A DNA stretch of 38,070 nucleotides from Chloroflexota bacterium (lineage in GTDB: Bacteria; Chloroflexota; Dehalococcoidia; GIF9; UBA5629). The stretch covers positions 1 through 38,070 of the forward strand of contig VGNX01000013.1 of NCBI GenBank assembly GCA_016865855.1. The letters are read 5' to 3'. Made by a program: the position numbers and the translations under genes. The notes below the pieces were generated by a model. The model did no database searches and was not told where the DNA came from. It saw only the letters and a list, made by a program, of their open reading frames with translations. This document shows positions 1-38,070 of the stretch, in pieces (the stretch's first letter is position 1; each line of letters begins with the position of its first letter).

Positions 1-322
1 ATACATATCCTAGCTCTGGTCTTATATCTTTTGTCTTGGCTATGGCCTCCTTAGTAAACCTAGTTACCCAACTATAGACTGTAGAACCTGAAGGATAAAC
101 ACCATAAGCTTGTTTAAGATTTCTGCGGATAGCGTTCAGAGATAAGCCATCGTAGTAGAGGCTAACAGCTAAAGCTACTTGCTCTACTGGTGTTTGCATA
201 TATGGCAAGGCTGTGTTCGGCACGAACTTACGTTTGCAGTCGTTGCAATAGTAACGCTGTATGCCGTTGAAAGTGCCGAACTTCTTGATGTTTGTTGAGT
301 TACAATACTTACAGTTTATCAT
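1..322 (-). CDS. Transposase N-terminal part, zinc ribbon plus HTH (cut by window edge)
   Basis: Reading from an ATG at 322 leftward gives about 107 residues open to the window edge. The N-terminus is a zinc ribbon with two Cys pairs (CKYC and CNDC, residues 4-7 and about 25-28). A helical region with a helix-turn-helix look follows (LSLNAIRRNLKQAYGVYPSG, then a conserved-type YSW). This matches the DNA-binding head of DDE transposases of the IS6/IS1-like zinc-ribbon kind. The catalytic DDE part would lie to the left of the window. The start is only 3 bases past the stop of the next gene on the same strand. The exact IS family cannot be fixed from this fragment. Confidence 0.75.
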   Translation of the reverse strand, partial: MINCKYCNSTNIKKFGTFNGIQRYYCNDCKRKFVPNTALPYMQTPVEQVALAVSLYYDGLSLNAIRRNLKQAYGVYPSGSTVYSWVTRFTKEAIAKTKDIRPELGYV

Positions 323-325
323 GAT

Positions 326-832
326 TTATTTTACAACCATTATGCTTATCACCCACGGAATAAGCCATTGCAAAAAATAAAGAGCGGCAGCTCCCGCAAA
401 GGCTGATAAAATAATCATCGGAATCTTGTCACTACTATGTAATTCGAATGTAAAAATCTCCTCTTTATCTAAAATGGCCTCATTGCCCAATATTACCTCT
501 ATTTTTAGTACATATTCATTACCCTTACCAACCAAATATGGTAGACCTATTAAACCACCCAAGCGTTTATCGTTAGAGTAACTCTTACTTAATATACCGC
601 TACCACTACCATTTTTGACAAGCTCTTGCGTTTTTGCATTAACCAATTCCCAATTAAATTTTAATATCTGATAACCTGAGCGACTTTTCCAATATGGTTT
701 GGCATATAGCACAAGGTCTATCTTTTTACCACTAGAATATGGACACTTACGCATAAGCCAGCATTGCCTAAAACCGATGGGTACTACTATAAACTTAAAC
801 CCACCACCTAATAGTTCTCTATAATCTGGCAT
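326..832 (-). CDS. Hypothetical protein with C-terminal membrane anchor
   Basis: I do not recognise the family. From the ATG at 832 the product is 168 residues. The middle alternates short hydrophobic and polar stretches as in a beta-sandwich, and the last 30 or so residues form one or two hydrophobic segments (starting IPMIILSAFAGAAALYFLQW), so a C-terminal tail anchor is likely. The ATG at 832 has a purine-rich site GGGGGAAGAG just upstream. The frame stays open upstream to a TTG at 880, which would add 16 residues and has no clear ribosome site. The gene is richer in A and T than the operon to its right and abuts a transposase gene, so acquired DNA is plausible. Confidence 0.55.
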   Translation of the reverse strand: MPDYRELLGGGFKFIVVPIGFRQCWLMRKCPYSSGKKIDLVLYAKPYWKSRSGYQILKFNWELVNAKTQELVKNGSGSGILSKSYSNDKRLGGLIGLPYLVGKGNEYVLKIEVILGNEAILDKEEIFTFELHSSDKIPMIILSAFAGAAALYFLQWLIPWVISIMVVK

Positions 833-957
833 TAGTCTCTTCCCCCATGATACAATTCTATCATAGGTATGAGACAGCAACCACTTTAGAGCAGAACCCC
901 TAAAGGTCTGTCCCTACGACATCTTCACCTCGAGGGAGAGAGGAAAATCTACGGCCT

Positions 958-986
958 TTGCAAAGCATCTGGTTTTGGGCTACTAT
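958..986 (+). promoter_or_regulatory. Probable promoter of the dehydratase operon
   Basis: TTGCAA at 958-963, a 17-base spacer, and TACTAT at 981-986. The expected transcription start near 993 lies upstream of the AAAAGGAG ribosome site (1001-1008) and the GTG at 1020. This argues against the upstream TTG at 975 as the start codon. Two mismatches in each box keep this moderate. Confidence 0.4.
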
Positions 987-1019
987 TCTGATTTGGTGCG
1001 AAAAGGAGAAGCGACAAAA

Positions 1020-1808
1020 GTGGCTGTGGGGGTAGATATCGGGTCTCTGACTGCCAAAACCGTGGTTATGGACTCGGACTGCCACATCGCATCCTACAGG
1101 GTGATTCAAGGCAAAATCGTTGATGAAGCTGCGGGCATTGCATCTCTGAACCAGGCTCTAGCAGATGCACACTTAACCCAAGCTGAGATAGGTTTTCTCA
1201 TCACTACTGGATATGGCAGAAACATGGTGAGCTTCGGTCATAAGAGCATTACCGAGATTAGCTGTCATGCCAGAGGAGCGCAGTTTCTGTTTCCCGGTGT
1301 TAGAACGGTAATTGATATCGGGGGCCAAGACAGCAAAGTGATCTCCCTTAACGGTACAGGCAGCATAATCAACTTTGCTATGAATGACAAATGCGCCGCA
1401 GGTACCGGGCGGTTCCTCGAGGTAATGGCACATGCCCTTGAGGTACCAATTGAGGAGATGGGAGCACTTTCTCTTGAGGCCAAGAGCCCTGCCACCATAA
1501 GCAGCATCTGTACTGTTTTCGCTGAGTCCGAGGTGATCTCGTTGACAGCTCAGGGACGCACAAAACTGGATATAATCGCCGGCATCCACGAAGCCATCGG
1601 CAGGCGCATGCACAGCCTAGTCAATCATGTGGGTATGACACCCCCGGTGGTGATGAGCGGCGGAGTGGCTAAGAATGTCGGTGTAGTACACGTCCTGGAG
1701 AAGTTGCTTGAAACTGAAATAATTGTACCTCCAGAACCACAGATAGTAGGCGCTCTGGGAGCAGCTCTGTTTGCCAGGGACGAGCTAAAGGGGAAGGTAA
1801 AAGCATAA
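1020..1808 (+). CDS. 2-hydroxyacyl-CoA dehydratase activator (HgdC/BadF/BadG family ATPase)
   Basis: This is the ATP-hydrolysing activator that drives a low-potential electron from its [4Fe-4S] cluster into the dehydratase. From the GTG at 1020 it has 262 residues, the usual HgdC length. The actin-like ATPase motifs are visible: DIGS (6-9), DIGGQDSK (99-106) and MSGGVAKN (212-219). The cluster ligands shared by the homodimer are Cys125 (in CAAGTG) and Cys164 (in SICTVF). The start was chosen because AAAAGGAG lies 11 bases upstream and the reading begins directly with the ATPase strand. A TTG at 975 is an unsupported alternative. It is the first gene of a four-gene operon with both dehydratase subunits. 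A class I benzoyl-CoA reductase would need two such ATPase subunits, and only one is present. Confidence 0.92.
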   Translation: MAVGVDIGSLTAKTVVMDSDCHIASYRVIQGKIVDEAAGIASLNQALADAHLTQAEIGFLITTGYGRNMVSFGHKSITEISCHARGAQFLFPGVRTVIDIGGQDSKVISLNGTGSIINFAMNDKCAAGTGRFLEVMAHALEVPIEEMGALSLEAKSPATISSICTVFAESEVISLTAQGRTKLDIIAGIHEAIGRRMHSLVNHVGMTPPVVMSGGVAKNVGVVHVLEKLLETEIIVPPEPQIVGALGAALFARDELKGKVKA

Positions 1809-1870
1809 GGTAGCCAGTGGACGGGAAAATTTGTCGCTTTAATTTATGATTTAAGAAGGAGGGATTTCAA

Positions 1871-3016
1871 ATGCCGAGAAGCAAAATCAACGACATTATG
1901 GACAGATTCAGAGAAATTGTAGACAAACCTTATGAGAAGCTGAAACAGTGGAAAGAAGCGAATAAAAAGAAAATAGTGGGCTGCAGTCCTATGCACTTTC
2001 CCGAGGAGATGATACACGCCGCTGGCATGTTGCCTGTGGTGCTGCAAGAAACTGACGAGACAATCACTACAGGATTCTCCTACCTCTATCCCTTTTTCTG
2101 CGGCATCACCAGAAATTTAATAGACATCGGCGTAAAAGGCCAGCTCAGTTTTTTGGACGGGTTAATCTATGCTGATATCTGCGTTCAAAATCGCACCGCA
2201 GCCAGCATCTTAAGGCAGAACTTGCCTGCAATTCATGTGGAATTTGCCCAACTTCCGTCGTCCTTCACCAGAAAAGGTGTCATGGAAAATACGGTCAAGG
2301 AGTTGGATAGAATCAAGGCAAGCTTGGAAAAGTTGGCCGGGCGGAAGATTGATGACAAGTCTCTAAAGCAGAGCATTGCGGTTTATAACAAGAACCGCTC
2401 ATTGCTCAGGCGATTGCACGACCTGCACAAAGCAAATCTCAGGTTACTTCCTTATCGAGATATTCAGGTTATAGTCCAGTCCAGCATGCTGATGCCTAAA
2501 GAGGAACATACTGAACTTCTAGAAAAATTATTGGCCGAGATGGAAGGAATAAAGCCGCCTTCTGCAAAAGGAAACAAGCTGTTTCTCTCTGGACATCTCT
2601 GTCAGAGCCCGAAGGCCGACATATTGGACCTGATTGAGGGTGTGGGCGGAATCGTTGTGGACGATGACCTGTATACTGGCTACCGCTATTATGCGGTAGA
2701 TGCCGAGATGAACGGCAGCCCTGTTGAGGCTCTGGCCAAGCGTCATCTGGAGAAATCTCTTCCGGTACCTACACGAACAGGCTTGCCGATGAGATGGGAA
2801 AAGTACCTTGTGGAGAGAGTCAAGGCTTGCAGGGCACAAGGGGCTGTTGTTCTGCTGGTCAAGTTCTGCGAACCTCATCTTTTCTATTATCCGTTTATAA
2901 AAGATGCCTTAGCGGAAGCCGGCATACCACATATTATGGTGGAAACAGAACACGAGGTTGTATCCCTGGAAGGAGTCAGAACCAGGCTACAAGCGTTTAT
3001 TGAAATGCTGAAGTAA
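1871..3016 (+). CDS. 2-hydroxyacyl-CoA dehydratase subunit (HgdB/BcrB-like)
   Basis: A 381-residue member of the 2-hydroxyglutaryl-CoA dehydratase D-component family (the family also covers benzoyl-CoA reductase B and C). These subunits hold [4Fe-4S] clusters and use a ketyl-radical mechanism to remove water from a 2-hydroxyacyl-CoA. Family landmarks are VGCSPMHFPEEMIHAAGMLP near residues 36-55, YPFFCG (Cys77), ADICVQNR (Cys104) and a C-terminal KFCEPHLFYYPF. These cysteines are the likely cluster ligands. A strong AAGGAGG site precedes the ATG. It lies 62 bases after the activator gene and 52 before the second subunit. The substrate cannot be read from the sequence. Confidence 0.88.
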   Translation: MPRSKINDIMDRFREIVDKPYEKLKQWKEANKKKIVGCSPMHFPEEMIHAAGMLPVVLQETDETITTGFSYLYPFFCGITRNLIDIGVKGQLSFLDGLIYADICVQNRTAASILRQNLPAIHVEFAQLPSSFTRKGVMENTVKELDRIKASLEKLAGRKIDDKSLKQSIAVYNKNRSLLRRLHDLHKANLRLLPYRDIQVIVQSSMLMPKEEHTELLEKLLAEMEGIKPPSAKGNKLFLSGHLCQSPKADILDLIEGVGGIVVDDDLYTGYRYYAVDAEMNGSPVEALAKRHLEKSLPVPTRTGLPMRWEKYLVERVKACRAQGAVVLLVKFCEPHLFYYPFIKDALAEAGIPHIMVETEHEVVSLEGVRTRLQAFIEMLK

Positions 3017-3068
3017 GCATAAGCAATATAAAATATAAAAATAAAGCAGGAAGTTAGGAGGAAATAAA

Positions 3069-4346
3069 ATGGTGACACAGGTGAAAAAGGCAAACAAATT
3101 GAGCAGTGCTTCACTGATAGGACAGATGATGACAGCCTCTTTCGCGGATATCAAGAGACAGGCAGCAGAAGGTAAGAAAGTTGTCTGGGCTAACGGCCTC
3201 CCCGTTTATGTTCTGGCAAGAGCGGCCGATATGCCAGTGCTTCATGCCGAAGGCTTGATCGCTGGGCTAGCCGCGAAGAGGCTGGAAAAACCGTTTCAGG
3301 ATGCTGCCGAGGCCTTTGGTTTGTTGCCCGATACTTGCTCCTATGCGCGAAGCTTCATCGGTGCAGCCCGAATAACCAGAGGAGATTATCGACTCGACCC
3401 CTCGATGAACCAAGATTTGCTGCTGATGCCGAGGCCATCTTTATATGTTAACTCAGCCGGAGGCTGCGGTACCGGGCGTCCCTGGGGAGAAGCCATGGCT
3501 ACTCTGTTCAATGTTCCGGTATATCATTTCGAGCCGCGTTTTCTGTGGCATGAGTCTGACCTGAAAGATAGCGTAGCAGATTTCGTTCGCCAGGAGCAGG
3601 AATTCATTTCCCTACTAGAGAGGATAACCGGGAAGCCATATGATTGGGATCGCTTGAAAGAGCTGCTTGTTGAGGTAAAGAGGGCAGTTACCCTAAGGAA
3701 CGAAGCCATGAAACTGTGCCAGCATATCCCGTCACCCGCCAGTTTCTTTGATTGGGCAACTAACATAGCCGCTGTGGCTCACCTTATCGGTCTGCCGGGA
3801 ACTGGAGACTTACTGCAAAAGACGAAAGACGAAGTGGAGCAAAGGATTGCCAAAGGGGTAGGTGCCGTGGCTAATGAAAAATACCGCTTGTATTGGGATG
3901 GGATATTGACCTGGGGCAAAATTGGGGTACTCGCCAATAAATTTGCTGCGATGGATGCCTGCGTTGTTGCCGGTGCCTACACCCACCTGGTATGGTGGCC
4001 AAGGCCAGAACTGATTGACCCAGAGAAACCACTAGAGAGCATTGCCTACAATTGCTGTGACGTAGTGCTCCTGCGCAGCTACGAGCATAGGATAAAGGTT
4101 CTTTCCGATTTCTGCCGGGAATATTCTATAGATGGATTGGTGGTGAGTGAAACTCAGACTTGCCGAGCCTTCAATTCCCATGCCTTCATGATTATGGATG
4201 GCTTAGCCAGAAAGCTCGGCATACCGGCTGTTACCATCGGCGGAGACTCTTGTGATATAAGGTTCTACAGCGATGCTCAAGTGGACACCAGATTACAAGC
4301 TCTGCTTGAGACGATAGAGGCCAGAAGGAAAGTCAGACATATATAG
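3069..4346 (+). CDS. 2-hydroxyacyl-CoA dehydratase subunit (HgdA/BcrC-like)
   Basis: The second, larger subunit (425 residues) of the same dehydratase family. It pairs with the preceding gene to form the heterodimeric component D. Visible landmarks are ANGLPVYVLARAADMPVLHA near 41-60, Cys90 in DTCSYAR, the glycine-rich NSAGGCGTGRPWGE around Cys133, NCCDVVLLRSYEH, and SETQTCRAFN near the C-terminus. A TAGGAGG site lies 8 bases before the ATG. Spacing of about 50 bases on both sides and equally strong ribosome sites support one transcript encoding activator, subunit 1, subunit 2 and the DUF169 protein. The specific acyl-CoA is unknown. Confidence 0.87.
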   Translation: MVTQVKKANKLSSASLIGQMMTASFADIKRQAAEGKKVVWANGLPVYVLARAADMPVLHAEGLIAGLAAKRLEKPFQDAAEAFGLLPDTCSYARSFIGAARITRGDYRLDPSMNQDLLLMPRPSLYVNSAGGCGTGRPWGEAMATLFNVPVYHFEPRFLWHESDLKDSVADFVRQEQEFISLLERITGKPYDWDRLKELLVEVKRAVTLRNEAMKLCQHIPSPASFFDWATNIAAVAHLIGLPGTGDLLQKTKDEVEQRIAKGVGAVANEKYRLYWDGILTWGKIGVLANKFAAMDACVVAGAYTHLVWWPRPELIDPEKPLESIAYNCCDVVLLRSYEHRIKVLSDFCREYSIDGLVVSETQTCRAFNSHAFMIMDGLARKLGIPAVTIGGDSCDIRFYSDAQVDTRLQALLETIEARRKVRHI

Positions 4347-4392
4347 ATAGTTCAAGGTATAATGAGAAGCATAAAAAGGAGGTAGCTTAAAC

Positions 4393-5169
4393 ATGGAACT
4401 ACAGAAAATCAACGAAGCCTTGAATACCTACATTCGCCCTGGGGCATTCCCTGTAGCTGTTAAAATGACCAGTTCAGCAAGCGAGGTCCCGGAGAAAGCC
4501 AGGATGCCCAAGCGAGATTTGGGAGTGACCATGGCGGTATGCCAGGGGATAGCCATCGCCCGACGTCTGGGCTGGCTAATGGCTATGGGAAAAGAGGATA
4601 TGCTTTGCCCACCGGGTGCGCTCGGATTAGGACTCGTTCCAGCTAAAGAAAAGTTTTTGGACGGCAGTTTCAATGTACCTTTCTGGTTAAAAAGTCAGGA
4701 CATGAGGGCAAAAATGAATCGAAATCTGCCGCGGCTTGAGTACGGAAAGTACAGTCACGTTGTAATGGCGCCACTTCACAGGGCTGATTTCGAACCCCAG
4801 GTAATAATAGTCTATGGTAATCCGGCTCAGATATCGAGGTTAATTCAAAGTGCTGTTTATGCTACCGCCGAGCCTATCGTTTCCAGCAGCGCTGGTGGAT
4901 TTGCCTGCGGTGGCGAGATTACTGTGCCGATTCTGACCGACAAGTGCCAGGTAATTATAACCGGTGGTGGTGACCGAGCAATTGCCCAGGCAGATGACCA
5001 CGAGGTGGCTTTCGCTGCACCCATGAGCAAGGTAGAGGCGTTGGTTGAGGGACTTGAAGCGACTCACAAAGCCGGGATGAGGTATCCGACACCTGCTTTC
5101 CTTATGTATCAGGCGCAATTCCCGCCGGCCTTTGCCGAGTTCATGGATTATTTGAAGCAAGGCGACTAG
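4393..5169 (+). CDS. DUF169 family protein (COG2043)
   Basis: A 258-residue protein of the uncharacterised DUF169 family. Recognisable stretches are AVKMTSSASEVP (22-33), MAVCQGIAIARRLGW (47-61), LCPPGALGLG (71-80) and SSSAGGFACGGEITVPI (164-180). Cys50, Cys72, Cys172 and Cys185 are candidate metal or cluster ligands. There is no signal peptide or membrane segment. AAAAAGGAGG precedes the ATG, 46 bases after the second dehydratase subunit, so it is the last gene of that operon. A role in supporting the dehydratase (cluster, cofactor or substrate handling) is inferred from position only. Confidence 0.8.
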   Translation: MELQKINEALNTYIRPGAFPVAVKMTSSASEVPEKARMPKRDLGVTMAVCQGIAIARRLGWLMAMGKEDMLCPPGALGLGLVPAKEKFLDGSFNVPFWLKSQDMRAKMNRNLPRLEYGKYSHVVMAPLHRADFEPQVIIVYGNPAQISRLIQSAVYATAEPIVSSSAGGFACGGEITVPILTDKCQVIITGGGDRAIAQADDHEVAFAAPMSKVEALVEGLEATHKAGMRYPTPAFLMYQAQFPPAFAEFMDYLKQGD

Positions 5170-5171
5170 GC

Positions 5172-5200
5172 TAGAGATATTCTGCAGAAAGTGCTATTAT
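5172..5200 (+). promoter_or_regulatory. Probable argJ promoter, extended -10, near-leaderless
   Basis: TAGAGA (5172-5177), a 17-base spacer, then TG-C-TATTAT with the -10 at 5195-5200. The -10 block TGCTATTATAGTT is identical to that of the rRNA promoter at 37603-37615. The predicted start near 5207 leaves about 7 bases before the argJ ATG at 5214, and no Shine-Dalgarno sequence is present. Confidence 0.5.
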
Positions 5201-5213
5201 AGTTCCCTCGTTT

Positions 5214-6419
5214 ATGGGGACTAAGGTTAAAGCTATTATTTCAGGCACTGTTACCTCTCCGCAAGGCTTCCTGGCTGGAGCAGTTAAAGCAAGTATAAAG
5301 AGCCAAGAGAAACTCGATTTGGCTATCCTGTGCTCCGAGAAGCCTTGTGTGGCTGCTGGCGTCTTTACCACTAATGCCATTAAAGCAGCTCCAGTAATCC
5401 TGTCCCAGAAGCATCTGAAGAACAGGAGTGCTCAGGCAATTGTAGTCAATTCAGGTTGTGCCAACGCCTGCACTGGTGATTCAGGTATGGCTGATGCTGT
5501 TGAGATGGCAAGGTCAGTGGCTGAGAAGGTGGGGCTATCACCGGAGGATGTTTTGGTTGCCAGTACCGGCGTGATCGGGGTGCCATTGCCTATGGACCGG
5601 GTTCGGGCTGGTATCCGAAAGGTTGCCCTTACTAAGGAAGGAGGGCATGAGCTGGCCAGGGCGATGATGACTACCGATAATTTCCCCAAAGAGATGGCTA
5701 TATTTGTCGAATCGAAGCTAGGTGGGTTCACCATTGGTGGTGTGGCTAAAGGGGCAGGGATGATACATCCCGATATGGCTACCATGCTCTGCTTTCTGAC
5801 TACCGACGCGGCCGTGGATGCTCGCTTCCTAAAATCAGTATTGCAAAAAGCGGTGAATGTTTCCTTTAATATGATTACTATTGATGGTGATACCAGCCCC
5901 AGCGACACAGTGGTGATTTTGGCTAATGGCTTAGCTGGCACTGAGACAATAAACAGCCGCAACGGTGAACTCTTTCAAAAAGCCTTAGATGAGGTTTGTC
6001 TTCATCTGGCTAAATGTGTGGCTCGAGATGGTGAAGGTGCCACCAAGCTCATAGAGGTTGCCGTAGAAGGTGCTGTTAATGAAGCCCAAGCCCGCTTGGC
6101 GGCTCGTACCATAGCTAGCTCACCGCTGTTTAAGGCAGCTGTTCACGGCAATGACCCCAACTGGGGGCGCATTGTGGCGGCACTTGGTCGGAGCGGAGCA
6201 AAAGTAAACGAAAACCAGTTAGACGTTTATTTGAACGACGTTTGCGTTATGAAGCAAGGCAGCCCTGTGCCTTTTGGTAAAAAAGAGTTGAGTACTAGTT
6301 TATCCGGTAAGGAAGTATCGGTGAGATTGTACCTTAACCTCGGTGAAGGCAAAGCTACTGCTTGGGGGTGCGACCTATCTGAAGAATATGTTACTATAAA
6401 TAGCGCTTACACAAGTTAG
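5214..6419 (+). CDS. argJ: Bifunctional ornithine acetyltransferase / N-acetylglutamate synthase
   Basis: ArgJ moves the acetyl group from N-acetylornithine to glutamate, so arginine synthesis runs as a cycle. It may also make N-acetylglutamate from acetyl-CoA. The 401-residue length fits. Family motifs present are VFTTN (50-54), NSGCANACTG (80-89), STGVIG (118-123) and the self-cleavage site HPDMATML, where Thr190 becomes the N-terminal nucleophile of the beta chain. The C-terminus is complete (ending EEYVTINSAYTS). It opens the arginine cluster. The ATG has no ribosome site but lies just after an extended -10 promoter. Bifunctionality cannot be decided by reading alone. Confidence 0.93.
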   Translation: MGTKVKAIISGTVTSPQGFLAGAVKASIKSQEKLDLAILCSEKPCVAAGVFTTNAIKAAPVILSQKHLKNRSAQAIVVNSGCANACTGDSGMADAVEMARSVAEKVGLSPEDVLVASTGVIGVPLPMDRVRAGIRKVALTKEGGHELARAMMTTDNFPKEMAIFVESKLGGFTIGGVAKGAGMIHPDMATMLCFLTTDAAVDARFLKSVLQKAVNVSFNMITIDGDTSPSDTVVILANGLAGTETINSRNGELFQKALDEVCLHLAKCVARDGEGATKLIEVAVEGAVNEAQARLAARTIASSPLFKAAVHGNDPNWGRIVAALGRSGAKVNENQLDVYLNDVCVMKQGSPVPFGKKELSTSLSGKEVSVRLYLNLGEGKATAWGCDLSEEYVTINSAYTS

Positions 6420-6434
6420 CTAAGGTATTTAAAT

Positions 6435-6523
6435 GTCACCCTGAGAGTAAGCGAAGTGTCTGTAGATTCCTTGAGGGCCTGTCTGAAATGCTGAGAGATT
6501 CTTCGCTTCGCTCAGAATGCCAG
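6435..6523. repeat. Family A intergenic inverted repeat
   Basis: GTCACCCTGAG... on the left is answered by ...AGATTCTTCGCTTCGCTCAG on the right, giving a long imperfect hairpin between argJ and argB. The same arms recur at 12703, 17238, 19095, 20392, 30795 and 35269. Confidence 0.75.
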
Positions 6524-6551
6524 GTAGGAAGTTCAGAATAATAGGTGAGAT

Positions 6552-7340
6552 TTGAAAGCTATGGGACCTCTGGCCATCAAGATCGGCGGTAGCACTTTAG
6601 GCAGTACTGATACCACGGTTGAAGACCTGGTGACGCTGCAAAAAAGAGGCGTGCCACTGGTAGTAATTCACGGTGGTGCTAATGCCGTGTCCGGCTGGCT
6701 CGGACGATTGGGCATATCTACTAGCTTTGTTCGAGGCTTGAGGATAACCGATTTGGAGACACTGAGGGTGGTTACAGCGGTACTGGCTGGCTTGGTCAAT
6801 AAGGAGCTGGTATCAGCCATCTGGCGCTTAGGCGGCAAAGCCGTAGGCCTGAGTGGTGCTGACGGAGGCTTGATCCTAGCCAAAAATAAGACACCGGAAC
6901 TCGGATACACTGGGGAAGAATTGAAAGTTAATGTTGCTGTAATAGAGATATTACTAAAGGCTGGCTACATGCCAATCATAGCACCGATAAGTCTTGGCTT
7001 GCTGGAAGGCTTGGACATGGATACGAATTTGCTTAATGTTAATGGTGATACTGCCGCCGGTGAGATCGCCGCAGCTTTGAAGGCGGAAAAGCTTATTTTT
7101 CTAACCGATGTCCCTGGCCTTTATGATAGTTCAAAAAAACTCATCCGCAAATTAAGCCCACAGGATGCCAAGGAATTGGTTGCCTCTGGTGTGGCTTCTG
7201 GAGGTATGGTCGCCAAGATTGAGGCTTGTCTCATGGCCTTGACTAAGGTACCGATAACTCGAATTATTGATGGCAGGGTACCTCACGCTTTGCTTAATGA
7301 GGTTGAAGGCAAGGGAGATGGGACTGCGATTGGCTGGTAA
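6552..7340 (+). CDS. argB: Acetylglutamate kinase
   Basis: ArgB phosphorylates N-acetylglutamate, the second step of arginine synthesis. The 262 residues are typical. Motifs are KIGGS (10-14, phosphate binding), VVIHGGANAVS, RGLRITD (substrate loop), LNVNGDTAAGEIA and the terminal GGMVAKIEA. The start is ambiguous. A TTG at 6552 is only 3 bases after AGGTGA, whereas an ATG at 6561 (three codons later) is about 12 bases from it. The TTG reading is listed. The neighbours argJ and argD make the ArgB role secure over the related LysZ kinase. It is separated from argJ by a family A repeat. Confidence 0.92.
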   Translation: MKAMGPLAIKIGGSTLGSTDTTVEDLVTLQKRGVPLVVIHGGANAVSGWLGRLGISTSFVRGLRITDLETLRVVTAVLAGLVNKELVSAIWRLGGKAVGLSGADGGLILAKNKTPELGYTGEELKVNVAVIEILLKAGYMPIIAPISLGLLEGLDMDTNLLNVNGDTAAGEIAAALKAEKLIFLTDVPGLYDSSKKLIRKLSPQDAKELVASGVASGGMVAKIEACLMALTKVPITRIIDGRVPHALLNEVEGKGDGTAIGW

Positions 7341-7341
7341 G

Positions 7342-8526
7342 ATGGAACAGTGGCAGGAACTGGAACAGAAATTGTTTATGCGGACAACCAGACGGTTGCC
7401 AGTCACTCTGGTTCGAGGTCAAGGTGCCCGAGTCTGGGATACTGATGGCAAGGAATACCTTGATTTTGTTGGTGGCTGGGCGGTTAACAGTTTGGGACAT
7501 TGTCATCCGGTGGTGGTCAAAGCATTGATGGAACAGGCTAAAACTCTGATTCAGGCATCGAACCAGTTTTATACCATTCCTCAAGTACAACTGGCCAAAT
7601 TATTGGTTGATAACAGTTGCCTTGACAGGGTTTTCTTCTGTAACAGTGGTGCCGAGGCTAATGAGGGGGCAATGAAGCTAGCCCGCAGGTACGGTAAGCT
7701 CTGTCTCAATGGAGCTTATGAAATTATAACCACTTATGGCTCTTTTCACGGTCGGACTTTGGCTACGGTGGCAGCTACAGGGCAAGACAAATTCCAACAG
7801 CCTTATATCCCCCTACCAGATGGCTTTGTTAACGTAGAGTACAATAACATTGAAGCCATTAAAGCGGCGACCACAAATCGAACTTGCGCTGTAATGGTGG
7901 AACCTATTCAGGGCGAAGGTGGGGTTAATGTACCTGATGATAACTATCTTAAGAAGATACGAGCTTGGTGTGATGAGACAGGCATTCTACTGATTCTAGA
8001 TGAGATTCAAACTGGTGTTGGCCGAATAGGCAGCCTTTTCGCTTACGAGCAATATGGGGTTGAACCGGATATAATGACATTGGCCAAGGGATTGGGCAGT
8101 GGAGTGCCCATTGGGGTTTTCCTGGCCAAAGAACGAGCTTCGGTTTTTGCTCCAGGTGAGCATGGCTCCACTTATGGGGGCAATCCGTTGGTCTGTGCCG
8201 CTGGACTGGCAACGTTGAAATTTATCATCGATAATGACATACCAGGCAAAGTTAAAAAGGTGGGGCACTATTTCGTGGGTGGCCTGGAGAAATTGAAAGC
8301 CAAATTTGGTTTCATTTCTGATGTCAGAGGCCGCGGGCTGCTATTGGCTGTAGGCTTTGCTGATGATATGGCTGAAGAAGTGGTACTGACCTGCTTGAAG
8401 GAAGGCTTATTGGTCAATCAAGTCAAGCCAAATGCCTTGCGGTTTATGCCACCGCTTATTATCACTGAGAAAGATGTCGATGAAGCATTGGGTATTTTGA
8501 AAACAGTTTTCACTCGGAGGTTATGA
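7342..8526 (+). CDS. argD: Acetylornithine aminotransferase (class III, PLP)
   Basis: ArgD converts N-acetylglutamate semialdehyde to N-acetylornithine using glutamate and pyridoxal phosphate. From the ATG at 7342 it has 394 residues, the family norm. Visible are NSGAEANEGAMKLAR (101-115), SFHGRTLATVAATG (134-147), LDEIQTGVGR (219-228) and the PLP lysine K249 in TLAKGLGSG. Earlier in-frame ATGs (7267, 7318) overlap argB and add residues unlike the family, so they were rejected. The start follows the argB stop by one base and the gene ends inside the argG start (ATGA type overlap), suggesting translational coupling. Confidence 0.92.
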   Translation: MEQWQELEQKLFMRTTRRLPVTLVRGQGARVWDTDGKEYLDFVGGWAVNSLGHCHPVVVKALMEQAKTLIQASNQFYTIPQVQLAKLLVDNSCLDRVFFCNSGAEANEGAMKLARRYGKLCLNGAYEIITTYGSFHGRTLATVAATGQDKFQQPYIPLPDGFVNVEYNNIEAIKAATTNRTCAVMVEPIQGEGGVNVPDDNYLKKIRAWCDETGILLILDEIQTGVGRIGSLFAYEQYGVEPDIMTLAKGLGSGVPIGVFLAKERASVFAPGEHGSTYGGNPLVCAAGLATLKFIIDNDIPGKVKKVGHYFVGGLEKLKAKFGFISDVRGRGLLLAVGFADDMAEEVVLTCLKEGLLVNQVKPNALRFMPPLIITEKDVDEALGILKTVFTRRL

Positions 8527-8528
8527 CA

Positions 8529-9755
8529 ATGGCAGATAAGGTGGTACTGGCTTATAGTGGGGGTTTGGATACTTCGGCAGCTATAAAGTGGCTGGCGGAT
8601 AGGTATAGGATGGAGGTCATCGCTCTTACCGCAGATATAGGTGGTGTTGGCGACCTCCCGGCCATTCAGCAAAAGGCGCTGAAGATAGGGGCGGGCAAGG
8701 CATTGACGGTAGATGCAAAGAAACTTTTTGTTGACTCCTTTGTCTTCCCGGCTCTTAAGGCTAATGCCATTTATGAAGGTCAATATCCGCTGGCTACAGC
8801 GCTCGGTCGCCCACTGATAGCTAAGCTGCTGGTAGATACTGCCAGAAAAGAAAGAGCTGTTGCTGTAGCTCACGGCTCTACCGGCAAAGGCAATGACCAG
8901 GTTCGCTTCGATGTAAGTGTCGCCGCTCTAGCTCCAGAACTAAAGATTATAGCACCGGCCCGAGAATGGGGCATGACACGAGAAGAGACAATTGCCTATA
9001 CTGAGAAGTATGGCATACCTATACCGATTAAGGCTGCCAGTCCTTATTCTATAGATGAGAATCTCTGGGGCAGGAGCATAGAGTGTGGAGTGCTGGAAGA
9101 CCCGTGGGTTGAGCCTCCTGAGGAGGTTTTCGCCTGGACTAAGTCACCGGCAGCCTCTCCTGATAAACCTGATTACGTAGAAATCGGTTTTGAAGAAGGA
9201 ATACCGGTCAGCCTTAATGGTGAGAAATTAAATGGTGTGACTCTTATTCAGCGGCTTAATGAAATGGCTGGTAAACACGGCGTAGGGAGAATTGACCATG
9301 TAGAAAGCAGGTTAGTGGGGATAAAATCGAGAGAAATTTATGAAGCCCCAGCAGCTACGGTGCTACTGAAAGCGCATCAAGCCATGGAAGCCATGACTTT
9401 ATCTCACCATCAAATCCGTTTCAACGAGAAAGTATCGAGCGAGTATGCTGACATCATCTATAACGGTCTGTGGTTTACTGCATTGCGCCGAGACCTAGCA
9501 GTTTATGTAGACCGTTCCCAGAAGCACGTCACTGGAACAATAAGAGTTAAGCTTTTTAAAGGAAACTGTATCGTGGTCGGCAGAAAATCTCCCGTCTCGC
9601 TGTACGACTACAGCCTGGCTACTTATGATAAAGGGGATGTTTTCGACCAGAGCGCCTCGCCCGGTTTCATTCATATCTGGGGACTACCGGCAAAAGTTCA
9701 GGCTAAGGTGCAGGGTGGCGAGGATGAAGAAAAGAAGCCGAAAAAGAAAACTTGA
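8529..9755 (+). CDS. argG: Argininosuccinate synthase
   Basis: ArgG condenses citrulline and aspartate with ATP. The N-terminal AYSGGLDTS (P-loop of the N-type ATP pyrophosphatase fold) is near residues 8-16. Further on are AHGSTGKGNDQVRF and SIDENLWGRSIE, all standard. From the ATG at 8529 it has 408 residues. GGAGG at 8516-8520 is 8 bases from 8529 and only 2 from an in-frame ATG at 8523, so 8529 is preferred. The C-terminus ends in a strongly charged tail (EDEEKKPKKKT) beyond the usual fold. It lies between argD and a TPR gene in the same cluster. Confidence 0.94.
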   Translation: MADKVVLAYSGGLDTSAAIKWLADRYRMEVIALTADIGGVGDLPAIQQKALKIGAGKALTVDAKKLFVDSFVFPALKANAIYEGQYPLATALGRPLIAKLLVDTARKERAVAVAHGSTGKGNDQVRFDVSVAALAPELKIIAPAREWGMTREETIAYTEKYGIPIPIKAASPYSIDENLWGRSIECGVLEDPWVEPPEEVFAWTKSPAASPDKPDYVEIGFEEGIPVSLNGEKLNGVTLIQRLNEMAGKHGVGRIDHVESRLVGIKSREIYEAPAATVLLKAHQAMEAMTLSHHQIRFNEKVSSEYADIIYNGLWFTALRRDLAVYVDRSQKHVTGTIRVKLFKGNCIVVGRKSPVSLYDYSLATYDKGDVFDQSASPGFIHIWGLPAKVQAKVQGGEDEEKKPKKKT

Positions 9756-9775
9756 GACCTTGGAGAGAGGTGGTT

Positions 9776-10417
9776 ATGCAGTTGTTTCGGCGGGTACCTC
9801 CAGACGAAGCCGAGAGTCATTTCAGACAAGGATTGTATTATCGCAATCGAAGAAGTAAGGAATTCGATTTTGATTTGGCGGTAGAGCATTTTAAGGAGGC
9901 GATTAGACTGAGTCCTGAGATTGGTAGGTATCATGCTGAGCTCGGCAAAGCTTATGTGGCAGCACCTCTCTTAGCAGTTACGCATGGTATCGGTAATAGT
10001 TTAAGTCTAGAGGAGTCTCTCGAGTTAGCTGTTAACGAGTTGAATCAGGCTCTCCAGTATGATTTGACACAAATCGAGATATATTTAGTTCTAGGCGAGG
10101 TCTATATGTATATGGGGAAGAAACAGAAAGCGATTGATGCTTTCCAACTTGCTGCCCGAATGCCGTCAATCTCTTTTATTGATGGCCTGTTTCTTAAGTC
10201 CTATGCTAGACGCAGACTCAAATACCTTGAACAAGGTATGCTGAAACAGCCCCAACCTAAGGTTGCCCAGGAATGCATTGAGCAAGCGATATCATATCGC
10301 AATGAGGGAAAATATCATCTAGCTGAGAAGGAGCTGATGCAAGCTTTTAAGCTGGCTCCGGATTGGGCGTGGCTTTATAAAACGATTTGTAAGCTGGGGG
10401 TTAAGGTGTATGGCTAA
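9776..10417 (+). CDS. TPR-repeat protein inside the arginine cluster
   Basis: A 213-residue, apparently cytoplasmic protein with no signal peptide or membrane segment. Helical pairs with the TPR spacing (A at position 8, A/G at 20, P at 32) are visible: about 11-47 (ending AIRLSPE), 80-100, 103-130 and 165-196 (AEKELMQAFKLAPDW). A GAGAGGTGG site precedes the ATG at 9776. It starts 20 bases after argG and overlaps argH by 8 bases, so it is co-transcribed and probably translationally coupled. TPRs hold protein partners. A scaffold role for arginine enzymes is possible but nothing in the sequence proves it. Confidence 0.75.
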   Translation: MQLFRRVPPDEAESHFRQGLYYRNRRSKEFDFDLAVEHFKEAIRLSPEIGRYHAELGKAYVAAPLLAVTHGIGNSLSLEESLELAVNELNQALQYDLTQIEIYLVLGEVYMYMGKKQKAIDAFQLAARMPSISFIDGLFLKSYARRRLKYLEQGMLKQPQPKVAQECIEQAISYRNEGKYHLAEKELMQAFKLAPDWAWLYKTICKLGVKVYG

Positions 10418-11813
10418 GAAAGACGAGACTAAGGACCGCTTGCGCAGCCGCTTCCAAAAGGGGGTTGATAAGGCAGTGGAGAAATACGTTGCCTCCATCC
10501 CCTTCGACTGGCGGTTGTATAAACAGGACATTGCCGGGAGTCTTGCTCATGCTCAGATGTTAGCCAAGCAGGGGCTGATATCGAAAAAAGACGCTGAGCT
10601 TATTGTTTCAGGCCTTGTCGCGATTCGAGATGAGATTGAGCAAGGAAAACTTGAATTCAACCCTGAGCTCGAGGATATCCACATGACTATTGAGAGTCGC
10701 CTGTTTGAAAAAATAGGTGACGTGGCTGGTAAGCTGCATACTGCCCGTTCCAGAAACGACCAGGTAGTTTTGGACCTGCGTCTTTTCGTTAAGGAAGCTA
10801 TTTCGGAGACTGTCAGCAAGCTAAGAGATTTCCAACGGGCTCTACTGGGTGTAGCTGAGGCTAACAAAACTGTGATTATGCCCGGCTATACCCATCTCCA
10901 GCAGGCTCAACCTGTTCTCTTTGCCCACCACCTTTTAGCCTATTTTGAGATGCTGCAGCGTGATGTAGTGAGATTTCAGGATTGCTTAAAGCGTGCCGAC
11001 GTCCTGCCGCTGGGCAGCGGAGCTCTGGCCGGCGTAGCTTATCCTGTGGACCGCGATTTCGTAGCTCAGAAACTGGGCTTCAGCGAAATAAGTGTCAATA
11101 GCCTTGATGCTGTGTCTGACCGGGATTTTGTGATTGAATATGAAGCTGCTGCTGCCATAACGATGATGCATCTATCTCGGTTGGCGGAGGAAATGGTGCT
11201 GTGGTCTTCGGCTGAGTTCGAGTTTGTGGAACTCGATGAGGCGTATGCTGCAAGCAGTAGCATTATGCCTCAGAAGAAGAATCCAGATGTGGCGGAGTTA
11301 GCCAGAGGCAAGACGGGCAGAGTCTACGGCAATCTAATAGGCCTTTTGACGGTGATGAAAGGTCTGCCATTGGCTTACAATCGCGATATGCAGGAAGACA
11401 AAGAGGGGCTTTTTGATACCGTGGACACACTTCTTTCAACTCTGGAAGTTTTCACTGGGTTAATAAAAACGCTGAAAATCAATGCTGCTCGGATGCAGCA
11501 GGCGATGTCAGGCAGCTATATATTGGCTACCGACCTGGCTGACTATCTAGTGAGAAAGGGGTTACCTTTTCGCCAGGCACATAATGTTGTGGGCAAGCTT
11601 GTGCGATATGCCATCAGTAAAGGGAAAAGCTTTCAAGAGCTAAGTCTAGATGAATATCGTGGTTTTTCACCTCTTTTTGCCGATGATGTGCATGTGATTA
11701 CCGTAGAAACTTCTGTCGCGGCTCGTAGTGTTATCGGTGGCACCGCCCCGGAGCAGGTGGTAGCTGCCTTGTTGCGGGTGAGAAAACTTGTCGGGAAGAG
11801 GAATGAAAAATAG
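10410..11813 (+). CDS. argH: Argininosuccinate lyase
   Basis: ArgH splits argininosuccinate into arginine and fumarate, the last step of the pathway. The 467 residues match the fumarase/aspartase superfamily. TARSRNDQV (111-119), YTHLQQAQP with the catalytic-region His162, SLDAVSDRDF and the signature SSSIMPQKKNPD (282-293) are intact. The ATG overlaps the end of the TPR gene, and rpe in turn overlaps its 3' end by 11 bases, so these genes form one tight block. argC and argF are not in this window. Confidence 0.95.
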   Translation: MAKKDETKDRLRSRFQKGVDKAVEKYVASIPFDWRLYKQDIAGSLAHAQMLAKQGLISKKDAELIVSGLVAIRDEIEQGKLEFNPELEDIHMTIESRLFEKIGDVAGKLHTARSRNDQVVLDLRLFVKEAISETVSKLRDFQRALLGVAEANKTVIMPGYTHLQQAQPVLFAHHLLAYFEMLQRDVVRFQDCLKRADVLPLGSGALAGVAYPVDRDFVAQKLGFSEISVNSLDAVSDRDFVIEYEAAAAITMMHLSRLAEEMVLWSSAEFEFVELDEAYAASSSIMPQKKNPDVAELARGKTGRVYGNLIGLLTVMKGLPLAYNRDMQEDKEGLFDTVDTLLSTLEVFTGLIKTLKINAARMQQAMSGSYILATDLADYLVRKGLPFRQAHNVVGKLVRYAISKGKSFQELSLDEYRGFSPLFADDVHVITVETSVAARSVIGGTAPEQVVAALLRVRKLVGKRNEK

Positions 11814-12480
11814 GCGAATTAAACTGGCACCATCGATTCTTTCCGCTGATTTCAGCCGTCTTGGTGAACAAGTTGCTGAGGTAACCAAAGCTGGTGCTGA
11901 TTACATTCATGTTGATGTGATGGATGGGCATTTTGTGCCCAACATAACAATTGGTGCCCCTGTGGTGGCCTCACTTCATTCCTGGACTGCTCTCCCATTA
12001 GACGTACATTTGATGATTGAGCGTCCAGAAGCCCACATTTCACAGTTCGCTGAAGCTGGAGCCAACATTATCACTGTCCATGTTGAGGCTGCCACACATC
12101 TGCATCGCTTGGTCGAGGCAATAAAGGGCCTGGGAGTCAAGGCCGGAGTGGCGCTGAATCCAGCCACTCCTCTAAGCTCATTGGATGAAGTTCTTCCTTT
12201 GCTCGACCTGATACTGGTTATGACTGTTAATCCTGGTTTTGGCGGTCAGGCTTTCATTGGTAGCATGATGGATAAGATAGCTCGACTGCGGAGGATACTG
12301 GACGGCAGGCAAGCCAAGGTAGAGCTGGAAGTGGATGGTGGTATCACTGCTGGCATAGCCCCGAAGGTGGCTGAAGCAGGAGCTGAGGTTCTGGTTGCTG
12401 GGGCTGCGATTTTTGGTTCTAAGCAAAGTGCTGGGAAAGCGTTGCAGGAGATGAGGAGGGCGCTTGGTTTAGTGAGCTAA
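11803..12480 (+). CDS. rpe: Ribulose-phosphate 3-epimerase
   Basis: Interconverts ribulose 5-phosphate and xylulose 5-phosphate in the pentose phosphate pathway. From the ATG at 11803 it has 225 residues. The TIM-barrel landmarks are LAPSILSADF (8-17), HVDVMDGHFVPN (36-47, catalytic Asp), DVHLMIERP (67-75), MTVNPGFGGQ and EVDGGI (catalytic Asp and phosphate loop). GGAAGAGG sits just before the ATG. A TTG at 11788 is an alternative but lies deeper inside argH. The stop overlaps the 3' end of the convergent rpmB by 12 bases, leaving no room for a terminator between them. Confidence 0.94.
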   Translation: MKNRRIKLAPSILSADFSRLGEQVAEVTKAGADYIHVDVMDGHFVPNITIGAPVVASLHSWTALPLDVHLMIERPEAHISQFAEAGANIITVHVEAATHLHRLVEAIKGLGVKAGVALNPATPLSSLDEVLPLLDLILVMTVNPGFGGQAFIGSMMDKIARLRRILDGRQAKVELEVDGGITAGIAPKVAEAGAEVLVAGAAIFGSKQSAGKALQEMRRALGLVS

Positions 12481-12657
12481 TTTATGTTGACTGCGCAGGC
12501 AGCGGGTACACAGATTGAGCCGTTTCGGTTTCCCATCAAGCATAATTGTAGTTGGCTGAATATTAGGTAGCCAGCGTCGTCTGGTATGCTGTTTCGAATG
12601 GCTTACCCTATGACCGAAGTGTGCTGCTTTGCCACAGATGTCGCATTTCGTAGCCAA
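12469..12657 (-). CDS. rpmB: 50S ribosomal protein L28
   Basis: A 62-residue L28 with two zinc-ribbon Cys pairs (CDIC at 5-8 and CTRC near 51-54). It also has the family core HFGHRVSHSKQHTRRRWLPN and a basic composition. The start is a TTG, supported by AAAAGGAG 8 bases upstream on the minus strand and by the family N-terminus (ATKCDICGK). It is alone on its strand, tail to tail with rpe, and divergent from fakA across a 183-base gap that carries a family A repeat. Confidence 0.93.
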   Translation of the reverse strand: MATKCDICGKAAHFGHRVSHSKQHTRRRWLPNIQPTTIMLDGKPKRLNLCTRCLRSQHKLAH

Positions 12658-12702
12658 ATGGTTAACTCCTTTTCCACAAGTGAGACTATTTAATTATCCT
12701 GC

Positions 12703-12762
12703 CTGTCATTCTGAGCGAAGCGAAGAATTTAGAGACCCTTCGCTGCCGCTCAGGGTGACAAG
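12703..12762. repeat. Family A intergenic inverted repeat
   Basis: CTGTCATTCTGAGCGAAGCG on the left and a right arm GACCCTTCGCTGCCGCTCAG pair imperfectly. It lies between rpmB and fakA, so it would be in the rpmB 5' leader if the promoter near 12803-12808 (reverse TATAAT) is used. Confidence 0.75.
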
Positions 12763-12840
12763 TATGCATGCTCCATAAGTCGCTCTTGACAACAGGAGTA
12801 GAATTATACCACAATTTTCACATTATACAAAGGAGAAAAA

Positions 12841-14478
12841 ATGAAGCAAATTCATTCCTGTGGCGGTCAGGAGTTTAGAGATATGTTTGCCGCTGGTAGC
12901 GGCTGGTTGGAGAAAAGCGTTCCAGACATCAATGCCATAAACGTCTTTCCTGTGCCTGATGGTGATACCGGGACGAACATGTTTCTCACCATGCGCTCGG
13001 TCATAGAGGAAGCTGACCGGGTTTCAGGTGACAGTATCTCTGCCGTAGCTAAGGCGATGGCCCAAGGCGCCTTGATGGGCGCTCGTGGAAATTCAGGCGT
13101 GATACTGTCTCAGTTCTTCCGTGGGTTAGCCAAGGGACTTGATGAGAAGGATTCTATTACCGGAACTGATTGGGCAATGGCGCTGGATGAGGCATCGCGC
13201 GCCGCTTATAAAGGGCTATCACAGCCGGTAGAAGGGACTATGTTGACGGTGATCAAGGATGCATCCAAAGCTGCTGAGGAAGCTGCACAGGCCGAGCCAG
13301 ATAACTTGACCAAGGTAACAGAAGCTGCTGTTGAGGCGGCCAGGAATTCAGTGGCCAGGACGCCTCTTCTGTTAGATGTGCTGCGTGAGGCTGGCGTGGT
13401 GGATGCAGGAGGGCAAGGTGTATATGTATTGCTGGAGGGCGCCCTTCGTTATTTAGAAGGAAAGGTAGAGGAAATGAAATACCGAAGGCCACAGCTCGTT
13501 GCCGCTGAGTTGCCTGCGGGCACTAAGACAGCTCAAATTGTGGCTGAAGCCGAGGAGCCGTATGGTTATTGCACAAATTTCTTGCTCGAAGGCAACAAAC
13601 TTAATCCTGATAAAATCAGAAAGAGGTTAGAAAGCAAGGGTCAATCTATTGTCGTTGTTGGTGATGAGACCACCATCAGGGTACACATCCATACTTACGA
13701 CCCTGGCAGTATTATACGTTATGCCACTTCATTGGGAACTTTGCATCAGTTACAGGTTCAGAATATGGACGACCAGCATGTTGGCTTTGTTGAGATGCAG
13801 AAGGAAAGGTTGCCAAGCTTGGATATAAGTGTGGTGGCTGTTGCCGCTGGAAGCGGGATGAGGGAGGTCTTCCGGAGTTTGGGAGCGGCGGCAATAGTCC
13901 CAGGTGGGCAGACAATGAATCCCAGCGTACAGGAGATACTTCAGGCAGTTGAGTCGGTGCCGTCACAGAAGGTAATCCTGTTGCCCAATAATAAGAATAT
14001 CATCCTGGCTGTTTCTCAAGTCCCGTCGCTAACGTCCAAGGAAGTAGCTGTAGTGCCAACCAGGACTGTGCCTCAAGGAATAGCTGCTATCATCGCTTTT
14101 AACTATGAAGGAGGCATGGAGGAAAACGTTCAGGCTATGGAGGAGGCTGTAGCCACGGTGAAAACTGTGGAAATTACCGAAGCAGCACGTAGTACCCAGT
14201 TGCAGGGGTTGAAGATAAAGAAGGGGCAGGCGATTGCCATTGTAGATGATGAAAATTTAGTTGCTGCCGGTGATAACACGGCTGAGGTTCTCTTCGAGGC
14301 TCTTGATAAGGCAGGCATTGAATCAGCAGAGGTGGTGACTGTGTATTATGGTGCCGATATTGAAGCAGCTCAGGCGGAGCAGGTGGTTCAAAAAATCCGT
14401 GATAAGTATCCCGAAAAGCAGGTGGAGATGGTATCTGGTGGGCAACCCCATTACCGCTACATAGTTTCTCTGGAATGA
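12841..14478 (+). CDS. fakA: Fatty-acid kinase subunit FakA-like (DAK2 plus DegV-like C-terminal domain)
   Basis: FakA phosphorylates a fatty acid that is held by a FakB (DegV) partner, for entry into phospholipid synthesis. The 545 residues are the usual length. The N-terminal DhaL/DAK2 kinase has the Mg-ATP Asp cluster in NVFPVPDGDTGTNM (34-47) and LMGARGNSGVILSQF (78-92). The middle and C-terminal halves (from about 230) match the YloV-type extension. AAAGGAG sits before the ATG. The next gene is a DegV reading frame with a proper ribosome site, but it is only an N-terminal fragment, so the FakB partner must come from elsewhere. The order rpmB, fakA, recG is common in Gram-positive-like genomes. 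Confidence 0.88.
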   Translation: MKQIHSCGGQEFRDMFAAGSGWLEKSVPDINAINVFPVPDGDTGTNMFLTMRSVIEEADRVSGDSISAVAKAMAQGALMGARGNSGVILSQFFRGLAKGLDEKDSITGTDWAMALDEASRAAYKGLSQPVEGTMLTVIKDASKAAEEAAQAEPDNLTKVTEAAVEAARNSVARTPLLLDVLREAGVVDAGGQGVYVLLEGALRYLEGKVEEMKYRRPQLVAAELPAGTKTAQIVAEAEEPYGYCTNFLLEGNKLNPDKIRKRLESKGQSIVVVGDETTIRVHIHTYDPGSIIRYATSLGTLHQLQVQNMDDQHVGFVEMQKERLPSLDISVVAVAAGSGMREVFRSLGAAAIVPGGQTMNPSVQEILQAVESVPSQKVILLPNNKNIILAVSQVPSLTSKEVAVVPTRTVPQGIAAIIAFNYEGGMEENVQAMEEAVATVKTVEITEAARSTQLQGLKIKKGQAIAIVDDENLVAAGDNTAEVLFEALDKAGIESAEVVTVYYGADIEAAQAEQVVQKIRDKYPEKQVEMVSGGQPHYRYIVSLE

Positions 14479-14494
14479 TTCTTTTGGGAGGTTT

Positions 14495-14692
14495 GTGGCT
14501 TTGGTCAAAATTGTAACTGATACTGGCTCTGACGTAACTCCGGAACTGGCTCAGCAGCTAGGCATAACTCTTGTGCCAGTGTATCTTAGCTTCGGGGAAA
14601 AGGTCTACCGTGATGGCGTTGACATGAGTCCAGATGAGCTTTATAAAAGACTAGAAACAGACCCCATCCATCAGATGACTTCTGGCACTTAG
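14495..14692 (+). pseudogene. Truncated DegV/FakB N-terminus
   Basis: A GTG start with TTGGGAGG 4-5 bases upstream encodes 65 residues. The run KIVTDTGSDVTPELAQQLGI and the strand VPVYLSFGEKVYRDGVDMS are the classic start of DegV fatty-acid-binding proteins. It stops with TAG right after DPIHQMTSGT, where the family continues with a TSQPSP-like segment and some 200 more residues. No continuation is found in any frame before recG begins 15 bases later, so a deletion has removed the rest. A short functional product is unlikely because the fatty-acid pocket is missing. Confidence 0.75.
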
Positions 14693-14707
14693 AGAAGGTT
14701 AAGACCA

Positions 14708-17182
14708 GTGACAACCTCTTCGCTCATAGATGTCGAGCCGTTGCGCACCATCCTCCAAATGGAATGCCAGAGAAACTACGCTAACACCACGGTATTTGGC
14801 GGGCTCGACAAGTACCTTTGCAAATGGGCGAGGGAAACCAGAGACAAGATAAGTTCCCCTGAACTTCTAGCCCGCTTCACCGAGCTTCACTTAGCTGATT
14901 CTAGCTATGCTGAGTGGGATGTTGATAAGCGTAAGGTATGGATAAAAGATGTCCTTGATTGGCTGGCTCGAGCCGAAACAGCAGCGGGAATATCGCCAGC
15001 AAAAAAGAGACAGACTCGTTCTAAGGTAGTCAGCCGGCCATCGGCGGGTCCCGTAGCCCGTTCCTCAAATGGCGATAAGGGGTTAGATTCGCCAGTAACC
15101 ATTGTTAAAGGTATTGCTGCCAGTTCAGCTAGCAAGCTGGCTAAGCTGGGGGCACAGACAATTCGCGACTTACTTTATTTCTTCCCCAGACGTCATCTCG
15201 ATTATAGCCAGAGAAAACCTATTGCTGAGCTTGAAGTTGGTGAAGAACAGACCGTTTTGGCTACGGTGTGGGAAGCTCGAATAGCCAGGCTGGGCCCTCA
15301 ACAGGGTACTGAAGTCATCGTTGGTGATGAGACAGGCAATATGAGGGCAGTTTGGTTTAATCAACCTTTCCTGGCTAAGAACTTCCCCACTAATGCTCAA
15401 CTGGTGCTCAGCGGCAGGGTATCTGAATTTAAAGGGAATAAGGTATTTGAATCACCAGAGTGGGAGCTGGTTGAGGATAAGGAGTTGATTCATACCGGTC
15501 GTCTGGTGCCTGTTTACCCCTTGACTCGAGGTCTATATCCGCGGCAGGTGAGAAATATAGTAAAGAGAGTCCTCGATAATTGGGTATGGCAGGTGACCGA
15601 TTTTCTGCCACAGGAGATTAAGAGCCGATGTCATCTCCTGGATTTACCTGAGGCGATTATCCAGGCTCATTATCCAGATAGCCATTTGGTGAAGGCTGAG
15701 GCGAGAAAGCGTCTGGCTTTCGATGAGCTTTTCCTTCTTCAGTTAGGTGTGCTCGGTAAAAAGCGTGACTGGCAGGAAAGTCAACCGGGTAACGCTTTCA
15801 CTATAAATAGAGAGAGCCTCAATAGATTTCTGAATTCTCTGCCTTTCGCATTAACCCAAGCGCAGCAGCGAGTGCTTCAGGACATTCTCGCTGACTTACA
15901 AGAGTCGAGACCCATGTCGCGACTTCTCCAGGGAGAGGTGGGCAGTGGCAAAACTGTAGTGGCTACGGCGGCTTTGTTAGTAGCCGCTGATAATGGCTAT
16001 CAGGGAGCGTTCATGGTGCCAACCGAGATACTGGCTGAGCAACACTTCAAGAATATTTGCCAGCTTCTGTCTAAGATAAGCAATGAAAAGGATGAACAGG
16101 GCAATGTTTGCTGCTACCATGGGCTTTTTTCTCACCCTGTTACCTTTGCTCTGTTGACCGGAAGCCTGAGCGAGAAGGAGAAAGCAGCGTTACATCAGCA
16201 GATTCAAGAAGGCAAGATAGATATTATTATCGGCACACATGCTCTCATTCAGAAGGCGGTAGAGTTTTCCAAGCTGGGGCTGGCGGTGATTGATGAGCAG
16301 CATCGTTTTGGTGTTTTGCAACGCTTAGCATTGCGTCAGAAAGGGTTTAATCCCCATATACTGGTGATGACAGCTACGCCTATTCCACGGACTCTGGCGC
16401 TAACTCTTTATGGTGATTTAGACCTTTCGGTTATAGATGAATTACCTCCGGGACGGCAGGAGATAAAGACAAGGTGGCTTAGACCTGAGCAGAGAGGCAG
16501 GGCTTATGACTTTCTCCGTAAGCAAACCCTTGCCGGACAACAGGCTTTCATCATTTGTCCTCTTATTGAGGAATCAGAGAGCATCGAAGCTAAGGCGGCA
16601 GTTGTTGAGTATGAACGGTTGTCCAGGGAGGTTTTCCCTGACTTGAGGCTCGGCTTGCTCCATGGGCGGATGGCAGCCAGTGAGAAAGAAAAAGTAATGC
16701 AGAGTTTCCGGGATGGCAAGCTTGATATTCTGGTGTCTACACCGGTAGTAGAAGTGGGCATTGATGTGCCTAACGCTACCGTAATGCTGGTGGAGGCAGC
16801 CGACCGTTTTGGCTTATCGCAGTTACATCAGTTTCGGGGTCGTGTCGGGCGGGGCGAAAAACAAAGTTACTGTTTGCTTCTGGCTGAGAAGCCCTCACCT
16901 GAAGGGAGCGAGAGGTTGAAAGCCATAGAGGAAACTAGAGATGGCTTCGTTTTAGCTGAGAAGGACCTGGAGCTACGTGGGCCAGGTGAATTCTTTGGTA
17001 CCCGCCAGAGCGGTTTGCCGGACCTCCGCATGGCTAGATTATCTGATACTCCACTTCTGGAGTTGGCTCGAAATGAGGCAATCGCTCTTTTTCAGAGAGA
17101 TTCTGGTTTCACGATGCCTGAGCATGGGCTCTTGGCTAAAGAGCTAGCCCGTGTCTGGCAAACCGGCGGTGAATTGAGCTGA
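14708..17182 (+). CDS. recG: ATP-dependent DNA helicase RecG
   Basis: RecG remodels stalled replication forks and branched DNA. The 824 residues carry a non-standard N-terminal region of about 120 residues (with YANTTVFGGLDKYLCKWA), which I recall from Dehalococcoidia RecG. After it come the OB-fold wedge domain (about 150-300), Walker A GEVGSGKT (409-416), the DEQH box (529-532), MTATPIPRTLALT, VSTPVVEVGIDVPNATVM and the QFRGRVGRG motif VI. The GTG start has AGAAGG about 9 bases upstream, inside the tail of the degV fragment. It is probably transcribed with fakA. Confidence 0.94.
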   Translation: MTTSSLIDVEPLRTILQMECQRNYANTTVFGGLDKYLCKWARETRDKISSPELLARFTELHLADSSYAEWDVDKRKVWIKDVLDWLARAETAAGISPAKKRQTRSKVVSRPSAGPVARSSNGDKGLDSPVTIVKGIAASSASKLAKLGAQTIRDLLYFFPRRHLDYSQRKPIAELEVGEEQTVLATVWEARIARLGPQQGTEVIVGDETGNMRAVWFNQPFLAKNFPTNAQLVLSGRVSEFKGNKVFESPEWELVEDKELIHTGRLVPVYPLTRGLYPRQVRNIVKRVLDNWVWQVTDFLPQEIKSRCHLLDLPEAIIQAHYPDSHLVKAEARKRLAFDELFLLQLGVLGKKRDWQESQPGNAFTINRESLNRFLNSLPFALTQAQQRVLQDILADLQESRPMSRLLQGEVGSGKTVVATAALLVAADNGYQGAFMVPTEILAEQHFKNICQLLSKISNEKDEQGNVCCYHGLFSHPVTFALLTGSLSEKEKAALHQQIQEGKIDIIIGTHALIQKAVEFSKLGLAVIDEQHRFGVLQRLALRQKGFNPHILVMTATPIPRTLALTLYGDLDLSVIDELPPGRQEIKTRWLRPEQRGRAYDFLRKQTLAGQQAFIICPLIEESESIEAKAAVVEYERLSREVFPDLRLGLLHGRMAASEKEKVMQSFRDGKLDILVSTPVVEVGIDVPNATVMLVEAADRFGLSQLHQFRGRVGRGEKQSYCLLLAEKPSPEGSERLKAIEETRDGFVLAEKDLELRGPGEFFGTRQSGLPDLRMARLSDTPLLELARNEAIALFQRDSGFTMPEHGLLAKELARVWQTGGELS

Positions 17183-17237
17183 TTTGAAAGTTAACGGTAG
17201 TAGTTCTAATATATAGGGGGTGCGCAGTAGCCCTATT

Positions 17238-17270
17238 TGTCATCCTGAGCGCAGCGACCGACGAATCTCA
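17238..17270. repeat. Family A half copy
   Basis: TGTCATCCTGAGCGCAGCGA followed by CCGACGAATCTCA: a single left arm of family A with no right arm nearby. Confidence 0.6.
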
Positions 17271-17297
17271 TTGTCTAACAGTTTTTAAAATTGATGG

Positions 17298-17388
17298 TTG
17301 AGAATGTTTATTGACAGTCTAATATCAATGTAGTTGCGACCCTTTCGAGTCGCTTTTCTGTAGCGAGGCTAAAGCCTCGCCACTACAT
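17298..17388. repeat. Family B repeat, long form
   Basis: Begins TTGAGAATGTTTAT, then TGTAGTTGCGACCCTTTCGA, then TGTAGCGAGGCTAAAGCCTC and ends CCACTACA. It carries two hairpins (GCGACCC...GAGTCGC and GCGAGGC-TAAA-GCCTCGC). The first 75 or so bases align with 26249-26326. It sits 14 bases before the argS start. Confidence 0.75.
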
Positions 17389-17402
17389 TAGCGAGTGATG
17401 TC

Positions 17403-19064
17403 ATGGTTATCAAACACAAACTGGTTAAAGTTTTAGAGCAAGCTGTAATACAGGCTCAGCAAGAAGGGGTGCTTGCTGTTACAACCTTGCCTGAGGTTAT
17501 TGTAGAACGTCCGCAGAATCCGGAACATGGTGATTATGCTTCCAGCCTTCCGCTGAAGCTGGCCAGGACAACGGATATAGCCCCTCTGTCAATTGCTGAG
17601 AAGGTCCTCGAATTTCTGCCTCCCTTGCCTGAGGTCGCCAAAATAGTCGTCGTTGCCCCGGGCTTCATCAATTTTAAACTCAGCTTCGTTTGGCTGACAA
17701 AACAAGTGGCAGCCATCCTGGATGCTGGCGATTCTTACGGCAATATCGACCTAGGTGATGGCAGGCCTGTTCAAATTGAGTTTGTCAGCGTAAATCCCAC
17801 TGGGCCTCTTCATGTTGGGCACGGTCGTGGTGCTGTACTGGGGAGCACTCTGGCTAATGTGCTCGGTGCTGCCAACTACGCTGTAGAGAAGGAATATTAC
17901 ATCAATGATGCTGGCAGCCAATTAGATGCTTTTAGCCGGTCTCTTTATGTGCGTTATCAGCAATGCCTGGGTGTTGATGCTGAAATGCCGGGCGATGGCT
18001 ATCTGGGCAACTACATGGTTGACCTGGCGAAGGAGATTATTGAAAAAGAAGGCAAGCGCTTTCTGACAATACCTGGAGACGCTGCTCTTCGGGAGCTAGG
18101 GGCAATCGGAGTTGCCGAGGTGATGGGTATGATCAGACAGGTCCTCGAGCTGCTGGGCGTGGAGTTCGATGTCTGGTTCAGCGAACAGAGCCTGTATAAG
18201 AATGGCCAGTATGAAAAGGCGATGAAGTTGCTGAGAGACGGTGGTTATGTAGCCGAGAAGGAGAATGCCACCTGGTTTATATCTTCTGCTTTGGGTGAAG
18301 ATAAAGATAACGTGTTGATACGGAGTGATGGCTCGCCTACATATTTTGCTTCTGATGTCGCCTATCACTTTAACAAGTTTTTGGAGCGGCAGTTCGATAC
18401 TGTAATTAACATCTGGGGAGCAGACCACCAGGGGCATGTTTCCCGCATGATAGCCGTGGTCAACGCTCTGGGGATAAATCCGGAGCGGCTTAAGGTCATA
18501 ATCTGCCAGCTGGTTACATTACGCCGCGGCCAGGAAATAGTCAGGGTCTCCAAGCGCAGTGGCGATATTATCACATTGAGAGAGGTAATAGATGAAGTTG
18601 GCTCGGATGCCTGTCGCTTCGTCTTTTTGTCCCGCTCAGCCGATGCTCAGATGGACTTTGATATGGAGCTGGCTAAGAAGCAATCAGCCGATAATCCGGT
18701 CTACTATGTTCAATATGCTCATGCCCGCATTGCCAGTATCCTTCGGTTAGCTAAGGAAAGGGGAATCGATTATGCCCGGGGCGATGTATCTTTGCTCACC
18801 ACCGAGCCGGAGTTGACCTTAATACGGCGGATGATTTTGCTGCCGGAAATGCTGGAATTAGTTGCCAGCACTCTGGAGCCTCATCATTTGCCTTACTATG
18901 CTCAAGACCTGGCCACTGTCTTTCACAGCTTCTACAAGCAATGTCGTGTTGTTTCGAAAAATCAGGAGCTAACCTGGGCCCGGCTCAAGTTAGTTAAAGC
19001 CGCCCAAATTGTTCTGGCTAGGACCCTTCGTCTAATGGGAATGGCAGCCCCCGAAAGCATGTAG
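17403..19064 (+). CDS. argS: Arginyl-tRNA synthetase
   Basis: Class I synthetase charging tRNA-Arg, 553 residues. The N-terminal additional domain is followed by [13 protein letters not shown], with the HIGH motif as HVGH (137-140). The KMSKS loop is reduced to VSKRSGD (382-388), as in many ArgRS. The C-terminal DALR anticodon-binding domain is seen from [18 protein letters not shown] onward. The ATG at 17403 has no Shine-Dalgarno sequence, and a family B repeat ends 14 bases upstream. It is followed by a long repeat-filled gap before trpS. Confidence 0.94.
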
Positions 19065-19094
19065 CCCGTGTTTCTGCTGCTCCTTACCTCCTAC

Positions 19095-19123
19095 CTGTCA
19101 TTCTGAGCGAAGCGAAGAATCTT
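19095..19123. repeat. Family A half copy
   Basis: CTGTCATTCTGAGCGAAGCG continuing AAGAATCTT: a left arm only, directly followed by a family B copy. With the following copies it fills the 328-base argS-trpS gap (19065-19392), where I see no gene. Confidence 0.7.
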
Positions 19124-19125
19124 GC

Positions 19126-19188
19126 ATGTAGCTGCGAGGCTTTAGCCTCGCCCCGAAAAGGTGACCCTAAAGGGTCGCAACTACATGG
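19126..19188. repeat. Family B repeat
   Basis: ATGTAGC, hairpin GCGAGGC-TTTA-GCCTCGC, hairpin GTGACCC-TAAA-GGGTCGC, then ACTACAT. The outer TGTAG/CTACA ends pair. Confidence 0.8.
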
Positions 19189-19264
19189 GTAGCACATTGG
19201 CAACGTAGCCCGAAGTGGGGGACCCTGAAGGCCTGCCCCTGCTTGTCATTGCTGCTTTCCCCAC

Positions 19265-19330
19265 TGTCATTGCGAGCCAAAGGCGAAGCAATCTCATAGA
19301 TTGCCACGTCGCTAACGCTCCTCGCAATGG
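19265..19330. repeat. Family C inverted repeat
   Basis: TGTCATTGCGAGCCAAAGGC, GAAGCAATCT on the left and AGATTGCCACGTCGC...GCTCCTCGCAATGG on the right. Long imperfect hairpin. Other copies are at 28794 and a half copy at 30926. Confidence 0.75.
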
Positions 19331-19353
19331 CAAAAAAATTTCTTTGTTTCCGT

Positions 19354-19382
19354 TTGTAGCTGGCGATGCTTTGTGCTAAACT
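19354..19382 (+). promoter_or_regulatory. Probable trpS promoter, leaderless arrangement
   Basis: TTGTAG (19354-19359), 17-base spacer, TAAACT (19377-19382) preceded by TGTGC, an extended -10. The start would fall about 3-5 bases before the trpS ATG at 19393, and no ribosome site exists. Confidence 0.5.
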
Positions 19383-19392
19383 TTCATGAAAT

Positions 19393-20379
19393 ATGAAAAA
19401 GCGCGTTTTCTCCGGCGCCCGACCTACCGGCAGACAGCACTTAGGTAATTATCTCGGCGCCATTCAAAATTACGTTGCCCTCCAAGAGGACTATGACTGC
19501 ATTTATTGCATAGTGGATATCCACGCACTAACGACCTTAGAGAACACGGATAGGCTTCAACAGGATATTCACGAGATGATGCTTGATTGGTTAGCCGCCG
19601 GCCTTGACCCAAAGAAAAGTATCCTCTTCGTGCAGTCGCATGTTCCTGAAGTGATGGAACTTCACACCTTGCTCAGCATGGTTACGCCATTAAGCTGGCT
19701 ATTGCGTGTTCCTACCTTCAAAGAGAAGGCGCGGATGCAACCCCATAATGTGAATTATGGACTGGTTGGCTATCCGGTGCTTATGACTGCTGACATCGTG
19801 CTTTATAAGGCTGAGGTCGTGCCCGTAGGCGAAGACCAGCTCCCTCATCTTGAACTGGCGCGGGAAATCGCCCGTCGCTTTAACACCCTTTATGGCCCTA
19901 CTTTTCCTGAGCCTCAAGCCAAGCTCACCTCTTTTCCCATGGTGCTGGGGTTGAACGGCGCTCAGAAGATGGGCAAGAGCTACGATAACTACATCGAGCT
20001 GGCGGCTACACCGGAGGAGACATCGAAGCTGGTGATGACTGCGGTTACCGACCCGGCTAGGCAGTATCGTTCTGACCCCGGCCATCCCGAGGTATGCAAT
20101 GTCTTCAGTCTCCATCGATTCTTCAACACGGGTCGTGCAGATGAAATTGCTGTTGAGTGCCGTTCGGCAGGCATCGGTTGCGTTGATTGCAAGAAGTTGC
20201 TAGCTGAGGGGATAAATTTAAGACTGGCCGCTTTGCGTGAAAAGAGAGCTTCTCTTGCCGCTAAGCCGAAGTATGTATCTAAAGTCCTTGCTGACGGGGC
20301 TAAGCGGGCTCAGGCAATCGCCAAAAAGACCTTAACTGAAGTCAAAGAGAAGATGGGGCTTCTTCCTCCGGCCGCTTGA
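19393..20379 (+). CDS. trpS: Tryptophanyl-tRNA synthetase
   Basis: Class I synthetase charging tRNA-Trp, 328 residues as expected for the bacterial enzyme. The HIGH region is GARPTGRQHLGNYLGAI (8-24, TGRQHLGN form) and the KMSKS loop is KMGKS (192-196). The core strand VGYPVLMTADIVLYKAEVVP and GEDQLPHLELAREIARRFN are typical. The ATG at 19393 fits the family N-terminus. An ATG at 19386 is out of frame. The promoter lies immediately upstream, so translation probably starts on a leaderless or near-leaderless mRNA. Confidence 0.95.
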   Translation: MKKRVFSGARPTGRQHLGNYLGAIQNYVALQEDYDCIYCIVDIHALTTLENTDRLQQDIHEMMLDWLAAGLDPKKSILFVQSHVPEVMELHTLLSMVTPLSWLLRVPTFKEKARMQPHNVNYGLVGYPVLMTADIVLYKAEVVPVGEDQLPHLELAREIARRFNTLYGPTFPEPQAKLTSFPMVLGLNGAQKMGKSYDNYIELAATPEETSKLVMTAVTDPARQYRSDPGHPEVCNVFSLHRFFNTGRADEIAVECRSAGIGCVDCKKLLAEGINLRLAALREKRASLAAKPKYVSKVLADGAKRAQAIAKKTLTEVKEKMGLLPPAA

Positions 20380-20391
20380 AAACCTGTTTCC

Positions 20392-20421
20392 TTGTCATTC
20401 TGAGCGAAGCGAAGCAATCTC
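20392..20421. repeat. Family A half copy
   Basis: TTGTCATTCTGAGCGAAGCG then AAGCAATCTC. It carries the family A left half fused to the family C AAGCAATCT ending, 12 bases after trpS. Confidence 0.65.
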
Positions 20422-20441
20422 TTTGCTGGTATAATCAGCAC

Positions 20442-20534
20442 CATCCTCTCCCTGTGGGGGTGGAGTGGGCAGGCATCCAGCGAGGATTTACTCCCGCTGG
20501 GATATGGGGAATGGGAGAGGACAAAGGTGAGGGT
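20442..20534. repeat. Imperfect inverted repeat between trpS and the IMPase gene
   Basis: CATCCTCTCCC on the left pairs with GGGAGAGGAC on the right, with GTGAGGGTG following. An extended -10 (TGG-TATAAT, -10 at 20430-20435, no good -35) lies just upstream and could drive the IMPase gene. (ACGA)-type tandem units occur at about 20543-20556. Confidence 0.45.
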
Positions 20535-20562
20535 GATAAAATAAACGAACGAACGACCTTCC

Positions 20563-21354
20563 ATGAATAACTTGCCTGCAGCCGGAAGCGGCAAAAATCC
20601 CCTTGAAGTCGCCATTCAAGCAGCTAAAGGCGCCGGCGAAATCCTTCTAGCTAATTTCGGCTCCAGAAGACAGATAAAGCACAAAAGCCAGGGCAATCTG
20701 GTTACCGAAGCCGACCTTTTGTCTGAAAAGTTCATAATTGAGCTTCTAAAAGGCGAGTATCCTGATTACGGCATCCTCTCCGAAGAATCAAATTCCTCTG
20801 CTCCAACCACTGATTACATTTGGGTAGTTGACCCGCTGGATGGCACCAACAACTATGTCTTCGGCATTCCCTTCTTCTGTGTAAATGTTGCTTTAGTCAA
20901 AGGTGAAGATATCCTGCTCGGTGTAACCTATGACCCGGTGAGAGGGGAGCTTCTTCGAGCCGAGAAAGGCAAAGGGGCTTATCTCAATGACTTGCCGATT
21001 CAGGTTTCCAAAGAGAGCTCGCTTGGGGCATCGCTGGTTGGCCTTGACCTGGGCTATAGCCAGGAGCGAGGCAGGGAGTTGCTTGATGTAGCCAATAAAT
21101 TGTGGTGGCGAGTGCATTGCATCAGGCTCATGGGGTCATCATCTTTGGGTATAGCTTATGTTGCCTGCGGACGAATCAGCCTTTACTTTCACCGTTATCT
21201 CTTCCCCTGGGACATTGCCAGCGGAATATTGTTAATTAGAGAAGCTGGTGGCAAGGTAACCGACTGGCAGGGAAAACCAGCAAGCTTCCAGAGCAGGGAA
21301 ATAATTGCCTCAAACAGTAGGCTTCACCAGCAATTTATGGCACACCTGGGTTAG
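20563..21354 (+). CDS. Inositol monophosphatase family protein (SuhB-like)
   Basis: A 263-residue Mg-dependent sugar phosphatase of the IMPase/FBPase/CysQ superfamily. Metal and catalytic motifs are present: GNLVTEAD (44-51), GILSEES (70-76), the core WVVDPLDGTNNY (87-98), and near the C-terminus PWDIASGILLIREAGGKVTD. The substrate may be inositol phosphate, fructose 1,6-bisphosphate or PAP, and motifs alone do not decide. The ATG has no ribosome site. It is the last gene before the accessory island that begins with the GHKL ATPase gene. Confidence 0.88.
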   Translation: MNNLPAAGSGKNPLEVAIQAAKGAGEILLANFGSRRQIKHKSQGNLVTEADLLSEKFIIELLKGEYPDYGILSEESNSSAPTTDYIWVVDPLDGTNNYVFGIPFFCVNVALVKGEDILLGVTYDPVRGELLRAEKGKGAYLNDLPIQVSKESSLGASLVGLDLGYSQERGRELLDVANKLWWRVHCIRLMGSSSLGIAYVACGRISLYFHRYLFPWDIASGILLIREAGGKVTDWQGKPASFQSREIIASNSRLHQQFMAHLG

Positions 21355-21430
21355 GGGCAGCTACAAATGTATTTTATGTTCACGGCGGCATAATCGTCAA
21401 GGCAGGGGTCAAGGATGACCGCGAAAAGCA

Positions 21431-21508
21431 ATGCTCAAGGCAGCAAAGGTTATAGGAGTCTTGGTCCTGCTTGGCCTGACCTTAAGCGCCATATTTTTGT
21501 TCCACTAA
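21431..21508 (+). CDS. Possible 25-residue membrane peptide or signal-peptide remnant
   Basis: An ATG opens a 25-codon frame, MLKAAKVIGVLVLLGLTLSA followed by IFLFH: two lysines then one hydrophobic helix. It could be a tiny membrane peptide or the signal peptide left over from a deleted exported protein. There is no clear ribosome site, so this is weak. Confidence 0.2.
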   Translation: MLKAAKVIGVLVLLGLTLSAIFLFH

Positions 21509-21606
21509 AACAGCCTTACGATTGCCTAATAAATGACCGCGAGTAGCTTGAGGGATTTAGAGAAGAGAATGGGTGGGTTTTACATTATGACGTTCTGTGC
21601 ACTTTG

Positions 21607-21637
21607 TTGCCCTTCAGGGATCCAAATGATGTATAAT
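21607..21637 (+). promoter_or_regulatory. Possible promoter of the GHKL ATPase gene
   Basis: A perfect TATAAT at 21632-21637 with TTGCCC at 21607-21612 (19-base spacer, longer than ideal). It lies inside the upstream in-frame extension of the gene and so supports the internal start at 21692. Confidence 0.4.
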
Positions 21638-21691
21638 CATGGGTGCCAAGAGAGTCTCAAAGAAGTTGGCATAATGGCTTGGAGGTGCGGT

Positions 21692-23467
21692 ATGGAAATG
21701 ACTAATCGTAAGAAGGGCACACCCAAAGTTAAGGAAGACAGATCATTCCGTGAAATTGTAGAAAACTTCACTGACCCTAGAGAAGTTATACGAGAGGCAA
21801 TAAGCAATTCACTCGATTGGTCTGCTTCGATTATTAAGATAACGGTATACGAAGACGCAACTCGAGCTGACCGTGAGTTAGTCATCAAGATATGGGATAA
21901 CGGTCTAGGTCTCACTAGGGAGCGATTCTCCGCATTTTGGAACCTTGCCGATTCTCCAGGGCTACACAGAGATAAGTTTGGGAAGAAAATGGGTGGTAAG
22001 GTGGGAGAGAAAGGGCATGGTACAAAGACCTATTGGAAATGCCGGCAGGTCGAAGTCGAAAGCATTGCAAAGGAGGAGGATGGTAGTGACTGGTATGTCT
22101 TAGGAGAGATGAAAGAACCCATTAACACTCTGGTTCAGGAAAAGAGAGTCCCAGATTATGACTATGTCGAAGCACCTGGCGAAGGAAAAGAGAGTTTTAC
22201 CGAGGTCACAATTAAGGGTTATCATACTCGTACCAACGAAGACTTTCGCCATGAAACCTTGAAAGATTATATCCAGTGGTTCACAAAGTTCGGTTCGGTC
22301 GAACTTGAGTTGGGAATTGAGGGTAACAAGGGCAAGGTAATTGAGTTACAGGGTCTGGGAAAAGGTGATCCAGAAGTACTAGGGTTTGGTCATCCATTTC
22401 CGCCGTTATTAAACAACATAAAGCAATTGCAGAAGCAATATAAGGATACCTGGCCGAAGTACTATGTTAACAAATGGGTTTTTTCATCAGTGCAGATCGA
22501 AGCTTTTCCAGCTAGTAGTATTGATGTTATCTTCTACCTCGAAGGGGACTCAGCAAAGCGTGTGCACAACCCGATGTTGACCCGACAACGCAGACCGCAT
22601 GAACGATGGCACTACACCGTTTCTGATAGATATGGACTTTACGTATGTAGAGATTATATACCACTTCCGCCGAGCCAGCGTGTAAACGAATGGGTTACTA
22701 CCGGGCAAAGCGAATGGACATTGTATCATGCCTTTGTGAATTGTCAGGACTTTGAACTTACTGCCAACAGAGGCGGTATAGGCAATACGGACAGGTCATT
22801 TCTGACCAAGGTGCAAGAGACGGTAGAGAAACTATTCAAGACAAAAATAACAGCCAGTGAGGAGTATAGGGCATACGAGGAGGAGATAGACCTAACCAAA
22901 AAGCGAGGTGCAATAGATACTAGTGAAGAAGATGAAAAAGCGGATGTTGAGAAGAGATACTACCAGGTTAAGAAGAAGCATCTAGCACAATACCAGGCAC
23001 CGAAGCGCCCCTCCGTAACACTTATAGAACCCAGACAGGAAGTCGAAGTGCTAATGCTTTTTACCATCATGAAGGCGTTAAGACCTGACCTATTTGAATT
23101 TGATATCCTGGACTATAGTACAAGCAGAGGAATAGATGCATTGTGCGCGCTGGATCCGACTCAGGGCGGGCTAGAGAGAGGCAATCTTCGATATGTCGAA
23201 TTTAAGAGAGCCTTGACACACGAGTTTGGTGATCACACATTTGCGCGGCTCGCGGCTGTTGTCTGCTGGGAATGTAATCTCGAAGACGGCGCAAAAGTTC
23301 GTGATTTTGCTGGGAAAGAACGGGCGCTACAAATCACTAAGACCGCCGACGAAACTATTTATATGCTATTAGCGCCACGTGACTTGCCTCTTCCAAACGT
23401 AAAGGTATATGTGCTGAAAGATTATCTCAAGGAGAAACTCGGGATTTTTTTCAAGGCACGGATTTAG
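21692..23467 (+). CDS. GHKL ATPase (MORC/MutL/Hsp90-like) with C-terminal PD-(D/E)XK-like domain, probable defence protein
   Basis: From the ATG at 21692 the protein has 591 residues. The N-terminal GHKL ATP-binding site is clear: N-box EAISNSLDWSA (35-45, Glu35 and Asn39), Mg/ATP motif WDNGLGL (68-74) and lid GGKVGEKGHGTKT (101-113). Residues about 180-380 look like the S5-fold that follows GHKL in MORC/MutL, including GLYVCRDYIPLP (315-326) and FELTANRGG. A charged helical linker (390-440) leads to a C-terminal domain with SRGIDAL (Asp482) and YVEFK (Glu503-x-Lys505), which fits a PD-(D/E)XK nuclease core, then HTFARLAAVVCWECN. GHKL-S5 proteins coupled to restriction nucleases are known as MORC-like relatives in predicted restriction systems. 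Here both parts are in one chain with no methylase beside it. GGAGGTG is 4 bases before 21692 and 10 before an ATG at 21698. The frame runs back to 21533, but that part looks non-coding. Confidence 0.72.
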   Translation: MEMTNRKKGTPKVKEDRSFREIVENFTDPREVIREAISNSLDWSASIIKITVYEDATRADRELVIKIWDNGLGLTRERFSAFWNLADSPGLHRDKFGKKMGGKVGEKGHGTKTYWKCRQVEVESIAKEEDGSDWYVLGEMKEPINTLVQEKRVPDYDYVEAPGEGKESFTEVTIKGYHTRTNEDFRHETLKDYIQWFTKFGSVELELGIEGNKGKVIELQGLGKGDPEVLGFGHPFPPLLNNIKQLQKQYKDTWPKYYVNKWVFSSVQIEAFPASSIDVIFYLEGDSAKRVHNPMLTRQRRPHERWHYTVSDRYGLYVCRDYIPLPPSQRVNEWVTTGQSEWTLYHAFVNCQDFELTANRGGIGNTDRSFLTKVQETVEKLFKTKITASEEYRAYEEEIDLTKKRGAIDTSEEDEKADVEKRYYQVKKKHLAQYQAPKRPSVTLIEPRQEVEVLMLFTIMKALRPDLFEFDILDYSTSRGIDALCALDPTQGGLERGNLRYVEFKRALTHEFGDHTFARLAAVVCWECNLEDGAKVRDFAGKERALQITKTADETIYMLLAPRDLPLPNVKVYVLKDYLKEKLGIFFKARI

Positions 23468-23509
23468 TGGTTTTATAGTCTCTAATATAAATGGTTCGCT
23501 ACACAAAAT

Positions 23510-23600
23510 AGCGGTTTGTTCAGTCTGGTAGCTTTGGAACGGACACTATTTCGAGCCGGTGTATAAGACAGCCAGTATTGTGGACTTGGTCCTGGTGGCG
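23510..23600. repeat. Direct repeat copy 1 flanking the toxin-antitoxin pair
   Basis: About 91 bases, nearly identical to 24324-24413 (roughly half a dozen differences, one of them a single-base gap). It includes GAACGGACACTATTTCGAGC and CTTGGTCCTGGTGGCG. Copy 2 is the true 3' end of the XRE-cupin gene, so copy 1 is a duplicate of that end. Confidence 0.85.
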
Positions 23601-23668
23601 TTGCCAGCGGCCAGCTCTTTTTCGATGGCCAGGATGTAATCGTGCAGCGGCTTTAAATCACTAATCAT
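23546..23668 (-). pseudogene. Chimeric 40-residue frame ending in a duplicated cupin tail
   Basis: On the minus strand an ATG at 23668 opens a 40-codon frame. Its last 17 residues, ATRTKSTILAVLYTGSK, repeat the end of the XRE-cupin regulator with one change (S for T). The first 23 residues (MISDLKPLHDYILAIEKELA and on) are unrelated to that regulator and not recognised. It is most likely a by-product of the duplication, not a working gene. Confidence 0.45.
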
Positions 23669-23688
23669 CTGTTATCTCTTACCGTCTC

Positions 23689-23961
23689 CTATGGCCGATA
23701 TGTTGTCTCTGCTCGACGACCTATGTGTAGTATCAGAACGAGATTCTTATCATCGTAAATTTCATAAACTACCCGGTAGTTGCCTATCCTAATGCGGTAA
23801 GCCCTCTCAGCTCCCCTGATTTTTCTGATTCTGTGGGGACGAGGTTCGTCAGCTAAACCTCTTATAGCAGCTCGTAAGTGCTCAAAGTTAGGTCTTTGTA
23901 TTCGCCCCTTCAGCTTTTCTAAATCACGGTAGGCGGCTGGTGAGACTTCAATTCTATACAC
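23689..23961 (-). CDS. Type II toxin, RelE/ParE family
   Basis: A 90-residue basic protein with the family pattern: YRIEVSPAAYRDLEKL (2-17), a middle helix pair, then IRKIRGAERAYRIRIGNYRV and VYEIYDDKNLVLILHIGRR. RelE members cleave mRNA at the ribosome and ParE members poison gyrase. The sequence does not separate them, although the Arg-rich sheet is RelE-like. Its start overlaps the end of the antitoxin gene by 8 bases, the usual antitoxin-first arrangement. Confidence 0.85.
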   Translation of the reverse strand: MYRIEVSPAAYRDLEKLKGRIQRPNFEHLRAAIRGLADEPRPHRIRKIRGAERAYRIRIGNYRVVYEIYDDKNLVLILHIGRRAETTYRP

Positions 23962-24235
23962 TCTTTGCCTCAGTAGCCCTTTCTCGCATGGCTACCGCTT
24001 CCTCTTCCTCCAATTCCTTTTCAACCTCAGACCAGGGGCGCCCTCCTTTTTCTCTCCATTCGGCTCGGGCAGCTTCAATTACAGGCAGTAGCTCGGCATC
24101 CTCGCGACTTTCCAGCCATTCGCGTACCGCATCGGCTATGATGTCACTGGCCGGCATGTGCCTCCTTGCTGCCTCAACCTTTAGAGTCGTGTACAGGTCT
24201 TCATCGTGGAACACGACCGTCATTCTTCTGCTCAT
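23954..24235 (-). CDS. Antitoxin, ribbon-helix-helix type
   Basis: From the ATG at 24235 the protein has 93 residues. The N-terminal half (MSRRMTVVFHDEDLYTTLKV and on) is a ribbon-helix-helix DNA-binding domain. The C-terminal half (about 55-93) is acidic and helical (EKELEEEEAVAMRERATEA) and would wrap the toxin. GGAGGTG lies 4 bases before this start. A longer frame from 24274 was rejected because it begins inside the -10 box. It probably represses its own promoter together with the toxin. Confidence 0.82.
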   Translation of the reverse strand: MSRRMTVVFHDEDLYTTLKVEAARRHMPASDIIADAVREWLESREDAELLPVIEAARAEWREKGGRPWSEVEKELEEEEAVAMRERATEAKSV

Positions 24236-24273
24236 TTTCACCTCCGAGCATATATACTTACATACGCACAACA

Positions 24274-24302
24274 ATTGTAGAATGACCAGAGACGGATGTC
24301 AA
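24274..24302 (-). promoter_or_regulatory. Toxin-antitoxin promoter
   Basis: On the minus strand TTGACA (24302-24297), a 17-base spacer, and TACAAT (24279-24274). Transcription would start near 24267, giving a leader of about 30 bases with the GGAGGTG site. It lies between the antitoxin start and direct repeat copy 2, so the module carries its own promoter. Confidence 0.7.
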
Positions 24303-24323
24303 GCTGCTGCGATGGCACAATGT

Positions 24324-24413
24324 AGCGTTTGTTCAGTCTGGTGGTTTTAGAACGGACACTATTTCGAGCCGGTGTATAAGACAGCCAGTATCGTGGTCTT
24401 GGTCCTGGTGGCG
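24324..24413. repeat. Direct repeat copy 2, the 3' end of the XRE-cupin gene
   Basis: About 90 bases matching 23510-23600. It contains the last codons and stop of the regulator plus 35 bases of downstream sequence. Confidence 0.85.
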
Positions 24414-25048
24414 GATTTGACGAGGTGGGGCTGGTTGGAATCGTAGTAAACGGCGTCGCCGGGACGGAGAAACTCGACCTGGTCACCAACCTGTACTTTC
24501 ATCTCCCCTTCGAGCACGAAAAGAAACTCCTGGCCGTCATGGGCGGAGAACTCTTCTGCAGCAGTTGGCAGCAGGGTTACGATAAAAGGCTCCATCATCC
24601 GGTTGGCCTTTTCCGGGGCTAATGATTCGTAAAAGTAGCCATATTGCTCCTGCTTTTTCTGCCCGTAGCGGGCGACGGCTCTACGTTTGTCTTTGTGAAC
24701 TACGGTCATGGGCTTGTCAAGTCCAGGAGAGATGAAATAGCCCATCTTCATGTCCAGGGCTTTGCCTAATCTGATCAACTGGCCGAGGGGAGGCGCCATT
24801 TCGCTTGATTCTAAGTGTCTCAATGTAGGCACATCGATGCCGGTGCGGCTGCTGATGTCCTCAAGGGTGAGACCACGTGTTTCGCGAGCCGTTCGAATCC
24901 GTTCGCCCAGAGCTCCTCTTTCCTTCTTTGCCACCTCAGCAGGCGCGAGACGGGAGCTATCGGTAAGGAAATCTTCATGCCTGGCAGGCTTTCTCCTGGC
25001 TGAGCTTGCTTTGCCAGCTGTTTTAATGCGCTTTTCCTCTTTCTTCAT
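24359..25048 (-). CDS. XRE-family regulator with C-terminal cupin domain
   Basis: A 229-residue transcription factor. A lysine/arginine-rich N-terminal tail (1-45) is followed by an HTH_XRE domain (48-102, LGERIRTARETRGLTLEDIS). A cupin_2 domain follows at about 152-226, with metal-type residues His170, Glu174, Glu180 and His208 (EFLFVLEGEMKVQVGD, NQPHLVKS). Such fusions sense a small ligand and regulate neighbouring metabolic genes. AGGAGG lies 6-7 bases before the ATG, and only 10 bases separate it from the acyl-CoA dehydrogenase stop. The pair is therefore one operon and probably self-regulated. The ligand is unknown. Confidence 0.88.
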   Translation of the reverse strand: MKKEEKRIKTAGKASSARRKPARHEDFLTDSSRLAPAEVAKKERGALGERIRTARETRGLTLEDISSRTGIDVPTLRHLESSEMAPPLGQLIRLGKALDMKMGYFISPGLDKPMTVVHKDKRRAVARYGQKKQEQYGYFYESLAPEKANRMMEPFIVTLLPTAAEEFSAHDGQEFLFVLEGEMKVQVGDQVEFLRPGDAVYYDSNQPHLVKSATRTKTTILAVLYTGSK

Positions 25049-25058
25049 ATCTTTCCTC

Positions 25059-26222
25059 CTAGATTGCCCTTCCAGCTACACCGATATGGCGAGCAATGAC
25101 TATTCGCAGAATCTCCGATGTTCCTTCTCCAATTTCAAGTAGCCTCTGGTCTCGATAGAACCTTTCTATCCTGAAATCCTTCATCAGTCCGTAGCCGCCG
25201 TGGAGCTGCAAGCCTTGGTGAACGCATCGATGCATGACCTCCGAGCAGTACAGCTTGGCCATGGCTGCCTCTTTGGTTATGGGAAGGTTGTTTTCTCGCA
25301 TCCAGCAGACCTTGTAGAGGAAATTTCTGGCGAGGTCAATCTCAAGGGCCATGTCGGCTAGCTTAAAGGCATTTACCTGGAAGGTGCTGATAGGCCGGCC
25401 GAACTGGACGCGCGAGTTGGCATACTCCAAGGCTATCTCAAAAGCTCCCTGGGAGCCGCCAAGCCCCATGGCAGCAATGCTCAGGCGTCCGCCATCTAAG
25501 GTGGCCAGCATCTGGTGAAAGCCATCACCTATCTTTCCCAAGACATTTTCTTTGGGCACGATGCAATCATCGAAGAAAAGTTCCCCGGTATTGGATGCCC
25601 GCCACATCATCTTTCCTTTCATCTCCTGGGCGGTAAAGCCGGGCGCATCCCTGGGGACAATGAAGCAGCTGAGGTCTGCCCCTCCCCCCTCTCGCTTGCC
25701 GGTCACAGCCTGGACGACGATGACGCCGGTCAGCGGGCAGGCTGCATTGGTGATGAAGATTTTTCTGCCGTTGATAACCCAGCGGTCTCCCTTAAGCTCG
25801 GCTGTAGTCCGGGAGCTGCCAGCGTCTGAGCCAGCCTCGGGCTCGGTGAGGCCAAAGGCTGCCAGGCAGTCTCCGGCGCAGAGCTTAGGAAGCCACTCCT
25901 GCCTTTGCTTTTCATTGCCGAAATAATAAATTGGCCCGATGCCTAGAGAATTTCCGGCGGTGATGGTAGCGGCCTGGGAGCCGTCCACCCTGGCCAGCTC
26001 CTCCACCACGATGATATAGGAGATGTACCCCATGTTCGAGCCGCCGTATTTCTCCGGGACGAAGCATCCCAGGAGGCCCAGTTCAGCCATTTTCTGCGTC
26101 AGTTCGATGGAGAAATGCTCCTTTTCATCCAGCTCTCTGGCAACCGGGGCTATCTCTCTTTCGGCAAAATCTCGAATTGCCTGACGTGTTAGCTTTTGTT
26201 CCTCGGTTAGTTCAAAATCCAT
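25059..26222 (-). CDS. Acyl-CoA dehydrogenase
   Basis: FAD enzyme that makes enoyl-CoA from acyl-CoA and passes electrons to electron-transfer flavoprotein. The 387 residues are full length. The FAD/substrate signature AAFGLTEPEAGSD (121-133) is intact. So are RVQFGRPISTFQ (271-282), LHGGYGLMKDFRIERFYRD (340-358) and the catalytic Glu366 in EIGEGTSEI. It resembles short-chain/butyryl-type enzymes, but the chain length is not readable. It is the first gene of a two-gene operon with the XRE-cupin regulator. etfAB are in this window but about 8 kb away. Confidence 0.94.
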   Translation of the reverse strand: MDFELTEEQKLTRQAIRDFAEREIAPVARELDEKEHFSIELTQKMAELGLLGCFVPEKYGGSNMGYISYIIVVEELARVDGSQAATITAGNSLGIGPIYYFGNEKQRQEWLPKLCAGDCLAAFGLTEPEAGSDAGSSRTTAELKGDRWVINGRKIFITNAACPLTGVIVVQAVTGKREGGGADLSCFIVPRDAPGFTAQEMKGKMMWRASNTGELFFDDCIVPKENVLGKIGDGFHQMLATLDGGRLSIAAMGLGGSQGAFEIALEYANSRVQFGRPISTFQVNAFKLADMALEIDLARNFLYKVCWMRENNLPITKEAAMAKLYCSEVMHRCVHQGLQLHGGYGLMKDFRIERFYRDQRLLEIGEGTSEILRIVIARHIGVAGRAI

Positions 26223-26248
26223 GGCACGTTTCTCCCATCTAACATTAT

Positions 26249-26326
26249 TTGAGAGTGTTTATCCACGCTCCGTCTTCAATGTAATTGTGCCCCTTTAAGA
26301 TAACTTTCTGTAGCGAGGCTAAAGCA
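26249..26326. repeat. Family B repeat, long form, truncated at its right end
   Basis: TTGAGAGTGTTTAT through TGTAGCGAGGCTAAAGC aligns along its length with 17298-17378. The right half of the last hairpin is missing, and the sequence passes directly into the hicA remnant, supplying its stop codon. Confidence 0.7.
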
Positions 26327-26586
26327 GCTTGATAAATTCGTCGACTGATAGTCCGGCATGGCGGATAATGGCTCGTAACGTCCCTTATCCAATTCCTTGT
26401 GAAGGGGGACGACTAACTGGCAATCTGTCTCTTCCACTTTGTGGGAAAAATTATAGCTCATTGGTGATACACATTAAACATGTAGCTCCGAGGCTTTAGC
26501 CTCGGGAGTCCGACCCTAAAGGGTCGGGACTACATTTTCGGACAGCTTGTACACTTTTCGCCGGACAAGGCAGGAATTTTGCTCAT
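26319..26586 (-). pseudogene. hicA: Broken HicA toxin gene
   Basis: Three pieces on the minus strand add up to a HicA mRNA-interferase. The ATG at 26586 overlaps the hicB stop (ATGA) and reads MSKIPALSGEK, the usual HicA start, then runs into a stop. A family B repeat (26480-26535) follows. After it comes SHKVEETDCQLVVPLHKELD in one frame, then GTLRAIIRHAGLSVDEFIKL in another. A single missing base at the GATAAGGGACG site explains the shift. The last codons end on a TAG provided by the neighbouring truncated family B copy. The central part with the catalytic His region is damaged, so no toxin should be made. Confidence 0.75.
26480..26535. repeat. Family B repeat inside hicA
   Basis: TGTAGCT, hairpin CCGAGGC-TTTA-GCCTCGG, hairpin CCGACCC-TAAA-GGGTCGG, ending GACTACA. 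It separates the N- and C-terminal pieces of hicA. Confidence 0.85.
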
Positions 26587-26789
26587 ACTACAACCACTGA
26601 TATCTCAAATTTCTCTTCAGGTACAGGGAGGTTATCCCCCTCGAGCGCGTGAATGTAGCAATTGATAGCTTCCTTGATGTTTTTTAATGCCTCTTCTTTT
26701 GTCTTTCCCTGGCTGACACAACCGGGCAAACTAGGACATTCTGCGACCCAATAACCGTCTTCACCTGGATATAGAATGACCTCTCGCAT
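26583..26789 (-). CDS. hicB: HicB-family antitoxin
   Basis: A 68-residue HicB-like protein: VILYPGEDGYWVAECPSLPG (4-23), CVSQGKTKEEALKNIKEAI and a C-terminal strand ending ISVVVV. This is the partial RNase-H-like fold of HicB without an added DNA-binding domain. GTAGGAGG stands before the ATG. It starts 8 bases after the aminotransferase gene ends and may share its transcript. Its stop overlaps the start of the broken hicA, so it is an orphan antitoxin now. Confidence 0.85.
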   Translation of the reverse strand: MREVILYPGEDGYWVAECPSLPGCVSQGKTKEEALKNIKEAINCYIHALEGDNLPVPEEKFEISVVVV

Positions 26790-26797
26790 TTTTCCTC

Positions 26798-28006
26798 CTA
26801 CCTGTTCTTAGCTTTGCGATGTCTCTCGACGAATCTGCCCATTTTTTTCAGGGCTTCTTCGATTTCGGGGAGGGAAGTGGCATAGCAGCAACGGATGTAG
26901 CCTTCACCGCACTGACCGAAAGCCGAACCGGGGACTACAGCCACTTTTTCTTCCATTAACAGCTTTTCGGCGAATTCTTCTGAGGTCATGCCGGTAATCT
27001 TTATGGATGGGAAGGCGTAAAAGGCGCCTTTGGGCTCGAAGCAGGACAAGCCGATATCTCTAAATCCTTTGACTATGACTCTGCGCCGCCGGTCATACTC
27101 TCTCACCATTGCTTCCACTTCGCTGTCCCCGGCTTTTAAAGCCTCTATAGCTGCCATCTGTCCCATTATCGAAGCGCATAACATGGTGTATTGGTGAATC
27201 TTGGTCATGGCTCCGACAATTTCACTGTCGGAGGCAGCATAACCGATGCGCCATCCGGTCATGGCATAGGCTTTGGAAAATCCGTTTAGCAGGATAGTGC
27301 GCTCTCTCATACCGGGCAGACTGGCGAGGCAGGTGTGCTCAACGCCATAGACCAGCCGCCCGTAGACTTCGTCGGAGATTACCAGAAGATTATATCGTTT
27401 AGCCAGTTCAGCAATTTGAGTCAGCTCTTCTTTTGATAGGACTGCGCCGGTAGGGTTGCAGGGGTAGCCGAGTAAGATTGCCTTTGTCCTCTGCGTAATC
27501 CGCGGCTCGATGTCGTCGGCTGTTATTTTGAAATCGTTCTCCTCGGTAGTGGGCACTTGTATAGGTATCCCACCTGCCAGGCTAACAGAGGCGGGATAGG
27601 CGACATAACAGGGGTCGGGCATGAGGACTTCATCACCCGGATTAAGTATAGCTCTTGCCGCAAGGTCGACGCCCTCGCTGACACCGACGGTAATGAGGAT
27701 TTCGTTGTCGGGGTCATAGGTCAGCCCGAAGCGGGACTCGAGGTGGCTGGCTAATTCTGCTCTTAGCTCAGGCGTGCCTTTGTTGGAGGTATACATGGTG
27801 TAGCCTTTTTCCAGGGAGTAAATGGCGGCTTCACGAATGTGCCATGGGGTGACGAAATCAGGCTCGCCAACGCCGAGGGAGATTACTCCCTCTATAGAGG
27901 AGAGCAGATCAAAGAATTTCCTGATACCCGAAGGTGGAAGTGCGCTTACCCTTTCGGATATGTGGCTTTGAGATGCTTTAATATGACTCGACCCGCTTTT
28001 GGACAC
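26798..28006 (-). CDS. PLP-dependent aminotransferase, class I/II
   Basis: A 402-residue fold-type I aminotransferase (aspartate aminotransferase-like). Motifs are SLGVGEPDF (43-51), YTSNKGTPELR (72-82), YPCNPTGAV (181-189), SDEVYGRL (211-218), the PLP lysine K245 in NGFSKAYAMTGWRIGYAA, and a C-terminal FGQCGEGYIRCCYA. The start is GTG, with AGGAGG about 7 bases upstream. It follows an Lrp regulator gene by 39 bases. That pairing suggests control by an amino acid and a role in amino-acid breakdown or synthesis. The amino donor is not readable. Confidence 0.92.
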   Translation of the reverse strand: MSKSGSSHIKASQSHISERVSALPPSGIRKFFDLLSSIEGVISLGVGEPDFVTPWHIREAAIYSLEKGYTMYTSNKGTPELRAELASHLESRFGLTYDPDNEILITVGVSEGVDLAARAILNPGDEVLMPDPCYVAYPASVSLAGGIPIQVPTTEENDFKITADDIEPRITQRTKAILLGYPCNPTGAVLSKEELTQIAELAKRYNLLVISDEVYGRLVYGVEHTCLASLPGMRERTILLNGFSKAYAMTGWRIGYAASDSEIVGAMTKIHQYTMLCASIMGQMAAIEALKAGDSEVEAMVREYDRRRRVIVKGFRDIGLSCFEPKGAFYAFPSIKITGMTSEEFAEKLLMEEKVAVVPGSAFGQCGEGYIRCCYATSLPEIEEALKKMGRFVERHRKAKNR

Positions 28007-28045
28007 AGGTACCTCCTGTTTACAAAGCAGAGAATTAACTTGCGG

Positions 28046-28525
28046 TTAAGGGGTTACAGGCAGGCGCTTAATCCCTTCGCCGCCCTCAAATATTTCGCCG
28101 TCTTCCTTATATTTCTTAAGGATGAAATGGGTTACAGTGCCCTGCACCGTTTCTAACGGCGCCAGTTTTTGTGAGACAAAGACAGCGATTTCCTGCATGC
28201 TTTTGCCAGCTACCAATACTGCCAAATCGTAAGTGCCGGAGGCGAGATAGACGGAACGAGCTTGAGGGAAACGATATATACGTTCAGCTATGGCATCAAA
28301 ACCCACATCACGTTGTGGAACAACCTTGACTTCGACCAGAGCCAAGACCTGCTCTTCGCCCAATTTTGCCCAGTCAATGACGGCTTTGTATTTCAAGACA
28401 GCTCGGTCTTCCTCAGCCTTCTTGATCGACTTTTTCACCTCGGCGACTGATATACCGGTCATAGTGGAGATTTGCTCCGCTGTCAGCCGGGCATCTTTTT
28501 CCAGGGCTTCAAAAATCTGTTTCAT
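28046..28525 (-). CDS. Lrp/AsnC-family transcriptional regulator
   Basis: A 159-residue protein with an N-terminal winged helix (1-60, LTAEQISTMTGISVAEVKKS). The C-terminal RAM-type ligand domain includes VLALVEVKVVPQRD, SGTYDLAVLVAG and VTHFILKKYKEDG. Lrp proteins bind an amino acid and control nearby genes. GAGGAGG precedes the ATG. It lies between a small conserved gene and the aminotransferase gene on one probable transcript. Confidence 0.9.
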   Translation of the reverse strand: MKQIFEALEKDARLTAEQISTMTGISVAEVKKSIKKAEEDRAVLKYKAVIDWAKLGEEQVLALVEVKVVPQRDVGFDAIAERIYRFPQARSVYLASGTYDLAVLVAGKSMQEIAVFVSQKLAPLETVQGTVTHFILKKYKEDGEIFEGGEGIKRLPVTP

Positions 28526-28541
28526 ATTACCTCCTCAACGC

Positions 28542-28760
28542 CTAACAAATAAGCCACCATTGGTCTTGGGCCTCATTATAGCAGAGTTCGAAGAGCTTCT
28601 CATCCTCGGTGATGACTCTGAAAAATCTTTTGCCTGGTTCCAGCCACTCCTTCTCTATCCGGGATACCTTATGCTCTTTGTCCTGCCACAAGAAAGATTC
28701 CGGCCTCTGAGCGTAGGTATGGCCTGAATAGCATTTGACTTGAAGTTTATTCAACCCCAT
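28542..28760 (-). CDS. Small conserved protein of unknown function
   Basis: A 72-residue protein (VKCYSGHTYAQRPESFLWQD near 9-28, EKEWLEPGKRFFRV, LCYNEAQDQWWL at the end). It looks like a small beta-barrel and has the regular pattern of a real conserved gene, but I cannot name a family. The ATG at 28760 is crowded by AAAGAGGGG. A TTG two codons on would be better spaced. It is the first gene before lrp, 16 bases away. Confidence 0.6.
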   Translation of the reverse strand: MGLNKLQVKCYSGHTYAQRPESFLWQDKEHKVSRIEKEWLEPGKRFFRVITEDEKLFELCYNEAQDQWWLIC

Positions 28761-28793
28761 CCCCTCTTTAGCGAGCGCCTAGCAATCACGGTC

Positions 28794-28860
28794 TGTCATT
28801 GCGAGCCGAAGGCGAAGCAATCTCTGAGATTGCTTCGTCGCTACGCTCCTCGCAACGACA
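28794..28860. repeat. Family C inverted repeat
   Basis: TGTCATTGCGAGCCGAAGGC, GAAGCAATCTCTGAGATTGC and TTCGTCGCTACGCTCCTCGC: a long nearly perfect hairpin, 14 bases downstream of gatA. Confidence 0.85.
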
Positions 28861-28874
28861 CTTAACACTCTCTT

Positions 28875-30335
28875 TTATATCGGCGGTTTTTTCTTGTGCC
28901 AGTCGGTAGCTTGCTCGTAGGCAAAGGCGATGTGAAGTATGGTTTCTTCGTCGAAAGGCTTGCCTATAATCTGCATGCCTATGGGTAAACCATCGGCGAA
29001 ACCGGCTGGCACGGAGATTGCTGGAAGGCCGGCGATGTTTATGGGCAAAGTGCAGACGTCGCTCAGATACATTTGTATAGGGTCATCCACCTTTTCACCA
29101 AGCTTAAACGGCACTGTAGGCGATGTCGGCGTGACCAGAGCATCATATTTCTCGAAGGCTTGGTCAAATTCCCTTCTTATTAAAGTGCGTACCTTCTGGG
29201 CTTTAAGGTAGTAGGCATCGTAGTAGCCAGCCGATAGGGCATAGGTTCCCAGCATGATGCGCCTTTTGACCTCAGCCCCGAAGCCAAACTGCTTTGTCTT
29301 CTCCATAGCTTCCCACATGTTGCTGGTATCTTGGTAGGAGAAGCCGTATTTTACCCCATCATATCGAGCCAGGTTTGCCGAGGCTTCAGAAGGGGCCAGG
29401 ATGTAATAAGCGGCAAGTGCATATTTAGTGTGGGGCAATGAGGCATCCCAGTCTATTTTAGCCCCCAGCTCCTCTAGCTTTTTTATGGCTGCCTCTATGC
29501 TGGCTCTTACCTCCTTCTGCATGCCCTCGACGAAATATTCCTTAGGGATGCCTATGCGTAGATTCTTAAGGTCTGGAATCAGTGCTTTGGTGTAATCAGG
29601 CACAGGATAAGGAGCTGAGGTTGAATCTCTGGGGTCATGGCCGGCGATAACATTCAATACCAGGGCACAGTCGGCGGCATTTTTGGTGATAGGGCCAATC
29701 TGGTCAAGCGAGCTGGCGAAGGCGACCAGGCCAAAGCGACTCACCCTACCATAGGTCGGCTTCAAGCCGACCACGCTGCAGAACCCGGCAGGCTGACGGA
29801 TACTGCCGCCGGTATCGGAGCCAAGGGCGTAGATGGCTTCATCAGTAGCCACGGCAACGGCCGAGCCACCACTGCTGCCGCCGGGAACACGGTCTAAGTC
29901 CCAGGGGTTTCGTGTTGTGAAGAAAGCGGAATTCTCTGTTGATGAGCCCATGGCAAACTCATCCATGTTGGTCTTTCCTAAGATCACCGCTTTACCGGCT
30001 TTCAGTTTCTCTATAACTGTGGCATCATAAGGAGGAACAAAATTTCCCAGGATTTTTGATGAGCAGGTGGTCTTGATGCCCTTGGTGCACATAACGTCTT
30101 TAATCAAAGCAGGTATGCCGGTTAAGGGCTTGATTTTGCCGCTGCCGATGGCCTTGTCTGCATTCTTGGCTTGCTCTAAAGCAGCATCTTCACTGATGGT
30201 AACGCAAGCGTGGACCTTGTCTTCGACCTTAGCCAGGCGTACCAAAATGGCTTTGGTCAATTCGACCGAGGATGTCCTTTTTTCTTTTAGAAGCTGGTGA
30301 GCCTGGCTGATGGTCAGTTGATGGAGGTCGTTCAT
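28875..30335 (-). CDS. gatA: Asp/Glu-tRNA amidotransferase subunit A
   Basis: The glutaminase subunit of GatCAB, which turns Glu-tRNA-Gln (and Asp-tRNA-Asn) into the amide form. The 486 residues carry the amidase signature with the full catalytic triad: Lys79 (ALIKD), cis-Ser154 (PGGSSGGSA) and nucleophile Ser178 (GSDTGGSIR). It follows gatC by 3 bases on the same strand. gatB is not in the window, so the complex is split in this genome. Confidence 0.96.
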
Positions 30336-30338
30336 GAT

Positions 30339-30626
30339 TTATTCCAGAACTGCCCGTGTTTTGAAGCAATTGCTCTCTCGTTGAGGCGCGTTATCCATGA
30401 TGTCTTTCACCGGGTAGGATGCCTTTGCCTCGTCGGGTCTGAGGACATTTTGGAGAACGATAGACTGGGCTGTGGGTGGGAGGTCGGTGGTGTCGAGTTG
30501 CTTAAGTATTTCGAACTGTTCCAGGATGTCGGATAGCTGGATTCTGAACTTCTCAATTTCAGCTTCGCTCAATCCTAATCTGGCCAGGAGAGCGATATGT
30601 TGTACTTCCTCACGGCTTAGTTTCAT
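30339..30626 (-). CDS. gatC: Asp/Glu-tRNA amidotransferase subunit C
   Basis: A 95-residue GatC: LSREEVQHIALLARLGLSEA at 3-22, ILEQFEILKQLDTTD, and the C-terminal LRPDEAKASYPVKDIMDNAP. It bridges GatA and GatB. The AGGAT site before the ATG is weak. A minus-strand extended -10 (TGT-TATAAT, 30693-30688) lies about 60 bases upstream. Confidence 0.95.
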   Translation of the reverse strand: MKLSREEVQHIALLARLGLSEAEIEKFRIQLSDILEQFEILKQLDTTDLPPTAQSIVLQNVLRPDEAKASYPVKDIMDNAPQRESNCFKTRAVLE

Positions 30627-30687
30627 TTCGTTTCATCCTGCAAAGTGGTAAGAATCGTCTTATTTGAGGTAACAGTTATGTCGAATT

Positions 30688-30693
30688 ATTATA
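30688..30693 (-). promoter_or_regulatory. Probable gatC promoter -10, extended
   Basis: Minus-strand TATAAT preceded by TGT. No good -35 is seen. The place where it should be (around 30711-30716) is the edge of a family B repeat. Confidence 0.45.
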
Positions 30694-30710
30694 ACACAAA
30701 GAGCTAATAC

Positions 30711-30766
30711 GTAGTGGCGAGGCTTTAGCCTCGCTCGCGCACGACCCTAAAGGGTCGTGGCTACAT
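30711..30766. repeat. Family B repeat
   Basis: GTAGTG, hairpin GCGAGGC-TTTA-GCCTCGC, hairpin ACGACCC-TAAA-GGGTCGT, then GGCTACA. The gatC-fusA2 gap (30627-31115) holds this copy, a family A copy, a family C half and a palindrome, but no gene. Confidence 0.85.
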
Positions 30767-30794
30767 TCTCTGTCATTGTGGGCCCTTTGCCCGG

Positions 30795-30870
30795 TGTCAT
30801 TCTGAGGGAGAAAAGCGACCAAAGAATCTCGTCCTTTGCCTTGAGATCCTTTGCTTCGCTCAGGATGACA
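30795..30870. repeat. Family A inverted repeat
   Basis: GTGTCATTCTGAGGGAGAAA on the left pairs loosely with TTTGCTTCGCTCAGGATGAC on the right. Confidence 0.7.
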
Positions 30871-30925
30871 GTTGGGAAAAGGCTCAGGGTAAACTCCACG
30901 TGGCAATTCCCCCTTCATCCTTGCC

Positions 30926-30961
30926 GGGATTGCTTCGTCGCTATCACTCCTCGCAATGACA
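30926..30961. repeat. Family C half copy
   Basis: GGGATTGCTTCGTCGCTATC then ACTCCTCGCAATGACA: the right arm only. Confidence 0.65.
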
Positions 30962-30993
30962 GGACAAAAGGTGCTCTCGCAATTACGCCGAGT

Positions 30994-31025
30994 GGGTAGG
31001 TTGGAGCATCTGCTCCAACCTACCC
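30994..31025. repeat. Perfect 15-bp palindrome
   Basis: GGGTAGGTTGGAGCA, a TC loop, then TGCTCCAACCTACCC. It has no T-run, so it is not an ordinary terminator. It sits 13 bases before the fusA2 -35. Confidence 0.8.
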
Positions 31026-31038
31026 AAATATCGCTGTC

Positions 31039-31068
31039 TTGACGGTTAGAGCCGGACATTGCTACAAT
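31039..31068 (+). promoter_or_regulatory. Promoter of the EF-G-like gene
   Basis: TTGACG (31039-31044), an 18-base spacer ending TGC, and TACAAT (31063-31068): near-consensus with an extended -10. Confidence 0.65.
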
Positions 31069-31115
31069 GCCACTGCCCATAAAGAGAAACTACAACTAGG
31101 AACGAGGTGCCATAA

Positions 31116-33173
31116 GTGCATCATTTTGAGCCAGAAAAAATCCGTAACGTTGTTTTACTATCGCATTCCGGTGCTGGCAAAACGTCGCTGTCCGAAGCGA
31201 TGCTTTTCAGTTCAGGGGCAATCAGCCGCTTAGGCAACGTCATTGATGGCACAACCACTTCTGATTATGACCCGGGCGAGATTAAGCGCCAGATTAGCAT
31301 TAACCTGTCTTTGCTCCCATGCCAGTGGAAAGATTGTAAGCTCAACCTCATTGATACTCCAGGCTACCCTGATTTCGTGGCTGAAGTTAAAGTAGGGTTG
31401 TCTGTTAGCGAGGGTGCAGTCATTGTGGTTTGTGCTGTCTCTGGGGTAGAGGTGGGTACTGAGCAGGTGTGGGGATATACTGGTGAGGCGAAATTGCCGC
31501 GCCTCATTTTCGTCAATAAGATGGACAGGGAGAATGCCAACTTCTTTAATACCTTAAAAGATATTCAGACGAAACTGGGGACGAAATGTTTGCCTATTCA
31601 ATTGCCCATAGGTTCCCAGAAAGATTTCCAGGGGATAGTGGACTTAGTAACGAAGAAGGCATATAGCGGCACCCCGTTGAAGGAAACTGAAATACCGGCG
31701 TCTCTTCAAAGCGAGGTCGATTCCTACCGTGAAAAATTGGTTGAGGCAGTGGTGGAGGTTGATGATGAACTTATTGCCAAGTATTTGGATGGGGAAGAGA
31801 TAAGCGAGGAGCAGATTTACCGCTGTATAAAAGAGGCGACCAAGCTTGGTAAAGTTGTGCCGGTGTTGCTTGGTTCTGCCCTGAAGAACATTGCTGTCAC
31901 TCCTCTGCTGGATGTGATTCACGACTATATACCATCACCAAAAGAGCGGGAGGTATTGAAAGCCACCAATGCGTCAACTGGAGCTGAGGAGGCGGTGGAA
32001 GCGGTTTCGGGAGCACCTTTGTCGGCGTTGGTTTTCAAGACTTCTAATGACCCTCGTGTGGGCAAGATCAGCTATTTTAGAGTTTATTCAGGGGTTGTTT
32101 CCAGCAATTCACAGGTGTGGAATGTTAACAAGAGCTCGGCTGAGCGGATAGGACAACTTTTTGTCTTGCGAGGCAAAACACAGGAGGCGGTGCCCCAACT
32201 CAGTGTTGGAGATATCGGTGCTGTAGCTAAACTAGCCTCGACCACTACAGGAGATACTCTTGGTTCGCGTGAGCGTCAATTGAAGTTCGCCCCTGTTGAG
32301 TTCCCTGCGCCACTATTGAATATGGCAGTCCAGCCTAAATCAAGGGCTGATTTGGACAAAATGAGCACGGTGCTGCCTAGAATCTGTGAAGAGGACTTGA
32401 CTTTAAAGGTGCAGCGGGAGGCTGATATTGGGGAGATACTCCTGGGTGGAATGGGTGAAACACATCTCGATGTTGCTGCTGAGAGGCTATCGAGCAAGTT
32501 CGGGGTGGAAGTCAATCTGCAGCGACCTAAAGTCCCTTATAAAGAGACCATTACTGTACCAGTCAAGGCAGAGTACAAGCATAAGAAGCAAACGGGCGGT
32601 CATGGCCAGTATGGCCATGTCCTTCTAGAGTTGGAGCCTTCACCAAGAGGTACTGGTTTTGAGTTTGCCGTGAGGGTGGTTGGTGGAGCCGTGCCTAGGA
32701 ATTATATCCCAGCAGTGGAAAAAGGGGTCAATGAAGCCAGACTTGAGGGAGTTTTAGGCGGATATCCTGTGGTTGATGTGAAGGTGACGCTTTATGATGG
32801 GAGTTTCCACCCTGTTGATTCGTCGGACATGTCTTTTAAAATCGCTGGGGCGCAGGCTTTGAAGAAGGGACTGGCTGAAGGGCAGCCTGTCTTGCTTGAG
32901 CCGATTGTAAGTATGATAATCACCGTTCCCGAGGCCTTTACCGGTGACATAATTGGTGACCTCAATACCAAACGGGCACGTGTGTTAGGTATGAACCCAG
33001 GGAACGGAGTCAATATTATCGAAGCACAGGCTCCACTATCAGAAGTGCTGCGCTATGCTATTGACCTCAGGTCAATAACTCAGGGACGCGGCACTTTCAC
33101 CACTCAATTCAGCCACTATGAAGAGGTGCCTGCACCCATCGCCCAGAAAGTTATAGCCAAGCGAGGTCAGTAG
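31116..33173 (+). CDS. EF-G-like translation factor (EF-G-2 type GTPase)
   Basis: A 685-residue five-domain EF-G relative. The G domain differs from true EF-G. The P-loop is SHSGAGKT (16-23) rather than the usual HIDAGKTT. The switch II sequence is DTPGYPDF (80-87), so the catalytic His of DTPGH is Tyr. NKMD (134-137) is normal. This pattern is that of the EF-G-2 group (for example in Thermus), whose role is unclear. It is unlikely to be the main translocase. Domains IV and V are intact (GGHGQYGHVLLELEP and GDIIGDLNTKRARVLGM). The GTG start has GAGGTG 7 bases upstream. It converges on etfA with an 11-base gap. Confidence 0.9.
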   Translation: MHHFEPEKIRNVVLLSHSGAGKTSLSEAMLFSSGAISRLGNVIDGTTTSDYDPGEIKRQISINLSLLPCQWKDCKLNLIDTPGYPDFVAEVKVGLSVSEGAVIVVCAVSGVEVGTEQVWGYTGEAKLPRLIFVNKMDRENANFFNTLKDIQTKLGTKCLPIQLPIGSQKDFQGIVDLVTKKAYSGTPLKETEIPASLQSEVDSYREKLVEAVVEVDDELIAKYLDGEEISEEQIYRCIKEATKLGKVVPVLLGSALKNIAVTPLLDVIHDYIPSPKEREVLKATNASTGAEEAVEAVSGAPLSALVFKTSNDPRVGKISYFRVYSGVVSSNSQVWNVNKSSAERIGQLFVLRGKTQEAVPQLSVGDIGAVAKLASTTTGDTLGSRERQLKFAPVEFPAPLLNMAVQPKSRADLDKMSTVLPRICEEDLTLKVQREADIGEILLGGMGETHLDVAAERLSSKFGVEVNLQRPKVPYKETITVPVKAEYKHKKQTGGHGQYGHVLLELEPSPRGTGFEFAVRVVGGAVPRNYIPAVEKGVNEARLEGVLGGYPVVDVKVTLYDGSFHPVDSSDMSFKIAGAQALKKGLAEGQPVLLEPIVSMIITVPEAFTGDIIGDLNTKRARVLGMNPGNGVNIIEAQAPLSEVLRYAIDLRSITQGRGTFTTQFSHYEEVPAPIAQKVIAKRGQ

Positions 33174-33184
33174 TTAACGGCCAG

Positions 33185-34183
33185 CTAGCCGGCTAAAAGC
33201 TCCTTGACCTTTTCGGTAAAGGCAGGCAGGATCTGTTTCCAATCACCTACTACGCCGAAGCGAGCTTCCTTGAATATATTAGCCTCAGAATCTTTGTTGA
33301 TGGCTATTATGTTTTTGGCGCTTGAGCATCCAGCTAAATGCTGGCTGGCTCCAGAAAGACCTACGGCGATATAGAGTTCTGGTGTGACAATTTTGCCGGT
33401 GAGTCCAATCTGCATTGTGTCTGGTACCCACTTGTTATCACAAGGTGGCCTGGAAGCTCCCACTGCACCCTTTAATACTTTGGCTAGCTCTTCCAATTGT
33501 TTGAAGCCGTCAGGGCCACCGATTCCTCTCCCTCCGGACACTATTGCTTGAGCATCTTCGAGTTTCACCCCAACGACCTCTTCCTTCACTGTGTCCAGTA
33601 CCTTTGTCCTAATCTTTGCTGGGTCTAGCTCGACCTTGATAGGTGTAATATCTCCCTTTCTCGATTCATTAGGTTCCAGGGGCGACATTGCTTTTTGCCT
33701 GACTGTTGCCATCTGGGGGAAAACCTCTGAGGTGAAGGTAGCCCGAGCGTTACCGCCGTAAACAGGCCGGGTCTGCTGGAGAAGCTTTGTCCCCGAGTCG
33801 ATGCTAAGTTCGATACAATCCATGGATAAGCTGACGCCCAGTCTAAAGGCCAGCCTGGGAGCCAAATCCCGTCCCACAGAAGTTTGTCCAAAAAGCAGAA
33901 TTCGTGGCGAGATGTCTTTGGCTGCTTTTTCCATTGCGGCGACATAGGAATCAGTTTGATATTCCTTTAGCAGCGGATCCTCGGCGGTATATACTTTGTC
34001 GGCTCCGAAAGCTATAGCCTTTTTAGGGGCTTCGCCTAGCTTGTCGCCGACTAGTATGCATAGCAAGTCTTCTTTCAGTTCATCGGCGAGACGCCGACCG
34101 CATCCTAGAAGCTCAGTGGTAATTGAGCTTAGTTTGCCCTCCACTAGTTCACCATATACCATAACACCTTTATATTCAGCCAT
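33185..34183 (-). CDS. etfA: Electron transfer flavoprotein alpha subunit
   Basis: A 332-residue EtfA. Its C-terminal FAD-binding half has SGGRGIGG, VGASRPPCDNKWVPDTMQIG and the signature YIAVGLSGASQHLAGC followed by IIAINKD and IF. The heterodimer with EtfB takes electrons from acyl-CoA dehydrogenases. The ATG follows AGGAGG and lies 28 bases after etfB. No ferredoxin-like domain is fused. Whether this ETF bifurcates cannot be read here. Confidence 0.95.
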   Translation of the reverse strand: MAEYKGVMVYGELVEGKLSSITTELLGCGRRLADELKEDLLCILVGDKLGEAPKKAIAFGADKVYTAEDPLLKEYQTDSYVAAMEKAAKDISPRILLFGQTSVGRDLAPRLAFRLGVSLSMDCIELSIDSGTKLLQQTRPVYGGNARATFTSEVFPQMATVRQKAMSPLEPNESRKGDITPIKVELDPAKIRTKVLDTVKEEVVGVKLEDAQAIVSGGRGIGGPDGFKQLEELAKVLKGAVGASRPPCDNKWVPDTMQIGLTGKIVTPELYIAVGLSGASQHLAGCSSAKNIIAINKDSEANIFKEARFGVVGDWKQILPAFTEKVKELLAG

Positions 34184-34211
34184 AATAACCTCCTGTGATT
34201 ACTTCTTAGTT

Positions 34212-35018
34212 CTAGATTAATTTTGCTTCTCTAAGCCTCGCAGCCAGTTTAGCACCGGCTTCCGCTGGGCTGTCAGCCGCTACGATTTCGCACTTGCCTT
34301 CTTTAACCGGCTGGAAAAGTTTGAGAAGCTTGGCCCGTTGGCCGGCAGCACCAACTTTTGAGGGCTCGAGCCCGATATCGGCTGGTTTCCAGACTGCCGG
34401 CTGTTTTTTGGCTGCTGCCATGATTCCTTTAAGAGTGGCATAACGGGCTTCGCCGAGTTCGTTGCTGACTGTAATCAGGGCAGGAAGTGTTACCTCAATG
34501 ACCTGATAACCATCGGCGATAACTCGCTCCACCTTGGCTTTACCGTCAGCAACTTCTACTTTCTTAGCCACGGTAACGCTAGGAATTCCAAGTATTTCAG
34601 CGATGCCCGAGCCAACCTGACCAGCATCCCAGTCGGCTGCCTGACGACCGCAGAAGATGAGGTCATATTCTCCTATCTTTTTGATCGCCGTGGCCAGAGC
34701 ATAGGCGATAGACCAGCTATCACCGCCTTCGAAAGCTTCATCTTCGAGGAGGATGAGCTCGTCAGCTCCCATGGAAAGAGGTTTCTTAACCACATCGCGG
34801 AGCAGGTTGTTACCTAGGCTTAAGACTGTAATTTTGCCACCTTGTTGGTCTTTAATTCGAAGCGCTGCCTCCACGGCTTGTTCATCGAAGGGACTAACGA
34901 CAGGGGGTACTCCTGGTGGCGGGATAACCTTGTTAGTGGATGGGTCAATCTTGAAACTGGCTGGTGGTGCCTCCGGATCTAGCACTTGCTTGCAGCAAAC
35001 TATCATGTTCAGGGGCAT
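34212..35018 (-). CDS. etfB: Electron transfer flavoprotein beta subunit
   Basis: From the ATG at 35018 the protein has 268 residues, beginning MPLNMIVCCKQVLDPEAPP as EtfB does. It contains SPFDEQAVEAALRI, the AMP-region CGRQAADWDAGQVGSGIAEI and the family ELGEARYATLKGIM. AAGGAGG is 6-7 bases upstream. A longer frame to 35063 starts upstream of the ribosome site and was rejected. It is the first gene of etfBA. The 330-base gap to prmC holds repeats but no gene. Confidence 0.94.
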   Translation of the reverse strand: MPLNMIVCCKQVLDPEAPPASFKIDPSTNKVIPPPGVPPVVSPFDEQAVEAALRIKDQQGGKITVLSLGNNLLRDVVKKPLSMGADELILLEDEAFEGGDSWSIAYALATAIKKIGEYDLIFCGRQAADWDAGQVGSGIAEILGIPSVTVAKKVEVADGKAKVERVIADGYQVIEVTLPALITVSNELGEARYATLKGIMAAAKKQPAVWKPADIGLEPSKVGAAGQRAKLLKLFQPVKEGKCEIVAADSPAEAGAKLAARLREAKLI

Positions 35019-35111
35019 CTTTTTTCCTCCTTCAGAGAATTTTTGACTGTCGGGCTGAACCAAACAGATACTTTAAGACAAATCTCGCTTTTTGTCAAAT
35101 TAAGCATCATA

Positions 35112-35220
35112 TTGAGAGTGTTTAGCAATGTAGCTGGCAGTTTTAGCCCCGATATCATCATCTACATGTAGCCCCGAGGTTTTAACCTCGGGAACTCGAC
35201 CCTAAAGGGTCGAGGCTACA
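35112..35220. repeat. Family B repeat with leading segment
   Basis: The leader TTGAGAGTGTTTAGCAATGT is followed by the core (35165-35220). The core is TGTAGC, hairpin CCCGAGGT-TTT-AACCTCGGG, hairpin TCGACCC-TAAA-GGGTCGA, then GGCTACA. Confidence 0.8.
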
Positions 35221-35268
35221 CTAGGAATGGATTGTTGCTAAACAATCTCGCATCATATTAGTTTTTGT

Positions 35269-35323
35269 TGTCACCCTGAGCGTTAGCAGAGGGTCTAGAA
35301 TCCTTGCTTCGCTCAGAATGACA
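35269..35323. repeat. Family A inverted repeat
   Basis: TTGTCACCCTGAGCGTTAGC on the left and CCTTGCTTCGCTCAGAATGA on the right, between etfB and prmC. Confidence 0.75.
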
Positions 35324-35348
35324 GACGGGGTGACAAACAATCTCGCCA

Positions 35349-36203
35349 TCAAAAAGTGACTTTGACTACCCTCTTTATCCCATTCAAATCCGGGATGAAT
35401 TTACACTCAACTTTTTTAAAGTAACGATATATTAGAGGCACCACCTCCTTTTCTTGATTTTGTCCTATCTCCAACAGGAGACAACCCCGGGGGCTAGTTT
35501 TCTCTTCGGCTTGCTCTAAAAGTTGGCGAATACATTTCAGGCCGTTTTTGCCACCATCTATAGCTGTTCTTGGCTCGAATCTGGTTATCTCCGGGCTTAA
35601 ATTCTCCAGTTCTGAATTTCTCACATAAGGCAAGTTGGCAACTATCAGGTCAACGGGTTCAGGTACGGGTTCTAATAAGTTACCTTGAAGGAGGGTGACT
35701 TGTCTTGTGACTTTATGATGCTCGCAGTTCAACCTGGCAACTTTGAGAGCTGAATAAGAGACATCTGTGGCGTAGATTTTGCTCCGGGGTAAATTTAGGG
35801 CAAGACTAATGGCGATAGCTCCACAGCCGGTTCCAATGTCAGCAATTAGTAGGGGGTTGGGTAGATAGGTGCTGTTTTTTGAGAATTCAACAGCCGTGTC
35901 TACAAGGAGTTCTGTTTCTGGACGGGGAATGAGGACACGGGAATCAACGTAAAAATCAATGCCGTAGAATTCCCTGTGGTTTACAATATAGGCTGTGGGT
36001 TCTCGGCGAAGGCGACGCTCAATCAGTTCGTGTAAACTCCCCTTTTGTTCTTGGCTTAACGTTTGCTCTGTCCGAGTGTATATTTGGACTGGTGATAGCT
36101 TTGTTATGTGACCTAGCAGCATTCTGGCTTCGATGTAGCTATCCTCTATGCCGTTTACGCTTAAGATGTGGGCAGATTGCTGAAGCGCCTGTGTTAAGGT
36201 CAT
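35349..36203 (-). CDS. prmC: Release factor glutamine N5-methyltransferase
   Basis: PrmC methylates the Gln of the GGQ motif of release factors, using S-adenosylmethionine. The 284 residues have an N-terminal helical domain (1-75), [13 protein letters not shown] (89-101), the SAM site [11 protein letters not shown] (121-131) and the active-site NLPY (190-193). The ATG overlaps the prfA stop by 4 bases. This is a long-known functional pairing of enzyme and substrate. Confidence 0.95.
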
Positions 36204-37270
36204 GTCTGGCTTCCTTCTAATAGCTTCACTTGTTCATCAGTGGCTAGAGTCTCGATAAGCTCATCAAGTGCGCCATCAAGGATGCGTGGCAAATTGTGGA
36301 GAGTCATGTTGATGCGATGGTCGGTGATACGGTCTTGAGGGAAATTGTAGGTGCGAATTTTTTCAGCGCGCTCACCGCTGCCTATTTGGGAGCGGCGTTC
36401 TTCGGTTAGCTCTTCGAATTTTTTACGTTGTTCTATGTCTAGAAGGCGAGCCCGGAGCACTGCCATAGCTTTCATTCTATTTCTTAGCTGAGAGCGCTCG
36501 TCTTGGCAGGTTGCCACTATACCTGTTGGCAAGTGGGTGATGCGAACTGCAGTGGTCACTTTATTCACATTTTGTCCGCCGGCTCCACCACTGCGGAAAA
36601 AATCAATCCTGACGTCATCGGGTTTAATAGCTACCTCTATTTCTTCAGCTTCAGGTAGGACTGCCACAGTAGCTGTTGAGGTATGAATCCGCCCTGAAGC
36701 CTCTGTGACCGGTACTCGTTGTACTCGATGGACACCACGCTCATATTTTAGCCGACTGAAAGCCCCCTTACCTTTGATTTCAAAGATTATTTCCTTGAAG
36801 CCGCCGAGTTCAGTCTGGTTGCTATCGATGATGTCCACCTGCCAGCTTTTACTTTGGGCGTATCGACTGTACATGCGGAAGAGGTCGGCAGCGAAAAGCG
36901 ATGCCTCTCCACCACCAGTACCAGCCCTAATTTCCATAATGACATCTTTATCCTGGTGGGAGTCTTTGGGCAATAAGGATAGCTTCAAATCGTGGAGAAC
37001 ACTATCTTGCCGCTTTTTTAGATTAGCTATTTCCTCTTTCACCATAGGTATCATGTCGGGTTCTCGCCCGTCATCAAGCATGGCTTGAGTTTCCTGCAGT
37101 GCTTTGGAAACTGCTTTATATTGGCGATACTTAGTTACGGTGCCTTCTAGGCTAGCCTGTTCCTGAGCTAATGCTTGCAGGCGTGCTGGATTGGTGGATA
37201 GCTCCGGCTGGGCTATCAATCGTTTTAATTCCTCATATCGCTTTTCTATTAATTCCAACCTGTTGAACAT
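36200..37270 (-). CDS. prfA: Peptide chain release factor 1
   Basis: RF1 releases the peptide at UAA and UAG. The 356 residues contain the anticodon-like PVT (187-189, in [17 protein letters not shown]) and [10 protein letters not shown] with GGQ at 231-233. Both motifs are intact. The start at 37270 matches the family N-terminus. The GGQ glutamine is the target of the adjacent prmC product. A minus-strand extended -10 lies 18 bases upstream and gives a very short leader. Confidence 0.96.
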
Positions 37271-37287
37271 GGCTTATCTCAACGCAA

Positions 37288-37293
37288 ATTATA
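37288..37293 (-). promoter_or_regulatory. Probable prfA promoter -10, extended
   Basis: Minus-strand TATAAT preceded by TGTGC, 17 bases before the ATG. No good -35 is seen. The rest of the 394-base gap to the 16S gene (37271-37664) shows the remnant frame at 37516 and the rRNA promoter. From 37294 to 37498 I see nothing definite. Confidence 0.45.
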
Positions 37294-37515
37294 GCACAGC
37301 TTCGAAAAAGATGCCCTCAAAGAAAATGGGTTGATTTTGGTTATGTGGGAGTGTAAACTACATTTTTGGGTTATCAAAAAAGGTGGCCTGTTCAAAAATG
37401 ATCAGTAATTTACCCGCGTCATTTTACTGTTTGGCCAAAGATGACTGAAGCATTTGTCATTTATCCTAGTTTTGCAAGTGTAGTTGGAGTAAAGGCATGA
37501 AGGAGGGGAAGCCAG

Positions 37516-37617
37516 ATGAGTGCCACAAGGAAGCTAGCAGAATTCACGCACGATTTGAGTTACTCAGATATTTCGGTAACTGTTGACAGGATGGGCAGGT
37601 TATGCTATTATAGTTAA
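37516..37617 (+). pseudogene. Possible N-terminal remnant of an MmgE/PrpD family gene
   Basis: A strong AAGGAGGGG precedes an ATG that opens 33 codons. MSATRKLAEFTHDLSYSDI is the usual opening of MmgE/PrpD proteins (TRKLAEF...L.Y.D). It then decays into [13 protein letters not shown] and stops. The rRNA promoter -35 and -10 lie inside this frame. The family match is from memory on about 20 residues. Confidence 0.45.
37583..37611 (+). promoter_or_regulatory. rRNA operon promoter
   Basis: Consensus TTGACA (37583-37588), a 17-base spacer ending TGC, and TATTAT (37606-37611): an extended -10. A boxA-like antitermination site, TGCGCACCTTAACA, follows at 37629-37642, before the 16S gene. Confidence 0.8.
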
Positions 37618-37664
37618 CGGTTTCCGATTGCGCACCTTAACAACTGGATAGTGGAAGGAAGATT

Positions 37665-38070
<406 letters not shown>

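Follow-up and report, generated by a model that had tools for sequence, protein, structure and literature searches.

A candidate single-gene defence protein that joins a GHKL ATPase to a probable PD-(D/E)XK nuclease

The window (the whole 38,070-nucleotide stretch of DNA analysed here) carries at 21692-23467, on the plus strand like all features of the gene given below, a single gene whose 591-residue product combines a GHKL ATPase, an S5-like middle domain and a probable PD-(D/E)XK nuclease in one chain. We consider it somewhat better than an even bet (probability about 0.55) that this is a self-contained, ATP-gated DNA nuclease that travels as a one-gene cargo and, most likely, serves to restrict phage or other foreign DNA. 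A defence role for the family is plausible, and we count in its favor the fact that VcSduA, a protein with the same layout, blocks phage. Against the nuclease-defence reading we count the lack of any family or PDB match to the C-terminal domain, an unclear helix in its predicted fold, the haloarchaeal relatives that have no D-ExK residues and the three homologues that lie among housekeeping genes.

In the mechanism that we propose, ATP binding would cause the GHKL domains to dimerise, and the Hsp90/MORC-like middle domains would then shut as a clamp round DNA, with R360 helping ATP hydrolysis. Clamping on a non-self feature (possibly a DNA modification, a DNA end or topology) would bring the two C-terminal domains together, and the paired domains would cut the DNA by means of D482, E503 and K505 plus metal ions.

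The gene, its ATPase and its middle domain

The open frame of the gene reaches back to 21533, which would give 644 residues, but this longer start is unlikely because the relative in a Dehalococcoidia MAG (L002; 85% identity) begins at the equivalent of the ATG at 21692. A GGAGG at 21681-21685 lies six bases 5' of that ATG. A sequence-only reading of this DNA had given the same coordinates, the same length and the numbering Glu35, Asp482 and Lys505, all of which proved correct.

The same reading had called the protein a GHKL ATPase, and this is borne out. The Pfam model HATPase_c_3 covers residues 30-129 at 1e-6, over its cut-off (HATPase_c falls under its own, and the Pfam search returned GHKL-type families only), and the protein has motifs I to IV of the GHKL superfamily (E..N, DxGxG, GxxGxG and T), every motif residue being invariant in 10/10 homologues from bacteria, phages and archaea that span 24-85% identity. 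Motif I (residues 33-45, IREAISNSLDWSA; 21788-21826) contains E35, the predicted water-activating residue, and N39, the predicted Mg residue; motif II (residues 69-73, DNGLG; 21896-21910) contains D69, G71 and G73; motif III, the ATP lid (residues 105-112; 22004-22027), was delimited in the 10-member alignment and reads GEKGHGTK; and motif IV (residues 168-176, SFTEVTIKG; 22193-22219) contains T170. NCBIfam gave sub-threshold matches only, the best of them to MutL.

The proposal of an S5-like middle domain (about residues 181-390; 22232-22861) agrees with what we found by structure prediction. An AlphaFold2 model of the full-length protein, built from a four-row alignment with a pLDDT of 45 and used only for Foldseek searches with the ATPase-middle part, matched the N+middle module of Hsp90 (E 4e-7, with some 309 columns aligned), MORC3, MORC4 and SMCHD1 (at about 1e-4) and also topoisomerase VI-B. 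Judged from this low-confidence model, the protein has a GHKL plus Hsp90/MORC-like S5/middle module. Residues 349-365 (VNCQDFELTANRGGIGN; 22736-22786) include N350, Q352, N359 and R360, invariant in all ten homologues, and from its resemblance to the Hsp90 middle-domain arginine we take R360 to be the ATPase arginine.

Distribution and genomic setting

Full-length bacterial relatives are found in the L002 MAG, on a mobilizable Caballeronia plasmid (L003) and in three other genomes belonging to the class (L036, L037 and L039), and there are two more in temperate phages from IMG/VR (L008 and L009) and two distant ones on haloarchaeal plasmids (L004 and L005). The 393 genomes of the class yielded four full-length members and three partial or broken ones (G408, G576 and G504), and the same-genus genomes examined held no full-length copy. 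As judged by sequence identity, relatedness within the family conflicts with taxonomy, the window protein being 77% identical to a member in another taxonomic family (G424) and 40% identical to one in its own (G608). The G+C content of the gene is lower than that of its surroundings at 5/5 loci measured. A search of phage records gave no full-length relative, the GHKL part of the L008 protein matching rIIA and that of the L009 protein an annotated ParaMORC3.

The gene had been placed in an island, a claim that does not survive comparison with other genomes. To its left lie argS, trpS and an inositol-monophosphatase gene and to its right HTH-cupin, acyl-CoA dehydrogenase, aminotransferase and Lrp genes; these housekeeping neighbors are 73-94% identical and in conserved order in a same-genus genome (G530) that lacks the GHKL-nuclease gene and has an FMN-reductase-like gene at its site, and in another genome (G568) an acyl-CoA ligase-like gene comes next after the monophosphatase gene. 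The DNA common to the window and L002 (21581-23479; 81% identity) is confined to the gene plus some 110 bases 5' of it, a one-gene transferred unit. Neither a methylase nor a helicase adjoins the gene, just as the sequence-only reading had noted.

Two toxin-antitoxin loci had been described in the same island, of which one looks intact and the other does not. The first, a ParE/RHH module (23689-24274, minus strand), is bracketed by an 87-base direct repeat (23514-23600 and 24327-24413; 94%), the right copy of which contains the 3' end of the HTH-cupin gene; G530 matches this repeat at one place only in the part compared, as if the module had been inserted with duplication of the end of that gene. 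In the second (26240-26789, minus strand), the hicA frame that comes after hicB (26583-26789) is broken by a 57-base palindromic repeat, which recurs at 35164-35220 and as a partial copy near 30742, and the locus is probably non-functional. Two intergenic sites, at 19264-19314 and 28793-28843, share a dispersed repeat of 51 bases (CTGTCATTGCGAGCC...; 90% identity).

Homologues were found on mobile DNA, as had been anticipated, namely on the Caballeronia plasmid and in both phages. The L008 copy has a J-like tail protein gene on one side and a tail-associated gene plus an endolysin gene on the other, and the L009 copy adjoins integrase and repressor genes. Consistent housekeeping neighbors had been named as evidence against the defence reading, and here the outcome was mixed: three of the chromosomal homologues have housekeeping genes around them, but the genes differ each time (methylmalonyl-CoA mutase and hemL-like genes in L036, ctpA-like and rnhA-like genes in L037, and ftsZ and a DUF167 gene close by in L039), as expected of a moving cargo gene. 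Taken together, the different sites in four Chloroflexota genomes, the conflict with taxonomy, the low G+C content and the carriage by phages and a plasmid make up the pattern of a lone, patchy, horizontally moving cargo gene. Defence genes lie near other copies, and we count these as well toward the defence reading: an OLD/HEC-01A-like ATPase gene near the L002 copy, a PDC-S02 gene near a partial copy (L041) and, at L040:2066-6738 (minus strand), a type IIG-like restriction-methylase gene directly upstream of a broken member that has lost the ExK lysine.

The distribution also bears on an alternative that we regard as unlikely, in which the protein is a DNA-repair or DNA-processing nuclease (MutL- or topoisomerase-like) that serves the mobile elements' own replication or recombination and not defence. 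MutL is the nearest GHKL relative by sequence, in NCBIfam and in the PDB, two copies are phage-borne, and a 2008 survey allows non-restriction roles for standalone paraMORC3 proteins (PMC2292703). Set against this are the extreme patchiness of the family, which extends to the lack of a full-length copy in the same-genus genomes, and the fact that the phage copies occupy typical cargo positions, among late genes or beside integrase and repressor, outside the replication module.

The C-terminal domain

About residues 436-591 (22997-23464) form the domain that, from its conserved residues, is probably a PD-(D/E)XK nuclease. E446 (23027-23029), the acidic residue that opens the E-D-ExK pattern, is conserved in seven of the eight bacterial and phage members, and D482 within RGID (23135-23137) and the ExK motif E503-F-K505 (23198-23206) are found in all eight. 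The invariance of D482, E503 and K505 across members spanning 33-85% identity is hard to account for without catalysis. Comparison of the window gene with its L002 counterpart gave a dN/dS of 0.087 overall and 0.067-0.12 across domains, so that every domain is under strong purifying selection, and the value for the C-terminus (0.085) shows that this domain is maintained.

AlphaFold2 modeling of residues 428-591 reached a pLDDT of 80 and a pTM of 0.76 in one of five models, the others being lower. The model has a helix at 450-463 and strands at 471-476, 480-486 (with D482), 500-505 (with E503 and K505) and 520-525, which is the order expected for a PD-(D/E)XK core, but the stretch that leads from the ExK strand to the final strand has no clear helix. 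Foldseek searches with this model against the PDB and viral libraries found no nuclease, the best PDB matches being unrelated barrels, and the C-terminal profile matched no PDB sequence. No Pfam, NCBIfam or PADLOC family spans the C-terminus of the family; that of one member touches Mrr_cat, at an E value of 0.099 only. Alignment with hhalign to Mrr_cat and NOV_C was negative, a result that cannot decide the matter because the C-termini of SduA and paraMORC3, known nuclease families, fail against the same alignments (some rows of which are misframed). The nuclease assignment therefore stands on the conserved residues and is unproved, since Foldseek finds no nuclease and the helix is unclear. 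The PD-(D/E)XK domain proposed from the sequence holds at the level of the motif (D-ExK in 8/8); as a fold it is a candidate, with a helix and three strands in order in the AlphaFold2 model and no nuclease match in Foldseek.

Rather improbable, in our view, is a C-terminal domain that binds DNA or reads the target and has no working nuclease, the clamp acting alone or recruiting another nuclease. Such a domain would fit the Foldseek result and the two haloarchaeal relatives, both of which keep all ATPase motifs and have none of the D-ExK residues, and one haloarchaeal locus has DpdA-, DpdJ- and DpdK-like (phospholipase-D) genes as a possible source of a nuclease; it does not fit the invariance of D482, E503 and K505 among the bacterial and phage members.

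On both plasmids the haloarchaeal gene directly follows a TGT-family transglycosylase gene (L004:10952-13554 and L005:10926-13542). The Natrinema TGT-family gene scores as DpdA-like in PADLOC (1.6e-8), and in the Haladaptatus locus (L005) the DpdJ- and DpdK-like genes lie just upstream of the pair. In their position directly behind a DpdA-like gene the haloarchaeal relatives resemble Dpd (7-deazaguanine DNA modification) systems, whereas the window gene and its bacterial and phage relatives have no DpdA-like partner. A speculative extension, which we would give little weight, is that a separate GHKL-clamp lineage reads a DNA base modification (7-deazaguanine or another) and not sequence, the bacterial and phage versions being stand-alone, nuclease-bearing restriction genes and the haloarchaeal ones, which have lost the nuclease residues, working in a Dpd-like modification locus next to a DpdA-like enzyme, with cutting left to a nuclease of its own gene.

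Relation to paraMORC3, Shedu and MORC proteins

The sequence-only reading had regarded a single chain of this kind as an unusual layout, which it is not, because two known groups already share it. ParaMORC3 proteins are GHKL-S5 proteins with a C-terminal E-D-ExK domain, laterally mobile and in part standalone (Iyer, Abhiman and Aravind 2008, PMC2292703), and VcSduA, the Shedu type I-D protein of Vibrio cholerae, is a single-gene fusion of GHKL to an SduA_C nuclease that protects against phages, the protection being abolished by E27A or K557A, so that both active sites are needed (PMC12137116, 2025). Like paraMORC3, the window family combines GHKL-S5 with a C-terminal E-D-ExK pattern and is laterally mobile and standalone; like VcSduA, it has one gene, an N-terminal GHKL domain, a clamp-like middle and a C-terminal (here predicted) nuclease, and E27 and K557 have direct counterparts in E35 and K505. 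Unlike that of VcSduA, the activity of the family is read from sequence, and the window C-terminus is not recognizably related.

To compare the families by profile, we used four paraMORC3 references in hhalign, including a protein that bears this annotation in Escherichia phage PhiR44_1. These aligned with the window family over residues 26-245 only (Prob 97), and the C-termini aligned with a Prob of 0.7 for paraMORC3 and 3.0 or less for Shedu, whereas as a positive control paraMORC3 aligned with a Chloroflexota GHKL-SduA_C protein (L014) over its full length (Prob 100) and in the C-terminus (Prob 96). SduA_C (DUF4263, PF14082) is matched neither by the window protein nor elsewhere in its genome. 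We therefore rejected membership in paraMORC3 and in Shedu type I-D alike. That the protein is an ordinary VcSduA-like member of either group is very doubtful: the domain order is identical, the length similar, standalone copies exist and the two active-site residues correspond, but the C-termini align below Prob 4, SduA_C is missing, motif III reads GEKGHGTK where the paraMORC3/Shedu I-D type has GRKGIGKLA, and the references stand beside a Dcm-type methylase, for which the window's genome gave no match.

Since the C-termini fail to align where the control succeeds over its full length, we infer from these profile comparisons that the window family forms a GHKL lineage of its own, whose C-terminal domain is different and uncatalogued. 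A PADLOC search with the window protein gave no family even at E values as high as 1, and genomes that carry the family are under-annotated because it is absent from this defence catalogue (PADLOC 2023). If the preferred reading of an ATP-gated defence nuclease is right, GHKL clamps would have been fused at least twice to unrelated nuclease domains to give single-gene defence proteins, which would point to the clamp rather than the nuclease as the sensing part, and the family would offer a compact system for studying how a single protein spares its own DNA.

The GHKL plus S5 module is also shared with the MORC ATPases, with MORC3 and MORC4 among the structures matched by the full-length model. 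We nevertheless place the protein outside the MORC family proper, because the segment G315-LYVCRDY-I323, judged by eye against the GhXhhpXXRhl motif given in PMC2292703, has Ile323 in place of the defining arginine in 10/10 homologues.

The four plasmid and phage paraMORC3 references adjoin a Dcm-type (cytosine) methylase gene, and the window gene does not. Dependence on such an enzyme finds no support, since none was found in G000, G608 or G639. Among the methylase families searched, G639 gave no N6_N4 match and no N6_Mtase match over the cut-off; G000 has many N6/N4 methylase matches and may hold a partner methylase in trans. The Chloroflexota protein of the positive control (L014:1216-3231, minus strand), which comes from the window's phylum, matches PF14082 weakly and is of the VcSduA/paraMORC3 type.
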